Origin: Streptomyces sp. NBC_00878
GTDB taxonomy: Bacteria; Actinomycetota; Actinomycetes; Streptomycetales; Streptomycetaceae
Length of the DNA stretch: 64,000 bases
Reading direction: 5' to 3'
Assembly: GCF_026341515.1 (NCBI RefSeq)
Contig: NZ_JAPEOK010000001.1
Location: 4,898,001-4,962,000, forward strand
Shown: positions 1 to 64,000 of the stretch, in pieces
Numbering within the stretch: the first letter of the stretch is position 1
Layout of the letters: each line of letters opens with the position of its first letter
Made by a program: the position numbers and the translations under genes
The notes under the pieces: model-generated
Databases searched by the model: none
Seen by the model: the letters and a program-made list of their open reading frames with translations, nothing else
Told to the model about the DNA's origin: nothing

Positions 1-571
1 GGAGGTGCTCTCGGGCGCCGCCCGGGACAAGGCCTTCGCCCGCGCGGTCGAGGCCGACGCCGGCTGGGCGGAGTACCAGGCGAAGACCACTCGGGTGATA
101 CCGGTGGTCGCCCTCCACGAGATCGCCGTCGACGGCCCGCCGAACGTCAACGCCTCCTCGATGGGCGAGGCGCTCAAGGCCATCCATGACGCGTTCCGCC
201 GTGAACTCGCCCTGATCCGCAAGGAGTTCACCACCGCCGGCGCCACCCTCGGTGCTCAGCTCCGCGTCAACTGCCTGACCCTCTGCGCGGGCCTGCACAA
301 CCACCACACCGGCGAGGAACACGGCATCTTCAAGTTCCTCGCCGACAGCCACCCCCAACTCGCCCCCGCCCTGGACCGCCTGCGCGAGGAACACGGGCGC
401 ATCGCCGCCCTGACCGCGGAGTTGAAGCGGATCGTCGGCGACGGCTCCGCGGATCCCCAGCACGCACGCCGGGAGGTCGAGCGCCTCACCGCCGAGCTGG
501 AGGCCCATCTGACGTACGAGGAGGAGCAGTTGATCCCCGCACTCGACGCGCTGGCCGGGCTGACCCACTAG
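1..571 (+). CDS. C-terminal part of nitroreductase-like/hemerythrin fusion protein (partial)
   Basis: The frame is open from the left edge, so the 5' end lies outside the window. The first ~40 residues, with the run EYQAKTTRVIPVVAL, look like the end of a deazaflavin (F420)-dependent nitroreductase domain. The rest is a hemerythrin HHE-type four-helix bundle, with candidate iron ligands in HNHHTGEEHGIF, in EEHGRI and in HLTYEEEQLIP. Family knowledge suggests a redox or oxygen/NO-responsive cytosolic protein; the substrate is unknown. An apparent start at position 5 would cut through the nitroreductase domain, so I do not accept it as the real start. Fusion of these two domains is known in actinomycetes. 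The gene is convergent with the MFS gene that follows. Confidence 0.75.
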   Translation, partial: EVLSGAARDKAFARAVEADAGWAEYQAKTTRVIPVVALHEIAVDGPPNVNASSMGEALKAIHDAFRRELALIRKEFTTAGATLGAQLRVNCLTLCAGLHNHHTGEEHGIFKFLADSHPQLAPALDRLREEHGRIAALTAELKRIVGDGSADPQHARREVERLTAELEAHLTYEEEQLIPALDALAGLTH

Positions 572-650
572 TTCGGTCTGCGCGGCAACGGCTGGGCGAC
601 CCCGCGGACGTCCAGCCGCTCACCGGCACACCGAACGACATCAAAGAGGA

Positions 651-675
651 GGGCGGCCCGATCCGCCGGCCGCCC
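651..675. terminator. hairpin between convergent genes
   Basis: GGGCGGCC (651-658) pairs perfectly with GGCCGCCC (668-675) around a 9-nt loop. It lies between the hemerythrin gene and the end of the MFS gene, so it can serve as a bidirectional terminator. No U-tract follows, which is usual in Streptomyces. Confidence 0.55.
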
Positions 676-710
676 CCTCACCAGAACCAGAACCAGAACC
701 TAACGAAGCA

Positions 711-1934
711 CTACCAGTCCGTGGCGGCGGGTTCCGGCAGGACGCCCGGGCGCGTACCGGGGACGGCCGGCTGTCGTTTGTCGTGCCTGCCCAGCGCCGC
801 GAGGGTCAGGGTCACGGTGACCGATGCGACCGCCATCAGTGTCATCGCCGTTGCCGGGGAGGTCAGTTGGGCGAGTGCGCCCGCGATGACGGCACCGACG
901 CCCTGCATGGCGGCCATGCCGGTGGCGTGCAGGCCGAGAGCCTGGCCCGCGAGGTCGTCGGGGGTGAGGGACATCAGGCGTTCCTGCAGGACCAGGCTCG
1001 CGGCGAAGCCGACGGAGGCGACGGTGACGGCCACGGCCGACAGCGTCACTCCGGGCCGCAGGACGAAGAACAGGTAGGGAACCGCAAGCAGCAGACGCAG
1101 CGGGGTCGCGAGACGGGAGCGCAACGCGGGCGGTACCAGGCGCCCCACCGCCATGTCGCCCGCGAACATGCCCAGCGCCCCGAACGCGTAGAGCATGCCG
1201 GCCGCTTCGGGAGCGTAGGAGACATAGAGCGAATCGCCGCCGACTATCAGGCCGTTGGGGACCCACAGGCCCAGGTAGACGAGGCGACGGGGGCGTGAGG
1301 ACCACAGGAGGGCGTTGGTGCGCCAGGTCGCCGAGACGGACGGGCGGCCGGATGCGCGCGGTGGGCGGGCCGTGAGGCCGAGGCGGGTGACGAGGGCCGA
1401 CAGCACGTACAGCGCTGCTGCAAGGAGCAGGCACGTCCTCGGGGACAGGATCACCAGCAGTGCGCCGCCCGTCGCGAACCCGGCCATCTGCACCAGGCCC
1501 CAGAGCATGTTGTAAACCGAACGCCCCAGGACATAGCCGTCCTTGGTCAGGATCTCGTTCAGCAGTCCCCCGCGTACGCCCCCGCCCAGCGACGCGACCA
1601 GGCCCTGCAGGAGTACGACGGCGAAGACCCCCCAGACCGGCAGTCCGGGCAGCGCCAGCACCGCTGTGCCGACCGCAAAGGCGAGGGTGAGGGCGGTCAG
1701 GATCGCGCGCGGGGGCAGGCGGTCGGCGCCCGAGAGCAGGACCGCGCCGCCCAGCAACTGCGCCAACTGCGGGGCGAACATGCTCACCGCCGACAGGAGC
1801 GGGGAGCCGGTGGCCCGGAAGACCAGCGTGCCGAGGGCCAGGCCACCGATCGTCTGGGCGGCGGCGAAAGCACCGAAGGAGAGCAGGAACGGGGTGAACT
1901 CCGGGGTGCGGAACAAGGAGCGGTAGCTGCGCAT
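711..1934 (-). CDS. MFS transporter
   Basis: A 407-residue integral membrane protein of the major facilitator superfamily with about 12 hydrophobic segments. It begins MRSYRSLFRTPEFTPFLLSF and contains small-residue-rich helices typical of the drug-efflux type (RATGSPLLSAVSMFAPQLAQ). A substrate cannot be read from sequence. It diverges from an ArsR-like regulator at 2143, a common pairing in which the regulator controls the exporter, and the shared 208-bp upstream region is almost wholly occupied by a 24-bp tandem repeat. The start at 1934 is the only start consistent with a full first helix. Confidence 0.85.
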   Translation of the reverse strand: MRSYRSLFRTPEFTPFLLSFGAFAAAQTIGGLALGTLVFRATGSPLLSAVSMFAPQLAQLLGGAVLLSGADRLPPRAILTALTLAFAVGTAVLALPGLPVWGVFAVVLLQGLVASLGGGVRGGLLNEILTKDGYVLGRSVYNMLWGLVQMAGFATGGALLVILSPRTCLLLAAALYVLSALVTRLGLTARPPRASGRPSVSATWRTNALLWSSRPRRLVYLGLWVPNGLIVGGDSLYVSYAPEAAGMLYAFGALGMFAGDMAVGRLVPPALRSRLATPLRLLLAVPYLFFVLRPGVTLSAVAVTVASVGFAASLVLQERLMSLTPDDLAGQALGLHATGMAAMQGVGAVIAGALAQLTSPATAMTLMAVASVTVTLTLAALGRHDKRQPAVPGTRPGVLPEPAATDW

Positions 1935-1990
1935 GGGCCGAAGTCTCGGAGCAACTCAGGGGCCCTGTTTACTGTTTCGCCGACACGCGA

Positions 1991-2154
1991 AACGTCGCAC
2001 GCATGGGCTTGAGGAACGCCGTACGCATGGGCTTGAGGAACGTCGTACGCATGGGCTTGAGGAACGTCGCACGCATGGGCTTGAGGAACGTCGCACACAT
2101 GGGCTTGAGGAACGTCGCACACATGGGCTTAAGGTCGTGCGCATGGGCTTGTGG
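1991..2154. repeat. 24-bp tandem repeat, about 6.8 copies
   Basis: Units begin at 1991, 2015, 2039, 2063, 2087 and 2111, followed by a partial unit at 2135-2154. The unit is close to AACGTCGCACGCATGGGCTT plus GAGG, varying at two or three positions. It fills the divergent region between the MFS and ArsR-like genes and ends at the likely start codon of the regulator. The unit is 8 codons long, so every frame stays open and gives artificial N-terminal extensions such as RRTHGLEE. Confidence 0.95.
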
Positions 2155-3150
2155 CAGATCGGCACCGACACCCTCGCCCGCAGCCGCTTCGTGCTCTCGC
2201 CGTTCGCCGAGACCTTCGCGAGCCTGAGACTGCTGCACGCGGGGACCGGTGCCCATCCGGGCGAGGAGGCCTGGCTGCGCGAGCATCTGCCCTGCTACCG
2301 CGCCCGTCTCACGGCCGATCCGGTGGCCGCGCTGGTCGTGCGGGTGGCGTTCGGCACGTCCTGGATCGCCGACTTCTTCTGCCCCACCTCGTGCGCCGGG
2401 GAGAGCTTCGAGGAGACCGTGGCGCGGGTGCGGGCGACCGGGGCCGAGGAGGCGCGGGCCAACCTCCGGGTGTGCCTCCGGGGCAGCCCGCTTCCCGCCG
2501 CCCTGGAGCGGGACGACCTGCCCGAGCGGGCGACCGCGCTCCTGACCTACGTCTGGGAGGAGACCGTGCGGCCGTACTGGGAACGCCGGCGGCGCGTCCT
2601 GGAGGCCGACATGATCGCGCGGACCGCACGCGTGAGCCAGGGAGGCTGGGCCGCCGTGCTGGACTCGCTGAAGCCCGGGACGCGGTGGCTCGGCGAAAGC
2701 GGGTTCCAGGTCAACCCGAACGCGTATCCGCCGCGGGAGATCGCCGCCGGGGCTGAGCTGCTGTTCATGCCGGTCACACCGAAGACCAGTTGGGTGTCGT
2801 GGGAGGGACGGGAGCGGTACGCCGTCGTCTACCCGTGCCTCGGAGTGCTCGCCGAGGACCACCACCGGCGCCCCGTCCCGGCCGGACTCGGGGCGCTCGT
2901 CGGAACCGCACGGGCCGGAGTGCTGGCGCTGCTCGGAACTCCCATGAGCACGACCCAGCTCGTCGCCGTGACCGGGCAGGGGCTGGGTTCGGTGGGCCGG
3001 CATCTGCGGGTGCTGCTGGACGCGGGACTGGTGGAGCGGCGGCGGGCCGGTCAGTCGGTGCTGTACGTCCGGACGCCGGCCGGGCAGGTCCTCATGGAGG
3101 CGTCGGGGGCCGGTACCGGCGACAGGGAGCCGGAACCGGGGATCCACTAG
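2143..3150 (+). CDS. ArsR-like winged-helix transcriptional regulator (DUF5937 type)
   Basis: About 335 residues from MGLWQIGTDTLARSRF. The C-terminal ~80 residues form a winged helix (STTQLVAVTGQGLGSVGRHL, then LDAGLVERRRAGQSVLYVRT). The N-terminal two thirds match the acidic/aromatic domain often labelled DUF5937. The frame is open upstream through the tandem repeat, so I place the start at ATG 2143 (GTG 2137 is an alternative); a start inside the repeat would add repetitive RRTHGLEE units. It is divergent from the MFS gene, which it probably regulates. Effector unknown. Confidence 0.75.
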   Translation: MGLWQIGTDTLARSRFVLSPFAETFASLRLLHAGTGAHPGEEAWLREHLPCYRARLTADPVAALVVRVAFGTSWIADFFCPTSCAGESFEETVARVRATGAEEARANLRVCLRGSPLPAALERDDLPERATALLTYVWEETVRPYWERRRRVLEADMIARTARVSQGGWAAVLDSLKPGTRWLGESGFQVNPNAYPPREIAAGAELLFMPVTPKTSWVSWEGRERYAVVYPCLGVLAEDHHRRPVPAGLGALVGTARAGVLALLGTPMSTTQLVAVTGQGLGSVGRHLRVLLDAGLVERRRAGQSVLYVRTPAGQVLMEASGAGTGDREPEPGIH

Positions 3151-3207
3151 GTCCTGTCCGACGGACCAGGGCGGCCCCGGACGGCCCCCGGCGCCCCCCG
3201 AAGGTCC

Positions 3208-5403
3208 TCACTCGAACGGCAACGGCCGCGCATGCACCACGTCCAGCCGCGAAACGGCCCGCGTGAGCACCACGTACAGCCGATGCAGCCCCCGGGCCTC
3301 CCCCTCCGCGATCGCCGCCGGCTCCACGGCGACGACATGGTCGTACTCCAGGCCTTTCGCGACACCGGCCCCCAACACCGTGACGCGCGCGCCCAGTTGG
3401 TCCGCCCCGGCCACGTCGATACCGGCCCCGCCCAGCGTCTCCCGCACCCATCCGACATCCGAGTCGGCCGCGATGACGCCCACCGACCCCTCGTACGAGA
3501 GGGCACGCCGCACGGCCTCGACGGTCTCCCGGGGCACGTCGTCCGTGCGGCGCACCCTCAACTCGCCGTCCCTCCGCAGGGATTGGGCTGCCGCGACTCC
3601 CACGTCCAGCCGTGCCAGTACCCGGTTCGCCAGTTCGACCACCGACTCCGGTACGCGGAAACCGGTGGTCAGCGGCACGACCACCGCCTCCGGTTTGCCC
3701 AGATGGCCGAGGAGTTCGCCCCACTCCCGCGCGGCCCACGGCGTGGTCCCCTGCGCGAGATCGCCGAGCACGGTGACCGACCCGAAGGCCGCCCGCCGCC
3801 CGATCGCCCGGCACTCCATCGGCGACAGGTCCTGCGCCTCGTCGATGACCAAGTGCCCGTATCCTTCCGGGTGTTCGACGAGTCCGGCGACCTCGTCGAG
3901 GAGCACGAGATCGGCCGCCGACCACTTGGCGGACTTCCACGACCGGGGCGGCCGCGCCCACAGCAGCGCCTTCTGTTCGTCCGCGTCCAGCACCCCGTCC
4001 GCCGCCGCGGCCAACGCGTCCGGATCGGTGAGCAGTTCGGCGACCACCTCCTCCGGCCGTGCCCTGGGCCACACGGCGTCGACGTACGCGCTGATGGGCC
4101 GCGCCCGCGAGATCTTCTGCACCCAGGCGTTGGTCTGCGGTCCGGCACGCAACTCGGCCCGCGCCTGCACGTACCGCACGACCCGGGTCCGTACGCGCTC
4201 ACGTCCGACCGCGTACGGCGGTTCCTCGGCCCGCACGCCCGCCACGATCCGCACGAGTTCACCGCCCGGCACCCGCCACCGGTACGAACCGTCGGGCACC
4301 GCAAGGCCGTTGCCCCCCAACACCCCCTCCGCCCCCTCCTCTCCATCCGCCCCGTCCGCCCCGTCCGCACGCACTCGGGAGTAGAGGGCACGCCGCAGGA
4401 CCTCCGCCATGCGGGGGTCGTGCTTGACGGCCGCGGTGGCCTCGGCGTCCTCGCCCGTGACCGGCTGCCGCCCGATCTCCTCACCGACTGTGGACTGCCG
4501 TACACCGGTCTCGCCGAGCGCGGGCAGCACCTCCGAGATGTAGGAGAGGAAGGTGCGGTTCGGCCCCAGGATCAGCAGTCCGCCACGCTGGACGCGCTGC
4601 GGGAACGTGTAGAGCAGGTACGCGGCCCGGTGCAGCCCGACCGCCGTCTTCCCGGTGCCTGGCGCGCCCTGCACGCAGACGGAGACGGTGAAGTCCGCCC
4701 GTACGAGATCGTCCTGTTCGGGCTGGATGGTCGCGGCGATGTCGCGCATCGGGCCGACGCGGGGCCGCTCGATCTCGCTCGCGAGAATGCGACTGCTCAC
4801 TCCCGGCGAACCGGGGAGGCGCCCTTCAACTTGGCGCTCCTGTGCGAGCCGCTCGTCCTCCCGGTGCTCGTAGGCGAGCCGCTCGTCCTCCAGGCCCGTG
4901 AGGTCGGCCGAGTCGCCGCGGCTTCCCGGCGCCCAGCCGAACCGGCGCCGCACATGCACACCCTGTGGATGACGGGCGCTCGCCTGGTAGAAGGCGCGCG
5001 AGACGGGAGCGCGCCAGTCGACGACGAGGGGCGGCGCGGAGGGGTGCTCGGTGATCCTGCGCCGCCCGATGTGATAGCTCTGCCCGGCGTGATCACCCGC
5101 ATGCCCACCCGCATGCTCACCAGCGGGATCAGCGGCGCGATCACCGGCCGTTCCGCGGTCCGCCGCGAAGTCCAACCGCCCGAAGAACAAAGGCCCTTCG
5201 GGCAGTTCCCGCATCTCCTTCGCCCGACTGCGAAGCCGGTACCCGAGTACTTCGGCGTCGGCGCCGGACGCGGATACGTCCTCTCCGGTGACGACGTGTT
5301 CCTGCGCTCCGTCGACCATCGCGGCGAGGGCGGTCCGGCAGGTGTCGTGGTAGACGCGTTCCTGGGTGAGGGAGGTGGTGAGAGCGGGGTCGGGTGACGT
5401 CAT
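3208..5403 (-). CDS. HelD-family superfamily 1 ATPase, RNA polymerase remodelling/recycling
   Basis: A 731-residue UvrD/Rep-like ATPase. The N-terminal arm is followed by the HelD-type block PLFFGRLDF and PLVVDWRAPVSRAFYQ (residues ~71-130), Walker A GAPGTGKT near residue 236, Walker B LVIDEAQDLSP, a QG motif in VLGDLAQGTTPW and a C-terminal helicase motif VVLTRAVSRLDVVH. HelD proteins release stalled RNA polymerase, and some streptomycete members (HelR) confer rifamycin tolerance; I cannot tell the subtype from sequence alone. Low-complexity expansions AGEHAGGHAGDHAG (~84-97) and DGADGADGEEGAEG interrupt the protein. Monocistronic, and convergent with the ArsR-like gene. Confidence 0.85.
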   Translation of the reverse strand: MTSPDPALTTSLTQERVYHDTCRTALAAMVDGAQEHVVTGEDVSASGADAEVLGYRLRSRAKEMRELPEGPLFFGRLDFAADRGTAGDRAADPAGEHAGGHAGDHAGQSYHIGRRRITEHPSAPPLVVDWRAPVSRAFYQASARHPQGVHVRRRFGWAPGSRGDSADLTGLEDERLAYEHREDERLAQERQVEGRLPGSPGVSSRILASEIERPRVGPMRDIAATIQPEQDDLVRADFTVSVCVQGAPGTGKTAVGLHRAAYLLYTFPQRVQRGGLLILGPNRTFLSYISEVLPALGETGVRQSTVGEEIGRQPVTGEDAEATAAVKHDPRMAEVLRRALYSRVRADGADGADGEEGAEGVLGGNGLAVPDGSYRWRVPGGELVRIVAGVRAEEPPYAVGRERVRTRVVRYVQARAELRAGPQTNAWVQKISRARPISAYVDAVWPRARPEEVVAELLTDPDALAAAADGVLDADEQKALLWARPPRSWKSAKWSAADLVLLDEVAGLVEHPEGYGHLVIDEAQDLSPMECRAIGRRAAFGSVTVLGDLAQGTTPWAAREWGELLGHLGKPEAVVVPLTTGFRVPESVVELANRVLARLDVGVAAAQSLRRDGELRVRRTDDVPRETVEAVRRALSYEGSVGVIAADSDVGWVRETLGGAGIDVAGADQLGARVTVLGAGVAKGLEYDHVVAVEPAAIAEGEARGLHRLYVVLTRAVSRLDVVHARPLPFE

Positions 5404-5475
5404 TCGAGCGAGGATAGCCGAATAGCGTGACTCGGTTAACTTTTTTACTTGGCTATGGGGTGGGGCGTATCCAGC

Positions 5476-5605
5476 GCCGGGGCGTCACACGCATCAAGGC
5501 GTCTGCGTTTCGGGACGCCGGGCGTCACGCGCATCGAGGCGTCTGGCGTTTCAGGACGCCAGGCGTCACACGCATCTCGGCGCCAGGCGTCACACGCATC
5601 GCGGC
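5476..5605. repeat. GC-rich tandem repeat with hairpins at the 3' end of the TetR gene
   Basis: Two 41-bp units (5476-5516, 5517-5557) and two 24-bp units (5558-5581, 5582-5605) share GCCNGGCGTCACACGCATC. Junctions create GACGCC/GGCGTC inverted repeats, so the array can fold into hairpins. The last unit contains the stop codon of the TetR gene. A core close to CGTCRCACGCAT is shared with the 24-bp array at 1991-2154. Confidence 0.85.
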
Positions 5606-6195
5606 AATCCCGCCTCAAGTCGCGCGAACGCGCCCTCCGCGGCGACGACGGCATCCCGCCGCACCACCACGACCGACTCGCCCCTCGCGATCCGCCGCCA
5701 GTTCTCCTGCGCGAGGATCCGCTGCACGGCGATGATCTGGCCGGCGGCGAGCCTGTCCTCAAGGCCGCCGCCGAGCGCCTCGGCGAGGGCGGCCTCGGAC
5801 CGCTGCAGGTACTCGTACAGCCGCGCGACCAGCGAAGGGGTCCCGTAGAGCAGCCGGTGAAAGGCGAGGATGTGCGGGTGTTCATTGACCCCGGTAATGG
5901 GGTCGCTCCGCTCGATCCCCGCCAGGAAGTGCCGCCGCAGCACATCGATGGCGGACTCCCCCGGCGCCCGCGCGGCGACCACCCGCGCGGCCTCGGTCTC
6001 GTGATCGGCGAACCGGTGCAGAACCAGGTCCTCCTTCGACGGGAAGTAGCGGAAGAGGGTCGGCTTCGAGATCTGGGCGGCGGCGGCCACCTCCGCGACG
6101 GAAACCCGCTCGAACCCCTTCTCCAGGAAGAGCGAGATGGCGACATCCGACACGTCCTGGTACATCCGCAGCTTCTTGCGCTCACGCAGCCCCAT
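5590..6195 (-). CDS. TetR-family transcriptional regulator
   Basis: 201 residues from MGLRERKKLRMYQDVSDVA. The N-terminal helix-turn-helix is clear (FERVSVAEVAAAAQISKPTLFRYF is the recognition region), followed by an all-helical ligand domain; its length is normal for TetR. The frame stays open upstream to ATG 6375, which would add a 60-residue Gly/Ala/Val-rich stretch with repeated GAA units. I prefer 6195 because family members start just before the LRERKK motif, though neither start has a strong ribosome binding site. Its last codons lie inside a tandem repeat. The target is probably itself or a neighbour; no operator was recognised. Confidence 0.8.
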   Translation of the reverse strand: MGLRERKKLRMYQDVSDVAISLFLEKGFERVSVAEVAAAAQISKPTLFRYFPSKEDLVLHRFADHETEAARVVAARAPGESAIDVLRRHFLAGIERSDPITGVNEHPHILAFHRLLYGTPSLVARLYEYLQRSEAALAEALGGGLEDRLAAGQIIAVQRILAQENWRRIARGESVVVVRRDAVVAAEGAFARLEAGLPRCV

Positions 6196-6219
6196 GGCAC
6201 TCACCACATCCGCAGTACC

Positions 6220-6310
6220 CACCGCATCCGCAGTACCCACCGCACCTGCCGCACCTGCCGCACCTGCCGCACCTGCCGAGTCCGCCGTACTCACTGCGCC
6301 CACCGGCCCC
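6220..6310. repeat. short trinucleotide-like repeats upstream of or within the TetR N-terminus
   Basis: CGCATCCGCAGTACCCAC occurs twice (with one changed copy) and GCACCTGCC about four times in a row. Read on the minus strand in the TetR frame it encodes Gly-Ala-Ala repeats. It is either an expanded N-terminus or noncoding leader. Confidence 0.7.
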
Positions 6311-6446
6311 ATTGGCCCCATTGGCCCCACGGCGCTCACCCCGCTCACGCCGCCCACAGCACCCGTCTCGCCCATGCCCCGAGGGTACGCACCTTCCGGA
6401 CTCCCGCCCTCCCCTTGACCACGACCAAAGTTGAGGCCGAAGACTG

Positions 6447-6818
6447 TCAGCCGTCGCTCTCCTCGGTGGCGAGGGCGTCCCGGTCGACGACGGCAGGGCC
6501 GCAGCCCGGCGGCAAGCGCTCGACGACCATCGCCACGGCCGCCTCGACGCTGTGGACCTCTCCCACGAACTCGGTCCTGGACGGCCCTTCCACACGGAAC
6601 CGACCGCCCGGCTGTGGGCGTATGTAGGGGACATCCCACGTCCAGGGATTTTCGATGCAGCGGCTGAAGTGCAGTTCCCCATGACCGCTCCAGGGGAAGA
6701 GCTGCCGAAGCCGAGGCTCGGCATAGGCGGCTCGCACCAACTCGCTGTCCACGTACTGCGCACCGAACAGCGTCTTCCATTCAGCCTCTGTTCTGGCTGC
6801 GGCGTCCTGAACTGCCAT
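6447..6818 (-). CDS. small DUF6193-like protein, last gene of the GntR1 operon
   Basis: 123 residues from MAVQDAAARTEAEWKTLFGA, with ribosome binding site GGAAGGA about 9 nt upstream. The pattern of ELVRAAYAEPRLRQLFPW, SHGxLxFSR-like GHGELHFSRC, the WDVPYI segment and VERLPPGCGPAV resembles DUF6193 proteins, which sit in various regulatory and natural-product loci and have no known function. The assignment is from memory of the family pattern and should be searched. It follows the membrane protein by 62 nt and is probably the fourth gene of the operon beginning at 11172. Confidence 0.6.
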   Translation of the reverse strand: MAVQDAAARTEAEWKTLFGAQYVDSELVRAAYAEPRLRQLFPWSGHGELHFSRCIENPWTWDVPYIRPQPGGRFRVEGPSRTEFVGEVHSVEAAVAMVVERLPPGCGPAVVDRDALATEESDG

Positions 6819-6880
6819 GGTCGGGATCCTTCCACACGGCCGCGGCGGGACGGCTGCGGCCAGTCGTCGGTGAGGTGTTC

Positions 6881-7768
6881 TCAGGGCGGCGTTCCGCCAC
6901 GCCAACTCGGTACCGACGCCAGGCTCCACAGGTCGTCCAGATGCTTGTTCCATGTGGCGACAACGGCCTTGGAGTCGTCGCTGCCCTTCGGGGACCAGAC
7001 GTTGAGATCGGTGCGGTAACCCTTGGGGTCGTAGAACTCCGGATCCGAACTGCGCAGCACAGTCCGTGCCATCACGTCGTAGAGACCGTGCAGCACCTGA
7101 TCCCGGTTGAAGATGCAGATCTTGTCCCTCGGTATGCCGGGGTAGAGGCGGTACTCGCACTCTGCCGTGACCCGCCCCAGCCCGGTGAGCCGTTCCGCGA
7201 GGCCCGAGAGCGTCTGGTCGTACTCCTGGCACTTGCGCTCCAGTCGCTTCCGGAAGTCGGGATCGTCCAGGGGCGCCCCTCCCGGACCCACCCTCGACGG
7301 AACGGTCATCGGCTGCCCGAAGTCCGGAATCAGCACTCTGACGGAGACGTGCCTGGTCGGTCCTGGATCGTCGAGCAGTCCCTCCAGGCGGTGGTAGAGC
7401 TCGTTGTAGAGCGTCTCGCCCGTGTAGCCGAGGAAACTGATCTCCACCATCCGAGCGTCGAACGCCTCACTAACGAAGCTGCCCAGCTCCCTCGACTGGA
7501 CCTGCCCGCGCGTCGGCAGGCGAAGCGAGGCAGCGAGGTCCTTCAGCGTGTCGTACAGCACGTAGCCGACCAGACTGAGCAGCGCGCCGCCCAGGAATAC
7601 CTTGTCCTGTAAGGCGTCCCCGACCGGCTTCACGAACTGGGCCGTCACTCCGATGACGAAGATCGCCATCAGCAGGATTCGCGTGACCGCCGGCTCATAG
7701 CGGGCCTGGAACCGCCTGAGCCGTTCGCCCATGCCACCGTCGGCCGGCCTGCTTCCCCCACCGGACAT
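6881..7768 (-). CDS. membrane-anchored protein with a domain shared with the nearby GntR regulators
   Basis: 295 residues. Two hydrophobic segments lie near residues 30-75 (ILLMAIFVIGVTAQFV and FLGGALLSLVGYVLY), followed by a ~200-residue cytosolic domain. That domain has VEISFLGYTGETLYNELYHR, VSVRVLIPDF and later RDKICIFNRDQVLHGLYDV. The same order (beta-strand, VR-LLP, then K-x4-N) is present in the ligand domains of the GntR proteins at 10213, 12283 and 13789. The K-x4-N element looks like a degenerate phospholipase-D HKD motif with the His lost. This is inference. It starts 40 nt after the tandem kinase gene and is probably cotranscribed. Likely a membrane sensor rather than an enzyme. 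Confidence 0.7.
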   Translation of the reverse strand: MSGGGSRPADGGMGERLRRFQARYEPAVTRILLMAIFVIGVTAQFVKPVGDALQDKVFLGGALLSLVGYVLYDTLKDLAASLRLPTRGQVQSRELGSFVSEAFDARMVEISFLGYTGETLYNELYHRLEGLLDDPGPTRHVSVRVLIPDFGQPMTVPSRVGPGGAPLDDPDFRKRLERKCQEYDQTLSGLAERLTGLGRVTAECEYRLYPGIPRDKICIFNRDQVLHGLYDVMARTVLRSSDPEFYDPKGYRTDLNVWSPKGSDDSKAVVATWNKHLDDLWSLASVPSWRGGTPP

Positions 7769-7807
7769 GCGCAGCCCCTCCCCCGTGCCGAAGCGCCCGG
7801 CGGCAGG

Positions 7808-10042
7808 TCAGACGTCCGCGGAGAAACCAGCCGTCCGTAGGTCTCCATGGTGTCCGTGCGGCAGTGCACGGGCAAGATAGGGGTTCGCCACAGATCTGTC
7901 TGGCAGTCCCAGCCCGGCCATGGCTCCGGCCAGGGTCATGGCATAGGAGTCCACCGCCCGTCGGACGTTCGGGGTATCCAGGCTGTCGCCGGTCACGAGG
8001 CGGTCGAGGTCCACGTAGGCGGAGCGGATGACTTCCATCCACCGGTACACACGCCAGTCCTCGAGCCAGCCCTTGGTGCAGTCCTCCGGCAGCAGACGGA
8101 CCCAGCGGGAGAACAGACGTCCACGGATCTCGGGGCGCGTCGGGGTGAGATGTATGTGGCGGACCAGGTCGTACAGCGGATCACCGACCATCGCCATCTC
8201 CCAGTCGATGAGGGTCAGACCACCGTTCTCACGGCGTACGAGGTTCCACGGGTTGAGGTCGCCGTGCAGGAGCACGGGCCGTCGCGGGACCAAGGTGTGG
8301 CGGTCGAGGATCTCACCCAGTCGGTGGCTGCTGGGGAGGCCCAGCTCTCGCGCCAAATTCCGGGTGGACTTGGGAAGTTCGGTCACCATGCGGACCAGTT
8401 CGCCACTCCGTCCCGAGTAGAAGTGCAGGCCTTCCAACTCGGGATCGAGCTGTTCGCAGTCGACGAGGGCCAGAGCGCGGAGCTGGTCGACGAGGTCATC
8501 GGCCTCGTACGGCAGGAGCCCGTCCGCGGGGTGGTCCGGCGGACGGATGCCGTCCGCCGGACCCTCGTAGGAGTGGATGGTGAACTCGTCCCGAAGACCG
8601 CTGGAGCCCAGGGCCAGCACCCTCGGGGCTCTCACCGCAGCCCCCGACTCCTCGATCGTCCTCAGAACGACGTGTTCGTTGAGCACTCGGCGTTCCAGCG
8701 GTTTCGCCGAGCCCACCTTTCGGCGGACCATGACCGGGAACGGCACCCCCGACACCCGGACCGCCGTGCTGAGATGCGCGGTTCCCTTGAACACCCGGTC
8801 CGAGGAGGCCGCCCCCTCCTCGAACAGCGCCTCCTGCACCGCCGATGCCCGGAACTCGGGGTGCTCCGGGACCCGCGGATCACGTTGCCAGGGGATCTGG
8901 GAAACAGATCTGTCGCGGCTGTGCCGGCCCCCGTGGGACTCGTTCCACCGGAAGAGGATGCGCTCGATCGCCGTCTTGTCCGGCACGCTCTTGAGCCGCA
9001 GGGGTTCCTCGGCAGCCTTCAGGGCTTGGTACACCGCTCCTGTCGCGGAGTCCAGGTCCCGCTGGTCGAACGAGTCGCCGAGCCCGGTGGCAGCGCGCAT
9101 GACATCCGGGTACACCGACTGGGCGCGCTCGAAGGCCACGTATTGCTTCAGATCCCGGTCGAGGCCGTTGACGGCTTTGCTGCGCCGCTCGCCCATGGCC
9201 ATGGCCCACGCCTCGATGACCTCGGGCCACTGGTAGTCGGGGTACTGCATCCGCACCAAATGGGTGGCGAGATCATGCAGCGGGTCGCCATAGGTCGCGA
9301 GCTCCCAGTCGACACAGATCAGGGGCGGATCACCCTGGAAGGAGACGATGACGTTGTCCCGGTGCAGGTCCGTGTGGAGCAGGCTGAACGGACGCCTGAT
9401 GAGCGTCGGCACCCGTTCCGCGAACCGCACCATCGCGTCGTCGGGGATCCCCAGCATCGCGAACAGCCCGCCGAAATCGGCCCAGTTGCGCTGTCTGATC
9501 TGCTCCTCGACCGCGAACGCCAGCGCCCGCAGAAAGGCTCGGCTGTCCCGGCTGGAGCGGGGCCAGGAGGCGGGCAGCGGAGGAAGATGCTGCCTGCGCA
9601 CCTGCGTCATGTCCGCGAGGAGACCCACGAGGGCGGCGATCAGTCCACCGTCCACCGGCTTACCGTTGGGGCAGATGCTGGAGAGAGGCACGCCCTCCAC
9701 ATAGCTGAGGATGATCACGTCCCGGCGCTTGACCAGACACCGCGGAACATGCGGAAGGACACCGGAGATCGTGTTGAGGATCTCCGCCTCGTCCTGCCAG
9801 GTCCTGATGACCACGGGCAGCGCCGCCCGGATCCGCTCCCGCACCGTGACCGCTTCACCGTCGTCGCAGGCCACGAGGCGCGAGTCGTCCTCCGTGGGCG
9901 GCCGCACCATGTAGTTCAGGTTGTGGTGTCCGCGGCCGAACGATCCGTGCTCTTTGGCATAGTGCACGAACTTGCCATACGCGTCGTCCGCCGCTCTTTC
10001 CAGAGCGAGTACGGCGGGTGCTGGCACGGGCGGACTGCCCAC
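7808..10042 (-). CDS. tandem aminoglycoside/choline-type phosphotransferase (two kinase domains)
   Basis: About 744 residues containing two APH-fold kinase domains. The first has LLHTDLHRDNVIV followed by ICVDWELATYGDPLHDL; the second has LLHGDLNPWNLV followed by LTLIDWEMAMVGDPLYDLV. Both keep the catalytic Asp/Asn and the DFG-like Asp, so both may be active. Substrate unknown; the family phosphorylates small alcohols, amino sugars or antibiotics. The frame opens at GTG 10072, but GTG 10042 has AGGAG 5 nt upstream and is preferred. It follows the GntR1 regulator and precedes the membrane protein, suggesting a regulator-kinase-sensor operon. A double-APH arrangement of this size is uncommon. 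Confidence 0.8.
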   Translation of the reverse strand: MGSPPVPAPAVLALERAADDAYGKFVHYAKEHGSFGRGHHNLNYMVRPPTEDDSRLVACDDGEAVTVRERIRAALPVVIRTWQDEAEILNTISGVLPHVPRCLVKRRDVIILSYVEGVPLSSICPNGKPVDGGLIAALVGLLADMTQVRRQHLPPLPASWPRSSRDSRAFLRALAFAVEEQIRQRNWADFGGLFAMLGIPDDAMVRFAERVPTLIRRPFSLLHTDLHRDNVIVSFQGDPPLICVDWELATYGDPLHDLATHLVRMQYPDYQWPEVIEAWAMAMGERRSKAVNGLDRDLKQYVAFERAQSVYPDVMRAATGLGDSFDQRDLDSATGAVYQALKAAEEPLRLKSVPDKTAIERILFRWNESHGGRHSRDRSVSQIPWQRDPRVPEHPEFRASAVQEALFEEGAASSDRVFKGTAHLSTAVRVSGVPFPVMVRRKVGSAKPLERRVLNEHVVLRTIEESGAAVRAPRVLALGSSGLRDEFTIHSYEGPADGIRPPDHPADGLLPYEADDLVDQLRALALVDCEQLDPELEGLHFYSGRSGELVRMVTELPKSTRNLARELGLPSSHRLGEILDRHTLVPRRPVLLHGDLNPWNLVRRENGGLTLIDWEMAMVGDPLYDLVRHIHLTPTRPEIRGRLFSRWVRLLPEDCTKGWLEDWRVYRWMEVIRSAYVDLDRLVTGDSLDTPNVRRAVDSYAMTLAGAMAGLGLPDRSVANPYLARALPHGHHGDLRTAGFSADV

Positions 10043-10212
10043 GGTCACTCCTGAATAGCTGTGCGTTACCACTGATCTTTATGCGCTGCAAGTGGAAAAA
10101 CGACACAGTAGTGGCAAGCACCACGGCGATGACCGAACTCCGCCGGATCGATACGAACTTGAGCGGAGACACCACCTCTTCAGCCTTACGCCGACCGAGT
10201 CCTGCGGAAGTC

Positions 10213-11172
10213 CTACGGATTCAGAGGCGGTTCTGCCGGTTCCGGCGATTCCGGCGGGCCTTCGGCCAGGAGGTTCCAGCAGGAGTCGAACCAGGACTGC
10301 ATACTCTCGATGAACATGGATCCCGGAGCGTTCGAGTCGCCTTCGTCATTGACGTGACGGGTCAGCTTCGATTCGAGGCCGAGCACATCCAGGGCGTCGA
10401 CGGTATCGCCACCCAGCAGGATGGGGCGCTCCACCACCTCGTATGGTCCGAACAGCACCTCGGCGTCCCGGCGCAGATACAGCTTGCTCGACGGGGCCAG
10501 CGGTACGTGCCTGATCTCCACTTCCACCGACGGCACCTTGTGCTGCGTCTTCAGGTCGATCAGGGCATCGTGCAACGACTCGGTGTGCCTGCGGGTGATG
10601 GCGTGGAGCCGCTCCTGAAGCTGCTCCTGCAACCGGTCCAATTCATCGGGTGCCCGCCGCACGTCCGCATCCCCGACCGTCTCCCTGGCGCGGGGATACG
10701 GAAGCTCCAGAGATTCCGAAGGCAGCAGCATGCGCAACTCGATGCGCTCGGGCGGAACCACCTCGCCGAGCCGGATGCGCTCCGCCTGCACGCGGATGTG
10801 GGTGTCCAGGGACTCGGACGTGAGGGTGAACACGTCCAACCGCACGACCGGCTGGGCGAAGGCCCGAGCGATGAAGGGCCCCAGGGCCGCACGCACCCGG
10901 GGCGTCTCCGGCTGCCGTATCCGTGAGTGGATCGGGCTGTGGTGGACGACCGTTGTCCCGCTGCCTTGGCGGGACTTGACCCATCCGTCGGCGCTCAGCT
11001 CCCGCAACACCCGCTGGACCGTGTCACGCGAGACCTCGAACTCCTCGGCGAGCTCCCGCTGCGGGGGCAGCTGGGACTTCAGCGCGTACGTGCCGTCGGC
11101 GATACGAGTACGCAGCGCGTCCAGGACACGCTCGAACTCCTTGCCGCCTCCGTCGCCGCGTTCTGTGCTCAC
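10213..11172 (-). CDS. GntR-family regulator 1 with C-terminal PLD-like sensor domain
   Basis: 319 residues from GTG 11172. Winged helix at ~10-75 (SQLPPQRELAEEFEVSRDTV, SADGWVKSRQGSGTTVVHH). The C-terminal domain has VVRLDVFTLTSESLDTH, PERIELRMLLPS and SSKLYLRRDAEVLFGPYEVV, the same layout as in the GntR proteins at 12283 and 13789 and the membrane protein at 6881. It begins a four-gene operon (kinase, membrane protein, DUF6193-like). It is divergent from the 62-residue peptide gene at 11367. TACGGT sits exactly 6 nt before the GTG, indicating a leaderless transcript. Confidence 0.85.
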   Translation of the reverse strand: MSTERGDGGGKEFERVLDALRTRIADGTYALKSQLPPQRELAEEFEVSRDTVQRVLRELSADGWVKSRQGSGTTVVHHSPIHSRIRQPETPRVRAALGPFIARAFAQPVVRLDVFTLTSESLDTHIRVQAERIRLGEVVPPERIELRMLLPSESLELPYPRARETVGDADVRRAPDELDRLQEQLQERLHAITRRHTESLHDALIDLKTQHKVPSVEVEIRHVPLAPSSKLYLRRDAEVLFGPYEVVERPILLGGDTVDALDVLGLESKLTRHVNDEGDSNAPGSMFIESMQSWFDSCWNLLAEGPPESPEPAEPPLNP

Positions 11173-11178
11173 ACCGCG

Positions 11179-11184
11179 ACCGTA
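11179..11184 (-). promoter_or_regulatory. -10 element of the leaderless GntR1 transcript
   Basis: TACGGT on the minus strand is followed by 6 nt and then the GTG start at 11172. The two sister GntR genes have the same spacing. Confidence 0.6.
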
Positions 11185-11366
11185 CCTCGCCCACCCCACG
11201 AGCAAACCGCTTCCAGTCACATTGGCGGCCCGGCACTACACCCAACCAATCCAAAATTGACTGACAGTTAAGGGATCAAGCAGTCAGGGAACATTCAACT
11301 CAACACAGAATCAGCCCAACTGGACCGCAAGTTGATCGATCCGCTGAACTGGACGGGGTGGGGAAC

Positions 11367-11555
11367 ATGGTCTTCTTCCAACTAGTGGGCGTCGGCATCG
11401 AATTCGCGATAGCCCAGCTGGTCCAATCGACGCTCGGGTACGCGGGCCTGGTCCTGCTGACCCTCGCACTGGTGGGGGCCCGAGGGGGCCACCCCCGATT
11501 GGCCTGCTGGTCGGCAGGCCTCTTCTTTCTGCTGACCCTTCAACTTCAGGCCTGA
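11367..11555 (+). CDS. small hydrophobic membrane peptide 1 (62 aa), divergent from GntR1
   Basis: 62 residues beginning MVFFQLVGVGIEFAIAQLVQ, with two predicted membrane segments separated by a short basic loop (VGARGGHPR). Length and layout match the peptides at 13431 (62 aa) and 14902 (61 aa), though sequence similarity is weaker than between those two. GGGGTGGGG lies just upstream of ATG 11367; GTG 11358 is an alternative start. The last 10 nt overlap the convergent HAD gene. No known family recognised; small size and pairing with a repressor-type gene recall toxin-like or stress peptides, but that is only inference. Confidence 0.65.
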   Translation: MVFFQLVGVGIEFAIAQLVQSTLGYAGLVLLTLALVGARGGHPRLACWSAGLFFLLTLQLQA

Positions 11556-12283
11556 CTCCGCAGCACCCGCAGCACCGGTTCCAGCGAGCCCACCACGGCC
11601 TCGGCCCCCGCGTCGCGCAGTTCCTTCTCCTTGTCGCCGTTACGCGCGTAGCCAAGGAAGGGAACACCGGCGCGCTGAGCGGCTTCGTAGTCCGAAGGGG
11701 CGTCGCCGATCATCAGCGCGGACTGCGGGGCGGCGCCGAGGGCGTTCAGGGCCCGGTTGAGGCAGTGCGGGTCCGGCTTGAGCTGGTGCAGGTCCTGGGT
11801 GCGCCCGTAGATGTTGGGGGTGAAGCAGTCGGCGAGACCACGGTTCTCCAGGTAACTGACCGCGGTCCGCGGCGAGTTGTTGGTCGCCACGGCCAGCCGG
11901 GCGCCGACCGCGCTCCAGGTCCGTATCAGCGGATCCGCGAACTCGGTGGGCCAGGCGGAGGGCACCGCCTTCAGTTCCTGCTGGGTGAGCCGTTCCTCCA
12001 GCTCGACCACCAGATCGCTGTGCGGATGACGCCGGTTGACCGCGTACAGGACCGCCATCGGGTCGGGGTGGACACGCTCGTCCTCGGTCAGCAGTCCGCG
12101 CAGCCCCTGCCGCGCCAGCCACTCCACCAGATCCTTCGCCACGTCCTCCGCCGAGTGCCCCGCGAAGAGCCGACAGATCGGCCCGTCGAAGTCGAAGAGC
12201 ACGAAGCGGGCGCGCTTGATCACTTCCTGGAGGTTCTCTGTCTCTGCTGCCACCGGACCAGTCTGCTTCGTATCAGGAGTCAC
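11546..12283 (-). CDS. HAD-superfamily hydrolase, coupled to GntR2
   Basis: 245 residues from GTG 12283. Motif I FVLFDFDGPIC, motif II VATNNS, conserved Lys in QLKPDPH, and motif III MIGDAPSDYEAA, giving a phosphoglycolate-phosphatase-like HAD phosphatase with an alpha-helical cap. Its GTG shares one base with the TAG stop of GntR2, so the two are translationally coupled. The substrate may be the metabolite sensed by GntR2 (inference). An alternative in-frame GTG lies about 11 codons further in. It is convergent with, and overlaps by 10 nt, the small peptide gene at 11367. Confidence 0.85.
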   Translation of the reverse strand: MTPDTKQTGPVAAETENLQEVIKRARFVLFDFDGPICRLFAGHSAEDVAKDLVEWLARQGLRGLLTEDERVHPDPMAVLYAVNRRHPHSDLVVELEERLTQQELKAVPSAWPTEFADPLIRTWSAVGARLAVATNNSPRTAVSYLENRGLADCFTPNIYGRTQDLHQLKPDPHCLNRALNALGAAPQSALMIGDAPSDYEAAQRAGVPFLGYARNGDKEKELRDAGAEAVVGSLEPVLRVLRSQA

Positions 12284-13161
12284 TAGGAGAGTGTCAGGTC
12301 CGTCGTAATGGTTTCCCAGAGGGCGTCGAACCACTTTTGGGACTGCTCGACGAAGGCGGCGTCGCGTTGGCCGACCCTTTGCTCGAAGGAGAACAAGAGG
12401 GAGGCGGAGCCCAGGGCGTCGTACATGTCGAGCGTGCCGCTGTCCCCGGCCTCCTCCCGCCGCGTGATCATGTAGTACGCGATGAGGGCCTGGACACCGT
12501 TGAGCAGGTACAGCTTCACCGGCGGGGTGAACGGGAGCGCCCGGAACCGCACGTTGACGTCGATGCCGTGCGAGGAGCGCAGGGCCTTGAGGTTGTGGCG
12601 CAGGACGTGGCCCTGGGCGTTGCGCATCTCCAGCCAGCGCTGGTGGACCGGATCCCGGTCTCCGTCTCCCTGCGCTTCGACGGAGACGGGGAAGGCGAGG
12701 TTGATGTCCCGGGAGGGCAGCAGGATGCGGACGTCGATCGACTCCGGGCGGAGCCTGCCCTCGTGGATCAGGCGAACCGGTTCGCCGAGGGCCAGCATCA
12801 GGGTCTCGGCGGTGAGGCACGCGGCGTCCACCCGTACGTGCGGCGCGGCGAACGCCTCGGCCAACTGCGGCGCCAACCCCACCATCGTCGGCTGAGGCTC
12901 GCCCTGCGGAGGAGTCACGTCCGCGATGCGCGGCGGGCTCCCCTTGCTGACGTTGCTCAGCCGGCCTTCGTCCTGAAGTGCCCGCAGGGCCTGGCGGATC
13001 GTGCCGCGCTCCACGCCGAACTCCTCGGCCAGCTCGGCCTGGGTGGGCAGGCGGTCGCCGGCGCGCAGGTCACCCGCGCGGATGCGGTCCCGCAGGATGT
13101 CGGCGATCTCCTGCGGCGAGAGCCTTCTGGTGCCGTCCACTGCCACGTTCTCCTGGGTCAC
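12283..13161 (-). CDS. GntR-family regulator 2 with C-terminal PLD-like sensor domain
   Basis: About 292 residues from GTG 13161. Winged helix ~12-75 (AGDRLPTQAELAEEFGVERG, then LQDEGRLSNVSKGSPPRI). Sensor domain with HVRVDAACLTAETLMLALGE, ESIDVRILLPSRDINLAFP, and PPVKLYLLNGVQALIAYYMI, ending WFDALWETITTDL. It is closely similar to GntR3 along its full length. TAGCGT lies 6 nt before GTG 13161, implying a leaderless message; a downstream GTG preceded by CAGGAG is an alternative. Divergent from the 62-residue peptide gene at 13431, with an AGTTGG/CCAACT palindrome 88 nt from the start. Confidence 0.85.
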   Translation of the reverse strand: MTQENVAVDGTRRLSPQEIADILRDRIRAGDLRAGDRLPTQAELAEEFGVERGTIRQALRALQDEGRLSNVSKGSPPRIADVTPPQGEPQPTMVGLAPQLAEAFAAPHVRVDAACLTAETLMLALGEPVRLIHEGRLRPESIDVRILLPSRDINLAFPVSVEAQGDGDRDPVHQRWLEMRNAQGHVLRHNLKALRSSHGIDVNVRFRALPFTPPVKLYLLNGVQALIAYYMITRREEAGDSGTLDMYDALGSASLLFSFEQRVGQRDAAFVEQSQKWFDALWETITTDLTLS

Positions 13162-13167
13162 GACCAA

Positions 13168-13173
13168 ACGCTA
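13168..13173 (-). promoter_or_regulatory. -10 element of the leaderless GntR2 transcript
   Basis: TAGCGT on the minus strand, 6 nt before the GTG start. The flanking GTTGTAG-GTTTGGT is conserved at the GntR3 gene. Confidence 0.6.
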
Positions 13174-13248
13174 CAACTTCACCCCATCTTAGGGGAGTTG
13201 TTTGAAAGTTGTTTTGAAGTAGAGACCAACTGGGGATAACTTAACCAT

Positions 13249-13263
13249 AGTTGGCAACCAACT
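13249..13263. promoter_or_regulatory. palindromic operator candidate, GntR2/peptide 2
   Basis: AGTTGG-CAA-CCAACT, perfect 6-bp arms. It starts 88 nt upstream of the GntR2 GTG; an equivalent site lies at exactly the same distance from GntR3. Candidate GntR-binding site controlling the divergent peptide gene. Confidence 0.6.
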
Positions 13264-13430
13264 CAAGAAAGATGGCGGAATCCATGCCTCCTCTCACAAG
13301 TACTTGGCAGCTGATAAGTGTCCGCACCTCCCCAGCATCGTCCCGCACCTCAGCACCACAGGCCCCACCGCCCCACCCCGCTCCACCCTCGCCCCGAAAG
13401 ACCTCGAAGGACCCCGAAGGAGGATCCACC

Positions 13431-13619
13431 ATGCCAGCCATAGCCTTCCTCTCCGCCGTCTTCGTCGTCGGCTTCGAGCAGTTCGTCGGATGGCAGTACG
13501 GCCCCGGCGGCGTCGTCGGGCTGCTGCTGCTCACGGTCGGCATCAAGGCGAAGAGCCCGACGTGCAGCTCGATAGGCGCCGTCGTCCTCGCCCTGATGTT
13601 CTCCGGCCCGGCCCTGTGA
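13431..13619 (+). CDS. small hydrophobic membrane peptide 2 (62 aa), divergent from GntR2
   Basis: 62 residues: MPAIAFLSAVFVVGFEQFVG at the start, two membrane segments, and the central VGIKAKS loop shared with peptide 3 (VGFEQ...VGIKAK in both). GAAGGAGG lies 8 nt before the ATG. Paralogous to the peptides at 14902 and, more distantly, 11367. The gene is convergent with GntR3, from which it is separated by palindromic repeats. No family recognised. Whether it is secreted, a membrane sensor partner or a toxin-like peptide cannot be told from sequence. Confidence 0.75.
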   Translation: MPAIAFLSAVFVVGFEQFVGWQYGPGGVVGLLLLTVGIKAKSPTCSSIGAVVLALMFSGPAL

Positions 13620-13717
13620 CCCGCACAACCCGTACGGCCCGTATATCGCGTACGGCCCGTACAGCCCGTCTGGCCCGTATGACCTGCGAGGACGATCCAC
13701 CCGAAGATCCGGTACGG

Positions 13718-13783
13718 ATACCGGTTTCCGTACCGGTACGGATACGTGGGATACCGGTTTCCGTACCGGTACGGATACGTGGG
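13718..13783. repeat. exact 33-bp tandem duplication containing 16-bp palindromes
   Basis: Units 13718-13750 and 13751-13783 are identical. Each contains TCCGTACCGGTACGGA, a perfect 16-bp palindrome. The array lies between the convergent 3' ends of peptide 2 and GntR3 and can fold into two strong hairpins, so a bidirectional terminator role is plausible. The preceding bases (13621-13680) hold degenerate CCCGTACGGCCCGTA repeats. Confidence 0.9.
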
Positions 13784-13788
13784 AGACC

Positions 13789-14691
13789 TCAGCCCGTGAG
13801 CACCAGCTCGGAGCTGATGGTCTCCCACAGTGCGTTGAACCACAGATGGGACTGCTCCACGAACGTCGTGTCCCGCATGCCGTCCCCCTGCTCGAAGGGG
13901 AACAGCATGGACTGGGTCCCCTCCGCGTCGTACATCTCCAGGTACTCGTGGTCGATCTCCTCGCCGCGCCGCGACAGCGTGTAGTACGCGAAGAGCGCCT
14001 CCGACCCGTTGAGCAGATACAGCTTCACGGGTGGAGTGAACGGCAGGGCCCGGAACGTGATGTGTACGTCGATGCCGTGCGTGGCCCGTAACGCCAGCAG
14101 GTTGTGCTTGAGGACCTGGCCCTGGGCGTTGCGGTGGGCCAGCCAGCGGCGCTGCAGCCGGTCGTCGACCGTGTCGTCCACGGGTGCCGGGAAGGCGAGG
14201 TCGATATCGCTGGACGGCAGGAGCACCCGGACGTCGACCCTGGCCGGTTTTAGTCGCCCCTCGTGGATGAGACGCAACGGCTCACCCATCGCGAGAGTGA
14301 GGGAGACCGCCGTCAGGCACAGGGCGTCGATCTCCACATGAGGGGCCGAGAAGGCGTCCGTGATCCGTGACGCGAGCGCCACCATGGTGGGCTGCGGCGG
14401 AGCTCCGGGCCCGGTCAGAGCCGGTCCCACGTCCTGGGCGACCGTCGCCGGGCTCCCTTTGGACACGTTGGACAGCAGGTGTTCCGACTGCAGGATGCGC
14501 AGGGCCTGCCGCACCGCCCCGCGCTCGACGCCGAACTCGTCGGCCAACTGGGCCTGTGTGGGCATGCGCTGGCCAGGCCGCAGCTCACCGGACCTGATCC
14601 GGGTGCGCAGCTCCTCGGCCACCTCGCGGTGTGACCTCTGTGGCCGTTGTGACCTCTTCCGCCCATTGACGGCGACGTGTTCCGGGTCCAC
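13789..14691 (-). CDS. GntR-family regulator 3 with C-terminal PLD-like sensor domain
   Basis: About 300 residues from GTG 14691. Winged helix ~15-80 (PGQRMPTQAQLADEFGVERG, LQSEHLLSNVSKGSP). Sensor domain HVEIDALCLTAVSLTLAMGE, ARVDVRVLLPSSDIDLAFP and PPVKLYLLNGSEALFAYYTL, ending WFNALWETISSELVLTG. It is a close paralogue of GntR2. TAGGGT lies 6 nt before the GTG (leaderless). A short Arg/Gln/Ser-rich expansion (RSQRPQRSHRE) precedes the DNA-binding domain and is absent from GntR2. Divergent from the 61-residue peptide at 14902 with a conserved palindrome between them. Confidence 0.85.
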   Translation of the reverse strand: MDPEHVAVNGRKRSQRPQRSHREVAEELRTRIRSGELRPGQRMPTQAQLADEFGVERGAVRQALRILQSEHLLSNVSKGSPATVAQDVGPALTGPGAPPQPTMVALASRITDAFSAPHVEIDALCLTAVSLTLAMGEPLRLIHEGRLKPARVDVRVLLPSSDIDLAFPAPVDDTVDDRLQRRWLAHRNAQGQVLKHNLLALRATHGIDVHITFRALPFTPPVKLYLLNGSEALFAYYTLSRRGEEIDHEYLEMYDAEGTQSMLFPFEQGDGMRDTTFVEQSHLWFNALWETISSELVLTG

Positions 14692-14697
14692 AACCAA

Positions 14698-14703
14698 ACC
14701 CTA
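14698..14703 (-). promoter_or_regulatory. -10 element of the leaderless GntR3 transcript
   Basis: TAGGGT on the minus strand, 6 nt before GTG 14691, in the same context as at GntR2. Confidence 0.6.
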
Positions 14704-14777
14704 CAACTTCGCGCCATCTTTGGGCAGTTATTGAGAAGGTGGTTATGAGACGCATCCAAACGGAGATAAGTTCAGTG

Positions 14778-14794
14778 AAGTTGGTTACCAACTT
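14778..14794. promoter_or_regulatory. palindromic operator candidate, GntR3/peptide 3
   Basis: AAGTTGG-TTA-CCAACTT, perfect 7-bp arms. The core AGTTGG-N3-CCAACT begins 88 nt from the GntR3 start, as at GntR2. The flanking GATAAGTT is also shared. Confidence 0.6.
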
Positions 14795-14901
14795 GAGCAA
14801 CATGGTCAAGCTTCCCAGGGGTTGGCCGCCAGAGTCGAAGCCCTCGACCAGGCGAACGGTCCCAGCGGGGGTCCGCCTCCCCGTCCCGAAGGAGGGACCG
14901 C

Positions 14902-15087
14902 ATGCCGCTCATCGCCATCATCGTCGCTGCCCTCGCCGTCGGTTTCGAGCAGCTTCTCCAGCTGAAGTTCGGCGCGTTGGGCGTCATCGCCTTCGTCGCC
15001 CTCGCCGTCGGCATCAAAGCCAAGAATTCCATGATCGGCGGCATCGGGGCCGTGATCCTCGTGATGCTGCTCGCCCAGTCCGGCTGA
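14902..15087 (+). CDS. small hydrophobic membrane peptide 3 (61 aa), divergent from GntR3
   Basis: 61 residues starting MPLIAIIVAALAVGFEQLLQ, two membrane segments around the loop VGIKAKNS. GAAGGAGG lies 8 nt before the ATG. It is clearly paralogous to peptide 2 (VGFEQ and VGIKAK conserved). Its 3' end, including the stop codon, is part of a direct repeat, followed by a terminator hairpin. Function unknown; see the finding on the three regulator/peptide cassettes. Confidence 0.75.
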   Translation: MPLIAIIVAALAVGFEQLLQLKFGALGVIAFVALAVGIKAKNSMIGGIGAVILVMLLAQSG

Positions 15088-15121
15088 CCGGACGCCACCG
15101 TCCGCCAGTCCGGCTGACCGG
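15075..15121. repeat. 17-bp direct repeat spanning a stop codon
   Basis: CCAGTCCGGCTGACCGG occurs at 15075-15091 and 15105-15121. The first copy contains the TGA stop of peptide 3. Confidence 0.9.
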
Positions 15122-15142
15122 GCTCCCTTCCGGAGGGGAGCC
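15121..15142 (+). terminator. terminator hairpin of peptide 3
   Basis: GGCTCCC (15121-15127) pairs with GGGAGCC (15136-15142), 34 nt after the stop codon. Confidence 0.55.
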
Positions 15143-15193
15143 GGGAGCCTGGTCAGTCAGCACGACCGCGGATCGCTCCAAGACCCGCGGCAA

Positions 15194-15245
15194 ACAACTG
15201 AATCGCAGGAAAACACAACTGAACAGCTACGGATCACAACTGAAT
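15194..15245. repeat. three 10-bp direct repeats at an exact 21-bp period
   Basis: ACAACTGAAT (15194-15203), ACAACTGAAC (15215-15224) and ACAACTGAAT (15236-15245), each separated by 11 nt, so on the same face of the helix. They lie between the convergent peptide 3 and acetyltransferase genes. A GAAGAAGTCG repeat follows at about 15313-15337. No gene was seen in this 257-base gap. Confidence 0.85.
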
Positions 15246-15344
15246 ACCCATCAACGGAGGAGAACCCGCCGACACAGAACGGAGCACCAGGACCAGGGAC
15301 CGGGAGAATCAGAAGAAGTCGGAAGAAGTCGGAAGAAGATCGAA

Positions 15345-16601
15345 TCAGAAGATGTCCGGGCACCACGGTCGCCTGGACGTGCGCAGCAGGGCGTCGGCCA
15401 AGGAGGCGGCGCCCGCTCGTGCTTCCCGCACCCGCCCCAACGCCGCGAGCCGCACCGCGGACTCGTCCCCGAGCCACAACGCCCCCAACTCACTCACACC
15501 CAGAGTGAGTTCGGCATCGGCGGTGGTCCGCTCACAACTCCCGCCCGCCTCAGAGGCGTCCAGCCGATACCGCCCCCCGCACAGCCCTCCCCGGTCTTCG
15601 ACCTCCAGGACGAGCGAGCCGGTCGCCCCGTACGTACGCGCCTCCAATGCGGCCCCGACATCCAGGATCCGCACCCACACCAGGTCGGCCTGGGTGGTGA
15701 TGCGCGCCGCACGCGGATCCGGCAGCAGATGCGGCAGCAGGTCGTCCGGCGCCCGCATCCCCGTCCTGACCTTCGTGACCCAGTCGACCGAGCACAGGTA
15801 CCGCCACAGGGCACGCTCCGCGGCCGGCGTGACCGCGATCATGTCCTTGACCTTCGCCGTCTCCAGCGGCTGCTTCACGTCCCCCCAGTGGTCGTCCACG
15901 GTGTACGTGAGCAGCCCCTCGACCTCTCCGCCCGCGTTGCGGTACACGGCCTGGAACGGCTCGATCCACGATGCCGGGTCCAGCACCAGCCCGCCCGTAC
16001 GGACCTGCCACCACCGCTCATCTCGCCCGACCACGCCGGGCTTCACGCGCCTGAGCCGCTCATGGAGCTCCGGACCGATTTTCCGTACGCCGTCGCCGTC
16101 CACGAGGTCGATACGCCCGCCGTCCTCCGGACCCGACCAGCGCGGGTCGAGTCCCGCCCTCGGCACGTCGATCGTCCACTCGACGCCCGTCGTGGCCGCG
16201 CCGAATCCGTACCGTCCGTAGATCGGGTACTCCGCGGCGATGAGCGTCGCCACGGTGTCGCCCCGCTCCTTCGCGGCGGCCAGGTCCCGGGCCATCATCC
16301 GGGTGAGGATGCCCCGGCGGCGGTGGGTGGCGGTGACGGTCACATTCGTGACGGCGTCGGCCGCGACGGGGGTTCCGCCCACCGCGGTGATCTCCTGCGC
16401 GAACGAACGGAACGTGCCCACGCATCGGCCGCCGTCGAAGGCTCCCAGGGTGCGCTCGGGCACGAAATGGGTGCTGCGGTCCCTGACCTCCGCGTCCGAC
16501 ACGGACGGGGGTTGCTGGAACCCTGTTTTCATCGCGCGGATCCACTCACGGATCTCGTCCTCGCGGATGGGGCGTATGTCGATGTCCTGACGCGAACTCA
16601 T
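15345..16601 (-). CDS. Eis-like GNAT N-acetyltransferase
   Basis: 418 residues. N-terminal GNAT domain with the acetyl-CoA loop in [17 protein letters not shown] (~90-107), and [13 protein letters not shown], a signature of the enhanced-intracellular-survival (Eis) family. A central second GNAT-like half and a C-terminal sterol-carrier-like domain follow, ending with Phe at the C-terminus as in Eis proteins, where the terminal carboxylate helps catalysis. Members acetylate amines such as aminoglycosides or lysines; the substrate here is unknown. Start [12 protein letters not shown]. Monocistronic. Confidence 0.85.
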
Positions 16602-16936
16602 GCGGCCACGCTAGGCATACGTGCCGAGGGGTGTCGCGGGGTTTTCTCCCTCCCCAACCCCACCCCTTCCCGAAACTGGGTGCTCCGCCCCCAGACCCCC
16701 GTCGCTTGTACGTCGCCCGCGGACCGCCCTGGGCTTGTCGCGCAGTTCCCCGCGCCCCTAAAAAGACGGGGGCGTTCCCGCCGTCGCCGTGTACCGACCG
16801 TCGTCGGTTGCTCGCGCCGTTCCCCGCGCCCCTGCCGGGGTCCGGGTGGTCCCCTGCCGGAGGGGGCGCGGGGCTGTGACATTTGCGGCTCCGCCGCGGG
16901 GCGCGACCAGCCACAACGCACCCGCGGCCGAACACG
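16602..16936. other. 335-base gap filled by dispersed intergenic repeats
   Basis: No gene seen. It holds two copies of a TCGCGCNGTTCCCCGCGCCCCT motif (about 16733-16759 and 16807-16833) and one copy of the longer dispersed element at 16861-16912. Confidence 0.75.
16861..16912 (-). repeat. dispersed intergenic repeat, copy A
   Basis: On the minus strand GGCTGGTCGCGCCCC, then GCGGAGCCGCAAATGTCACA, then GCCCCGCGCCCC. The same element recurs at 53636-53687 and 61997-62047. It lies 3' of the rsiG stop... upstream of the acetyltransferase start, and continues into a CCCC/GGGG hairpin. Confidence 0.85.
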
Positions 16937-17698
16937 TCACATCAGCAAGTCATCCACCTGCGCCTCGCCCTCGCGATAGCGACGGGCGATCTCAGCGCTG
17001 CAGTCGTCAGCCGTCCGCTGCAACTCCTGCCGCCGCCGCGAAACCTCCTGCTCGTACCCCACGAGCCGCCCCATCGCCGCGTTCAACTCCAGATCCGTAC
17101 GCGCCTCCAGGTCGGACAGCTCGACCTCGGCGAGCATGTCCGCGGCCAGCCGCCGGTACTCCTCGCTGTGGGGCGTACCCACAGTGACGTGCCGCGCGGA
17201 CGACCGCTGCCGCGCCGGCGCATCCGTCAGGATCTCCGACAGCCGCTCCACAACGGACGCGTCGTCGGCGATCCGCGCCTCACGCCCCTGCCCCTGCCCC
17301 CGCCGCGGCGCACCCCGCCGCCCCAACTCGGCCCGCAGGATGTCGATCCGCCCCTGCAACAACCGACGCACATAACTCAGATCGGCCTCGTCCCGCTGCG
17401 CATCCCTCCGCAGGGTGCGCAGTTCGGGCAACCGCAGACGGCCCAACTCGGACTCAGGCTGGGGCTGGGGCTGGGGTTGGGACTCGGGCTGGGGCCCGGA
17501 CGCCGCCTCAGGCATGGGACTGTCCGTGCGCTGGGTGGGCGGACGCGCCGCGACCGGACGCACTGACGACGACGCCAGCGGCGGCGAAGACCGCGGTGGC
17601 AATGACGGCGGCGGCGAAGACGGCGATGGCGATGACGGCGGCTCCCCCCGAATCAGCGAAACGACCCCGGGTGACTGCCCCGTACTCGGTGTGCTCAT
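16937..17698 (-). CDS. rsiG: RsiG, c-di-GMP-dependent anti-sigma factor for WhiG
   Basis: 253 residues. A Pro/Ser/Gln-rich N-terminal tail (1-85) precedes two antiparallel coiled-coil helices. Both carry the E-x3-S-x2-R-x3-Q-x3-D cyclic-di-GMP signature: E104, S108, R111, Q115, D119 (in DEADLSYVRRLLQGRID) and E216, S220, R223, Q227, D231 (in YEQEVSRRRQELQRTADD). In Streptomyces RsiG with c-di-GMP sequesters the sporulation sigma factor WhiG. The tail is longer and more repetitive (PQPESQPQPQPQPE) than I would expect. Start ATG 17698. Divergent from dtd. Confidence 0.93.
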   Translation of the reverse strand: MSTPSTGQSPGVVSLIRGEPPSSPSPSSPPPSLPPRSSPPLASSSVRPVAARPPTQRTDSPMPEAASGPQPESQPQPQPQPESELGRLRLPELRTLRRDAQRDEADLSYVRRLLQGRIDILRAELGRRGAPRRGQGQGREARIADDASVVERLSEILTDAPARQRSSARHVTVGTPHSEEYRRLAADMLAEVELSDLEARTDLELNAAMGRLVGYEQEVSRRRQELQRTADDCSAEIARRYREGEAQVDDLLM

Positions 17699-17893
17699 GT
17701 GCCTCAACCGTCCCCTCGACCGGCGCGTGTGAGCATCGTGCCACCCCAAGTGGCCGCTATGTGACCGAGTGCCCCCGATCGGCCCCAGATGGGGGGTAAG
17801 CATCAATAAGAAAGCCCTCGTACGGAGGCCGACGCCGAGGCAGCGACGAGACCGGACACCGAGGTCAACCCGACGCACGGCATGATGGCCCGT

Positions 17894-18319
17894 ATGCGTG
17901 CGGTGGTGCAGAGAGTGGACGGCGCGAGTGTCGTCGTCGAGGGTGAGACCGTCGGGGAGATCGACGGCGAGGGACTGTGCGTCCTCGTCGGGGTGACCCA
18001 CGAGGACACCAAGGAGAAGGCGGCCCAACTGGCCCGCAAACTCTGGTCGGTCCGCATGCTGACCGACGAGAAGTCGTGCTCGGACATCGACGCCCCGCTG
18101 CTCGTGATCAGCCAGTTCACACTCTACGGAGACGCCCGCAAGGGCCGCCGCCCGACCTGGAACGCGGCCGCCCCCGGCGACGTGGCGGAGCCGCTCGTGG
18201 ACGAGGTCGTGGCCCAGCTCCGCTCACTCGGCGCAACGGTGGCGACGGGCCGCTTCGGCGCGCAGATGCGCGTCTCACTGACGAACGACGGCCCGTTCAC
18301 CGTGCTGCTGGAGATGTAA
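17894..18319 (+). CDS. dtd: D-aminoacyl-tRNA deacylase
   Basis: 141 residues from [20 protein letters not shown], the usual DTD start (an upstream ATG at 17882 would add MMAR). It has the catalytic [15 protein letters not shown] segment and the C-terminal [11 protein letters not shown], including the Gly-Pro motif that contacts the substrate. DTD hydrolyses D-aminoacyl (and glycyl-tRNA-Ala) esters, a translation proofreading role in the cytosol. Length is standard. The stop codon lies inside a 29-bp tandem duplication. Confidence 0.95.
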
Positions 18320-18368
18320 CCACCAGTACCGGGCGGACCGAGATGTAACCACCAGTACCGGGCGGACC
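18311..18368. repeat. exact 29-bp tandem duplication across the dtd stop codon
   Basis: Units 18311-18339 and 18340-18368 are identical. Each begins GAGATGTAACCACCAG, so the end of dtd (Glu-Met-stop) is duplicated downstream. Confidence 0.95.
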
Positions 18369-18408
18369 CTCCACACCACAGATCCAGCCCAACGTCCCCA
18401 ACGTCCCC

Positions 18409-19383
18409 CTACGGCTCGACCACGACCTCCTGCGCCGCGGCCGTCGTATCGGCCACCAGCCGCGCGTCCAGCGGTACGTTCCGCTTGACGAGGCCGAGGG
18501 CGATCGGCCCGAGCTCGTGATGGCGTACGGAGGTCGTGACGAAGCCGATCTTGCGCCCGTCGGGCCCGTCGTCCGCGAGCCGGAGCTCCGCGCCGTGCGG
18601 CGGCAGATGGACCTCGCTGCCGTCCAGGTGCAGGAAGACGAGCCGACGCGGGGGCTTGCCCAGGTTCTGGACGCGGGCGACGGTCTCCTGGCCGCGATAG
18701 CACCCCTTCTGCAGATGCACCGCGCTGCCGATCCAGCCCAGCTCGTGCGGGATGGTCCGGTGGTCGGTCTCGAAACCGAGCCGCGGCTGGTGGTGCTCGA
18801 CGCGCAGCGCCTCGTACGCGAGCAGCCCGACCGCCGGGCCGTGCTGGTCGACGTCAGAGGCGAACGACTCCAGGTCCGTACGCGGCAGGAACAGATCACG
18901 CCCGTACGGCGTCTCGCGGACGACGACGCCCTCCGGGACCTCGGCGATGGAGCCGGCCGGCAGGTGGACGACCGCGAAATCACCGGTCCGGTCGGCGACG
19001 TCGACGCGGTAGAAGAACTTCATCGACTCCAGGTACGCGATCAACGCGTCCTGGCTGTCGGGCTCCACGTGGGCCCAGGTGGTCGTCCCGTCGTCGACGA
19101 GATACAGCGCGTGCTCGATGTGGCCGTGCGCGGAGAGGACCAGCGCCTCGGTGGCGCGGCCCGCCGGGAGGTCGCTGACGTGCTGGGTGAGCAGCAGGTG
19201 CAGCCAGCTGAGCCGGTCGTCACCGGTGACGGTGACCACGCCGCGGTGCGAGAGGTCCACGAATCCGGTGCCGTCGGCGAAGGCGCGCTGTTCTCGGAAC
19301 AGGTCTCCGTAGTGGGCGGCGACACCTTCGTCCACACCCTCGGCGGGAACGGCACCGGGCAGGGACAACAGAGGGCTCTTCAT
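18409..19383 (-). CDS. ygfZ: YgfZ/GcvT-like folate-binding protein
   Basis: 324 residues from ATG 19383 (GTG 19389 two codons upstream is also possible). GcvT fold with the diagnostic YgfZ motif KGCYRGQETVARVQN (around residue 225), containing the conserved Cys. YgfZ proteins use tetrahydrofolate and help assembly or repair of certain iron-sulfur enzymes. TAGGCT lies 8 nt before ATG 19383, consistent with a leaderless start. Next to nur and FABP, an order conserved in Streptomyces. Confidence 0.88.
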   Translation of the reverse strand: MKSPLLSLPGAVPAEGVDEGVAAHYGDLFREQRAFADGTGFVDLSHRGVVTVTGDDRLSWLHLLLTQHVSDLPAGRATEALVLSAHGHIEHALYLVDDGTTTWAHVEPDSQDALIAYLESMKFFYRVDVADRTGDFAVVHLPAGSIAEVPEGVVVRETPYGRDLFLPRTDLESFASDVDQHGPAVGLLAYEALRVEHHQPRLGFETDHRTIPHELGWIGSAVHLQKGCYRGQETVARVQNLGKPPRRLVFLHLDGSEVHLPPHGAELRLADDGPDGRKIGFVTTSVRHHELGPIALGLVKRNVPLDARLVADTTAAAQEVVVEP

Positions 19384-19445
19384 ATCCACACAGCCTACGA
19401 CCGAGTGGGCGCGCTTTTTATTTCCCCCGGGAGCCGCTTCGCGGC

Positions 19446-19922
19446 CTACTCCGCCTTCGCGGCCTTCTTCGCCGCGCTCGCCGTGCAGTCCTCGCAGCGG
19501 CCGAAGATCGCGAAGTGCTTCATGTCGGTGGAGAAGCCGAAGGTCTCGCGGAGCTTGGCCGTGAAGTCGGCGGCGACCTCGACGTCCGCCTCGATGACGT
19601 TCGTGCAGTCGCGGCAGACCAGGTGGAGATGGTGGTGCCGGTCCGCGAGGTGGTACGTGGGCGCGCCGTGCCCGAGGTGCGCGTGGGAGACGAGCGCGAG
19701 CTCCTCCAGGAGCTCCAGGGTCCGGTACACCGTGGAAATGTTGACCCCCGACGCCGTCTTCCTCACCTCGATGAGGATGTCGTCGGGGGTCGCGTGCTCC
19801 AGGGTGTCCACGGCTTCGAGCACAAGTTGCCGCTGCGGGGTCAGCCGGTAGCCGCGCTGCCGCAGATCGCTCTTCCAGTCGGTGCCTTCGGTACCTTCGG
19901 TGCTACTTCCAGTGCTCACCAC
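19446..19922 (-). CDS. nur: Nur, nickel-responsive Fur-family repressor
   Basis: 158 residues. After the first few residues it matches what I remember of S. coelicolor Nur nearly word for word (DWKSDLRQRGYRLTPQRQLV, NISTVYRTLELLEEL, HLGHGAPTYHLADRHHHLHL). It has the metal-binding His cluster (~87-100), CRDC (103-106) and a second CEDC near the C-terminus. Nur with Ni(II) represses nickel uptake and controls Fe-SOD/Ni-SOD switching. Oddity: about ten extra residues, GSSTEGTEGT, are inserted after MVST. TAGACT lies 6 nt before GTG 19922, so it is probably leaderless. Confidence 0.93.
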   Translation of the reverse strand: MVSTGSSTEGTEGTDWKSDLRQRGYRLTPQRQLVLEAVDTLEHATPDDILIEVRKTASGVNISTVYRTLELLEELALVSHAHLGHGAPTYHLADRHHHLHLVCRDCTNVIEADVEVAADFTAKLRETFGFSTDMKHFAIFGRCEDCTASAAKKAAKAE

Positions 19923-19928
19923 ACCGAA

Positions 19929-19934
19929 AGTCTA
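19929..19934 (-). promoter_or_regulatory. -10 element of the leaderless nur transcript
   Basis: TAGACT on the minus strand, 6 nt before GTG 19922. Confidence 0.6.
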
Positions 19935-19961
19935 GGACTACTCGGAGAACTGCTCGGAGAA

Positions 19962-20537
19962 CTACTTGAAGAAGGCGATCCCGTCGTCCGGCATGTCGTC
20001 GGGCAGGGCCTTGGCCCAGCGCTCGACGTCCTCCGGGCTGACGACCTTCTTGAGCTGGGCCGACATGTACGGGCGGAGCGGAACCTCGGGGGTCTGCTTC
20101 TCGCCGACCCACATGAGATCGCTCTTCACATAGCCGTACAGACGCTTGCCACCGTTGTACGGGCCCGAGGCGGCCGTGCGGGCGACCGCGTCCGTGACCA
20201 GGTCGATCTGGGGCTTCTTGGCGGCCAGCTCGCCGTACCAGACCTCGACGACACCGTCGTCGCGGACCATGACGACCTCGACCTTGCGGTCCTGGTCGAT
20301 CCGCCAGTAGCCGGACTCGGACTCCAGCGGCCGCACCTTGTTGCCCTCGGAGTCGAGGACCCAGGTGTGCGAGTGGTACTCCAGGAAGTCCCGCCCGTCG
20401 TGGGTGAAGCTGACTTCCTGGCCGAAGTTGCACTTCTCGTCGCCGGGGAAGTCGTGGACGCCCGCGCCGGTCCAGTTGCCCAGGAGAAAGACAAGGGGGA
20501 CGAGGTCCTTGTGCAGGTCGGACGGGATCTCGATCAT
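19962..20537 (-). CDS. FABP-family (nitrobindin/THAP4-like) heme-binding beta-barrel protein
   Basis: 191 residues. The N-terminal LVFLLGNWTGAGVHDFPG carries the GxWxGxG signature of DUF1794/nitrobindin proteins. Alternating beta strands follow, ending with the conserved segment before DDGIAFFK. Homologues bind ferric heme through a His near the C-terminus and may handle peroxynitrite; role in this organism unknown. It is preceded by the 33-codon membrane peptide gene at 20563-20664, with which it is probably cotranscribed (25 nt gap). Confidence 0.85.
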   Translation of the reverse strand: MIEIPSDLHKDLVPLVFLLGNWTGAGVHDFPGDEKCNFGQEVSFTHDGRDFLEYHSHTWVLDSEGNKVRPLESESGYWRIDQDRKVEVVMVRDDGVVEVWYGELAAKKPQIDLVTDAVARTAASGPYNGGKRLYGYVKSDLMWVGEKQTPEVPLRPYMSAQLKKVVSPEDVERWAKALPDDMPDDGIAFFK

Positions 20538-20562
20538 GAGGTCGGCAGTTCCTTGATGGGGG

Positions 20563-20664
20563 TCAGCGCTGGCCCTGGTACAGCTTCTTCACGGCCAGCC
20601 CGGTGAAGGCGAGAACACCGACACAGACCAGGACCAGCAGGGCTTCGAAGAAGTACTCAAGCAC
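20563..20664 (-). CDS. 33-residue single-pass membrane peptide
   Basis: GTG 20664 opens a 33-codon frame beginning MLEYFFEALLVLVCVGVLAF and ending VKKLYQGQR. It has one membrane helix, an acidic N-terminus and a basic C-terminus, so probably N-out/C-in. GAGGAG lies 7 nt upstream. The gene sits just ahead of the FABP gene. I recall similar tiny proteins at this position in other Streptomyces, but no function. Confidence 0.75.
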   Translation of the reverse strand: MLEYFFEALLVLVCVGVLAFTGLAVKKLYQGQR

Positions 20665-20758
20665 GGGGTGCTCCTCGGGGGTGACACGGTGGTTTGGCGT
20701 TGCAGAGCCGCCCCCACTCTAGTCGGGCGGGGACCGGGGCTCTCCCTGAGGTAGGCCC

Positions 20759-20764
20759 TACCAT
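20759..20764 (+). promoter_or_regulatory. -10 element of the leaderless dsrE-like transcript
   Basis: TACCAT followed by 7 nt and the ATG at 20772. Confidence 0.55.
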
Positions 20765-20771
20765 TCGCCCC

Positions 20772-21134
20772 ATGGCGAAGAAGCTCGTGATCAAGGTGAC
20801 GGCGGGGGCGGACGCTCCCGAACGCTGCTCTCAGGCGTTCACGGTGGCCGCGGTCGCCGTGGCCAGTGGCGTGGACGTGTCGCTCTGGCTGACCGGCGAG
20901 TCCGCGTGGTTCGCGCTGCCGGGCCGGGCCGCCGAGTTCGAGCTGCCGCACGCGGCCCCGCTCCCCGATCTGCTCGACTCGATCCTGGCCGGGGGCCGCC
21001 TCACCCTCTGCACGCAGTGCGCTGCCCGCCGCGACATCACGGAGAAGGACGTCATCGAGGGCGTACGGATCGCGGGCGCACAGGTCTTCGTCCAGGAGGC
21101 GCTGGGGGACGAGACCCAGGCACTCGTCTACTGA
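20772..21134 (+). CDS. DsrE-family protein
   Basis: 120 residues. Starts MAKKLVIKVTAGADAPERCS, an alternating alpha/beta DsrE/DsrF-like fold with LCTQCAARRDITEKDVIEG, where two Cys (in CTQC) could take part in sulfur relay. It ends LGDETQALVY. The family carries or transfers sulfane sulfur; its exact role in Streptomyces is not established. The neighbours DUF1416 and rhodanese are also sulfur-related. Leaderless start inferred from TACCAT 7 nt upstream. Confidence 0.83.
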   Translation: MAKKLVIKVTAGADAPERCSQAFTVAAVAVASGVDVSLWLTGESAWFALPGRAAEFELPHAAPLPDLLDSILAGGRLTLCTQCAARRDITEKDVIEGVRIAGAQVFVQEALGDETQALVY

Positions 21135-21228
21135 CCGAGGACCGGGAGCACCGGAGACACCGGGAAGCACCGGGGAGTACAGGGAGCGCCGGGGAGTACG
21201 GGAGTGGGGACAGAGGGGCCGGGACGGG

Positions 21229-21489
21229 TCACTGTCGGCGCTTCTTGCCGTCCAGTTCGTCCCACCACTCGTCGGACTTGGGGTCGCCGGACGGGTCGTC
21301 CCACCAGCGGTCGTCGGGGCCACGCCGGTTGGCCACCATCGCCGCGAGCGGGGGAATCACCATGGCCACCACGCACATGCCGACGGCCACGGGCACCGAC
21401 CAGAGCCGCACGACTCCCCAGGCGAGCACGAACAGCCCGATGCACGTGCCCATCATGGCGAAGTAGGCGTGACGCCGTCGCGCGTACAT
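21229..21489 (-). CDS. DUF3099 small membrane protein
   Basis: 86 residues with two membrane helices (FAMMGTCIGLFVLAWGVVRL and VAVGMCVVAMVIPPLAAMV) followed by a charged tryptophan-rich tail (PDDRWWDDPSGDPKSDEWWD). This matches the actinobacterial DUF3099 family. Function unknown. It is preceded on the same strand by the DUF1416 gene, but a strong terminator separates them. Confidence 0.83.
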   Translation of the reverse strand: MYARRRHAYFAMMGTCIGLFVLAWGVVRLWSVPVAVGMCVVAMVIPPLAAMVANRRGPDDRWWDDPSGDPKSDEWWDELDGKKRRQ

Positions 21490-21516
21490 ACGTCCAGAGT
21501 AGATCCGGGCAAGCCG

Positions 21517-21569
21517 AAGGGCCGCGCCCCATTACCGGAAAGCGTCCAACTCCCCGGGGCGCGGCCCTT
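21517..21569 (-). terminator. strong terminator downstream of DUF1416
   Basis: AAGGGCCGCGCCCC (21517-21530) pairs perfectly with GGGGCGCGGCCCTT (21556-21569), a 14-bp stem. Confidence 0.7.
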
Positions 21570-21599
21570 CGGCCGTTTATACGGTGTCTGCCGTCCAGC

Positions 21600-21688
21600 G
21601 GTTCAGACGGTCGGACGGTTCAAGCGCGTCAGACGGTTCAGACAGTTCAGACGGATCAAGCGGATCAAGCGGATCAAGCAGGTCAGAC
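21600..21688. repeat. TTCAGACGG/CGGATCAAG tandem repeats spanning the DUF1416 stop
   Basis: Three exact CGGATCAAG units (21652-21678) are preceded by degenerate GGTTCAGACGG units. The stop codon of DUF1416 (21683-21685) lies at the edge of the array. Confidence 0.8.
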
Positions 21689-21970
21689 CGCGATGGCCAC
21701 CTCGGCCAGGCCGCCCGTCTGGGCGACTACCGTGCGGTCGGCCGTGCCGCCGGGGACGAGGGCGCGGACGGTCCAGGTTCCCTCGGCCGCGTAGAAGCGG
21801 AACTGTCCGGTCGCCGAGGTCGGGACCTCGGCGGTGAACTCGCCGGTCGAGTCCAGGAGGCGGACGTAGCCCACCACCGGCTCGCCGTCCCTGGTCACCT
21901 GACCCTGGATGGTGGTCTCACCGGGCTTGATCGTCGAGGCGTCGGGGCCGCCGGCCTTCGCTCCACACAT
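21683..21970 (-). CDS. DUF1416 domain protein (sulfurtransferase partner)
   Basis: 95 residues. MCGAKAGGPDASTIKPGETT is the family start; the rest is a beta-rich transthyretin-like fold (GQVTRDGEPVVGYVRLLDST, FRFYAAEGTWTVRALVPGG). It follows the rhodanese gene by 36 nt, the usual arrangement, and is probably cotranscribed and functionally coupled, possibly as a sulfur acceptor through Cys2 (inference). Confidence 0.87.
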   Translation of the reverse strand: MCGAKAGGPDASTIKPGETTIQGQVTRDGEPVVGYVRLLDSTGEFTAEVPTSATGQFRFYAAEGTWTVRALVPGGTADRTVVAQTGGLAEVAIAV

Positions 21971-22006
21971 GTTTCGTTTCCGTCCTTCAGGCCTTGTCTT
22001 CGAGGA

Positions 22007-22846
22007 TTACTTGTTGGCGCCGAGCTCGATCGGGACGCCGACCAGGGAGCCGTACTCGGTCCAGGAGCCGTCGTAGTTCTTGACGTTCTCCACGCCGAGC
22101 AGCTCGTGCAGCACGAACCAGGTGAGCGCGGAACGCTCACCGATGCGGCAGTACGCGATCGTGTCCTTGGCGAGGTCGACCTGCTCCTCGGCGTAGAGCT
22201 CCTTGAGCTCGTCGTCCGACTTGAAGGTGCCGTCGTCGTTGGCGTTCTTCGACCACGGGATGTTGCGCGCGGACGGGACGTGGCCCGGACGCTGCGACTG
22301 CTCCTGCGGCAGGTGGGCCGGCGCGAGCAGCTTGCCGCTGAACTCGTCGGGCGACCGGACGTCGACCAGGTTCTGCGAACCGATGGCCGCCACGACGTCG
22401 TCACGGAAGGCGCGGATCGCGACGTTCTGAGCCTTGGCCTTGTAGTCGGTCGCGGCGCGCTCGGGCACCTCGACGACCAGGTCGCGGGAGTCGAGCTCCC
22501 ACTTCTTGCGGCCGCCGTCGAGAAGCTTCACGTTCTCGTGGCCGTACAGCTTGAAGTACCAGTAGGCGTAGGACGCGAACCAGTTGTTGTTGCCGCCGTA
22601 GAGGACGACCAGGGTGTCGTTGCCGATGCCCTTCTCCGACAGGAGCTTCTCGAAGCCGGCCTGGTCGACGAAGTCACGGCGGACCGGGTCCTGGAGGTCC
22701 TTGGTCCAGTCGATCCGGATCGCGTTGCGGATGTGGTTCTTCTCGTACGCGGACGTGTCCTCGTCGACCTCGACGATGGCCACGCTCGGGTCGTCCAGGT
22801 GGTCCTGGACCCAGTCGGCGTCTACCAGGACGTCGCTGCGGCTCAT
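22007..22846 (-). CDS. thiosulfate/3-mercaptopyruvate sulfurtransferase (rhodanese)
   Basis: 279 residues with two rhodanese domains. The active loop AYCRIGERSALTWF carries the catalytic Cys (~233), and the first domain is inactive. It begins MSRSDVLVDADWVQDHLDDP. It transfers sulfane sulfur from thiosulfate or mercaptopyruvate to thiols or acceptor proteins. The neighbour DUF1416 is downstream and a Cys-containing leader peptide with its own promoter is upstream, suggesting control by cysteine supply. Confidence 0.93.
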   Translation of the reverse strand: MSRSDVLVDADWVQDHLDDPSVAIVEVDEDTSAYEKNHIRNAIRIDWTKDLQDPVRRDFVDQAGFEKLLSEKGIGNDTLVVLYGGNNNWFASYAYWYFKLYGHENVKLLDGGRKKWELDSRDLVVEVPERAATDYKAKAQNVAIRAFRDDVVAAIGSQNLVDVRSPDEFSGKLLAPAHLPQEQSQRPGHVPSARNIPWSKNANDDGTFKSDDELKELYAEEQVDLAKDTIAYCRIGERSALTWFVLHELLGVENVKNYDGSWTEYGSLVGVPIELGANK

Positions 22847-23005
22847 GCTCGTTCTCCTCCGGGGCAGTTGCGGCGGGGCGTTGCGTCAGAAAGGGGTGCT
22901 TGGTACGCGCTCGACGGTGACGGCTGCGGCGGCGTACGCGGCGCAGGGGTGGCCCCGACGAGAGAGGTCGAAGGGCCCGGCTCGCGGAAGTACGAACGCT
23001 TCCGC

Positions 23006-23113
23006 TCAGGAAGTGCGACAGAGCATGGCGGCGACGCGGCACAGGTCTACTGCCCGCCGCTTCGTGAGATCCGCCTGTCCCCGCGGCCGGAGGACGCTCA
23101 ATTTGCACTGCAT
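23006..23113 (-). CDS. 35-residue Cys-containing leader peptide upstream of the sulfurtransferase
   Basis: ATG 23113 opens 35 codons beginning MQCKLSVLRPRGQADLTKRR and ending RVAAMLCRTS. The tail QADLTKRRAVDLCRVAAMLC is what I recall for leader peptides ahead of actinobacterial sulfur genes. Cys at positions 3, 24 and 31 would make translation sensitive to Cys-tRNA. It is leaderless: TACGAT lies 7 nt before the ATG. A cis-acting attenuator role is inferred from mycobacterial Cys-rich leader peptides. Confidence 0.75.
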   Translation of the reverse strand: MQCKLSVLRPRGQADLTKRRAVDLCRVAAMLCRTS

Positions 23114-23120
23114 AGCGTCG

Positions 23121-23150
23121 ATCGTAGGGACGGACAGGCGGGCATGTCAC
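23121..23150 (-). promoter_or_regulatory. promoter of the sulfurtransferase operon
   Basis: -35 GTGACA (23145-23150), 18-nt spacer, -10 TACGAT (23121-23126), then 7 nt to the leader-peptide ATG. Confidence 0.65.
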
Positions 23151-23473
23151 CGGTGTGTCGCATGCTGAGACACGATCGTCCGCGATGTGGGATGGGGAGG
23201 GTGGGGGAACACCTTCCCGCCCGGTCTCTCCCGGGTTCCTCCCGGTCTCGTCCGGCTCCGGAGGGGTTGCAGGTCTCGTCGTCTCGCTCGTACATCTGCT
23301 GTTCGGACGGGGTCGTCTCGCCTTTCGGACGGCGGATCGGTCCGTCGGACGGCGGATCGTCCGAGCGTTGAGGCTCGTCCCGTCTTCAGCTCTTCCGCGG
23401 CGGCTCGCCCCTCGTCCGAGTCGGCGGTGTGTGAAGGCGTCACGGTGTCCGGACGCCCTTGCTCCCTACCCGA
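23151..23473. other. intergenic, nothing recognised
   Basis: About 320 bases between the sulfurtransferase promoter and the end of the DUF2993 gene. Only GGACGG-type short repeats around 23330-23360; no convincing gene, RNA or terminator. Confidence 0.5.
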
Positions 23474-24244
23474 CTACCCGACGAGGCTGACGTCCGAACC
23501 CTTCACCGCGATCTCGACACCCTTCTTCGCCGCCTGGACCTTGTCGAGCTGGATGCCGCCGGGCAGGCCGTCGATCTCCTGCCGGAAGTCGGTGATCAGG
23601 CGGATCCGGTCCTCGGCGAGCTGGACACCCAGCTTGGCGAGGGAGTCCGCGCGCACCTCGACGGTGTCGCCCTTGACGCTGACCGAGCTCAGCACGGAGA
23701 CCGGGCGGGGGAGCTTGTTGCCGAGCACCGTGGCCTCCACGTCGACCTTGATCTTGCCGTTGCCGCCGTCGGAGAGGCCGACGACCTTGGCGGTGACTCC
23801 GGTCGCGACGTCCACGGGCTCCGCCTTCGCCGCCTTGAGGAGTTCGTCGTACGAGATCGTCGCCGTGCCCGTCGCCGAGGCGGCCTTCGCGGAGCTGTAG
23901 TCGCCGGAGAACGCGACGCCGCGCATCTGGGCGGAGAGGTCGTCGATACGGATCTTGTCGGGGACGTCGACGGCGGACGTGTCGCTCTCTCCGGTCGCGG
24001 CGCCGCTGGTGTCGGCCTCGTAGTTCTTGATGCCGACCTCCACCTCGTCCAGTTCGCCGCCGACGACCTGGGTGAGGAAGGGGAAGCCCTTGATCGAGAC
24101 GCTCGGGGTGGTTGCCAGGCCCTCGTTGGTCTTCAGTCTGTTCGCTGCCTCGTCCTCGGCGTAGGCGACGGCTACGCGGTCGGCGATGACGAACAGTCCG
24201 CCGAGGATGACGGTCACGATCAGAAGTATTCGCAGTGCTCGCAT
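23474..24244 (-). CDS. DUF2993 / LmeA-type lipid-binding protein
   Basis: 256 residues from ATG 24244 (GTG 24262 possible). An N-terminal signal anchor MRALRILLIVTVILGGLFVI is followed by the extracytoplasmic DUF2993 domain, whose hallmark is VSIKGFPFLTQVVGGELDEV. Mycobacterial LmeA binds phosphatidylinositides and supports lipomannan elongation; the streptomycete role is unknown. A second DUF2993 protein lies at 49159. Confidence 0.85.
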   Translation of the reverse strand: MRALRILLIVTVILGGLFVIADRVAVAYAEDEAANRLKTNEGLATTPSVSIKGFPFLTQVVGGELDEVEVGIKNYEADTSGAATGESDTSAVDVPDKIRIDDLSAQMRGVAFSGDYSSAKAASATGTATISYDELLKAAKAEPVDVATGVTAKVVGLSDGGNGKIKVDVEATVLGNKLPRPVSVLSSVSVKGDTVEVRADSLAKLGVQLAEDRIRLITDFRQEIDGLPGGIQLDKVQAAKKGVEIAVKGSDVSLVG

Positions 24245-24373
24245 GGTTCCGTGTTCCCCCACCTTGGCGGTCTCCTGAGCGAGAGTAACCCTGCGGGGGC
24301 CTCCGGCCCGGTGGGCGGGGTGGGTTGTCGATCAGCTGTGACAGGGGAGGGGCGGGGGCGAAGAACGTCCTCG

Positions 24374-25828
24374 TCAGGACAACGCCCGGCCCAGTACATA
24401 GACAGCCGGGGCCGCCGCTGCCAACGGGAGGGCTACTCCCGCGGTGAAGTGGACGAAGCGGGACGGGTAGTCGTAGCTGGCTACTCGGTGGCCGATCAGG
24501 GCGCAGACACCTGCCCCCGCGCCCAGGAGCGCGCCGGACGCCGTGCCAAGGTCGGTCACTGCGCCCGCCACACCGCCCACGCCCGCCCCCGCCGCCAACG
24601 CCACGGCCACCGACACCACCGTCGGCAGCGGAAGCGCGCGGGCCAGAATCGTTGCCGCGACCGCCAGTCCGCCCACCGTCACCGCGTCCGGCTCCGCGGC
24701 CAGGTGTCCCGTCGCGACGATCGCCAGCGCCGCCGAGGCGACCGTGGCCATCAGCCCCTGCATCCGCTCGTCCGGCGACGCGTGGCTGCGGAGCTGGAGG
24801 ACCAGGGTCAGCAGGACCCAGACGCCGAGGGTGCCCAGGATGGCGGCGGGAGCGTTGTCCCGCCCGTCCGCGAGCACGGCTACGTCGGCGGTGAGCGCCC
24901 CCGCGAAGGCGAGCGCGATGCCCTGCCGCGCGGGCCACATCCCGTTCAGCCGGAACCAGCCCGCCGCGGTCACGGCCTGGAGGATCACCAGCGGTACGAC
25001 CAGCGCGTACTCCCCGACCACCGCCGCCCCTGCGAGCAGCAGCCCGAGTACCGCCGTCAGCGCGGCCGGCTGCACGCCGGGCTCGATGATCGGCGAACGC
25101 CCCTCCGCGCGGGCCCGTTGGGCGGCGGTGAGGCGGGAGTTCCCTGTGACGGTGGGCGGGCCGTATCCAGGAGCGGAGGCGTCGCCCGTGGCTGATGTTG
25201 GTTCGCCGGGCACTGGCGTAGGTGCGGGCGTGGGCGTGGGCGTGGGTGCGGACGCGGGCGTCTGGTGGCTTCCGTAGGCACCCTGGGGGTGCCCAGCCTG
25301 GCTCCAACCCGTCTCCGCCGGCATCGGCTGCCCCACTACGCCGTACTGGCCTCCCTGGCCCCCGTGGCTGCCTTGGCCGTTCTGAACGCCGTACTGACCG
25401 CCCTGGCTGCCCCGGCTGTCGTACTGAGCCGCGTACTGATCCTGCACTTGCCCCTGTCCCTGGCTCTGTCCCTGGCCCTGCGGAGCCTGTTGCGGCGGCA
25501 GGTATGCCGGGTCCGCGGGCGGGGCAGCGGACTGCGCGGCGGGCGGGATCGTGGGCTGGAACTGGGTCTCCCAGGTCTGGCCCTCCCACTGCTGGGTGTA
25601 CTGCTGCTCGTCGGCGTCGGCGTCGGCCTCGGGTCCGGCCCCGGCGCCGGACCCCGCTCCGGCCCCGTACTGCTGCTGATGGCCCTGATGGCCCGGCCAC
25701 TCCGACGGCGGCGGCTGTTGCGGCTGCTGCGGCTGCTGGTACGGGTCGTAGCCCTCGTACGGCCCGGTCCCCTCGTACGAGCCTGTCCCCTCGTACGGGC
25801 CCGGCCCCTCGTACGGCTGGTCGCTCAT
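24374..25828 (-). CDS. Gln/Pro/Gly-rich multi-pass membrane protein
   Basis: 484 residues from ATG 25828, ribosome binding site GGAGG 10 nt upstream. The N-terminal ~250 residues are low complexity (PYEGTG repeats, PQQPQQPPP, GAGAGSGAGAGPEADADADE, TPTPTPAPTP). The C-terminal ~230 residues form six or more hydrophobic helices. The repetitive tail is typical of streptomycete envelope proteins and probably cytosolic. No family recognised. It follows the MoaD/ThiS-like gene by 7 nt. Confidence 0.75.
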   Translation of the reverse strand: MSDQPYEGPGPYEGTGSYEGTGPYEGYDPYQQPQQPQQPPPSEWPGHQGHQQQYGAGAGSGAGAGPEADADADEQQYTQQWEGQTWETQFQPTIPPAAQSAAPPADPAYLPPQQAPQGQGQSQGQGQVQDQYAAQYDSRGSQGGQYGVQNGQGSHGGQGGQYGVVGQPMPAETGWSQAGHPQGAYGSHQTPASAPTPTPTPAPTPVPGEPTSATGDASAPGYGPPTVTGNSRLTAAQRARAEGRSPIIEPGVQPAALTAVLGLLLAGAAVVGEYALVVPLVILQAVTAAGWFRLNGMWPARQGIALAFAGALTADVAVLADGRDNAPAAILGTLGVWVLLTLVLQLRSHASPDERMQGLMATVASAALAIVATGHLAAEPDAVTVGGLAVAATILARALPLPTVVSVAVALAAGAGVGGVAGAVTDLGTASGALLGAGAGVCALIGHRVASYDYPSRFVHFTAGVALPLAAAAPAVYVLGRALS

Positions 25829-25835
25829 CGTCCCG

Positions 25836-26090
25836 TCACCCTCCTGCGAACGGCGGGAGCACTTCGACCGTGCCGCCCTCGGCCAGCCGTACCGTCTCAT
25901 GTCCGCGGGTGCCCACGGGGTCACCGTCGATGAGGAACGAGCATCGCCGCAGGACGCGGACGAGTTCGCCGGGGTGTCGCTCGCGGGCCGCGGCGAGCGC
26001 GTCCGCGAGGGTCTCCGCCTCGTACGGCTCGTCGGCGACGCCTGCGGCGGCCTTGGCGGCGGCCCAGTAACGCACCGTGCCCTTTGCCAT
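25836..26090 (-). CDS. MoaD/ThiS-family ubiquitin-like sulfur carrier
   Basis: 84 residues, beta-grasp fold, ending VEVLPPFAGG with the C-terminal diglycine that is adenylated and thiocarboxylated in MoaD and ThiS. VRYWAAAKAAAGVADEPYEA is typical MoaD. Substrate pathway not fixed: no moeB or thi genes nearby, but rhodanese is 3 kb away. Confidence 0.87.
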   Translation of the reverse strand: MAKGTVRYWAAAKAAAGVADEPYEAETLADALAAARERHPGELVRVLRRCSFLIDGDPVGTRGHETVRLAEGGTVEVLPPFAGG

Positions 26091-26154
26091 CTGGTTCCTC
26101 GATCACTCGATATATGTGGGTGCCGGTACAGCCGGTGTATGGGTGTCGCCCAGG

Positions 26155-27072
26155 CTAGCCCGCGTGCGCCGCGGCCCAGTTCCCGATGCGGGTCAGGAGT
26201 TCGTCGTCCGCGGCGTTCTCCGCGTGGCCCATTCCCGGCTCCAGCCACAGTTCGGCGTGCCCGTCGGACGCGTCGGCCAGCATCCGCGGGTGGTCCACCG
26301 GGAAGTATCCGTCCAGGTCGCCGTGGACGATCAGCAGCGGCGTGGGGGCGATGAGGGGCACCGACTCCACCGGGGAGGAGGGAACGGGGTCCCACTCGCG
26401 GTGGTGGATGCGGGTGCGCAGGCCGTAGCGGCCGACGGCACGGCCCACCGGGCGGGTTACCAGCCAGTGCACGCGCCGCATAGGCGCCGTGCCGCGGTAG
26501 TACCAGCGAGCGGGTGCACTGACCGAAACCACCGCGTCCGCGTGCGCTCCCGTGCGCCCCTCGTGCTCCTCGCCGCCCGCCGAATTGATGGCCGCGTGCC
26601 GGAGCACCACCGACCCGCCCATCGAGAAACCGACCGTGGCCACCCGGGTGTGACCGAGCTCTCGTGCCCACTCCACCGCCGCCGCGAGATCGAGCACCTC
26701 GCGGTCGCCGACCGTGGAACGTCCGCCGGAGGCCCCGTGGCCCCGGAAGGAGAACGTGACCACCGCCCCGTACTGCGTGAAGGCGGCCGCCGCCCGCCGC
26801 ACGTGGAGCCGCTCCAAGTCGCCCGTGAAGCCGTGTGCGACGACGATGGCGAGGTCGGCGGAAGCGTCGACAGAGGCGTCGGCGGAGGTGTCGGCGGAGG
26901 TGTCGCCCGTGGTGCCGGACGTGTCGGACGTGCCCCTTCCGGGGTCGTACGCGGCATCGATCGTGACTCCGTCGACGGTGCGCAGAAATCTCCGCCGTGG
27001 TGGCCTCAGGGTTGTCTCAAGGTGTGGACGAAGCAAAGATCGCGTCACATGACCTGCCGGACCTAGGTTCAT
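26155..27072 (-). CDS. alpha/beta-hydrolase
   Basis: 305 residues. Nucleophile elbow GFSMGG (~145), oxyanion region VVAHGFTGDLERLHV, acid/His region with LLIVHGDLDGYFPVDH and GMGHAENA. Likely cytosolic esterase/lipase of unknown substrate. An expanded TSADTSADASVDASADLA stretch (~55-72) is inserted before the first core strand. The start ATG 27072 has a CAGAAT 7 nt upstream (possible leaderless); other in-frame starts exist. Confidence 0.8.
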   Translation of the reverse strand: MNLGPAGHVTRSLLRPHLETTLRPPRRRFLRTVDGVTIDAAYDPGRGTSDTSGTTGDTSADTSADASVDASADLAIVVAHGFTGDLERLHVRRAAAAFTQYGAVVTFSFRGHGASGGRSTVGDREVLDLAAAVEWARELGHTRVATVGFSMGGSVVLRHAAINSAGGEEHEGRTGAHADAVVSVSAPARWYYRGTAPMRRVHWLVTRPVGRAVGRYGLRTRIHHREWDPVPSSPVESVPLIAPTPLLIVHGDLDGYFPVDHPRMLADASDGHAELWLEPGMGHAENAADDELLTRIGNWAAAHAG

Positions 27073-27142
27073 GTGGGCTATTCTGCTCGGCAGAGGACTC
27101 GGGCAGCGTAGCCCCCGGGTCCTTTTGCGCTATCTGGAGCGT

Positions 27143-27164
27143 TGTATACGAACGCTGTATACGA
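27143..27164. repeat. paired GTATAC palindromes upstream of glnR
   Basis: TGTATACGA occurs at 27143-27151 and 27156-27164. As GTATAC is self-complementary, the pair also forms an inverted repeat with a 7-nt spacer. It lies 185 nt before glnR. Confidence 0.8.
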
Positions 27165-27348
27165 GCCCCGGAGCGAAGTCGCGACACAAAGTGCGACGTG
27201 AGAGCGCAGCTGCGGCGCCCCGGGGCGCGGGAAGCCGCAACAGTTCGATGCAGTGCCGCAAACGTCCTCGCAGGGACCGAGGAGGAACCGACGTTATGGC
27301 CGAGCGAACCGTGCATGACCGTGACACGACCCAGGCAGGTGGGGCGCG

Positions 27349-28173
27349 ATGAGTTCTCTGCTGCTCCTTACCAATGCTCTCCAGCCGTCGACGGAGGTGC
27401 TTCCCGCCCTCGGCCTGCTGCTGCACAACGTGCGCGTGGCTCCGGCGGAGGGACCCGCTCTCGTCGACACCCCTGGTGCCGACGTCATCCTGATCGACGG
27501 GCGGCGTGACCTGCCTCAGGTCCGCAGCCTGTGCCAGCTGCTGCGGTCCACCGGGCCCGGCTGCCCCCTCGTCCTCGTCGTCACGGAGGGCGGTCTCGCG
27601 GCGGTCACCGCCGACTGGGGCATCGACGACGTCCTGCTCGACACCGCCGGTCCGGCGGAGGTCGAGGCACGGCTGCGGCTGGCCATGGGCCGCCAGCAGA
27701 TCGTCAACGACGACTCCCCCATGGAGATCCGCAACGGCGACCTGTCGGTCGACGAGGCGACGTACTCCGCCAAGCTCAAGGGCCGGGTCCTCGACCTGAC
27801 CTTCAAGGAGTTCGAGCTCCTGAAGTACCTGGCCCAGCACCCGGGTCGCGTCTTCACGCGCGCCCAGCTGCTCCAGGAGGTCTGGGGCTACGACTACTTC
27901 GGTGGCACGCGGACCGTCGACGTCCACGTACGGCGGCTGCGCGCGAAGCTCGGACCCGAGCACGAGTCGCTGATCGGGACCGTCCGCAACGTCGGCTACC
28001 GATTCGTCACGCCGGAGAAGGCGGAGCGCGGCATCACGGACGAGGCGAAGGCCAGGGCGGCCCAGCCGAAGCCGGAGGACGCGGACGCGGACGAGACGGC
28101 ACACCTGGACGCCACCGAGACCACCGAGGTCACGGTGGAGGAACAGGAACCCGTACGACCTGCACAGAGGTAG
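27349..28173 (+). CDS. glnR: GlnR, global nitrogen regulator (OmpR-family orphan)
   Basis: 274 residues. Starts [20 protein letters not shown] and has the atypical receiver [20 protein letters not shown] followed by a winged helix ([40 protein letters not shown]). This matches what I recall of S. coelicolor GlnR almost throughout, and the LacI gene is next door as expected. GlnR activates glnA, amtB and nitrite/nitrate genes under nitrogen limitation; its phosphorylation pocket is degenerate. The C-terminal tail is Asp/Glu/Ala-rich ([15 protein letters not shown]). Confidence 0.93.
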
Positions 28174-28184
28174 TTCCATCCGCG

Positions 28185-28190
28185 TAGACT
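28185..28190 (+). promoter_or_regulatory. -10 element of the leaderless LacI-family transcript
   Basis: TAGACT, 6 nt before GTG 28197. Confidence 0.55.
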
Positions 28191-28196
28191 CCGCGC

Positions 28197-29219
28197 GTGG
28201 CCAAGGTGACTCGGGATGACGTAGCACGGCTGGCAGGGACGTCGACTGCCGTCGTCAGTTACGTCATCAACAACGGACCCCGGCCGGTTGCCCCGGCCAC
28301 GCGCGAGCGTGTCCTCGCCGCGATCAAGGAGCTGGGGTATCGGCCGGACCGGGTCGCCCAGGCCATGGCGTCGCGGCGTACGGACCTCATAGGCCTGATC
28401 GTGCCGGACGCGCGCCAGGCCTTCTTCGGGGAGATGGCGCACGCGGTCGAACAGGCCGCGTCCGAGCGCGGGAAAATGGTGCTCGTCGGCAACTCCGACT
28501 ACGTCGGTGAGCGCGAGGTCCACTATCTGCGGGCCTTCCTCGGTATGCGGGTCTCGGGGCTCATCCTCGTCAGCAACGCGCTGAACGACAACGCGGCCGC
28601 CGAGATCGAGGCGTGGGACGCCCGGGTGGTGCTGATGCACGCGCGGCCCGAGGCCATCGACGACGTCGCCGTCGTCACGGACGACATAGGCGGCGCGCAG
28701 CTCGCCACACGTCATCTTCTGGAGCACGGGTACGAGTACGTCGCCTGTCTGGGCGGCGTCGCGGAGACCCCCACCGTCGGCGACCCCGTCTCCGACCACA
28801 TCGAGGGCTGGCGGCGCGCGATGCGGGAGGCCGGGCGGTCGACCGAGGGCCGCGTCTTCGAGGCGCCCTACAACCGGTACGACGCGTACAAGGTCGGTCT
28901 TGAGCTGCTGGCCGGGCCGGATCGGCCGCCGGCGATCTTCTGTTCCACCGATGACCAGGCGGTCGGGCTGTTGCGGGCCGCGCGCGAGCTTCGGATCGAT
29001 GTGCCGGGGGAGTTGGCTGTCGCCGGGTTCGACGACATCAAGGAAGCGGCGTTGACCGATCCGCCGCTGACCACGATCGCGAGCGATCGGTCCGGGATGG
29101 CTCGGGCGGCTGTCGATCTCGTTCTCGATGACGGGGTGCGGGTCGCCGGCGCTCGGCGGGAGCGGTTGAAGTTGTTCCCGTCGCAGTTGGTTGTGCGGCG
29201 GTCTTGCGGGTGTGGGTAG
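28197..29219 (+). CDS. LacI-family transcriptional regulator
   Basis: 340 residues from GTG 28197 (leaderless, TAGACT 6 nt upstream). Helix-turn-helix [20 protein letters not shown] with the minor-groove hinge, then a periplasmic-binding-like sugar/ligand domain ([40 protein letters not shown]). It ends RRSCGCG, an unusual double-Cys tail. The ligand and target are unknown; the genomic position beside glnR is conserved. Confidence 0.88.
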
Positions 29220-29259
29220 CGGCTCGGGTGGGTGGGTCGCCCCCTAAGCCGGGTTGACC

Positions 29260-29919
29260 TCACGGGTGGGTGCGGTGTTCGGCGGCGTCGAATGCGGGGG
29301 CGAGTGGGGCCAGCGCCGTGCGGAGCTGGTCGGGCAGTGAGCCGGAGGGTACGACCAGTCCTCCGGTGCTGAAGTTTCCGGGCCCCGTGTTCCCGTCCGG
29401 GCGGAGCCAGCCTTCCAGCGCGATGCGGACCGCCGCGGCCACGCTCGCCCCGAGAACGCGGGCCGTGTGCGCTCCGGCGTCACCCAGGCGTTCGGCGATC
29501 ACCGCTGTGAGAGGGGTCTCGATGCCGGCGGTGGTGTCGAGGAACGCGTCGCGCAGCGCGGTCCGCGTGGTGATCAGCAGCAGCGCCTCTTGTTCGCGCT
29601 CACCGGTGTTCGTGTACTGCTCGACCACCGCTTCGGTGACGGCGTCGGCCAGGCGCACTCCTGGAGGCCGGGCCGCGACCGCCGCCGCGATCCGCGCCTC
29701 CCGGTCCGCGGTGACAGCGGCGACGATCGCCTGCTCGCGGCTGGCGAAGTAGTTGTTGTAGGTGCGCGGCGAGACCCCGGCCGCCTCGGCGATGTCCTCG
29801 ACCCGCACCTGGTCCGGTCCGCGCTCCACGGCCAGGCGCAGGGCCGCCTCGCGCAGCGCCACGCGCGTGGCCTGCTTCTTCCGCTCCCGCAGCCCCGGCC
29901 CCGGTGGTGGTGTCGTCAC
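29260..29919 (-). CDS. TetR-family regulator
   Basis: 219 residues from GTG 29919. HTH: LRERKKQATRVALREAALRL, VEDIAEAAGVSPRTYNNYFA. Helical ligand domain follows. The start is just inside the intergenic region that holds a 34-bp near-palindrome, its likely operator. Divergent from the TIM-barrel-like gene at 30074, probably its target. Confidence 0.85.
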   Translation of the reverse strand: MTTPPPGPGLRERKKQATRVALREAALRLAVERGPDQVRVEDIAEAAGVSPRTYNNYFASREQAIVAAVTADREARIAAAVAARPPGVRLADAVTEAVVEQYTNTGEREQEALLLITTRTALRDAFLDTTAGIETPLTAVIAERLGDAGAHTARVLGASVAAAVRIALEGWLRPDGNTGPGNFSTGGLVVPSGSLPDQLRTALAPLAPAFDAAEHRTHP

Positions 29920-29949
29920 GGTGTCAGTGTTCCACACGGTTCCACACAG

Positions 29950-29983
29950 AAGTGCGTGTACGCAAACTTGCGTGCACGCACTT
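29950..29983. promoter_or_regulatory. 34-bp near-perfect palindrome, TetR operator candidate
   Basis: Outer arms AAGTGCGTG/CACGCACTT enclose ACGCAA-AC-TTGCGT. Two positions in each arm mismatch. It lies between the divergent TetR and TIM-barrel genes. Confidence 0.75.
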
Positions 29984-30073
29984 TTCTCTGTCAGCCTCGA
30001 CCCGACCGAGACCGGCTGACCCGACCGGGACCGACCGGCAGACCCGACGGGGACAGACAGAGAGGACGTCACC

Positions 30074-31099
30074 ATGCGGGCAAGAGGCATGACCTACGAC
30101 ACCGGATTCGTCGTACACGGCCAGATATCGCGCGAGCACTTCGACCCCGCGGTGGTCCGGCGCGAGCTCGCCATCATCCGCGACGACCTGCACTGCAACG
30201 CGGTCCAGATCATCGGCGGCGACCCGGACCGGCTGGAGCTGGCCGCCGGCGCCGCCGCCGAACTCGGCCTGGAGGTCTGGTTCTCGCCCTATCCGCTGGA
30301 GTTGGACCCGGAGCAGATCCTCACGCTCTTCCGCGACTGCGCCGAGCGGGCGGAACGGCTCCGGCAGCAGGGGGCCACGGTCGTGTTCGTCACGGGAGTC
30401 GAGCTGAGCGTGATGAACCGCGGGTTCCTGCCCGGAGAGAACCCCGAGGACCGGGTCGAGCAGCTGATGAGCCGGCCCGAGCGGCGGGCCGAAGCGATGC
30501 GCGACCTCGGTGTGCGCATCAACGCGTTCCTCCGCGACGCCACGGCCACGGTCCGCGCGCGCTTCCAGGGCCAACTCACCTACTCGTCCATCCAGTTCGA
30601 GCAGGTCGACTGGACCCCCTTCGACTTTGTGACGTTCGAGCTGATCCGCTCCGCCGAGGTCGCCGACCGGTTCCGGGACGCGGTGCGCACCCTGGCCCGG
30701 GGCCCGAAGCCGCTCGCCATCACCGGGTTCGGCACCGCGGCCTACCGCGGCGCGGGAGACCGGGGCGGGCGGGTGCTGGAAGTGGTCGAGCACGACCCTC
30801 GGACCAGGGCCCCCGTACGGCTGAACGGCGTGTACGAGCGTGACGAGGCAGGCCAGGCCGCGTATCTGAGCGAACTGCTGGAGATCTTCGAGACCGAGGG
30901 CGTGGACAGCGCGTTCGTGTTCCTGTTCGCCCTGCCCGGCTACCCGCACCGCCCCGACGGCGACCCCAGGGACGACCTGGACCGGGCCGGCCTGGGCATC
31001 GTCAAACTCCTCGAAGGGCACCGGGGGCAGACCTACCCCGACATGGAATGGGAACCCAAGGCCGCCTTCGCGGCGGTGGCAGAACGGTATCGGAGCTGA
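30074..31099 (+). CDS. TIM-barrel-like protein of unknown function, TetR-controlled
   Basis: 341 residues, start MRARGMTYDTGFVVHGQISR. The pattern of beta strands (NAVQIIGGDPDRLELA, LEVWFSPYPLELDPEQ, LAITGFGTAAYRG, SAFVFLFALPGYP) and acidic residues resembles a glycoside-hydrolase-type TIM barrel. I recall relatives mis-labelled as abortive infection proteins. It may be an enzyme; substrate not known. Controlled in all likelihood by the divergent TetR gene. Confidence 0.7.
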   Translation: MRARGMTYDTGFVVHGQISREHFDPAVVRRELAIIRDDLHCNAVQIIGGDPDRLELAAGAAAELGLEVWFSPYPLELDPEQILTLFRDCAERAERLRQQGATVVFVTGVELSVMNRGFLPGENPEDRVEQLMSRPERRAEAMRDLGVRINAFLRDATATVRARFQGQLTYSSIQFEQVDWTPFDFVTFELIRSAEVADRFRDAVRTLARGPKPLAITGFGTAAYRGAGDRGGRVLEVVEHDPRTRAPVRLNGVYERDEAGQAAYLSELLEIFETEGVDSAFVFLFALPGYPHRPDGDPRDDLDRAGLGIVKLLEGHRGQTYPDMEWEPKAAFAAVAERYRS

Positions 31100-31214
31100 T
31101 CGAAGGTGACAGGCCCCGCGCACGGTGACCACTGCTCGGGATCCTGCCGCGAAAGGCAGCGGCCGGCCCTGCGCGTTTCGCGAGGACCGGCCGCATGCTC
31201 TTGGGCTCCCAGAA

Positions 31215-31274
31215 CAGGGGCTTCCAGAGCAAGGACTTCTAAATCAAGGACTTCTAAAGCAGGGACTTCTAGAA
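31215..31274. repeat. four 15-bp tandem units spanning the stop codon of the protease gene
   Basis: Units at 31215, 31230, 31245 and 31260 resemble CAAGGACTTCTAAAK. The last contains the TAG stop of the minus-strand protease (31269-31271). Confidence 0.9.
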
Positions 31275-33026
31275 CAGCAAGTTGTACTGGTTGAAGCCCG
31301 TTCCCAAGCTGATGCGCGAGGCGAACAGGTCCGTCGAGGCCTTGTTCGTGCCGCGGTAGAGCCAGAGCGTGCCGCCCGAGTCGCGGGCCATGATGTCGGC
31401 CACGCCGTCGCCCGTCACGTCGCCGCTGGAGACGTACGAGGTGAAGTTCCAGCCGGTACGGGCCTTGATGCGGGCCGACCAGGGGGTCTTCTCCTTGCCG
31501 GTGCCGCGGTAGAGCCAGAGGATGCCGTCCGTGGAGCGGACCAGGAGGTCGGGCTTGCCGTCGCCGGACAGGTCGCCGTGGCCGAAGATCTTCACGTTCT
31601 TCCAGGCGCCGCTGATGACCTTGACCTTGGCGTAGAACTGGCCGTTGCCGCGTCCCGGGTAGAGGTAGACCGAGCCGTCGGCGTCCACCGCGAGCAGGTC
31701 CGGGCGGGCGTCGCCCGTCATGTCACCGGGGATCGCGTAGGACTTGTAGCCGCCCCAGACCGAACTGATCTGCATCCAGGCCCAGTCGCCGAGGGCGTGG
31801 TCCATGTAGCTGCGGTACAGCTTGCCGTCGACCTTGTCGCGGACGATCAGGTCCTGGTAGAAGTCCCGGTCCAGGTCGGCCTGAAGGACCCAGGTGGCGG
31901 TCTGCCAGCCGTTGCCCTGGTAGGCGCGCTGCGCCAGCGAGGTGCCGTTGCTGTTCTGCTGGAACAGGCCACCGGACGGCGTGCGGGCGAGCAGGTCCGC
32001 GCGGCCGTCGTACGACACGTCGGTGTCGTCGATGCGCGGCTGGGCCGCCCAGGCGTAGGAGCTGACCTTGGTGAAGACCGGGTAGGCGCCCTTGCCGGTG
32101 CAGCCCTGGACACCCCAGGAGACGATGCCGACGATCTTGTTGGCGACGACCAGGGGGCCGCCGGAGTCACCGTTGCAGGGGCTGTTCGTGCCCTCGTCAG
32201 CGCCGGTCGCGGGCGCGCCCGCGCAGGTCATCGAACCCTCGAAGAACTCGTCGACGCCGAGGACCGCCTGCATGGCGCTGTTGCAGGTCGCGTCGGCGAC
32301 CAGCGGCAGACTCGCCTTCTTCAGCTTCGTCGAGAGGGTGGCGTCGGCGGCGCCTGAGGTCAGGCCCCAGCCGTAGACGGTGGCCGCCGTGCCGGGCGTG
32401 TAGAGCGCGCTGTCGTCGGACGCGGCCAGGCGCAGCCACGGCTGTTCCAGCGGGCGGTCCAGGGTGAGCACCGCGATGTCGTTCTGGGCGGTGGCGTCGT
32501 TGTAACGGGGGTGCGTCCACTGGCGGAAGACGCCCGCGGGGGTGCCGGTGGCGTAGTCGTCGAGGTCGGTGGTGCCGGCCAGGACGGCGCCGTTGCTCAC
32601 CCAGTCGAGGCCCGCGACGCAGTGGGCGGCCGTGAGGACCTTGTTCGGCGCGACGAGGGTGCCGCCGCAGAAGTAGCCGTTGCCGGTGGCCGGGTCGGAG
32701 TAGCCGAGCTGGACCATCCACGGGGCACTGGCGATGGTGGTCTCACCGCCGCCGATGATGAACGGTGACTTGCTGGGCGAGGCGTCCGCGGGCGTCTCGC
32801 CGGTCGCCTTCGCCGCCTCGACGATCCGGTCGCGCAGCTCCTTGGCGGAGGCGGCCGGCTTCGCGGGTTGCGAAAGGTTCGCGTCGGGCAGACCGCCTGT
32901 GGGGTCGTCCGCCGCTGTCGCGGGCTGCGCCGCGAGGACGCCGGCGCAACTCAGCGCCAGCGCGAGAGCGGCCGCGGGGAACGCCGTGGCGGGGCGTCTC
33001 CAACGGTCGCGCAGGGCACGTATCAC
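31269..33026 (-). CDS. secreted trypsin-like serine protease with VCBS/FG-GAP repeats
   Basis: 585 residues. Signal peptide to AQPATAADD, propeptide, then a trypsin domain from IIGGGETTIASAPWMVQLGY with His in TAAHCVAG, Asp in NDIAVLTLD and Ser in CNGDSGGPLVV. The C-terminal ~250 residues are six FG-GAP/VCBS-like repeats (e.g. DVTGDGVADIMARDSGG, DLSGDGKPDLLVRSTDG), forming a calcium-binding propeller. The combination suggests an extracellular protease bound to a surface or polymer. It is divergent from the HtrA gene. Confidence 0.9.
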   Translation of the reverse strand: MIRALRDRWRRPATAFPAAALALALSCAGVLAAQPATAADDPTGGLPDANLSQPAKPAASAKELRDRIVEAAKATGETPADASPSKSPFIIGGGETTIASAPWMVQLGYSDPATGNGYFCGGTLVAPNKVLTAAHCVAGLDWVSNGAVLAGTTDLDDYATGTPAGVFRQWTHPRYNDATAQNDIAVLTLDRPLEQPWLRLAASDDSALYTPGTAATVYGWGLTSGAADATLSTKLKKASLPLVADATCNSAMQAVLGVDEFFEGSMTCAGAPATGADEGTNSPCNGDSGGPLVVANKIVGIVSWGVQGCTGKGAYPVFTKVSSYAWAAQPRIDDTDVSYDGRADLLARTPSGGLFQQNSNGTSLAQRAYQGNGWQTATWVLQADLDRDFYQDLIVRDKVDGKLYRSYMDHALGDWAWMQISSVWGGYKSYAIPGDMTGDARPDLLAVDADGSVYLYPGRGNGQFYAKVKVISGAWKNVKIFGHGDLSGDGKPDLLVRSTDGILWLYRGTGKEKTPWSARIKARTGWNFTSYVSSGDVTGDGVADIMARDSGGTLWLYRGTNKASTDLFASRISLGTGFNQYNLLF

Positions 33027-33260
33027 TCAGGGCTCCTGAGGTGGGTGATGTGTCGTGAACCCACCAAGATTGGCCCCCTCAAACCCCTTTGCACACGCCC
33101 CTCACAGCGGTCCGACAAGGATCCGACAAGTGTTCGCCCGCAGCTTCCGCCACATCACCGTGCCGCAACCTCCCGTTTCACCGGTCTCAGTGGGACGGGA
33201 GTGGCTTCAGCACTGGCCGCGAGCGGCTTTATATCGGGCATACGCGGTTCTGTCGGGCTT

Positions 33261-33293
33261 CTCAGGGAGCACTCAGGGAGCTCTCATGGTCGC
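33261..33293 (+). promoter_or_regulatory. 11-bp direct repeats upstream of htrA, response-regulator operator candidate
   Basis: CTCAGGGAGCA (33261-33271), CTCAGGGAGCT (33272-33282) and a degenerate third CTCATGGTCGC (33283-33293) sit in the -35 region of htrA. 11-bp repeats are typical OmpR-type regulator sites. Confidence 0.65.
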
Positions 33294-33310
33294 GCGTCAG
33301 AGTTTGAGTC

Positions 33311-34522
33311 ATGACCGAGAGCTTCCGCCGCAGCGGCGAGTACCCCCAGGGCGACCAGCAGTCCCCGTACACGCAGAGCGATGCGCAGCAGGACCCGTAC
33401 GCACAGGGCGACGCGCAGCAGTCCGCGTACCCCGAGCAGTCGTACGCCTCCTCCGCGCACCCCGTGAGCTCCTCCTCGACTCCCTTCCCGAACTCCCCCT
33501 CGACCTCCTCCGTGAACCCGGAGTGGCCGCCCCCGCCGGCGTACGAGCCGGCGCAGCAGGGCGCCGCCCCCACGGCACTCCTCACCGAGCCCGTCTCCCC
33601 CGCTCCCGGTTCTCCTGGCTCTCCCGCCACCCGCCGCAAGCGCGCCAAGGGTCCTCTCGCCCTGCTGGCCGCCGTGGCGATAGCCGCCGCGGCCGTGGGC
33701 GGCGGTACCGCATACGCCTTCCAGGAGCTGACCGGCAACGACACGGTGGCGACTAGCAGCACCAGCACCAGCGTCGTGCCCACCAGTGAGAAGGGCACCG
33801 TCGCCGGGGTCGCCAAGGCGGTCAGCCCGAGCATCGTCGAGATCAGCGCCACCTCGAACGCCGGCCAGTCCACCGGTTCCGGCGTGATCATCACGAGCGG
33901 CGGCGAGATCATCACCAACAACCACGTGATCTCGGGCGCCTCCGAGATCAAGGTGCAGCTGAGCAACGGCAAGTCGTACACCGCGAAGGTCGTCGGCACC
34001 GACAGCAAGAAGGACCTCGCGCTGATCAAGCTGGAGAACGCGCCGTCCGGTCTGACGGTCGCGACGCTCGGCGACTCCACCGGCGTCAAGGTCGGCGACC
34101 AGGTCGTGGCGATCGGCTCCCCCGAGGGCCTGACCGGCACTGTCACCAGCGGCATCGTCTCCGCGCTCGACCGTGACGTCACCGTCTCGACGGGCGAGAG
34201 CCAGGGCCAGCAGCAGCAACAGCAGGGCGGCGGCAGCGGTCAGTGGCCGTTCGAGTTCGGCGGCCAGGAGTTCAACGGCGACACCGGCTCGTCCACGACG
34301 ACGTACAAGGCCCTCCAGACCGACGCGTCCCTCAACCCGGGCAACTCCGGCGGCGCGCTGATCGACATGAACGGCAACATCATCGGCATCAACTCCGCGA
34401 TGTACTCCGCCGCGGACGCCACCTCGTCGACCGCCGGCAGCGTGGGCCTCGGCTTCGCCATCCCGATCAACACCGTCAAGTCCGACCTGGCCACCCTGCG
34501 GGCGGGCGGCTCCGACAGCTGA
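33311..34522 (+). CDS. HtrA/DegP-like membrane-anchored serine protease without PDZ domain
   Basis: 403 residues. A long Gln/Ser/Pro-rich cytosolic tail (1-115), one membrane helix (KGPLALLAAVAIAAAAVGGG), then a trypsin-like S1C domain. Triad: His in EIITNNHVIS, Asp in DSKKDLALIKL, Ser in LNPGNSGGALID. It ends shortly after the protease domain with no PDZ. A Gln-rich insertion (QGQQQQQQ) lies in the domain. Likely the quality-control protease of the envelope, controlled by the adjacent two-component pair as in S. lividans secretion stress. Confidence 0.9.
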   Translation: MTESFRRSGEYPQGDQQSPYTQSDAQQDPYAQGDAQQSAYPEQSYASSAHPVSSSSTPFPNSPSTSSVNPEWPPPPAYEPAQQGAAPTALLTEPVSPAPGSPGSPATRRKRAKGPLALLAAVAIAAAAVGGGTAYAFQELTGNDTVATSSTSTSVVPTSEKGTVAGVAKAVSPSIVEISATSNAGQSTGSGVIITSGGEIITNNHVISGASEIKVQLSNGKSYTAKVVGTDSKKDLALIKLENAPSGLTVATLGDSTGVKVGDQVVAIGSPEGLTGTVTSGIVSALDRDVTVSTGESQGQQQQQQGGGSGQWPFEFGGQEFNGDTGSSTTTYKALQTDASLNPGNSGGALIDMNGNIIGINSAMYSAADATSSTAGSVGLGFAIPINTVKSDLATLRAGGSDS

Positions 34523-34598
34523 CGGTCGTCCAGGTCCACTCACCCACTTCCCATCGCCTTCTTCGAATCGCCTTCCTCGAACCGACCCGGAGGTCGTC

Positions 34599-34790
34599 AT
34601 GATGATCAGGAACGTCTCGCACACCGTCGCGGGCGCGGGCGCCGACCCGGCCGCCTTCGCCCTGGCCCTCGAAGTGGCGTACGAGCTCCACGCACCGGCG
34701 CCCCGCGCGCCCGAGGTGGTCCCCACCGCGGCTCCGTACAGCGCCCGCCGCGGTGCCGCCGCCCGCACCCGCCGCACCGTACGAGGCTGA
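34599..34790 (+). CDS. 63-residue Ala/Arg-rich small protein
   Basis: Starts MMIRNVSHTVAGAGADPAAF; GGAGG lies ~6 nt upstream. C-terminal half is Arg/Pro/Ala-rich. It lies between htrA and the response regulator on the same strand. No family recognised; a coding call rests on the Shine-Dalgarno sequence and position. Confidence 0.5.
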   Translation: MMIRNVSHTVAGAGADPAAFALALEVAYELHAPAPRAPEVVPTAAPYSARRGAAARTRRTVRG

Positions 34791-34913
34791 TCCCTCCCGG
34801 GCTCACGGCCCGGCAGGCGCTACGAAAACAGCCCTGGAACGAGAACCGCCCTGAAACGTGCGAGGCTGAAAGCGCCCCGACCACGTCCCACCGCACCCGA
34901 GGAACTGACCGCG

Positions 34914-35645
34914 ATGAGCCCCGCCGAAGGCGACCGTGAACCCCAGCGCATCCTGATCGTCGACGACGAGCCGGCCGTACGCGAAGCGCTCCAGCGCAGC
35001 CTGGCCTTCGAGGGGTACGACACCGAGGTGGCCGTCGACGGCGCGGACGCGCTGGAGAAGGCCACGGTGTACCAGCCCGACCTGGTCGTCCTCGACATCC
35101 AGATGCCGCGGATGGACGGCCTGACCGCCGCCCGCCGGATGCGCGGCGCGGGCACCACGACGCCGATCCTCATGCTGACGGCCCGCGACACGGTCGGCGA
35201 CCGCGTCACCGGCCTCGACGCCGGCGCCGACGACTACCTGGTCAAGCCCTTCGAACTCGACGAACTCTTCGCCCGCGTACGGGCGTTGCTGCGCCGCAGC
35301 TCCTACGCGGCCGCGGCGGTCGGCGCCCCCGCGGACGACGCGCTCACCTTCGGCGACCTGCGCATGGACCTCGCGACGCGCGAGGTCACGCGGGGTGGAC
35401 GGCCGGTCGAGCTGACCCGCACGGAGTTCACCCTGCTGGAGATGTTCCTCGCCCATCCGCGCCAGGTCCTCACCCGCGAGCAGATCCTGAAGGCGGTGTG
35501 GGGCTTCGACTTCGAGCCGTCCTCCAACTCCCTCGATGTGTACGTGATGTACCTCCGCCGGAAGACCGAGGCGGGCGGCGAGCCGCGGCTTGTGCACACG
35601 GTGCGGGGTGTGGGGTATGTGCTGCGGTCGGGTGGGGCGGAGTGA
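34914..35645 (+). CDS. cssR: OmpR-family response regulator, CssR-like
   Basis: 243 residues. Receiver with phospho-acceptor Asp in [13 protein letters not shown] (~60), DDE near 20, T in LTARD, K in [14 protein letters not shown]; then a winged helix ([20 protein letters not shown]). It sits between htrA and a sensor kinase. In S. lividans the corresponding pair, as I recall it, controls htrA genes after secretion overload, so I use the name cssR with that caveat. Confidence 0.8.
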
Positions 35646-37102
35646 GGAAGGTAGTACGCCGGTTCCAGGCATTGCCGATCCGGTCACGGCTGGCGTTGCT
35701 CGTCGCCGCAGCGGTGGCGTTCGGAGTGGCCGCGGTTTCGGTGACGTGCTGGTTCATCGTGCAGGGGAAGCTGTACGAGCAGGTCGACTCACGGCTCAAC
35801 AGCTTCAGCTCGAAGCTGGAGGAGACCCAGGTCAACGCCCTACTCACTGCCTGTCCCAAGGACGTGAACGATACGACCGGTGCCATGCAGCAGCGGACCT
35901 TCTACTACATGCAGGTCGTGAAGGCGGACGGTGAGACCTGCGTCTTCACCAACTCCGAAGGCGTTCTGAAGGCGACGAATGCTGACAAGGAGCTGGCGGA
36001 GGAGCCCGATCCGAGGATCCGCGTCTCCCACAACACCACCGACAACGACGGCAACAATGTCCGGGTGCTGACCCGCGCCATCGTGGTGGGAAGCCCTGGT
36101 CTCGGCCCTCAGGTGTACCCCGAGACCGCCCTGATGATCGGTATCTCGCTCAAGGACACCGAGAAGACCCTCAACGACCTCGCTCTCATCCTCCTCCTCG
36201 TCTCCGGCATCGGGGTCTTGGGCGCCGGGGCGGCGGGCCTGGCCGTGGCCCGCGCCGGCCTCCGTCCCGTCGACAAGCTCACCGAAGCCGTCGAGCACGT
36301 GGCCCGCACCGAAGACCTCACCATCCGTATCCCGGTCGAGGACGACAGCGAGGACGAGATCGCCCGCCTCTCCCGTTCCTTCAACTCGATGACGGCGTCG
36401 CTGGCGACCTCCCGCGAATTGCAACAACAGCTCATCGCCGACGCCGGGCACGAACTGCGTACCCCCCTCACCTCCCTCCGTACGAACATCGAGCTGCTCA
36501 CCCGGAGCGAGGAGACGGGGCGGCCCATCCCCGAGGCGGACCGGAAGGCGCTGCTCGCCTCCGTGAAGGCCCAGATGACCGAACTGGCCGCGCTGATCGG
36601 CGACTTGCAGACGCTTTCGCGGTCGGAGGCAGGCACGCCGGCGGACCGCATCCAGGTGGTCTCGTTGCAGGACACGGTCGAGGCGGCCCTGCGCCGGGCC
36701 CGCCTGCGCGGCCCGGAGCTGACGATCGTCGCGGACGTGGCCCCCTGGTTCGTACGGGCGGAGCCCTCCGCGCTGGAGCGGGCGATCGTGAACATCCTCG
36801 ACAACGCGGTGAAGTTCAGCCCCGAGGGCGGCACGATCGACGTCACCCTCAGGCACGGCCGGCTGACCGTACGGGACCACGGCCCCGGCATCCCCGCCGA
36901 CGAACTCCCGCACGTCTTCGACCGCTTCTGGCGCTCCCCGAGCGCCCGCGCCCTGCCCGGTTCGGGCCTGGGCCTGTCCATCGTGGCCCGTACGGTCCAA
37001 CAGGCGGGCGGCGACGTGGCGTTGAGCCCGGCCACGGGCGGCGGCACGGTGGCAACGATCCGGTTGCCAGGCGCCCCGACACCCCCACCCGACCTCCCGT
37101 GA
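35642..37102 (+). CDS. cssS: sensor histidine kinase, CssS-like
   Basis: 486 residues from GTG 35642, overlapping the cssR stop (GTGA). TM1 ~14-36 ([20 protein letters not shown]), a ~150-residue extracytoplasmic sensor, TM2 ([20 protein letters not shown]), HAMP, H-box [17 protein letters not shown]-box [14 protein letters not shown]-boxes [11 protein letters not shown] and [12 protein letters not shown]. It phosphorylates the coupled response regulator. Two Cys in the sensor region (TACPK, ETCVF) may form a disulfide. Confidence 0.88.
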
Positions 37103-37127
37103 CCTAGACCACGCCCGAACGACACAG

Positions 37128-37206
37128 CGATTGGAAGAAATAGGACAGCCGGAAGCCCGGGACAGCCCGGTCACAGGCACCGGCGCTGTCCCATTTCCTC
37201 CAATCG
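37128..37206. terminator. long inverted repeat between convergent genes
   Basis: A 21-nt arm at 37128-37148 (starting CGATTGGAAGAAATAGG) is complementary with two mismatches to 37186-37206 (CTGTCCCATTTCCTCCAAT). It separates cssS and the CU044_5270 gene and is a probable bidirectional terminator. Confidence 0.65.
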
Positions 37207-37273
37207 TCTCCATCCCTCTTGCGCAGGTCCCGCGGAAGCACCCACCCGTCGGAGCCTGCGCGGTAACCGGGCC

Positions 37274-38392
37274 TCAGCCCGCTTGGGACGGGACCTGCTT
37301 CATCTCGTCGACGATGGCCCGGTTCGTGATGGCGCTGGTGTAGACCACCGTGCCGGGCTTGATCAGCCCGCTGTCGCCGCCGTTCTCGCGCACCTGGACG
37401 ATGCGCTCGCCGAGGTAGACGTGGGTCTCCTTGTCGAAGATCCATTCCTCGCGCTGGCCGCTGGTCTCGTCCTGCCGGACCACCGCGATGCCGTGCCGGC
37501 CGGCCGCGTCCTCCGCGTCGTTGACAACCGCGACCCCGGGGATCTTGCCTGCGGCCTTGAACAGCGCCGAGTAGAGCTCCGCGGGCGGGTAGCTCTCGCT
37601 GAGCAGGTCGCCGATGGTATCGAACGCCTGCTGGTCAGGGGTGTTTCCCTGACCCTTGGTGTCCTTGTAGATCTTGGCCAGCAAGGCGTCGGGATCGGTG
37701 GGCAGCTTGGCCAGGAAGTCGTACGACGGAGCGCCCATGTGCGCGGTAGGGGTGTTGCCCAGCTCGTCGGGCAGGGCCAGGGTCTCGCCCTCCGGGCCGT
37801 CGTTGACGGCGGGGTCGATCAGCCAGCCCTCGACGCCGTCCGCGGACGACCAGACCTGGCGTTTGTGCAGTACGTGACTGGCCAGGGTCGTCTTGTCGTC
37901 GACGGTCTTCTCAAAGGTGTCGGCCGACTTGGACTCGATGTAGACGTACTGGCCGGGCTTGACGGTCGGGTGGTCGCCCTCGGCCGCCGCCAGCGAGATC
38001 TGGTCGAGCAACTGCGGCACACCCTTCGTGCTCGCCGTACCGACCTCCGTGGTGAGAGCCGGTCCGGTGGCGAGACCGCTCCCCCCGTTCCCGCCCCCGC
38101 CGAGTCCGCCGTACGTCACCATCCCGGCGATGGCCGCCACGGACAGGGCCGCCGCCGTCGCGGGCAGCGTGATCGCGAGGCGCGGGAACCGGAATCGCGG
38201 CGCCTTCTGCGCCCTCCCCGTCCTCTCCGGCGCTGCCATCGTCGCCGTACGGGAATCCTGCTGGATGTGGGCCATCAGACGCTCCTTGTGGAACTGGTGA
38301 CGGCCCGACGGCAGGTCGCGCGCCGTCTGGGACAGGAGCTGTGCGTCCTGGTCCCACTCGGCAGGGTCCTGCCGGGGCGTGTTCGCGTTCAT
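37274..38392 (-). CDS. CU044_5270-type membrane protein, sigma-factor partner
   Basis: 372 residues from ATG 38392, overlapping the sigma-factor stop by ATGA. Short cytosolic N-terminus, one membrane helix (TLPATAAALSVAAIAGMVTY), then an extracytoplasmic domain (VKPGQYVYIESKSADTF... ). CU044_5270 proteins are the usual partners of this sigma type in actinomycetes and may act as anti-sigma or sensor; not proven. Low-complexity GGLGGGGNGGSG follows the helix. Confidence 0.8.
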   Translation of the reverse strand: MNANTPRQDPAEWDQDAQLLSQTARDLPSGRHQFHKERLMAHIQQDSRTATMAAPERTGRAQKAPRFRFPRLAITLPATAAALSVAAIAGMVTYGGLGGGGNGGSGLATGPALTTEVGTASTKGVPQLLDQISLAAAEGDHPTVKPGQYVYIESKSADTFEKTVDDKTTLASHVLHKRQVWSSADGVEGWLIDPAVNDGPEGETLALPDELGNTPTAHMGAPSYDFLAKLPTDPDALLAKIYKDTKGQGNTPDQQAFDTIGDLLSESYPPAELYSALFKAAGKIPGVAVVNDAEDAAGRHGIAVVRQDETSGQREEWIFDKETHVYLGERIVQVRENGGDSGLIKPGTVVYTSAITNRAIVDEMKQVPSQAG

Positions 38393-39084
38393 CGGTTTCC
38401 TTCCTGTGCGGGCCGAATCGCATGTGAGTGATCGCCTCTTGTCTGTCGCGGGAGGCCGGGGCCTTCCCGATTTCCGCAAACTTTCTCCAGTTCGGCGTCG
38501 GGGGCCGGATGACCCCGCCCGGCTGCCGGACGGGCGAGTTCGGCCTCGGCGATCTTGCGCAGCTTCTTGCGGGCGCGGGAGAGCCGGGAGGCGACGGTCC
38601 CGACGGGAATGCCGAGCGCCTCCGACGCGGCCTCGTAGTCCAGGCCCTCCCCCAGGCAGAGCGTGATGACCTCGCGTTCCGGTCTGCGCAGGCCCGCGAG
38701 CGCGGTGAGCGCGGTGGCGAGACGCCGCCGGTCGTCGACGCGGTCGACGACGTCGTCGGCGTGGTCGGGCATCGACAGCTCGGCCGCCGCGGCGGCGTTC
38801 GCGGCCCGGCGGTAGCGCCGGTTGCTGCGGTACTGGTTACGCGCCGTGTTCGTGGCGATCCCCAGCAGCCAGGGCCGCAGGGAGCCGCCGTCGGGGTCGA
38901 CCTTGTCGCGCAGCCGCCATGCCTCCATGAAGGTCGCGGCCATCACGTCCTCGGCGGTCGACCAGTCGGCGGTCAGCCGGTAGGCGTGGTTGTAGACCGC
39001 GCGGGAGTAACTGTCGAAGAGTTCAGCGAACGCGCTCGAATCCCCGGCCCGCACCCGGGTTCGCATATGAGTGGTCACATCCAT
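38389..39084 (-). CDS. ECF-type RNA polymerase sigma factor
   Basis: 231 residues from ATG 39084. Region 2 (VRAGDSSAFAELFDSYSRAV, LTADWSTAEDVMAATFMEAW) and region 4 (LAGLRRPEREVITLCLGEGL, IPVGTVASRLSRARKKLR). The C-terminal ~50 residues are a basic tail beyond region 4. Translationally coupled to the CU044_5270 membrane protein, which it probably depends on for signal input. Confidence 0.88.
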   Translation of the reverse strand: MDVTTHMRTRVRAGDSSAFAELFDSYSRAVYNHAYRLTADWSTAEDVMAATFMEAWRLRDKVDPDGGSLRPWLLGIATNTARNQYRSNRRYRRAANAAAAAELSMPDHADDVVDRVDDRRRLATALTALAGLRRPEREVITLCLGEGLDYEAASEALGIPVGTVASRLSRARKKLRKIAEAELARPAAGRGHPAPDAELEKVCGNREGPGLPRQTRGDHSHAIRPAQEGNR

Positions 39085-39448
39085 GAGCTGTCCGGCACGA
39101 CGGGGCGCCTTCCCGTGACCTGCGTCACACGGCGGTCGGGGCTGTTCGCCCACGAGGCGGGGGCAGCCGTGCCAGTCTCGTACATCACCCCTCGTCACAC
39201 GAAAGGGCTGCTCGTGACGCTCGCCATGGTCCCACTCGGCATGGTCCTGGGCGACTTCTCCTCCCGCGCTTCGACGCGGGAGCGGTAGCCCTTCCTGCCT
39301 GACCTACGAGTCCGAGCCCGAGCCCGACCTACGAGCCCGAGCCCGTACCGCGGGCTGGGCCATCTGCCACGCACGGCGGCTCCCCGCTTCCCCGCTCCTC
39401 GTCGAAGTGCTCTTCGTGCCCCGCACGTTCGAACACGAGGAGTACGTC
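39085..39448. other. 364-base divergent region between sigma factor and methyltransferase
   Basis: A GTGAC-GCAG-GTCAC inverted repeat lies near 39115-39128 upstream of the sigma gene. A near-exact 25-bp direct repeat GACCTACGAGYCCGAGCCCG occurs at 39301-39325 and 39326-39349. An open 74-codon frame from 39067 is not convincing. Confidence 0.55.
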
Positions 39449-40675
39449 GTGTCCACGACGCCCAGCACATCCCCGACACCCACGATCACGTGGGCCGAAG
39501 ACCGAACCGACGAGACTGACGGATCCGGCGAAACCGGCGGATCCGACCGATCTACCCCTTGGCACTCCGAGAGTGCCGCGCCGCCTCCGCGTCGGGTCGT
39601 CGTCGCCGACGACCGAATGAAAGCCGACACCGCCTATCGGCTGGCCTGCGAGGGTACGGCGTTGCTGTGGCGGGGCGACTTCCACAACGCGCGCCAGTTG
39701 CTCCAGGCGATGGGCCGCCGCATCGACCGGAAACCGCCCCGGCCCGGTGGCACACCGGCCGAGTCCTTCCATCTGCACCGCCGGGCCCGTGGCCACCGCG
39801 CCCGCGTCCTCGGCAGACTCCTCGTGCTGCTGGAGGACGACCACTCCCTGACCCTGCGCCGCGCTCCCGACGTACGCCGGGCATGCACCGACGCGTACGG
39901 TCCGTCGCGAGGCGATCGAGCGGTCTCCCTCAAGGAGCTGCTGGGCGTGATCGGGGCGCGGGAGTGGCGCGAGAAGGGGGTGGAGGTACCGGCTCTCGGG
40001 GCCCGTATCCACCCCCACTTCGGCGTGTTCTCCCCGGTGAGGGGCGAGTACGTCGACCTGGTCGCACGGGCGGCGCTGCCGACACAGGCGGACCGTGACC
40101 ATGGCCACGAGGGCTGCCCGACCACGGCATTCGACCTCGGCACGGGAACGGGCGTGCTCGCCGCCGTGCTGGCCCGCCGGGGGTTCGACCGCGTCGTGGC
40201 GACCGACATCAACCCGCGCGCCCTGGCCTGCGCCCGCGAGAACGCCCACCGGCTGGGCCTCGCCGACCGCATCGACGTCACCGGCCCCGGCCTCTATCCC
40301 GATGGCCATCCCGATGGCCGCGCGGACCTCGTCGTCTGCAACCCGCCCTGGATCCCGGCGAGTCCGACCTCGTCCGTCGAACAGGGCGTCTACGACGCGA
40401 ACGGCACCATGCTCCACGACTTCCTGTACGGCCTCGCCGCCCACCTCCGGCCAGGAGGCGAGGGCTGGCTTGTCCTGTCCGACCTGGCCGAACACCTCGG
40501 CCTCAGAACACGAGCCGAGCTGCTGGCCGACTTCGCCTCGGCGGGCCTACGGGTCGCGGACCGCCTCGACACGAGGCCCCGTCATCCCCGGGCCCGGGAC
40601 ACCATGGACCCGCTCCACCGCGCCCGAGCTGCCGAAGTCACCTCACTGTGGCGCCTGGTCCCTATCCCTGCCTGA
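39449..40675 (+). CDS. PrmC/HemK-like class I SAM-dependent methyltransferase
   Basis: 408 residues from GTG 39449 (GAGGAG 6 nt upstream). The N-terminal ~200 residues form an additional domain; the Rossmann methyltransferase has motif I FDLGTGTGVLAAVLARRG and the catalytic NPPW in LVVCNPPWIPASP. NPPY/W is used by enzymes methylating the amide N of Gln or exocyclic amines. The length suggests a member outside the release-factor class; target unknown. The 3' end overlaps the convergent DUF397 gene by 14 nt. Confidence 0.83.
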   Translation: MSTTPSTSPTPTITWAEDRTDETDGSGETGGSDRSTPWHSESAAPPPRRVVVADDRMKADTAYRLACEGTALLWRGDFHNARQLLQAMGRRIDRKPPRPGGTPAESFHLHRRARGHRARVLGRLLVLLEDDHSLTLRRAPDVRRACTDAYGPSRGDRAVSLKELLGVIGAREWREKGVEVPALGARIHPHFGVFSPVRGEYVDLVARAALPTQADRDHGHEGCPTTAFDLGTGTGVLAAVLARRGFDRVVATDINPRALACARENAHRLGLADRIDVTGPGLYPDGHPDGRADLVVCNPPWIPASPTSSVEQGVYDANGTMLHDFLYGLAAHLRPGGEGWLVLSDLAEHLGLRTRAELLADFASAGLRVADRLDTRPRHPRARDTMDPLHRARAAEVTSLWRLVPIPA

Positions 40676-40868
40676 CGTTCCCCAGGAACAGGGCCCAGGG
40701 CTCCGCCCCGAAGAGTAGGGCGGGGCCCTGCGGGGTTTTGCTGTCGCGGACGCGGACGGGGACGAGGTCGGGGTAGCCGTCGGCTACCTCGACGCAATTG
40801 CTCGCTCCCCCGTCGCTGTAGGACGACTTGCGCCAGGCGGCGGTGCTGAGGTCGGGGGTGCTCGTCAT
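40662..40868 (-). CDS. DUF397 protein 1
   Basis: 68 residues: MTSTPDLSTAAWRKSSYSDG, then CVEVADGYPDLVPVRVRDSK, the classical DUF397 pattern. These small proteins accompany XRE-DUF5753 regulators in Streptomyces and act with them in morphological or antibiotic regulation (as antagonists in some cases). Here its XRE partner may be the one at 42092. Near-identical segment shared with DUF397 protein 2. Confidence 0.9.
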   Translation of the reverse strand: MTSTPDLSTAAWRKSSYSDGGASNCVEVADGYPDLVPVRVRDSKTPQGPALLFGAEPWALFLGNVRQG

Positions 40869-40929
40869 GAACTGTGCTCCTCCAGAACGCCCTTGATGAA
40901 CGGGGGCCGGTGCCCCAGAAAGGCAGCGC

Positions 40930-41253
40930 TCACTGCCAGAAGAGCTCCACCACCACGATCTGCGGATCCTCAATACGCCGCTTGAAGGTGTAGACCAGCC
41001 AGCCTTTGTAGGTGTCGAAGTACAGAATGCGCGGTCCCTTGGGATCGGTGGACCGCACCGGCTCAACGCTCATGGTCTCCGGCAGGCCACCATCGGCATC
41101 AATCCCCCGAAAATACGGGTCCTTCGCCGTAACCAGCTCGGCGCGGACCTCGTCAACCATCTTCCGCACGTGCTCAGGCAGTGCATCACGGTAGGCGAGG
41201 ACATCGAGCCGCCAGTCCATCTGCCAGGGCGGCCCCATGAACGCGCCGGTCAC
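40930..41253 (-). CDS. RelE/ParE-like small protein (toxin candidate) 1
   Basis: 107 residues. ILYFDTYKGWLVYTFKRRIE followed by DPQIVVVELFWQ is the beta-hairpin and C-terminal strand pattern of RelE/ParE-fold proteins. Its GTG overlaps the stop codon of the DUF6247 gene (GTGA), the tight coupling seen in toxin-antitoxin pairs. RelE-type toxins cleave mRNA on ribosomes; the catalytic residues cannot be confirmed here. Function therefore inferred. Confidence 0.65.
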   Translation of the reverse strand: MTGAFMGPPWQMDWRLDVLAYRDALPEHVRKMVDEVRAELVTAKDPYFRGIDADGGLPETMSVEPVRSTDPKGPRILYFDTYKGWLVYTFKRRIEDPQIVVVELFWQ

Positions 41254-41597
41254 TCGCCAGGCTCCAGTTCCCGCGTCCTGTAGCGGATCTTCGACACCTC
41301 TTCGAGGAGAGCCTGAGCCTCAGCGAAGTCGGCGGTTTCTGCCGCACGGCGGTGAAGGTCCCTCACGTGAGCGTCGAGCCTGGGATCACGGGCAATCGCG
41401 TACTCGCACCACCAACGCGCCACGAAAGCGGGCTCAGGTTCAATATCGTATGTGTCGGCGATCGCGCGCTTCCAGTGCTTGTCGAAGTCGGGGAGGAGCT
41501 GGGGCGCATCCTCGGCGAGGGCCCTGCGCAGCGCCTTGGGAGTCCGCTCGGGCATGGGAGAAATGGTCGGATCGGTCTCCGCAGCGTGAGCAGCCAT
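41250..41597 (-). CDS. DUF6247 protein (antitoxin candidate) 1
   Basis: 115 residues from ATG 41597 with GGAGG 9 nt upstream. RALAEDAPQLLPDFDKHWKR and VARWWCEYAIARDPRLDAHV match DUF6247. The gene is upstream of and overlaps the RelE-like gene, the usual antitoxin-first order. A second DUF6247/RelE-like pair lies on the plus strand at 43720-44291. Confidence 0.75.
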   Translation of the reverse strand: MAAHAAETDPTISPMPERTPKALRRALAEDAPQLLPDFDKHWKRAIADTYDIEPEPAFVARWWCEYAIARDPRLDAHVRDLHRRAAETADFAEAQALLEEVSKIRYRTRELEPGE

Positions 41598-41644
41598 GAT
41601 CGATGTCCTCCTTCGACGCGCCGTGTCTACGACCATAGCCGCGC

Positions 41645-41821
41645 TCACCTTCCCCGCGCGGACTGTCCGGGCACCGGCTCCAAGAGAGACGGTAAGCCCC
41701 GGGCGCGGATCTTCTCGGCGGCCAGGGCGTACAGGTTGGCCAGTACGTCTGGCCCTTGATCGAGTCGATCGGCGGTGAGCCGCTCAGCCGCCAAGGGGTC
41801 TGTGGTCGTGATCTCTGCCAT
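41645..41821 (-). CDS. 58-residue hypothetical protein
   Basis: Starts MAEITTTDPLAAERLTADRL; helical, charged, no known family. It lies upstream of the DUF6247 gene and downstream of DUF397 protein 2 on the same strand. Possible but weakly supported. Confidence 0.5.
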   Translation of the reverse strand: MAEITTTDPLAAERLTADRLDQGPDVLANLYALAAEKIRARGLPSLLEPVPGQSARGR

Positions 41822-41873
41822 GGCATCACCGTGGCCGGACCGCACACCTTTCCGTCCAGGTTTCCCGCCCGCT

Positions 41874-42095
41874 TCACCCGGCGGTGTTCACACCCGCCTC
41901 ACGGTTGACGCCCTCCACGAACGCGGACCATGACGCGGCCGCGAAGACCAGCGGCCGGCCCGCCGGGGTCTTACTGTCGCGGACCGGGACGAGGCCGGGG
42001 TAGCCGTCGGCTACCTCGACGCAATTGTTCGCTCCCCCGTCGCTGTAGGACGACTTACGCCAGGCAGCGGTGCTGAGGTCGGGGGTGTACTTCAT
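41874..42095 (-). CDS. DUF397 protein 2, coupled to the XRE regulator
   Basis: 73 residues, MKYTPDLSTAAWRKSSYSDG, CVEVADGYPGLVPVRDSKTP. Its ATG overlaps the stop of the XRE gene (ATGA), so the two are cotranslated. It is a very close paralogue of DUF397 protein 1. Confidence 0.92.
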   Translation of the reverse strand: MKYTPDLSTAAWRKSSYSDGGANNCVEVADGYPGLVPVRDSKTPAGRPLVFAAASWSAFVEGVNREAGVNTAG

Positions 42096-42916
42096 GACCT
42101 GTGCTCCTCCAGAACGCCCCGGATGAACGCCAGCGAGTCTGACGGGGGCAGCGCCAAGTCTCGGAACCGATCGTAGGACAAACGGTGGCGCAGGACCTCC
42201 TCCGAGTCGTCGATCAACTCGCCGCCGCCGCTGCCCTCCTTGTAGGCAACGGCGCTTCCGTCGTTCTGCCACAGCAGGGTCAGGGATCCGTCCATGAGGT
42301 GGTGCACTCCGGTGGCGAAGGGGAGCACCTGCAGGACAACGTTCGGCCACTCGGCCACGGCCTCGATACGAAGCAGCTGGTCGTCCCAGGTCTTCGCGGT
42401 GGCCGCAGGACGGCGGAATGCGTACTCGTCAATGATGAAGCGGAAGTTAGACACTGGCTCCCGGCTCAACAGAAGCTGCCGCCCCATGCGCGCGGCCACC
42501 TGTTCCTCAATTTCCTCGGTGTTGCCAGCCGTTGCCTGGGCTCCAGACAACACCCCACGGGCGAACTCCTCGGTCTGCACGAGTCCGGGCACGCCGGGCG
42601 TGAACAGGTGCATGATCCGCGCCGTCGCTTCCAGCCGCATGAACTCCTTGTACTTGTCCTTGAACGCGTCGTGCCGTGCCACCTTCCAGAGCTGAACCAG
42701 CAGGTCACCGGACCCGTAGTAGCGGTCCAGGTCCTCCATGACCGCCAGCTTGGACAGCCGCTTGCCCGATTCCAGGCGGCTCAGATAGCTCTTGTCGTAT
42801 GCCGTCTCCTGGGCCACTTGCCCCAGTGACTTTCCGGCCTTCTCCCTCAGGTACCGAAGGGTCCGCCCGAGCCCCGCGAGCCCCGACTCCCCATCCGTGT
42901 CAACAACTTCGCCCAC
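42092..42916 (-). CDS. XRE-family regulator with DUF5753 domain
   Basis: 274 residues from GTG 42916 (AGGGG 5 nt upstream). N-terminal HTH (LRYLREKAGKSLGQVAQETA, YDKSYLSRLESGKRLSK), then the DUF5753 ligand-like domain (TPGVPGLVQTEEFARGVLSG, RIEAVAEWPNVVLQVLPFAT, RFRDLALPPSDSLAFIRGVL). Members pair with DUF397 proteins and regulate development or antibiotic production. Targets unknown. Confidence 0.92.
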   Translation of the reverse strand: MGEVVDTDGESGLAGLGRTLRYLREKAGKSLGQVAQETAYDKSYLSRLESGKRLSKLAVMEDLDRYYGSGDLLVQLWKVARHDAFKDKYKEFMRLEATARIMHLFTPGVPGLVQTEEFARGVLSGAQATAGNTEEIEEQVAARMGRQLLLSREPVSNFRFIIDEYAFRRPAATAKTWDDQLLRIEAVAEWPNVVLQVLPFATGVHHLMDGSLTLLWQNDGSAVAYKEGSGGGELIDDSEEVLRHRLSYDRFRDLALPPSDSLAFIRGVLEEHRS

Positions 42917-43052
42917 TGTCACCCCTAACCGTTGCCTGGCGCCCCAGACAACACCGACCCCCTTCCGCAGCGTACGTCCAAGCAGTGACGATCGAGCCAC
43001 GAACGGTAATCACCGCTCGTCAAAGCCCCCTCCCCCCAGAAGGAGCACGACC

Positions 43053-43286
43053 ATGGGCCAACTCGTCACAGTCCTCTGCGAGTTGTTGCTGCGCGTACTG
43101 CTGCCCGCACGCGGCCGACATCGAGGAACGCCCACCACCACCACCGCCGCCCCGCCCGACAGGAGCGAGTCATGGGCGCCCGCCGCACCCCCGTGCCGCT
43201 GCCAACTCAGCCCCGGGGCAAGGAACTTCGAGTGGGACACCCCTCTCGCTCGCCCCTACCTCCGCGACATGGAGGTGTCCGCGTGA
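43053..43286 (+). CDS. 77-residue hypothetical protein
   Basis: Starts MGQLVTVLCELLLRVLLPAR; AAGGAG 7 nt upstream. Amphipathic helix, then a low-complexity TPTTTTAAPPD stretch. Its stop overlaps the GTG of the following gene, suggesting translational coupling. No family recognised. Confidence 0.6.
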   Translation: MGQLVTVLCELLLRVLLPARGRHRGTPTTTTAAPPDRSESWAPAAPPCRCQLSPGARNFEWDTPLARPYLRDMEVSA

Positions 43287-43570
43287 CGAGTCCGCTGCGT
43301 CTGCTGCCGTGGACGTCCCCGGAGGGCAAGCCCTGTTACCTCAGTACGGACAGCGAGGAGAGCAGGCTCTCCCGGCTCGCCGACGACCTGGAGGCGGCGC
43401 AACTCGACTCCGGCGAACAGGTCCTCACGGGAGCCAGAGCCGTACTCGCCGACACCGAGGCAGGCGAACGCGCAGTGCGCTTCGCGCTCACCAGGGCGGT
43501 GGAGTGCCTCGGGGACGTACTCCGCATCGCGGTCAGCCGGGGCGGACGCATCCCCGGGAACGAACAGTGA
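43283..43570 (+). CDS. 95-residue hypothetical protein
   Basis: From GTG 43283. TSPLRLLPWTSPEGKPCYLS, then a helical region (EESRLSRLADDLEAAQLDSG, ARAVLADTEAGERAVRFALT). Similar small proteins accompany XRE/DUF397 clusters in Streptomyces; function not known. Confidence 0.65.
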   Translation: MTSPLRLLPWTSPEGKPCYLSTDSEESRLSRLADDLEAAQLDSGEQVLTGARAVLADTEAGERAVRFALTRAVECLGDVLRIAVSRGGRIPGNEQ

Positions 43571-43719
43571 TGCCGCGCTGGTGGCGGGGCGGGGCCGCAA
43601 CACTCCGTGGCCCGCTCACCTCGTCATCACCTTCATCCTCCAGCACTCGGCACCCAGCACGCTCTACCGTGGGCCTCCGGTCACCACACACCGCCCCTGC
43701 CGGAGAAGAGAAACCGATC

Positions 43720-44055
43720 ATGGCTCACGAGGTGGATCCGAGCTCCTGCGAGAGAACGCCCGAGGCAATCCGCGCGGCCTTGCAGCGGCGCCCCGACTGG
43801 CTGCAGGCCTTCGAGCAGGACTGGCTGAGTGCGGCGGCGGACTTCGACCAGTCGGCGCTCGACGCCGTGACCGACAAGTGGTTCCCCTTCGCCTGCGCCT
43901 GCGCGACACCCGGCTATCTGGACGACATGGAACAGACCGTCAAGCGCATGACGGAGGGCGACACGGACGGCATGGTCTTCCGCGACGCGGACGGGAACGC
44001 CTACGACGCCGACAACCACCCGATCGACCCCATCGACGCGGGCCGGCGCGGGTGA
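43720..44055 (+). CDS. DUF6247 protein (antitoxin candidate) 2
   Basis: 111 residues: MAHEVDPSSCERTPEAIRAA, LQRRPDWLQAFEQDWLSAAA, then DKWFPFACACATPGYLDDME. Its stop overlaps the GTG of the RelE-like gene (GTGA). It is the sister of the minus-strand pair at 41250. Confidence 0.75.
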   Translation: MAHEVDPSSCERTPEAIRAALQRRPDWLQAFEQDWLSAAADFDQSALDAVTDKWFPFACACATPGYLDDMEQTVKRMTEGDTDGMVFRDADGNAYDADNHPIDPIDAGRRG

Positions 44056-44291
44056 GCGCGTACGACATCAGGTACGTGGACCGCGCGGCTCAGCGCAAGT
44101 CCGCACTGAGCGCACCGCAGCGGGCCTCGCTGGAGGAACTGGAGAAGCGGCTCAGCCTGAACCCGTTCGGCGCGCCCGCGGTCAGTAACCGTGACAACAG
44201 CTGGTCGGCCTCGTTCAAGGGCGGCTTCATCACCTACGTCGTATCGAACCGTCACGTCGTGATCAACGTCGTCGATCTGGTGGCCCTCTGA
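44052..44291 (+). CDS. RelE/ParE-like small protein (toxin candidate) 2
   Basis: 79 residues from GTG 44052, MSAYDIRYVDRAAQRKSALS, then a beta-rich C-terminal half (SWSASFKGGFITYVVSNRHV, VINVVDLVAL), the RelE-fold arrangement. Tightly coupled to the DUF6247 gene. Function inferred from context. Confidence 0.7.
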   Translation: MSAYDIRYVDRAAQRKSALSAPQRASLEELEKRLSLNPFGAPAVSNRDNSWSASFKGGFITYVVSNRHVVINVVDLVAL

Positions 44292-44450
44292 ACCACGGCC
44301 CCCACCAGCCCTCACCCGGCTCTCAGCCGACGAACAGCCGCCCCATGGATCCCCCACAGACAGCGCGCCTACTGTCATTTCCATCAGCGGGTGGCACAGA
44401 CGTGGATACAGCCACAAACAGGCGCCACAGACAGGCACAGGAGAGCGGCC

Positions 44451-45284
44451 ATGAGTGAAGAACTGCACGATCACGACCGAGGTCTCTCCTTCGACCTGCC
44501 GACCCTTCACCGGCGGAAGATGATCCGGCTCCTGGCCGGTGCCAGTCTGGTGCCGCTCGTCGGGTGCGGTGGAGACGACTCGGACAGCTCGGCCTCGTCG
44601 GCCTCGTCGGCCTCCTCATCCAGTTCGTCCTCCGCCGCCTCCTCCGGGAGCGCCGAGTGCGAGACCATCCCCAACGAGACCGCCGGGCCGTACCCCGGTG
44701 ACGGCTCCAACGGAGTGAACGTCCTCAAAGAGAGCGGTGTCGTCCGCAAGGACATCACCTCCAGTTTCGGCTCGGCGAGCGGCAAGGCGGAAGGCGTACC
44801 GCTGACCATCACGCTCACCGTCGTCGATGCCGCATCGGGCTGCGGTACGCCCAAGGAGGGCGCCGCCGTCTACCTCTGGCACTGCGACCGGGACGGCAAC
44901 TACTCCCTCTACTCGGAGGGCGTCACCGAGGAGAACTACCTGCGCGGCGTCCAGGAGACCGACGCCAAGGGGCAGGTCACGTTCACCAGCATCTTCCCCG
45001 CCTGCTACACCGGCCGCTGGCCCCACATCCACTTCGAGGTGTACGACAGCCTGGAGGACGCCACCAAGGCCACGTCCATCACGGCCACTTCGCAGCTCGC
45101 CTTCGCCAAGGACGTATGCGACACCGTGTACGCGTCGGACGGCTACGACCGCAGTGTCCAGAACATGAGCCAGCTCTCCCTGGAGACCGACAACATCTTC
45201 AGCGACGGCTACGACCAGCAGCTGGCCACGACCAAGGGCAGCGTCGAGAAGGGCTACACCGCCACGCTGACGGTTCCCGTGTAG
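44451..45284 (+). CDS. secreted lipoprotein intradiol dioxygenase
   Basis: 277 residues. Signal region LIRLLAGASLVPLVGC-like with a lipobox ending in Cys (~38), a long Ser/Ala linker, then a protocatechuate/catechol intradiol dioxygenase fold with the iron ligands Tyr in HCDRDGNYSLYSE and CYTGRWPHIHFEVYD (Tyr, His, His). It opens aromatic rings between the hydroxyls; being extracytoplasmic, it may act on lignin- or plant-derived catechols. A pectinesterase follows 210 nt downstream. Confidence 0.88.
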   Translation: MSEELHDHDRGLSFDLPTLHRRKMIRLLAGASLVPLVGCGGDDSDSSASSASSASSSSSSSAASSGSAECETIPNETAGPYPGDGSNGVNVLKESGVVRKDITSSFGSASGKAEGVPLTITLTVVDAASGCGTPKEGAAVYLWHCDRDGNYSLYSEGVTEENYLRGVQETDAKGQVTFTSIFPACYTGRWPHIHFEVYDSLEDATKATSITATSQLAFAKDVCDTVYASDGYDRSVQNMSQLSLETDNIFSDGYDQQLATTKGSVEKGYTATLTVPV

Positions 45285-45347
45285 GCCAGCGCCCATCGCG
45301 CCCATCGCGCCCGCCGCGCTCGCCTCTCGGTTCTTCCTCCCCAACTC

Positions 45348-45380
45348 GCGCCTCCGTCCCCTCCCCCGGGGCGGAGGCGC
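45348..45380 (+). terminator. terminator hairpin of the dioxygenase gene
   Basis: GCGCCTCCG (45348-45356) pairs with CGGAGGCGC (45372-45380), 64 nt after the stop codon. Confidence 0.65.
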
Positions 45381-45494
45381 GTTCGTGTTCGTGTTCGCGT
45401 TCCATGGCTCGGCAACCCATTCCCGGCAACCTTTTCCCTGGCGGCGGCGACCAGCAACTGACGCCTCCCTCCACAGACTTGAACGGAAGCCGCC

Positions 45495-46613
45495 GTGAGC
45501 GAGAACCGCAGCAAGGCCCGCCATCGCAGACGTAAGACCGCCGTGGTCTTCGGCGCTCCGCTGGCCCTGGGTGCCGCCGGGGTCATGGCCTACGGCACCG
45601 CGCTCGGCGTCTTCGGCGAGGACGCCCAGCCGAAGGCCTCCGCCGCGACCAAGGCGGCGGCCACCACCCTCACCGTCGCCAAGGACGGCTCCGGCACGTA
45701 CGCGACCGTGCAGGCCGCCGTCGACGCCGTCCCCGCGAACAACCCCTCACGCGTCCTGATCTCGGTCAAGCCAGGCACGTACCGCGAGATGGTGAAAGTG
45801 CCGTCGAACAAGCCGCACGTGACCATCCAGGGCACGGGCTCCAGCCGCAAGGACACCGTCATCGTCTTCAACAACGCGGCCGGAACGCCGAAGCCCGGCG
45901 GCGGCACGTACGGCACCGGCGGCAGCGCGACCGTCGCCGTCGAGGCCGACGACTTCCAGGCCCGCAACCTGACCATCGCCAACGACTTCGACGAGGCGCG
46001 GAACCAGAGCCTGAGCGGCCACCAGGCTGTGGCGCTGCGTACCGCCGCCGACCTGGTCCTCCTCGACGGGATCATCGTCGACGGCGACCAGGACACCCTG
46101 CTCCTGGACACCGCGGCCAAGGAAAGACTCGGCCGGGTCTACGTCACCAACTCCTACGTCAGCGGCAACGTCGACTTCATCTTCGGGCGCGCGACCGCGG
46201 TGATCGACCAGTCCGTCATCACCCTGAAGAAGCGCTGGGACGGCAGCTCGGCGGGGTACGTCACCGCCCCCAGTACGGCGGCCGACCGCAAGGGCATCCT
46301 CATCAACCGGTCCGTCGTGAACGGTGACGTGGCCGCCGGAAGCTACTTCCTCGGCCGCAACTGGCACGCGGGCGGCGACGCGACCCTCGACCCGCAGACC
46401 ACCGTCCGCAACTCCACGCTCAGCGCCGCGATCAAGTCGACCCCCTGGTCGGACATGGGCGGCTTCCCGTGGAAGGACGACCGCTTCGCGGAGTACAAGA
46501 ACACCGGCCCCGGATCGGGCACCGCGAGCGGCAACCGCCCGCAGCTGACCGACGCCCAGGCCACCGGCCAGGAGGTCGCGGACTGGCTGGGCACCTGGAA
46601 CCCGACCGCCTGA
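45495..46613 (+). CDS. secreted pectinesterase
   Basis: 372 residues from GTG 45495. Signal segment KTAVVFGAPLALGAAGVMAY, then a right-handed beta helix (family CE8). Motifs QAVALRTAADLVLLDGIIVD, GDQDTLLLD with the catalytic Asp, SGNVDFIFGRATAVI with the second Asp, and YFLGRNWHAGGDATL. It removes methyl esters from homogalacturonan. Close to the dioxygenase, it suggests plant-biomass use. Confidence 0.93.
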   Translation: MSENRSKARHRRRKTAVVFGAPLALGAAGVMAYGTALGVFGEDAQPKASAATKAAATTLTVAKDGSGTYATVQAAVDAVPANNPSRVLISVKPGTYREMVKVPSNKPHVTIQGTGSSRKDTVIVFNNAAGTPKPGGGTYGTGGSATVAVEADDFQARNLTIANDFDEARNQSLSGHQAVALRTAADLVLLDGIIVDGDQDTLLLDTAAKERLGRVYVTNSYVSGNVDFIFGRATAVIDQSVITLKKRWDGSSAGYVTAPSTAADRKGILINRSVVNGDVAAGSYFLGRNWHAGGDATLDPQTTVRNSTLSAAIKSTPWSDMGGFPWKDDRFAEYKNTGPGSGTASGNRPQLTDAQATGQEVADWLGTWNPTA

Positions 46614-46650
46614 CACCCCGACCCCGACGTCACACCACTCGTCACACAAA

Positions 46651-46752
46651 CGGCTCGTCACGTCGGTCCACACCAGTCGACACCCACCCGGCTCGTCACG
46701 CCGGTCCACACCAGTCGACACCCACCCGGCTCGTCACGCCGGTCCACACCCG
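46651..46752. repeat. 39-bp tandem repeat, 2.6 copies
   Basis: Units 46651-46689 and 46690-46728 differ by one base; a 24-bp partial unit follows at 46729-46752. The unit begins CGGCTCGTCACGYCGGTCCA. It lies between the convergent pectinesterase and ABC genes. Confidence 0.95.
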
Positions 46753-46817
46753 TCCGGCTGGGGAGTGCGAGCCACGAGCCGCTCCCCAGCCGGCGACCCC
46801 GCCACCCGGCCACGCCC

Positions 46818-48656
46818 CTACGGGCACGGCTGCGGCAGCAGCAACCTCATGGTCGTCTCCACATCCGCATCCACATCCGCATGCGCATCCACGCCCACGC
46901 CCACCGGCAGCGGCAGCGGGCCCGCCAGCCTCGCGTACACCCCTCCCCGCGCCAGCAGTTCCTCGTGCGTGCCCTCCTCCACCAGCCGTCCGCCGTCCAC
47001 CACCAGGATCCGGTCGGCGTCGGGGGCGAGGGTCAGATCATGGGTGATCATGACGGTCGTACGCCCGGACACCAGGCGCCGCAGCGGCTGGACGACCCGG
47101 CGCGCGGCGAGAGCGTCGAGTCCGGTGGTCGGTTCGTCGAGTACGAGGACGGGGGCGGCCCGCAGGATCGCGCGGGCGAGCGCGACCCGCTGGAGCTGGC
47201 CGCCGGAGAGGGCGGCCGTGCCGGGAGCGATCTCGGTGTCGTACGCGTCCGGCAGCGCGGTGACGAAGGCGTGCGCGTCGGCGTCCCGCGCGGCCCGCTC
47301 GATCTCCTCGTCGGTCGCGCCCGGCCGCCCGCACGCGATGTTCTCGCGGATCGTGCCGCGCAGGACCAGCGTCTCCTGGGGCAGCAGGGCCACGTTCTCG
47401 CGCAGGAACTCCAGGGGTACGTCCGTCAGCGGGACGTCGTCCAGGCAGATCACGCCCGCGGTGGGGTCGTAGAAGCGGGTCAGGAGTTTGGAGAGCGTCG
47501 ACTTTCCGGCGCCGCTCGGGCCCGTGACGAGGACGAACTCGCCGGGTCCCGCGGTGAACGTCACGTCGTGCAGCGCGTCGTGCAGCCCGTCGCGCAGCCC
47601 GTCGCCGCCCGGGTAGCGGAAGGAGACGCCGTGGAAGCTGACCCAGCCGCGTACGGGCCAGGGCCGGACCGGTTCGGCGGGGTCGGTGACGGCGGGCTCC
47701 GCGTCCAGGATCTCCTGGAGGCGCTGGGCGCCGGCCGTCGCTGCGGTCAGCGTCAGGCCGAGCTGGCCGAGGTCGCGGATCGGCGGGTAGAGGTAGCCGA
47801 GGAAGGCGGCGAAGGCGAGCAACTGCCCGAGCGACATGCGCCCTTGGGCGATCTCCCAGGCGCCGAGCCCGATGACCGCGAGCACGCACACCGTCTCGAC
47901 GACCTCGACGAACTGCTCGTACAGCTCACTCGCGCGGGCGCCCCGCACACTGGCGCGCAGCCAGGCCCGGGCCTCCCGGTCGAGGCGCTTCTCCTCGGCG
48001 TGGCGGCGGTTGTAGGCCTGGGTGAGTACGACGTTGCCCAGTGACTCCTCGACGACCGAGGTGATCGCGCCGTCGGCCGTGCGCTCGTCCTGGGCTGCCG
48101 TCCTGATGCGGCCGGCGAAGCGGCGGGCCGCGACGAGGAAGAGGGGGGCGAGGAGGAAGGTGACCAGGGCGAGGTCCCAGCGGAGCCAGAGGGCGGCGGC
48201 GGAGTAGAAGAGCGCCGAGAACATGGCGGAGACCGTTCCCACGACCCCCGACACCACCATCTGCTCGATGGCCTCGACGTCGCCCGTGAGCCGTTCGACC
48301 AGATCGCCCTGCCGGTGCTTCTGGAAGAAGTGCGGCGGCAGGTCCTGGACGTGCCGGAAGACGCTCGCGCGCAGCCGCAGTACGAATCTCTCGGCCGTCC
48401 AGACCGCGAGGGAGTTCCCGAGGTATCCGACGATCGCGCCGAGCACGGCGACACCGAGCCAGGCCCCGGCCGGCCCCCAGAACGCGGCGAGCGAACCGGC
48501 TTTCAGCGCGTGATCGGTCAACTCCGCGAAGAGCAGGATCGAGGCCGTCTCCGCCAGCGCCGACACGATCACGCACGCGACGATCAGCAGCAGCCACCTG
48601 CGGTCGTCGCGCGTCAACGGCCAGAACCGCGCGAATGCCTCGCGGACTTCCCGCAT
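46818..48656 (-). CDS. ABC exporter, fused membrane and ATPase domains
   Basis: 612 residues from ATG 48656. Six-helix transmembrane domain (residues ~20-320) followed by an ATPase with Walker A GPSGAGKSTLSK, signature LSGGQLQRVALARAI, Walker B VLVLDEPTTGLDA and the H-loop MITHD. A homodimer or half-transporter for lipid, peptide or drug export. The C-terminus carries a short Asp/Val repeat (DAHADVDADVE). Confidence 0.92.
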   Translation of the reverse strand: MREVREAFARFWPLTRDDRRWLLLIVACVIVSALAETASILLFAELTDHALKAGSLAAFWGPAGAWLGVAVLGAIVGYLGNSLAVWTAERFVLRLRASVFRHVQDLPPHFFQKHRQGDLVERLTGDVEAIEQMVVSGVVGTVSAMFSALFYSAAALWLRWDLALVTFLLAPLFLVAARRFAGRIRTAAQDERTADGAITSVVEESLGNVVLTQAYNRRHAEEKRLDREARAWLRASVRGARASELYEQFVEVVETVCVLAVIGLGAWEIAQGRMSLGQLLAFAAFLGYLYPPIRDLGQLGLTLTAATAGAQRLQEILDAEPAVTDPAEPVRPWPVRGWVSFHGVSFRYPGGDGLRDGLHDALHDVTFTAGPGEFVLVTGPSGAGKSTLSKLLTRFYDPTAGVICLDDVPLTDVPLEFLRENVALLPQETLVLRGTIRENIACGRPGATDEEIERAARDADAHAFVTALPDAYDTEIAPGTAALSGGQLQRVALARAILRAAPVLVLDEPTTGLDALAARRVVQPLRRLVSGRTTVMITHDLTLAPDADRILVVDGGRLVEEGTHEELLARGGVYARLAGPLPLPVGVGVDAHADVDADVETTMRLLLPQPCP

Positions 48657-48728
48657 GCCGTCACATTCCCTTTCCTGATTACTGGTTCCCTGGTTCCGGG
48701 TTCCGGTCAACAGATCCGGAAAATAGCC

Positions 48729-48767
48729 GAGGCGGGGTCTCCGGAACGAATCCGGAGACCCCGCCTC
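48729..48767 (-). terminator. perfect 17-bp terminator stem of the lysine-rich protein gene
   Basis: GAGGCGGGGTCTCCGGA (48729-48745) and TCCGGAGACCCCGCCTC (48751-48767) flank a 5-nt loop. It begins 11 nt after the stop codon of the 43-residue gene. Confidence 0.8.
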
Positions 48768-48777
48768 GCGGCAGTGA

Positions 48778-48909
48778 CTACTTCTTGCCCACCGGACGAC
48801 GCTGCGGCTTCTTGGCACCGTGCTTCGGCGCGGGCTTCGCGGCGTGCTTCTTGGCGGCCGGGGCGGGCTTGCGGGTCTTCTTGACGGGGGCGATCTTGTG
48901 GAAGCTCAT
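48778..48909 (-). CDS. 43-residue Lys/Ala/Pro-rich basic protein
   Basis: MSFHKIAPVKKTRKPAPAAK followed by more Lys/His/Ala/Pro. About 12 Lys and 3 Arg in 43 residues, no acidic residue. Resembles the C-terminal tail of actinobacterial histone-like proteins. AAGGGA lies ~8 nt upstream of ATG 48909, and a perfect terminator follows, signs of strong expression. Nucleic-acid binding is plausible but unproven. Confidence 0.7.
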   Translation of the reverse strand: MSFHKIAPVKKTRKPAPAAKKHAAKPAPKHGAKKPQRRPVGKK

Positions 48910-49158
48910 GGGAGTCCCTTTCCTCGGTTTCCTCGGTGTCCTGCTGCGGTTGATGCTGCGATTGATTCTCTTTCGCCGTAAGCCCCGTTCGGCTTCGACA
49001 TGGAAAACACTACGAGACCGCGGAAGCGAAAAACACCAGATCCGCTGAGACCTCAATTAATTGCAGCTGAGACCGATTTTCAGGAACTCACGGGAACCGG
49101 ACCGCTATTCACACAGAACTTATTACGCGACTCACCTGGATTTTATTTACCCCGGTGT
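48910..49158. promoter_or_regulatory. AT-rich upstream region of the lysine-rich protein gene
   Basis: 249 bases, strikingly AT-rich for this genome (AATTAATTGCAG at ~49055, TTATTACGCGA, TTTTATTTACC). TAGTGT at 49007-49012 (minus strand) is a possible -10 element, implying a ~100-nt leader. No gene seen. Confidence 0.45.
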
Positions 49159-50463
<1,305 letters not shown>

Positions 50464-50572
50464 CTGATTCGATCACGCGTACCAACCCCACCCGCAACTC
50501 GTACCGGCGGTTTGGGATCTACCTCACGGACAGACCGCCGTTACCGAGTGGCTACTTCACTTCACCGGATGG

Positions 50573-52381
50573 CTACTTCACGACCGTGATCCGGTCGGCC
50601 GCCGGCGGCGCGATCGGGTTCGTGGCCGACGAGTTGGCCAGCAGGTACTTCTCCAGGGCGGCGAGGTCGTCGTCGCCCACCAGGTCGTTGGTGCCCTGGC
50701 CGAGCGTGGTGAAGCCGTCGCCGCCGCCCGCGAGGAAGCTGTTCGTCGCGACGCGGTAGGTGGCGGCGGGGTCGATCGCGGCCCCGTTCAGCTTGACCGA
50801 GTCGGCGACGACACGGTCTGCGCCGGTCTTCGTCAGGTCGAGCGTGTAGGTGAGGCCCTTCGAGATCTGGAGCACCTTCGGCGAGGCCGCGTTCGTGCCG
50901 GTGACCTGCTCCTTGAGCACCTGGACGAGCTGGGCGCCGGTGAAGTTCTGCAGGTTCACCGTGTTGGCGAACGGCTGGACCGTGAAGCCCTCGGCGTACG
51001 TGACGACGCCGTCGCCCTCGGCGCCCTTGGCCGCGTAGGTGAGGGGTGCCCGGATACCGCCCGGGTTCATCAGCGCGAGGTCGGTCTCGGGGTCCAGCTC
51101 CTTGCCGTACGCGAGCTGCGCGTCGGCGATCAGGTCGCCGATCGGGGACTCGGTGCCGATGTTCGAGATGTCACCGGAGATGTACCCGATGGCCTTGTTG
51201 CCGATCGGCGCGGCGAGGGTGTTCCACTTGGTGATCAGCTCGGTCATGTCCGGCGCCTTGGGCACGGTACGCGTCACCACGTGGTTCGCGGAGGCGACGG
51301 CGGTCCGGGCGATGTCGCCGGTCCGGCGGTCGTACGTCAGCGTCGTGTCGGTGTAGAGCCGCCCGAAGGACGCGGCCGAGGTGACCATGCGGGGCTTGCC
51401 CGACGGGTCGTTGATCGTGCACGCGTACGCGGCGTGGGTGTGGCCGGTGACCAGCGCGTCGACCTTCGGCGTGATGTTCTTGGCGATGTCCACGATGGGG
51501 CCGGATATGCCGTCGCCGCCACCGGGCGAGTCACAGTCGTAGTTGTACGCGGCCGAGGCCGGGAGTCCGCCCTCGTGGATCAGCGCGACGACCGACTTGA
51601 CGCCCTGCTTCTCCAGCTCCTTGGCGTACTTGTTGATCGTCTCGACCTCGTCCTTGAACTTGAGGCCCTTCACACCCTCGGCGGAGACGACACCCGGGGT
51701 GTCCTCAAGGGTCACGCCGATGAAGCCGACCTTGACGCCGTTCTTCTTCCACACCCAGTAGGGCTTGAGGATCGGCTTCTTGGTCTTCTCGTCGAGAACG
51801 TTCGCCGCGAGGTACGGGAAGTCGGCGCCCTTGAACTTCTTGCCCGGCGTGTAGCAGCCGTCCGTGGGGTGGCAGCCGCCCTTCTGCAGACGGCCCAGTT
51901 CCTTGGCGCCCTCGTCGAACTCGTGGTTGCCGACGCTCGTCACGTCGAGGTCGAGCTTGTTCAGCGCCTCGATGGTGGGCTCGTCGTGGAAGAGCCCGGA
52001 GATCAGCGGGGAGGCACCGACCATGTCGCCGCCGGCCGCGGTGACCGAGTACTTGTTGCCTTCGCGGGCCTGGCGCAAATGCGTCGCCAGGTACTCGACA
52101 CCGCCCGCGTCGATCGTCTTGCTGGTGCCGTCCGGCTGAAGCTCGGTGACCCGGCCGGAGGAGCCGGCCGGCGGCTCCAGGTTGCCGTGCAGATCATTGA
52201 AGGAGAGCAGCTGGACGTCCTGGTAGCGGCTCGGGCGCTGGTAGCCGGGCTTCTGGCCCGACTCGCCCGCGGACGCGGGCAGCGCGGCGACGAGCGCGCC
52301 GACGGTGGCGACGCCCGCGGCCGCCGCCAGGAGGCGGGTGGTCCGGCGTCTGCGGCGGTACGGATGAGGTGTGGCTGACAT
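50573..52381 (-). CDS. secreted 5'-nucleotidase/metallophosphoesterase (UshA type)
   Basis: 602 residues. Signal peptide (RRTTRLLAAAAGVATVGALV... ASAGESG). Metallophosphoesterase domain with LLSFNDLHGNLEP, GGDMVGASP, SVGNHEFDEG, LIHEGG and TGHTHAAYAC binding two metals, followed by the nucleotidase C-terminal domain with NPGGIRAPL and FLAGGGDGFTTL. It dephosphorylates extracellular nucleotides, releasing phosphate and nucleoside, which fits with ppk nearby in phosphate metabolism. Confidence 0.92.
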   Translation of the reverse strand: MSATPHPYRRRRRTTRLLAAAAGVATVGALVAALPASAGESGQKPGYQRPSRYQDVQLLSFNDLHGNLEPPAGSSGRVTELQPDGTSKTIDAGGVEYLATHLRQAREGNKYSVTAAGGDMVGASPLISGLFHDEPTIEALNKLDLDVTSVGNHEFDEGAKELGRLQKGGCHPTDGCYTPGKKFKGADFPYLAANVLDEKTKKPILKPYWVWKKNGVKVGFIGVTLEDTPGVVSAEGVKGLKFKDEVETINKYAKELEKQGVKSVVALIHEGGLPASAAYNYDCDSPGGGDGISGPIVDIAKNITPKVDALVTGHTHAAYACTINDPSGKPRMVTSAASFGRLYTDTTLTYDRRTGDIARTAVASANHVVTRTVPKAPDMTELITKWNTLAAPIGNKAIGYISGDISNIGTESPIGDLIADAQLAYGKELDPETDLALMNPGGIRAPLTYAAKGAEGDGVVTYAEGFTVQPFANTVNLQNFTGAQLVQVLKEQVTGTNAASPKVLQISKGLTYTLDLTKTGADRVVADSVKLNGAAIDPAATYRVATNSFLAGGGDGFTTLGQGTNDLVGDDDLAALEKYLLANSSATNPIAPPAADRITVVK

Positions 52382-52592
52382 GTGCCCCCCTGTGGGTCGG
52401 CTGATATGTGGGCCCCGTCCGGCCGCAGCCTAGAGTCAACGCGCGTAGCGCGACAGGGGGTTCAGGGTTACGGACTGGTTGCCTTCAGGGGCGATTCGCC
52501 ACCAACCGGACAGGCGGCGCGTCGGCGGCGCCCTGGCCGCGCGCTCACCCGTCGGACTCGTCGGACCACTTCGCCATGAACCGGACACGCCG

Positions 52593-52598
52593 TACCCT
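52593..52598 (+). promoter_or_regulatory. -10 element of the leaderless mshD transcript
   Basis: TACCCT followed by 7 nt and ATG 52606. Confidence 0.55.
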
Positions 52599-52605
52599 CG
52601 TACTC

Positions 52606-53571
52606 ATGACCAGCGACGACACCGCACCGGCTTCCCCCAGGGTCTCGGCTTCGCTCGACCAGGGTGGTTCCCCCACCGTCCGCTCCCTCGACGTCCTCTC
52701 CGCGCTGCGCCCCGAGCAGACCGAGGCCGTGCTCGCGCTCCTCGCGGAGGCCGCCCTGGCCGACGGACAGCAGGCGGTGTCCGAGCAGGGCCGGCTGCAA
52801 CTGCGCGGTGGCGCCCGGGAGGGGGTCCGGCATCTGCTGCTGACCGCCCAGGGCCTGCTCGTCGGGTACGCGCAGCTGGAGGACACCGACCCCGTCGAGG
52901 CCCCGGCCGCCGAACTGGTCGTCCACCCGGCGCACCGCGGCCACGGCCACGGGCGGGCGCTGGGCAACGCGCTCCTCGCCGAGTCCGGCAAGCGGCTGCG
53001 GGTCTGGGCGCACGGCGGCCACTCGGCGGCCCGCCATCTCGCCCAGGTCCTGGGCCTCACCCTCTTCCGCGAACTGCGGCAGATGCGGCGGCCGTTGACC
53101 GACCTCGACCTGCCCGGGCCGAAGCTTCCCGACGGCGTTCGCGTGCGGACGTTCGTACCCGGCGAGGACGACGCCGCGTGGCTCGCCGCGAACGCCGCCG
53201 CCTTCGCCCACCATCCCGAGCAGGGCTCCCTCACGCAGCGGGACCTCGACGACCGCAAGGCCGAGCCGTGGTTCGACCCCGACGGTTTCTTCCTCGCCTT
53301 CCGGGGCGGGGAGCTGGTCGGCTTCCACTGGACGAAGGTCCATGCGGCGGAGGGGCTCGGCGAGGTGTACGTCGTGGGTGTGCGGCCCGGTGCGCAGGGG
53401 GGTGGGCTGGGTAAGGCCCTCACCACGATCGGCCTTCGGCATTTGGCGGGGCAGGGGGTGCCTACCGCCATGTTGTACGTCGATGCGGACAACAAGGCCG
53501 CGGTGACCGTCTATGAGCGGCTGGGGTTCGTTACGTACGAGACGGATTTGATGTATCGGACGGAGTCCTGA
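52606..53571 (+). CDS. mshD: mycothiol synthase
   Basis: 321 residues. Two GNAT domains: the first with LVVHPAHRGHGHGRALGNAL, the second with VYVVGVRPGAQGGGLGKALT and VTVYERLGFVTYETDLMY. MshD acetylates the Cys amine of Cys-GlcN-Ins, last step of mycothiol synthesis. An upstream in-frame extension is less likely, since TACCCT 7 nt before ATG 52606 indicates a leaderless start. Confidence 0.93.
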   Translation: MTSDDTAPASPRVSASLDQGGSPTVRSLDVLSALRPEQTEAVLALLAEAALADGQQAVSEQGRLQLRGGAREGVRHLLLTAQGLLVGYAQLEDTDPVEAPAAELVVHPAHRGHGHGRALGNALLAESGKRLRVWAHGGHSAARHLAQVLGLTLFRELRQMRRPLTDLDLPGPKLPDGVRVRTFVPGEDDAAWLAANAAAFAHHPEQGSLTQRDLDDRKAEPWFDPDGFFLAFRGGELVGFHWTKVHAAEGLGEVYVVGVRPGAQGGGLGKALTTIGLRHLAGQGVPTAMLYVDADNKAAVTVYERLGFVTYETDLMYRTES

Positions 53572-53635
53572 GCGGGGTCCTCGCCGGACGGGCAACGGGA
53601 TTCAGCGGACCGTTTCGAACGTGCGGGCCGGTGGG

Positions 53636-53687
53636 GGCTGGTCGCGCCCACGCTGCGAAGCCGCATATGTCACAGCCCCGCGCCCCT
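53636..53687 (+). repeat. dispersed intergenic repeat, copy B
   Basis: GGCTGGTCGCGCCCACGCTG, GCGAAGCCGCATATGTCACA, then GCCCCGCGCCCCT. It lies 65 nt after the mshD stop, ending on the last codon of the convergent permease gene. Confidence 0.85.
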
Positions 53688-54321
53688 AAGGGCGGCGCAG
53701 CCGCAATCCCGCCCGCAGCGGCTCCGCGCACGCCCTCGCCCCCACCGCCGTCGCCGCTATCAGCAGGATCGCCCAGTGATCGTGGGTCGTGTCCCAGCGG
53801 GGGTTGTCCGGGGTGACGAGGAGTGTCCAGGTGCCGGGCAGGAGCAGGTACGCGGCGACCGCGGTGGACAGGAGCCAGGTCGACACCGCGACGCCCGGCT
53901 CGGTGGCCGCCATGCGGCGGACGGTCAGGGCCGCCGCGGTGAGGGCCAGCACGGCGGTGCCGGCCGCCTCCAGGGAGAGGGCGCCGGCCGCGGGCCTCGC
54001 TCCCTCCGGGACCAGGAACAGCGCGGCCGTCCAGCAGAGCGCGGCCCACGGGGCGACGAGCGCCACGCGCAGGCCGACGCGCAGCGGGCGCCGGACCGGC
54101 ACCACCGAGGTGGTGTGCCGGGCCGGGTCGTCCAGCAGGTAGGCGAGACCGAGGGCGAAGGCGAGTGCGGCGCCCCGCAGCGCGTTGAGGCCGAGCCACG
54201 GGTCGGGCTCGCCGGACTGCAGGCGCGGGAGGCCGGCCAGCAGCAGTCCCGCGGCACCGGCGGCCGTGAGCGCGCGCCAGGGCAGTGTGCGCCACACGGG
54301 GGTGATGAGGGCGCGTGTCAT
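53686..54321 (-). CDS. ABC-operon membrane protein (permease-like) 2
   Basis: 211 residues from ATG 54321 (an overlapping ATG at 54330 sits too near the Shine-Dalgarno GAGGAGG). About six hydrophobic segments. It follows the larger permease with no real gap, so it is likely the last gene of the sigma/anti-sigma/ABC operon. No substrate evident. Confidence 0.75.
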   Translation of the reverse strand: MTRALITPVWRTLPWRALTAAGAAGLLLAGLPRLQSGEPDPWLGLNALRGAALAFALGLAYLLDDPARHTTSVVPVRRPLRVGLRVALVAPWAALCWTAALFLVPEGARPAAGALSLEAAGTAVLALTAAALTVRRMAATEPGVAVSTWLLSTAVAAYLLLPGTWTLLVTPDNPRWDTTHDHWAILLIAATAVGARACAEPLRAGLRLRRP

Positions 54322-54326
54322 GGCGG

Positions 54327-55877
54327 TCATCCCTCCTCCTCGCACGAGTCGGCGTCCGCCTCTGCCACGTCCGCCGTCTTGCTCGCGGCCGGGACCCCCA
54401 GCAGTTCCGCCACCCGTGCTGTCGACGTCTTCGGCGAGGTCAGCTCCGTCCAATGGGCCTTCACCTTGCCCGCGACGCTGTAGCGCGGCTTCTTGAGCAG
54501 GTTCGCCACGATCCGGGTCTGTTCGGCGCTCATGCTGAAGGTTTCCGTGGGGGACAGGAGGATGGCGGAGCCCGAGACACTGTCGTCGATGCGGACGTCG
54601 CTGAGCGCGGACATCGGGTCGGAGTCCCCGCCGAGCGCGAGCCACATGATCGTCACTATGCGGGCGTCGCAGACCAGGCTGGCCGTCTTCTCGTCCCCCG
54701 CCACCAGCACGGACGCGACGGCCACGGCGAACTCGGGGACGCGGTTGCCGCCCCAGTCCGTGCCCACGGTCACATGGCCGGGCTCGGTGGACGGGGAGAG
54801 CGTGGTGTCGGTCTGCAGCCCGTAGCGGGCTTCGAGGCGCTGCTGCACGGTCAGCCGCTCGCCGCCGGCCCGGCCGCCCGCGAGGTTCTGGACCCGGTCG
54901 ACCACGGCGGCCCAGTCGGCGGTGCGGCCCGTCCACTCGGGGAAGGCGCAGTACGAGGACTTGCCGTGCTCGATGCACGACCAGACCTTCTCGGGGGTGG
55001 TCGACGCCCGTTCGCGGGCCGGCGTCGTCCCGGCCGGGGTGCCCCCGGACTGGCCGACTCCGCCGACCAGCGCCAGCGCGAGCGATCCGGCGAGGGCCGC
55101 CTTGACGACCGCCGTACGCCCGCCGCTGACCAGCACCGCGAGCACCGCCAGGAACAGGACGAGCCCGACGAGGTACAGGGCGTGCCAGGCGGCGGGGCGG
55201 TCCAGCAGGTCGGAGGGGAACGGGGTGGAGCCGGTCTCGGTGACCATCGGGCCCAGCCAGTTCGTCCAGTTCGTCCCGTACGGGTTCCCCACGAAGAGCA
55301 GGCCGAAGATCAGGAGGAGCAGGACGAGCGGCGCGGCGAAGAGGGAGCGGACCAGGCGGGCGAGGAGGACACCGAACACGCCGAACAGCAGGACCGTCAG
55401 GGGGCCCACGGCGAGTTCGGCGGGCGAACCGTGCCCGACCGCGCCGGGCTTGAGCGCGGCCCAGGTGAACTGGGCGATGACACACACCGCCGTGAGCAGC
55501 ACCGCCGGGACGGCGGACAGCACGTGGGCGACCGTACGCCGCCAGGGCTCGACGACCAGCACGTCGAAATGGCGGTCCGTGTCGCGCCGGTGGGAGCGCA
55601 GCACGGCGCGGTTGACGCCCAGCATGACGGCGAGCGCGACGAGGACCGGCATGGCCTGCGTGGACCGGTCGACGTCCTGGAGCACCGGGTAGTCGCCCTG
55701 GCGCTGCGTGGCCTGCCACACGGTCACGGCGACGTACAGGACGGTGATGCCGAGGAAGCCGACGGTCATGCGCAGCTCGCGCGCCTCGAAGCGGGCGAGG
55801 GCGAACACGGCCGCCCAGGGGCGGGGCGGGTGCGCCGGACGGACGGCCCGGGCGGGTGTCTCCAGTACGGTGCTCAT
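54327..55877 (-). CDS. ABC-transporter permease-like membrane protein 1
   Basis: 516 residues from ATG 55877. N-terminal half: six membrane segments of an ABC-2 type permease (ARFEARELRMTVGFLGITVL). After a Gly/Thr linker, the C-terminal half is soluble with several Cys (WSCIEHGKSSYCAFPEW, LVCDARI) and an acidic tail ending DADSCEEEG. Coupled to the ATPase by an ATGA overlap (stop/start at 55874-55877). Confidence 0.83.
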   Translation of the reverse strand: MSTVLETPARAVRPAHPPRPWAAVFALARFEARELRMTVGFLGITVLYVAVTVWQATQRQGDYPVLQDVDRSTQAMPVLVALAVMLGVNRAVLRSHRRDTDRHFDVLVVEPWRRTVAHVLSAVPAVLLTAVCVIAQFTWAALKPGAVGHGSPAELAVGPLTVLLFGVFGVLLARLVRSLFAAPLVLLLLIFGLLFVGNPYGTNWTNWLGPMVTETGSTPFPSDLLDRPAAWHALYLVGLVLFLAVLAVLVSGGRTAVVKAALAGSLALALVGGVGQSGGTPAGTTPARERASTTPEKVWSCIEHGKSSYCAFPEWTGRTADWAAVVDRVQNLAGGRAGGERLTVQQRLEARYGLQTDTTLSPSTEPGHVTVGTDWGGNRVPEFAVAVASVLVAGDEKTASLVCDARIVTIMWLALGGDSDPMSALSDVRIDDSVSGSAILLSPTETFSMSAEQTRIVANLLKKPRYSVAGKVKAHWTELTSPKTSTARVAELLGVPAASKTADVAEADADSCEEEG

Positions 55878-56752
55878 GCCGCCGTCACCTCCGAGGACGC
55901 ACCGTCGAGGGTGAGCAAGTAGCCGTCCTCCAGGGTCGGTTCGACGAGTTCGGCGCCCTCGGGGGGCTCGCCCACATTGCGGAAGGAACCCGTGCCGGTG
56001 CGCCATCCGGCCCACGCGCCCGGGTCGCGTTCCGTACTGCTCCACACCCGGCCCGCCGCCCGGGCGGTCAGCTCGGCCGGGGTGCCCTCGAAGCGGACGC
56101 GGCCGCCGGCCATGACGATCACGCGGTGGCAGAGCATCGCGACGTCCTCGGTCTGGTGGGTGGAGAGCAGCACGGTCCGCCCCTCCCCCGCCCGGGCGAT
56201 CAACTCCCTGAAGCGCATGCGCTGTTCGGGGTCGAGTCCGACGGTCGGCTCGTCGAGCACCAGGAAGCCGGGGTCGCCGACGAGGGCGGCGGCCAGCGCG
56301 ACCCGCTGGCGCATCCCGCCGGAGAGCTTCTTGATGCGCTTGCTCCGTACGTCGGACAACCCGACGGAGTCCAGGACCCGCCGCACCTCGCGGTGCCGGG
56401 CGGTGCGGTCCGTCAGCTCCTTCAGGATCGCCACGTAGTCGACGAACTCGAAGGCCGAGAAGTCCGGGTGGAATCCGGGCGCCTGCGGCAGATAGCCCAG
56501 CATGCGCCGTAGTTCCTGTCGTCCGGCCGCGGTGCCCGGGTCGTGCCCGAGCACGGTGAACGCGCCCCGGTCCGGGGGCACGGCGGTGGCCAGGACCCTC
56601 AACAGGGTGGTCTTTCCGGCTCCGTTGGGCCCGAGCAGCCCGGTGACGCCCTCGCCGAACCGCAGCGACACGTCGTCGAGGGCGGCCGTTCCGCCGTAGC
56701 GGAGGGTCAGCCCGGAGGCGGACACCGTCGGTGTCGTAGGAAGGTCGGACAC
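55874..56752 (-). CDS. ABC-transporter ATP-binding protein
   Basis: 292 residues from GTG 56752. Walker A GPNGAGKTTLLR, signature LSGGMRQRVALAAALV, Walker B FLVLDEPTVGLDPEQRM, H-loop STHQTEDV. Typical of drug- or lantibiotic-type ABC-2 exporters. Coupled to the permease downstream; ~90 nt after the 58-residue gene. Confidence 0.93.
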   Translation of the reverse strand: MSDLPTTPTVSASGLTLRYGGTAALDDVSLRFGEGVTGLLGPNGAGKTTLLRVLATAVPPDRGAFTVLGHDPGTAAGRQELRRMLGYLPQAPGFHPDFSAFEFVDYVAILKELTDRTARHREVRRVLDSVGLSDVRSKRIKKLSGGMRQRVALAAALVGDPGFLVLDEPTVGLDPEQRMRFRELIARAGEGRTVLLSTHQTEDVAMLCHRVIVMAGGRVRFEGTPAELTARAAGRVWSSTERDPGAWAGWRTGTGSFRNVGEPPEGAELVEPTLEDGYLLTLDGASSEVTAA

Positions 56753-56842
56753 GCGTGACTCCTGGAGAAGAGGGCTAAAGCAAGGGGAGGGGGAGGCGGG
56801 CGGCCGGGATACGGCACCGGCGCCGGAGTGGGGCAGCGGCCC

Positions 56843-57019
56843 TCACCCGTCGCCTCCGTCGGAGGAGCTGTCGGAGGAGGTGAAGGGGGAGGAATTCCGT
56901 TTGCGGGAGGACCTCGGGAGGATCACGGCGATGAAATGGAGTACCCGCAGGACGACCGAAGCGGTCATCAGCAGCCCGGCCTTGAGCAGCTTGAGCCTCC
57001 TGCGCGTGGTGTCGGACAT
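56843..57019 (-). CDS. 58-residue membrane protein between anti-sigma and ABC genes
   Basis: ATG 57019 shares one base with the TGA of the anti-sigma gene; GGAGG lies 8 nt upstream inside that gene. MSDTTRRRLKLLKAGLLMTA, a hydrophobic segment MTASVVLRVLHFIAVILP, and a Ser/Asp-rich C-terminus (SDSSSDGGDG). No family; it may be an accessory subunit or leader of the ABC system. Confidence 0.72.
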   Translation of the reverse strand: MSDTTRRRLKLLKAGLLMTASVVLRVLHFIAVILPRSSRKRNSSPFTSSDSSSDGGDG

Positions 57020-57912
57020 CACGCTTTACCTCCGTCCGTGAAGCCCGCGAACGGCGTGTTCGCGGGGGACAAGTCGAATCGGTCACGGCCGAGGTAGAAG
57101 AGCCCGGCGGCGAGTGCGGCGACCGCGGCCGCGATGCCCTGCCCCGCCGCGGTGTACGGCGCGAGGGTCCCGTGGCTCGTCCCGTGCGCGACCACCAGCA
57201 GGGCGACCCATGTCCCGCCGACCAGGCCGGGCGCGAGGACCGGACCCAGCCGGGGCGTCAGCGCGAGCCCGGTCGCGGTGAGCGCGAGCGCGGGCAGCAG
57301 CCAGGCCAGGGCGCGCAGTCCGTACGAGGGAAGCGCGAGCGTCGCAAGGCCGTTCAGGACGAGCGCGACGGCCAGCACGGGGACCGTGCGGATCATCAGC
57401 AGCCGGAACCCGTGCATGGGCGATACCACGGCCATCTCGTACGTCGGGTCGAGGACCGGCCCGTACGACAGCGCGACCCCCGCGAGGGGCAGCAGCGGGG
57501 CGAGGGCGAGGAACAACGCCGGAGAGTCGGACGTCCGAACGGAGTCGGTGGCGATCACCGTCATGACCAGCACGGCGACGACCGCGGCCAGCCACGACCG
57601 GCGCAGCACCGGCGTCGCGGCGAGCAGCCGCGCGGTGTGGTCGGCCACCCCGGCCCGCATGAGCAGCGACTCCATGAATCCCGGTCGCGGCACGTCCAGT
57701 TCGGCGTCGAGCCGCTCCCATCCCGCGTCCAGGGCGACCGGGTCGCTCACTTCGGCGAGCTGTGCCCGGCAGCGCGCGCAGGCGACGAGGTGCGTGTCGG
57801 CCGACCAGAGCATCGGCTGCGCCAACTCGCCCCGTACGTACGCCCGGAGGTCGTCCTCCGCGACGTGCCAGGTCATGCCGTCCGCGTCACTCATGCCGTT
57901 CCTGTCGCTCAT
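57019..57912 (-). CDS. zinc-finger anti-sigma factor with membrane domain
   Basis: 297 residues from ATG 57912, overlapping the sigma-factor stop. N-terminal zinc-finger anti-sigma motif His-x3-Cys-x2-Cys in DTHLVACARCRAQ, then six membrane helices (LAAVVAVLVMTVIATDSV, ALFLALAPLLPLAGVALSYG ...). It holds the coupled ECF sigma factor inactive until a membrane signal, perhaps the substrate of the ABC transporter encoded downstream. Confidence 0.88.
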   Translation of the reverse strand: MSDRNGMSDADGMTWHVAEDDLRAYVRGELAQPMLWSADTHLVACARCRAQLAEVSDPVALDAGWERLDAELDVPRPGFMESLLMRAGVADHTARLLAATPVLRRSWLAAVVAVLVMTVIATDSVRTSDSPALFLALAPLLPLAGVALSYGPVLDPTYEMAVVSPMHGFRLLMIRTVPVLAVALVLNGLATLALPSYGLRALAWLLPALALTATGLALTPRLGPVLAPGLVGGTWVALLVVAHGTSHGTLAPYTAAGQGIAAAVAALAAGLFYLGRDRFDLSPANTPFAGFTDGGKA

Positions 57913-58451
57913 GCCAACTCCTCCCGCAGCTGCTTGCGGGCCCGCAGGGCCCGTGTCTTGACCGTCCCCGGCGGGATGCCGAGCAGGACGGACGCCTCCC
58001 TGGTGGTCAGCCCGTCGATGACGGTGGCCTGGAGAACCGCCCGCAGCTCCGGCGACAGCCGGACCAGGGCGCCCGCGAGGTCCCCGTGCTCCACCCCCGC
58101 GAGCACGCGCTCCTCCGCGGACGCCTCGTCGCGGTGCCGCAGCCGCGCGAGCGTCTGCCGCAGCCGGCCCCGGGCGCCGTCGCCGCGCAGCGCGTCGATC
58201 AGCCGCCGCGAGCCGATGCGCCACAGCCACCCCGCCACGTCGCCCTCCTCGCGGTAGCGGGCTGTGCCCCGCCACACCGCGAGGAACGTCTCCTGCACGA
58301 CGTCGTCGACTATCCCGGCGTCCGCGCACCGCCCGCGCAGCCGTGCTGCGAGCCAGGGCGCGTACCGCCGGTACAGCTCTTCGAAGGCGCGCCGGTCACC
58401 GTCCGCCGCGATGGCCCGCAGCAGATCCCCGTCGCTTCTCGTTTCCCTCAC
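57909..58451 (-). CDS. ECF-type RNA polymerase sigma factor
   Basis: 180 residues from GTG 58451. Region 2 (DRRAFEELYRRYAPWLAARL, VDDVVQETFLAVWRGTARY) and region 4 (LSPELRAVLQATVIDGLTTR, EASVLLGIPPGTVKTRALRA). First gene of the six-gene operon 58451-53686. Short N-terminus, no C-terminal extension. Confidence 0.92.
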   Translation of the reverse strand: MRETRSDGDLLRAIAADGDRRAFEELYRRYAPWLAARLRGRCADAGIVDDVVQETFLAVWRGTARYREEGDVAGWLWRIGSRRLIDALRGDGARGRLRQTLARLRHRDEASAEERVLAGVEHGDLAGALVRLSPELRAVLQATVIDGLTTREASVLLGIPPGTVKTRALRARKQLREELA

Positions 58452-58565
58452 ACCCCCTCATCGCACGAGCCCCGCCGATCGGTTCACGGCTCCGCGAGAA
58501 GTTTCCGGAACCTCGCATTCACGTTGCCAGGCTCCCGCATTCGCCTTGACAAGGCCCCCAGCCTT

Positions 58566-58605
58566 CCACCACCCTTTCACTACTCAATTAGTGAAAGGGT
58601 GGTGG
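58566..58605. promoter_or_regulatory. perfect 40-bp palindrome, YtrA-type GntR operator
   Basis: CCACCACCCTTTCACTA (58566-58582), loop CTCAAT, TAGTGAAAGGGTGGTGG (58589-58605). It contains ACTA-N6-TAGT, the core of YtrA-subfamily operators, and abuts the GntR start, so autorepression is likely. Confidence 0.8.
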
Positions 58606-58611
58606 TCGGTT

Positions 58612-59001
58612 GTGGTCGAGTACCGCATCGACCGGCGCAGCGGTGTCGCCACGTACGTCCAGATCGTCCAGCAGACCAAGCAGGCCCTGCGGCTGGGCGT
58701 TCTCGAACCGGGCGACAAGCTCCCCACGGCCCGCGAGGTCGTGGAGGCCACCGCGATCAATCCGAACACCGTCCTGAAGGCCTACCGCGAGCTGGAGCGC
58801 GAGGGCCTGGTCGAGGCCCGGCGTGGCCTCGGCACCTTCGTACGGCGCTCGCTGGGCGCCGCACCCGCCGACCACACCGCCCTGCGCTCGAAGCTGACCG
58901 CCTGGCTGGACGAGGCACGCAAGGAAGGCCTGGAGCGCGAGGACATCAGCGCGCTCTTCACCTCCGTACTGGACGAGAAGTGCCCTGAAGGGGAGCGATG
59001 A
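58612..59001 (+). CDS. YtrA-subfamily GntR regulator
   Basis: 129 residues from GTG 58612. Winged helix (GVATYVQIVQQTKQALRLGV, LPTAREVVEATAINPNTVLK, LEREGLVEARRGLGTFVRR) with a short C-terminal helical tail, the YtrA size and pattern. It is coupled by ATGA to an ABC ATPase; YtrA-type regulators repress their own ABC operons and are released by cell-wall antibiotics or ions. Confidence 0.92.
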   Translation: MVEYRIDRRSGVATYVQIVQQTKQALRLGVLEPGDKLPTAREVVEATAINPNTVLKAYRELEREGLVEARRGLGTFVRRSLGAAPADHTALRSKLTAWLDEARKEGLEREDISALFTSVLDEKCPEGER

Positions 59002-60017
59002 ACAGGGTTGGGGAGATGGACAAAGACGGGGAAGGGACCGCGCTGGCAGCGGTCGGGCTGGGCAAGCGGTACTGGCGGCGGCGCGGCCCCGCGCTGCGGG
59101 ACTGCTCCTTCCGGCTGCCGGCCGGCCGGATCTGCGCCCTGGTAGGGCCGAACGGCGCGGGCAAGTCGACCCTCCTGCAACTGGCCGCCGGGCTGATACG
59201 CCCCACCGAGGGCGCCCTGACCGTCCTGGGCACCAGCCCCGCCGAGGCCCGCGAGCGGCTCGCCTACGTCGCCCAGGGCAAGCCGCTGCCGCCCCAGCTC
59301 ACGGTCGCCGCCACGCTCCGCCTCGGCGCCGAGCTGAACCGCGCCCGCTGGGACCGGTCGGCCGCGGAACGGATCGCGTACGGAGAGCGCGCCGACGCGC
59401 ACACCCCGGCGGAGCCCCGGGAGGGCGCCCTCGAACCCACCGCCAGGATCCGCTCCCTCTCCGGCGGCCAGCGCACCCGCGTCGCCCTCGCCCTGGCCTT
59501 CGGCAAGCGGCCCGAACTGATGCTGCTGGACGAGCCGATGGCCGACCTCGACCCGCTGGCCCGGCGCGAACTCCTCGGCGCGCTGCTGGGCGAGGCCGCC
59601 GAACACGGCACGACGATCGTGCTGTCCTCGCACGTCGTCGCCGAGCTGGAGGGCGCCTGCGACCACCTGCTCCTCATGGGCGGCGGCCGGATCCGGCTCG
59701 GCGGCGACCCGGACCGGCTGCTCGCCGCGCACACCCTGCTCACCGGCCCGGCGCGCGACCTCACGGGCCACACCGTCGTCGAGTCGCGCGACACCGGCCG
59801 CCAGCTCACCGCCCTGATCCGCCCGGGCGGCCCGCTGCCCGACGACTGGCAGACCACCGCGCCCTCCCTGGAGGAACTGCTCCTGGCCCACCTGCGCAAC
59901 CCGAAGGCACCGGACCTGCTCACCGAGGAAATCGAAGAGGCCGACGGGGCCGAAGCGACCGATGGGGGCAGCCGGAACGAGCCGAACGGGGCCGCCGAGG
60001 AGAGTGCGCGCGCATGA
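58998..60017 (+). CDS. ABC-transporter ATP-binding protein
   Basis: 339 residues. Walker A GPNGAGKSTLLQLAAGL, signature LSGGQRTRVALALAF, Walker B LMLLDEPMADLDPLARR, and H-loop SSHVV. A low-complexity EEIEEADGAEATDGGS tail. Partner of the two following permeases. Confidence 0.93.
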   Translation: MNRVGEMDKDGEGTALAAVGLGKRYWRRRGPALRDCSFRLPAGRICALVGPNGAGKSTLLQLAAGLIRPTEGALTVLGTSPAEARERLAYVAQGKPLPPQLTVAATLRLGAELNRARWDRSAAERIAYGERADAHTPAEPREGALEPTARIRSLSGGQRTRVALALAFGKRPELMLLDEPMADLDPLARRELLGALLGEAAEHGTTIVLSSHVVAELEGACDHLLLMGGGRIRLGGDPDRLLAAHTLLTGPARDLTGHTVVESRDTGRQLTALIRPGGPLPDDWQTTAPSLEELLLAHLRNPKAPDLLTEEIEEADGAEATDGGSRNEPNGAAEESARA

Positions 60018-61057
60018 CGACACCCCTCCTCACCTCCGCCGGCCCCACGCCCAGCCCCTCCCCCGGCACCTCCCCGCGCCCCGACCGTGGACCCGGCCGC
60101 GGCCTCGCCTGGTCCGTGCTGCGGCTGCACCGGGCAGCCCTGTGGTGTTGGCTGCTGCTGGTCGCGGCCCTGTCGGCGGCGATGCTGTGGGCGTACGGTC
60201 CGGGCTTCGACGCCGCCCTCGCGGACGTCCGGGAGCAGTGCCGCGGCAACGTCGAGGCCTGCCACTCCCCCGGCGGCCCCTGGCTGAACAAGTACGACAC
60301 GACCGTGGGCCTCACCACCCTCGTCGTCGCCTACCTCCCCCTCCTCGTCGCCGCCTGGGCGGGCGCGGCCCTCATCGGCCGCGAGCTGGAGAACGGCACC
60401 GCGCACCTCGCCTGGACCCAGTCCGTCTCCCCCGCCCGCTGGCTCGCCGCGAAGCTCGCCGTACCCGCGCTGCTCATCACCGCGGGCACAGCCGTGCTGG
60501 TCCCGCTGCACCACCTGATGTGGAACGGCGGCGAGGAACTGCTCTGGACGGACTGGTACGACCAGGAGGGCTTCCGCGCGGGCGGCACCGTCACCCTCGC
60601 CTACGCCCTGTGCGGCCTGGCCGTCGGCGCCCTCGCGGGCCTGCACCTCGGCCGCACGCTGCCCGCCCTGGGCGTCGCCTTCACCGCCATGGCGGCCGTC
60701 ACCCACCTCGGCAACAGCTACCGCCCGAGCCTGTGGCCCACGGTCACGGTCACCGGCGCCAAGGTCCTGAACCCGCCGGACCAGGCCCTCCAGCTCGACC
60801 AGGGCGTGATCACGGACGAGGGCACCCGCATCGCCGACAACATGGCCTGCACCGACGCCGACGGCGCCGCCGATCTCCAGCGCTGCCTGGCCCGCGGCGG
60901 CCTCGACGACATCTGGGCCACCTACCACCCGCGGTCCCACTTCTGGCCCCTCCAGCTCGCCGAGACCGGGGTCGTCCTCGCCGTCGCCGCCCTCGCGGTC
61001 ATCGCCGCGTTCGTCCTGCTCAACCGTCGTACCGCAGCCGTAGGAGCCGCCGTATGA
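60014..61057 (+). CDS. ABC-2 type permease
   Basis: 347 residues. Six or so membrane helices with an extracytoplasmic loop containing paired Cys (VREQCRGNVEACHSP). Shares RELENGTAHLAWTQSVSPAR with its neighbour; the two permeases are paralogous. Coupled to the ATPase gene by ATGA. Confidence 0.88.
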   Translation: MTTPLLTSAGPTPSPSPGTSPRPDRGPGRGLAWSVLRLHRAALWCWLLLVAALSAAMLWAYGPGFDAALADVREQCRGNVEACHSPGGPWLNKYDTTVGLTTLVVAYLPLLVAAWAGAALIGRELENGTAHLAWTQSVSPARWLAAKLAVPALLITAGTAVLVPLHHLMWNGGEELLWTDWYDQEGFRAGGTVTLAYALCGLAVGALAGLHLGRTLPALGVAFTAMAAVTHLGNSYRPSLWPTVTVTGAKVLNPPDQALQLDQGVITDEGTRIADNMACTDADGAADLQRCLARGGLDDIWATYHPRSHFWPLQLAETGVVLAVAALAVIAAFVLLNRRTAAVGAAV

Positions 61058-61968
61058 GTGCCTTCGCCGTCAACGAAACAAACGGAACAGACGGAACAGA
61101 CAGAACCACAGCCGACGGAGCCGGGGATCCGCCCGGCGGGCCGGTCAGGGGGCTGCCGTGGGCCGTGCTGCGGCTGCACCGCGCGGCGCTCGTCGTGTGG
61201 GGCGCCTTCCTGCTGGCCGCCGTCGGCGTGCTGGTGTGGGAGGTCGAGATCACCGCGGACTCCGTACGGGACCGGATCGCCTCCTGCCACCAGGGCGCCG
61301 CCTCGTGCCGCTTCGAGGCCGTGCTCGACTACGGCGGAAACATCGGCTGGGCGTCGACCCTCGTCTACTACAGCTTCTTCGCCGTGGCCGCGTTCGCCGG
61401 CGGCGCGCTGATCGGGCGCGAGCTGGAGAACGGCACCGCCCAGCTCGCCTGGACGCAGTCCGTCTCGCCGACGCGCTGGCTTGCCGCCAAGCTCGCCGTG
61501 CCCGCGGTGCTGCTGGTGGTCGGCGGCACGGTGTTCGTCCTCGTGTTCCGGTGGGCCTGGGCGGCGAACCGGGACCTGATGGGCGACGACTGGACGTTCG
61601 CCGACGTGTTCGCGGCGCGGGGGCCCGCACTGGTGGCGTACTCCCTGTGCGGCCTGGCGGTCGGGGCCCTCGCCGGTGTCGTACTGCGGCGGTCGCTGCC
61701 CGCACTCGCGATCTCCTGCGTCGCGATGTACCTGCTCAACCACAATCTGGAGGAGCACCGCGAGGATCTGTGGCCAACGGTTTCGCCCGCCCCGACCAAG
61801 GGGGTCGAGATGTCCGGGGACGTGTGGCAGCTCGGTGACGGGACCGGTCGGTTCCATCCCCAGGCCCACTACTGGCCGATGCACCTGGTGGAGACCGGGA
61901 TTGTTCTCGGTGTCGCCGCTGTTGCCACCGGGGCGGCTTTCTGGGTGCTTCGGCGCCGTACGGCCTGA
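61054..61968 (+). CDS. ABC-2 type permease, paralogue of the preceding gene
   Basis: 304 residues from ATG 61054 (overlap ATGA). Same layout: RELENGTAQLAWTQSVSPTR, extracytoplasmic Cys pair in ASCHQGAASCRFE, six membrane segments. An N-terminal NETNGTDGTDRTT repeat precedes the first helix. With the ATPase it makes a heteromeric exporter repressed by the YtrA-type GntR. Confidence 0.88.
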   Translation: MSAFAVNETNGTDGTDRTTADGAGDPPGGPVRGLPWAVLRLHRAALVVWGAFLLAAVGVLVWEVEITADSVRDRIASCHQGAASCRFEAVLDYGGNIGWASTLVYYSFFAVAAFAGGALIGRELENGTAQLAWTQSVSPTRWLAAKLAVPAVLLVVGGTVFVLVFRWAWAANRDLMGDDWTFADVFAARGPALVAYSLCGLAVGALAGVVLRRSLPALAISCVAMYLLNHNLEEHREDLWPTVSPAPTKGVEMSGDVWQLGDGTGRFHPQAHYWPMHLVETGIVLGVAAVATGAAFWVLRRRTA

Positions 61969-61996
61969 GGATCGGTTGTACGTGCGGGCCGTATAT

Positions 61997-62047
61997 GGCT
62001 GGTCGCGCCCTGCGGCGGAGCCGCAAATGTCACAGCCCCGCGCCCCT
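61997..62047 (+). repeat. dispersed intergenic repeat, copy C
   Basis: GGCTGGTCGCGCCCTGCGGC, GGAGCCGCAAATGTCACAGC, CCCGCGCCCCT. Starting 29 nt after the permease stop codon. Its tail contributes the left arm of the terminator below. Confidence 0.88.
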
Positions 62048-62064
62048 AAAAATCGGGGCGCGGG
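62037..62064 (+). terminator. terminator of the GntR/ABC operon
   Basis: CCCGCGCCCC (62037-62046) pairs perfectly with GGGGCGCGGG (62055-62064) around TAAAAATC. The left arm is the end of repeat copy C. Confidence 0.7.
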
Positions 62065-62333
62065 CCCTCCTGCAAGGCCCGGGGACGGACGGGACGGCGA
62101 TCTGAACGCCGGGGAGCCTCCCCCCGATATCCCGCACGTCATGTCGCCGTAACCGTTGATTCAGACGAGCTTGCGACGCTCGGCCAATGAACCCCGACGC
62201 GCCCGAGCCCGCGCCTGAGCCGGAGCACGAGCCCTCGCCGGTGAGGGAGAACGGGAGCCCGCACATCCCCGTGGCGCTCCCACACGCGCTCGCCGACGCG
62301 CCCGTTTCCGTCCAGACGCGGAAGAATGGGTTC
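62065..62333. other. leader region of ppk
   Basis: No further gene seen. The ppk frame is open upstream to ATG 62187 ([19 protein letters not shown], Pro/Glu-rich), so the true start may be 62187. No clear -10/-35 or PHO box was identified. Confidence 0.5.
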
Positions 62334-64000
62334 ATGAGTCAGCCCAACGCCAAGGCGCAGGTCCAGCACCCCCAACCGTCCGTCGGTTCCATAGCCGCGC
62401 ACCGCCCGCACACCGTGGCGGCGAACGTCTCCGACCTGGAGCCCGATCTCGACGCCGACCTCGACGCGTACGAGGACACGGTGCAGGACGGCGTCCAGCT
62501 TCCGCCGGGCCGTTTCCTCGACCGGGAGCGCAGCTGGCTCGCGTTCAACGAGCGCGTCCTCGAACTCGCCGAGGATCCGAACACACCGCTTCTCGAACGG
62601 GCGAATTTCCTGGCGATCTTCGCCAGCAACCTGGACGAGTTCTTCATGGTCCGCGTGGCCGGACTCAAGCGCCGCATCCACACCGGCGTGGCCACCCGCT
62701 CCGCCTCCGGCCTGCAGCCCCGCGAGGTCCTGGAGATGATCTGGGCCCGCTCCCGCGAGCTCATGGCCCGGCACGCCGCCTGCTACCAGGAGGACGTGGC
62801 CCCCCAGCTCGCCGAGGAGGGCATCCACCTCGTCCGCTGGAGCGAGCTGACCGAGAAGGAGCAGGCCCGCCTCTTCACGCTCTTCCGCCACCAGATCTTC
62901 CCGGTCCTGACCCCGCTGGCGGTCGACCCCGCGCACCCCTTCCCGTACATCTCCGGCCTGTCGCTGAACCTGGCCGTGATCGTGCGGAACCCGGTCTCCG
63001 GCCACCGTCACTTCGCGCGCGTCAAGGTCCCGCCGCTGCTCTCCCGCTTCCTGGAGGCCTCCCCGGACCGCTTCGTCCCCATCGAGGACGTCATCGCGGC
63101 CCACCTGGAGGAGCTCTTCCCGGGCATGGAGGTCCTTGAGCACCACGCGTTCCGCGTCACCCGGAACGAGGACCTGGAGGTCGAGGAGGACGACGCCGAG
63201 AGCCTGCTCCAGGCCCTGGAGAAGGAGCTCATGCGGCGCCGCTTCGGACCGCCGGTGCGCCTGGAGGTCGAGGAGTCCATCGACCGGTACGTACTCGACC
63301 TGCTGGTACGGGAGTTGAAGATCACCGAGGCCGAGGTGTACCCGCTGCCGGGCCCCCTGGACCTCACCGGCCTCTTCGGCATCGGCAAGCTCGACCGGCC
63401 CGAGCTGAAGTTCCAGAAGTTCATCGCGGGCACCCACCGCGACCTCGCGGAGGTCGAGTCGGCGTCGGCGCCGGACATCTTCGCGGCACTGCGGGAACGG
63501 GACGTACTCCTCCACCACCCGTACGACTCCTTCTCCACCTCCGTCCAGGCCTTCCTGGAGCAGGCGGCCGAGGACCCGGACGTCCTCGCCATCAAGCAGA
63601 CCCTGTACCGCACCTCCGGCGACTCCCCGATAGTCGACGCGCTCATCGAGGCCGCCGAGGCCGGCAAGCAGGTGCTGGTCCTCGTCGAGCTCAAGGCCCG
63701 CTTCGACGAGCAGGCCAACATCAAGTGGGCGAAGAAGCTGGAGGAGGCGGGCTGCCACGTGGTCTACGGCCTCGTCGGCCTCAAGACCCACTGCAAGCTG
63801 TCCCTCGTCGTGCGCCAGGAGGGCGAGACCCTCCGCCGCTACAGCCACGTCGGCACGGGCAACTACCACCCGAAGACCGCCCGGCTGTACGAGGACCTGG
63901 GGCTCCTGACCGCCGACCCGCAGGTCGGCGCGGACCTCTCGGACCTCTTCAACCGGCTCTCGGGCTACTCCCGCCGCGAGACGTACCGCCGTCTCCTCGT
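62334..64000 (+). CDS. ppk: polyphosphate kinase (3' end outside window)
   Basis: Partial, 555 codons visible. [20 protein letters not shown], then the PPK1 N-domain ([40 protein letters not shown]), head domain ([20 protein letters not shown]), and the catalytic region with [15 protein letters not shown] and the phosphorylated His in [14 protein letters not shown]. It makes polyphosphate from ATP. GGAAG lies 9 nt before ATG 62334; ATG 62187 is an in-frame alternative. In Streptomyces PHO-regulated and affecting antibiotic production. Confidence 0.95.

Follow-up and report, generated by a model that had tools for sequence, protein, structure and literature searches.

The dev locus and a third cassette

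The window, a stretch of 64,000 nucleotides from the 11.1-Mb genome of Streptomyces sp. NBC_00878, contains three genes for GntR-type regulators, each facing a divergent gene for a very small hydrophobic protein (Table 1). All six open reading frames named by the first-pass annotation were found at exactly the positions it gave when the ORFs of the window were inspected, and the three regulator/peptide pairs are thus real. The same annotation did not know the unit from the literature. This part has to be withdrawn, since the layout matches the devA/devC/devE arrangement published for S. coelicolor, where devA (SCO4190), devB, devC and devE (SCO4188) have been described (Clark and Hoskisson 2011, PMC3187754). 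As in the devA operon, a devB-type hydrolase gene lies downstream of devA and a small divergent ORF, devC, upstream. The window is the Streptomyces dev locus together with one further, more divergent copy (10213-11555); among named relatives, the identity of DevA reaches 92%.

Table 1. Genes, putative operators and promoter-like sequences of the locus (positions of the window)
Position	Strand	Feature	Basis
6881..7768	-	295-aa protein, probably membrane-bound, C-terminal part homologous to the DevA sensor domain	alignment with the three regulators; regulator profile match
7808..10072	-	double APH-type phosphotransferase, immediately downstream of regulator 1	PF01636, two stretches, E 1.5e-42
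10213..11172	-	regulator 1, third-class DevA-family GntR regulator, 33% identity to DevA	PF00392, alignment, genome search
11266..11292	+	promoter-like sequence for peptide 1, AGTTAA-N15-GGGAAC	by eye against the class consensus
11313..11326	.	degenerate third-class palindrome AGTCCAATTGGACT	3 mismatches
11367..11555	+	peptide 1, 62 aa, third-class DevC-like	ORF, alignment, profile
11546..12253	-	devB, HAD-type hydrolase, downstream of devA	PF00702, E 5e-18; start codon chosen by the analyst
12283..13161	-	devA (SCO4190 orthologue)	PF00392, genome search; context as in PMC3187754
13211..13237	+	devC promoter, SigF/H/N type, GTTTTG-N15-GGGGAT	pattern match; corresponds to published SCO4189p
13248..13264	.	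putative DevA operator TAGTTGGCAACCAACTC	2 mismatches at the ends, exact core
13431..13619	+	devC, peptide 2, 62 aa (SCO4189-type)	ORF, divergent placement, promoter match
13789..14691	-	devE (SCO4188 orthologue)	PF00392, alignment, genome search
14741..14767	+	promoter-like sequence for peptide 3, GGTTAT-N15-GGAGAT	pattern match
14778..14794	.	putative DevE operator, perfect palindrome AAGTTGGTTACCAACTT	pattern search
14902..15087	+	peptide 3, 61 aa, DevE partner (SCO4187-type)	ORF, mass/pI match to SCO4187 (PMC2000904)

Across the loci surveyed below, a devB relative follows 143 of 162 DevA-class genes, and a relative of the APH-type phosphotransferase follows 57 of 84 third-class regulators. 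The product of 6881..7768, probably a membrane protein judging from its sequence, matches the regulator profile at model positions 90-286 only.

Regulators and their sensor domain

Each regulator carries an N-terminal GntR winged-helix domain (PF00392, above cut-off, E 2e-20 to 3e-17) joined to a C-terminal domain that proved homologous in all three by alignment and genome search; this combination defines the DevA subfamily and bears out the earlier suggestion of a common sensor-domain layout. Over the whole alignment, regulator 3 (DevE) is 63% and regulator 1 33% identical to DevA. Among the 34 protein-search matches listed for their genome, these three alone are full-length, and the other 31 span the DNA-binding part.

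With the C-terminal domain of DevA as query, Pfam yielded no listed family up to E 10, and the comparison with PDB sequences gave no convincing match (best E 0.11). In the predicted model, the domain is a mixture of strands and helices with a phospholipase D (PLD)-like alpha/beta fold, for which the Foldseek TM-scores to PLD-like chains are low (0.29 to 0.33 of the query). In enzymes of the phospholipase D superfamily, HKD is the catalytic motif. Among 82 aligned rows of the DevA family, a histidine two positions ahead of the lysine (K-2) occurs in 2, the lysine is kept, and the aspartate position is held by asparagine in 70; likewise, the histidine is present in 2 of the 379 matches, out of 419, in which the motif was recognised. 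The sensor domain is accordingly modelled, as a prediction, as a phospholipase-D fold devoid of the catalytic histidine.

Small hydrophobic proteins facing the regulators

Lengths of 62, 62 and 61 residues for peptides 1, 2 and 3, and the stretches VGFEQ and VGIKAK common to peptides 2 and 3, were confirmed as first described. The label "two-helix" is less certain, a low-confidence model (pLDDT 62) having three short helices (residues 3-22, 26-39 and 43-57). Pairwise identity is 41% between peptides 2 and 3 and only 21% between peptides 1 and 2. All are of the DevC type, that is, hydrophobic proteins of about 60 residues encoded divergently from DevA-family genes, peptide 1 being itself a seed of the profile: the profile was built from all three and recovers them, peptide 1 included, by construction. 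An independent link between the peptide classes comes from peptide 3 used alone as query, which matched third-class peptides in two genomes (G049, E 1.4e-5; G024, E 4.3e-4) and did not recover peptide 1 itself. Relatives of peptide 3 were present in 83 of 150 sampled genomes of the genus, own genome counted, which is beyond chance, and those of peptide 1 in 7 of 150.

Length is typical of each class, with 62 residues in 103 of 131 DevA-class, 61 in 44 of 65 DevE-class and 60 in 38 of 56 third-class peptides (redundant counts). By simple counting over pairs of 70 to 97% identity (2712 DevA, 773 DevE and 38 third-class pairs), pN/pS amounts to 0.52, 0.56 and 0.49 in frame, to 0.76, 0.63 and 0.94 in the +1 frame and to about 2 in the +2 frame. 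Codon constraint on the peptides is present yet modest, the DevE class lying only slightly below its +1 frame. Searches with the peptides returned only weak matches in Pfam (best E 0.01, DUF3309; DUF7519 in 21 of 67 members) and PHROGs (best E 0.0032, phrog_22626, no function, in 10 of 67 members), and no solved structure matched the peptide profile at E up to 1.

The exact 44-base promoter published for SCO4189 was found in one of 392 genomes of the genus, on a stretch (L199) that we infer to be S. coelicolor or a near relative. A 62-residue DevC follows directly downstream of this promoter, and the peptide facing devE has 61 residues, a computed mass of 6268.7 and a pI of 9.52; for SCO4187, a putative membrane protein with a lowered transcript level in a bldA mutant, the published values are 6268 Da and pI 9.5 (PMC2000904). 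Given these promoter, mass and pI matches, both small ORFs are annotated in S. coelicolor with expression evidence.

Pairing and duplication across the genus

The pairing was surveyed in 167 sequences, namely loci L001-L080 and L111-L196 and the window, L081-L110 being left out as short pieces. By best match, their 384 full-length regulators comprise 162 DevA, 137 DevE and 85 third-class members, the last being the class of regulator 1; 35 further matches are partial. A full-length DevA-family regulator is divergently adjoined by 254 of 264 peptide matches, and 254 of the 384 regulators have such a peptide, both counts being redundant as some genomes occur twice. Among unique upstream regions, the peptide is present in 126 of 153 DevA, 62 of 130 DevE and 53 of 81 third-class copies.

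The nearest neighbour of a peptide stems from the same regulator class in 227 of 240 cases, compared with a mean of 92 under shuffled labels. Furthermore, a tree built from 97 peptides (at most 32 drawn at random per class, plus those of the window) needs 4 class changes versus 45.9 in shuffles, this tree having only 59 columns and a bootstrap that had not settled. Since the peptide subclass tracks the regulator class, the cassettes appear to have been duplicated as units. All three cassette classes occur together in 28 of the 134 loci that have at least one cassette, and the DevA sensor domain is found in 102 of 150 genomes of the genus (E up to 1e-5; weak matches may be other carriers of the domain).

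The partner of DevE was often lost: no peptide can be recognised beside 68 of 130 unique DevE copies, compared with 28 of 81 third-class and 27 of 153 DevA copies. No clear replacement gene was seen in the 36 of these 68 DevE regions that were viewed; 7 of the 36 list an ORF with a ribosome-site-like match, one being a 44-residue peptide remnant (L135) and six being hydrophilic frames that we take for chance or antisense. In a survey of 296 genomes of the class, the DevA-family domain occurs in 32 (22 within the genus, 10 outside) and the peptide in 18, all of them among the 22 domain-bearing members of the genus; G284, G304, G314 and G393 from the genus have the domain but no peptide match. 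A frame search over 0.7 to 1.2 kb upstream of the ten DevA-family loci outside the genus returned no peptide. When hydrophobic small ORFs were sought in stretches of the same size upstream of 13 peptide-less loci (10 outside the genus, 3 inside), candidates turned up at 5, each at a distance of roughly 0.9 to 1 kb. A similar candidate of 56-57 residues, unlike DevC, recurs at three loci from a single genus (L104, L108 and L109).

Altogether, the first-pass reading of regulator and peptide as a functional unit holds insofar as the divergent pair recurs, its classes go together and triple loci exist. The same annotation had counted homologues without the peptide and a lack of codon constraint as evidence against such a unit, and this evidence is there in part: the peptide is missing beside many DevE copies and at each of the ten loci outside the genus, and codon constraint is modest.

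Palindromes and promoter-like blocks

DevA and DevE cassettes have a common palindrome, AAGTTGGnnnCCAACTT, and the third class carries AGTCCAATTGGACT. At up to two mismatches, the former lies upstream of the regulator in 113 of 126 DevA copies that have a peptide and in 11 of 27 that lack one; for DevE the figures are 59 of 62 and 64 of 68, and for the third class 0 of 81. The latter is present in 42 of 53 third-class copies with and 10 of 28 without a peptide, and in 0 of 283 DevA and DevE copies. As the patterns were read from the same regions in which they were counted, all these counts describe conservation and are no independent test. The exact core AGTTGGnnnCCAACT occurs three times in the host genome, at devA, at devE and inside another ORF; this third site (C1:3711609) was dropped as a further target, lying over codons for ELVTNS. 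In 61 genomes of the genus, 46 palindrome sites at up to one mismatch were listed, compared with 50 for a reversed control pattern, and 32 of the 46 lie in dev loci by hand count. The DevA/DevE palindrome is not enriched genome-wide; only its placement, mostly at the dev locus, stands out.

In a two-plasmid test in E. coli, the published SCO4189 promoter depends on SigF, SigH and SigN (PMC8346170, Table 2), and it is for SCO4189p only that activity with these factors is published, in E. coli. Elements of this type (GTTT-type -35, GGG-type -10) are matched in sequence ahead of devC and peptide 3 and not ahead of peptide 1, whose promoter-like sequence fails the regular expression at the first -35 base. 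A SigB-type pattern whose spacer measures 15 bases occurs in the peptide-bearing intergenic regions of 91 of 126 DevA, 49 of 62 DevE and 27 of 53 third-class copies; the opposite strand gave 0 matches and shuffled sets averaged no more than 1.0 each, the expression having been derived from the same sequences as counted. The pattern is kept without a peptide in 59 of 68 DevE, 15 of 28 third-class and 1 of 27 DevA copies, and thus the block may serve the regulator. The -10 element of the published promoter stops 11 bases short of the palindrome core in L199.

Discussion

In S. coelicolor, devA mutants form short, mis-septate aerial hyphae and devE mutants long, unseptate ones (PMC3187754). According to the same paper, which draws on its authors' earlier work, DevA represses its own transcription; the known control by DevA covers devA itself and devB, and the ligands and wider targets of DevA and DevE were called unknown in 2011. 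Our comparison documents the pairing, the conservation of palindromes and promoter-like blocks and duplication as units; on this level, the control logic of the repressor-peptide cassettes is well supported.

We consider it rather probable that every unit works as an autoregulated switch dedicated to a single small membrane protein. A promoter of the SigF/SigH/SigN type (stress and sporulation sigma factors) in the divergent intergenic region would drive the peptide gene, and the GntR regulator would bind the palindrome that closely follows the -10 element of this promoter and lies ahead of the regulator's own gene. When bound, it would repress both the peptide and itself; DevA would also repress devB, and regulator 1 probably the kinase operon too. 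The PLD-like domain without catalytic histidine would act as ligand sensor, perhaps for a phosphorylated compound, because the neighbouring genes encode a phosphatase-type hydrolase (devB) or kinases. Production of the peptide would require an active sporulation sigma factor and relief of repression by the ligand, and the peptide may act in the hyphal membrane during aerial growth or septation. The data suggest that the main targets of each repressor are its own gene and that of the peptide it faces; other targets, with degenerate sites outside the pattern used, could account for the devA and devE phenotypes.

The peptide could instead be the signal, or an anti-repressor that binds, whole or as a fragment, to the PLD-like domain and relieves its own regulator in a positive feedback. 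The match between peptide subclass and regulator class would fit this, as would the neighbouring, probably membrane-bound protein with the same sensor domain, which implies that membrane contact of the domain may occur. We nevertheless regard this as unlikely, as the peptides are very hydrophobic (GRAVY 1.23 to 1.67) and the palindrome kept in nearly all peptide-less DevE copies indicates that the regulator seems not to need the peptide. Even less likely, in our judgement, is that development genes at other places are what the regulators chiefly control, with the peptides as neutral or accessory passengers of the divergent promoter. That devA and devE mutants have strong and differing phenotypes (PMC3187754), that peptides are missing beside many DevE copies and outside the genus, and that pN/pS is modest all agree with such a role, but the exact palindrome core is nearly confined to the dev locus in the host genome, peptide length is conserved per class and a sporulation-sigma promoter has been published for a peptide gene (PMC8346170).

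The least probable of these readings makes the peptide a membrane-active, toxin-like protein under its regulator, acting for example in hyphal lysis or arrest in sporulating compartments. A short hydrophobic protein beside a dedicated regulator and a sporulation-type promoter would suit it, but no PADLOC model matched the three peptides at E up to 0.01, and the frequent absence of the peptide beside DevE, with the regulator kept, is unlike a protected toxin pair. A bolder form of the dedicated switch is doubtful, if less so than these three alternatives. It sees in the family an unrecognised kind of GntR regulator with a dead phospholipase-D sensor, in dedicated pairs with membrane peptides of about 60 residues under sporulation sigma factors; each pair would read a phosphorylated lipid or head-group-like compound and set a membrane property at a single step in the development of the hyphae. 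Duplication of the pair, and not of the regulator by itself, would have served the timing of aerial growth (DevA), septation (DevE) and a third step.

The dev locus itself was already known; the pairing statistics, the palindromes, the promoter-palindrome spacing and the prediction of the sensor fold are new. We propose the facing small membrane protein as the direct, nearly exclusive target of each regulator and provide its likely operator; the comparison also connects the dev cassettes with sporulation sigma factors and suggests a fold for the sensor. With these proposals, what DevA and DevE sense and control becomes experimentally tractable in S. coelicolor. Should whole cassettes be what was duplicated, the published account, in which chiefly the regulator was retained, has to be revised.

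Comparison with known systems

The dev locus of S. coelicolor is alike in gene order, in the divergent small ORF and in the hydrolase gene after devA; the window has in addition a third, divergent cassette, which carries a different palindrome and is followed by a kinase gene. DevE and DevA are 57-58% identical in the published description (PMC3187754) and 63% in the window. According to that description, only S. sviceus and S. coelicolor retain the devC-like gene next to devE, whereas we find it beside 62 of 130 unique DevE copies. The same paper gives 31 and 33% identity to DevA for DevF and DevG of S. sviceus, a divergence like that of regulator 1 (33%), and it is a guess that the third class corresponds to DevF/DevG.

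The predicted fold of the DevA C-terminal domain resembles that of Nuc and NucT, single-domain members of the phospholipase D superfamily, from which the DevA family differs by the missing catalytic histidine, with the lysine kept and the aspartate mostly replaced by asparagine, and by the fusion to a GntR DNA-binding domain. Within the GntR regulators, the HutC subfamily has a UTRA-type C-terminal domain; the VIA-align rows that pair the DevA family with HutC members span the DNA-binding part. FadR-type regulators have an all-helical C-terminal domain (PMC4494728), whereas that of the DevA model is predicted to mix strands and helices. FadR and HutC regulators are described as using palindromic operators, often in divergent regions, and both subfamilies thus have the N-terminal winged helix and palindromic operators, putative in the DevA family, in common with the regulators considered here (PMC4494728).

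Orphan peptide and apparently broken regulators

In the G085 genome, locus L113 holds a DevC-like peptide, one of the hydrophobic peptides of about 60 residues usually found divergent beside a DevA-family GntR regulator. Such a regulator is absent from the 10-kb stretch, and a genome search of G085 gave no match to the DevA sensor domain; the peptide is an orphan. In locus L067 of genome G077, DevA and DevE seem to be in pieces, spread over different frames, and the devC peptide is intact.

Features of the window

The gap from devC to the 3' end of devE is filled by tandem repeats of 9- and 18-base units, plus a 33-base unit (97% matched). The gene of the tandem phosphotransferase is flanked on one side by the third DevA-family regulator and on the other by the gene of a probable membrane protein with a PLD-like domain of the DevA type, relatives of which occur near the dev loci of several genomes. 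Elsewhere, the 5' part of an ORF contains a 24-base repeat (six copies, 95% matched), the product of which is a repeated RRTHGLEE.

Coordinates of the features in the window and in the two compared loci
Sequence	Position	Feature
Window	1991-2134	24-base repeats
Window	6881-7768	Probable membrane protein: DevA-type PLD-like domain (predicted fold), no DNA-binding domain
Window	7808-10072	Two tandem APH-type phosphotransferase domains in one protein
Window	13629-13788	Tandem repeats
L113	~4355-4530	DevC-like peptide
L067	4998-6955	Apparent DevA and DevE fragments
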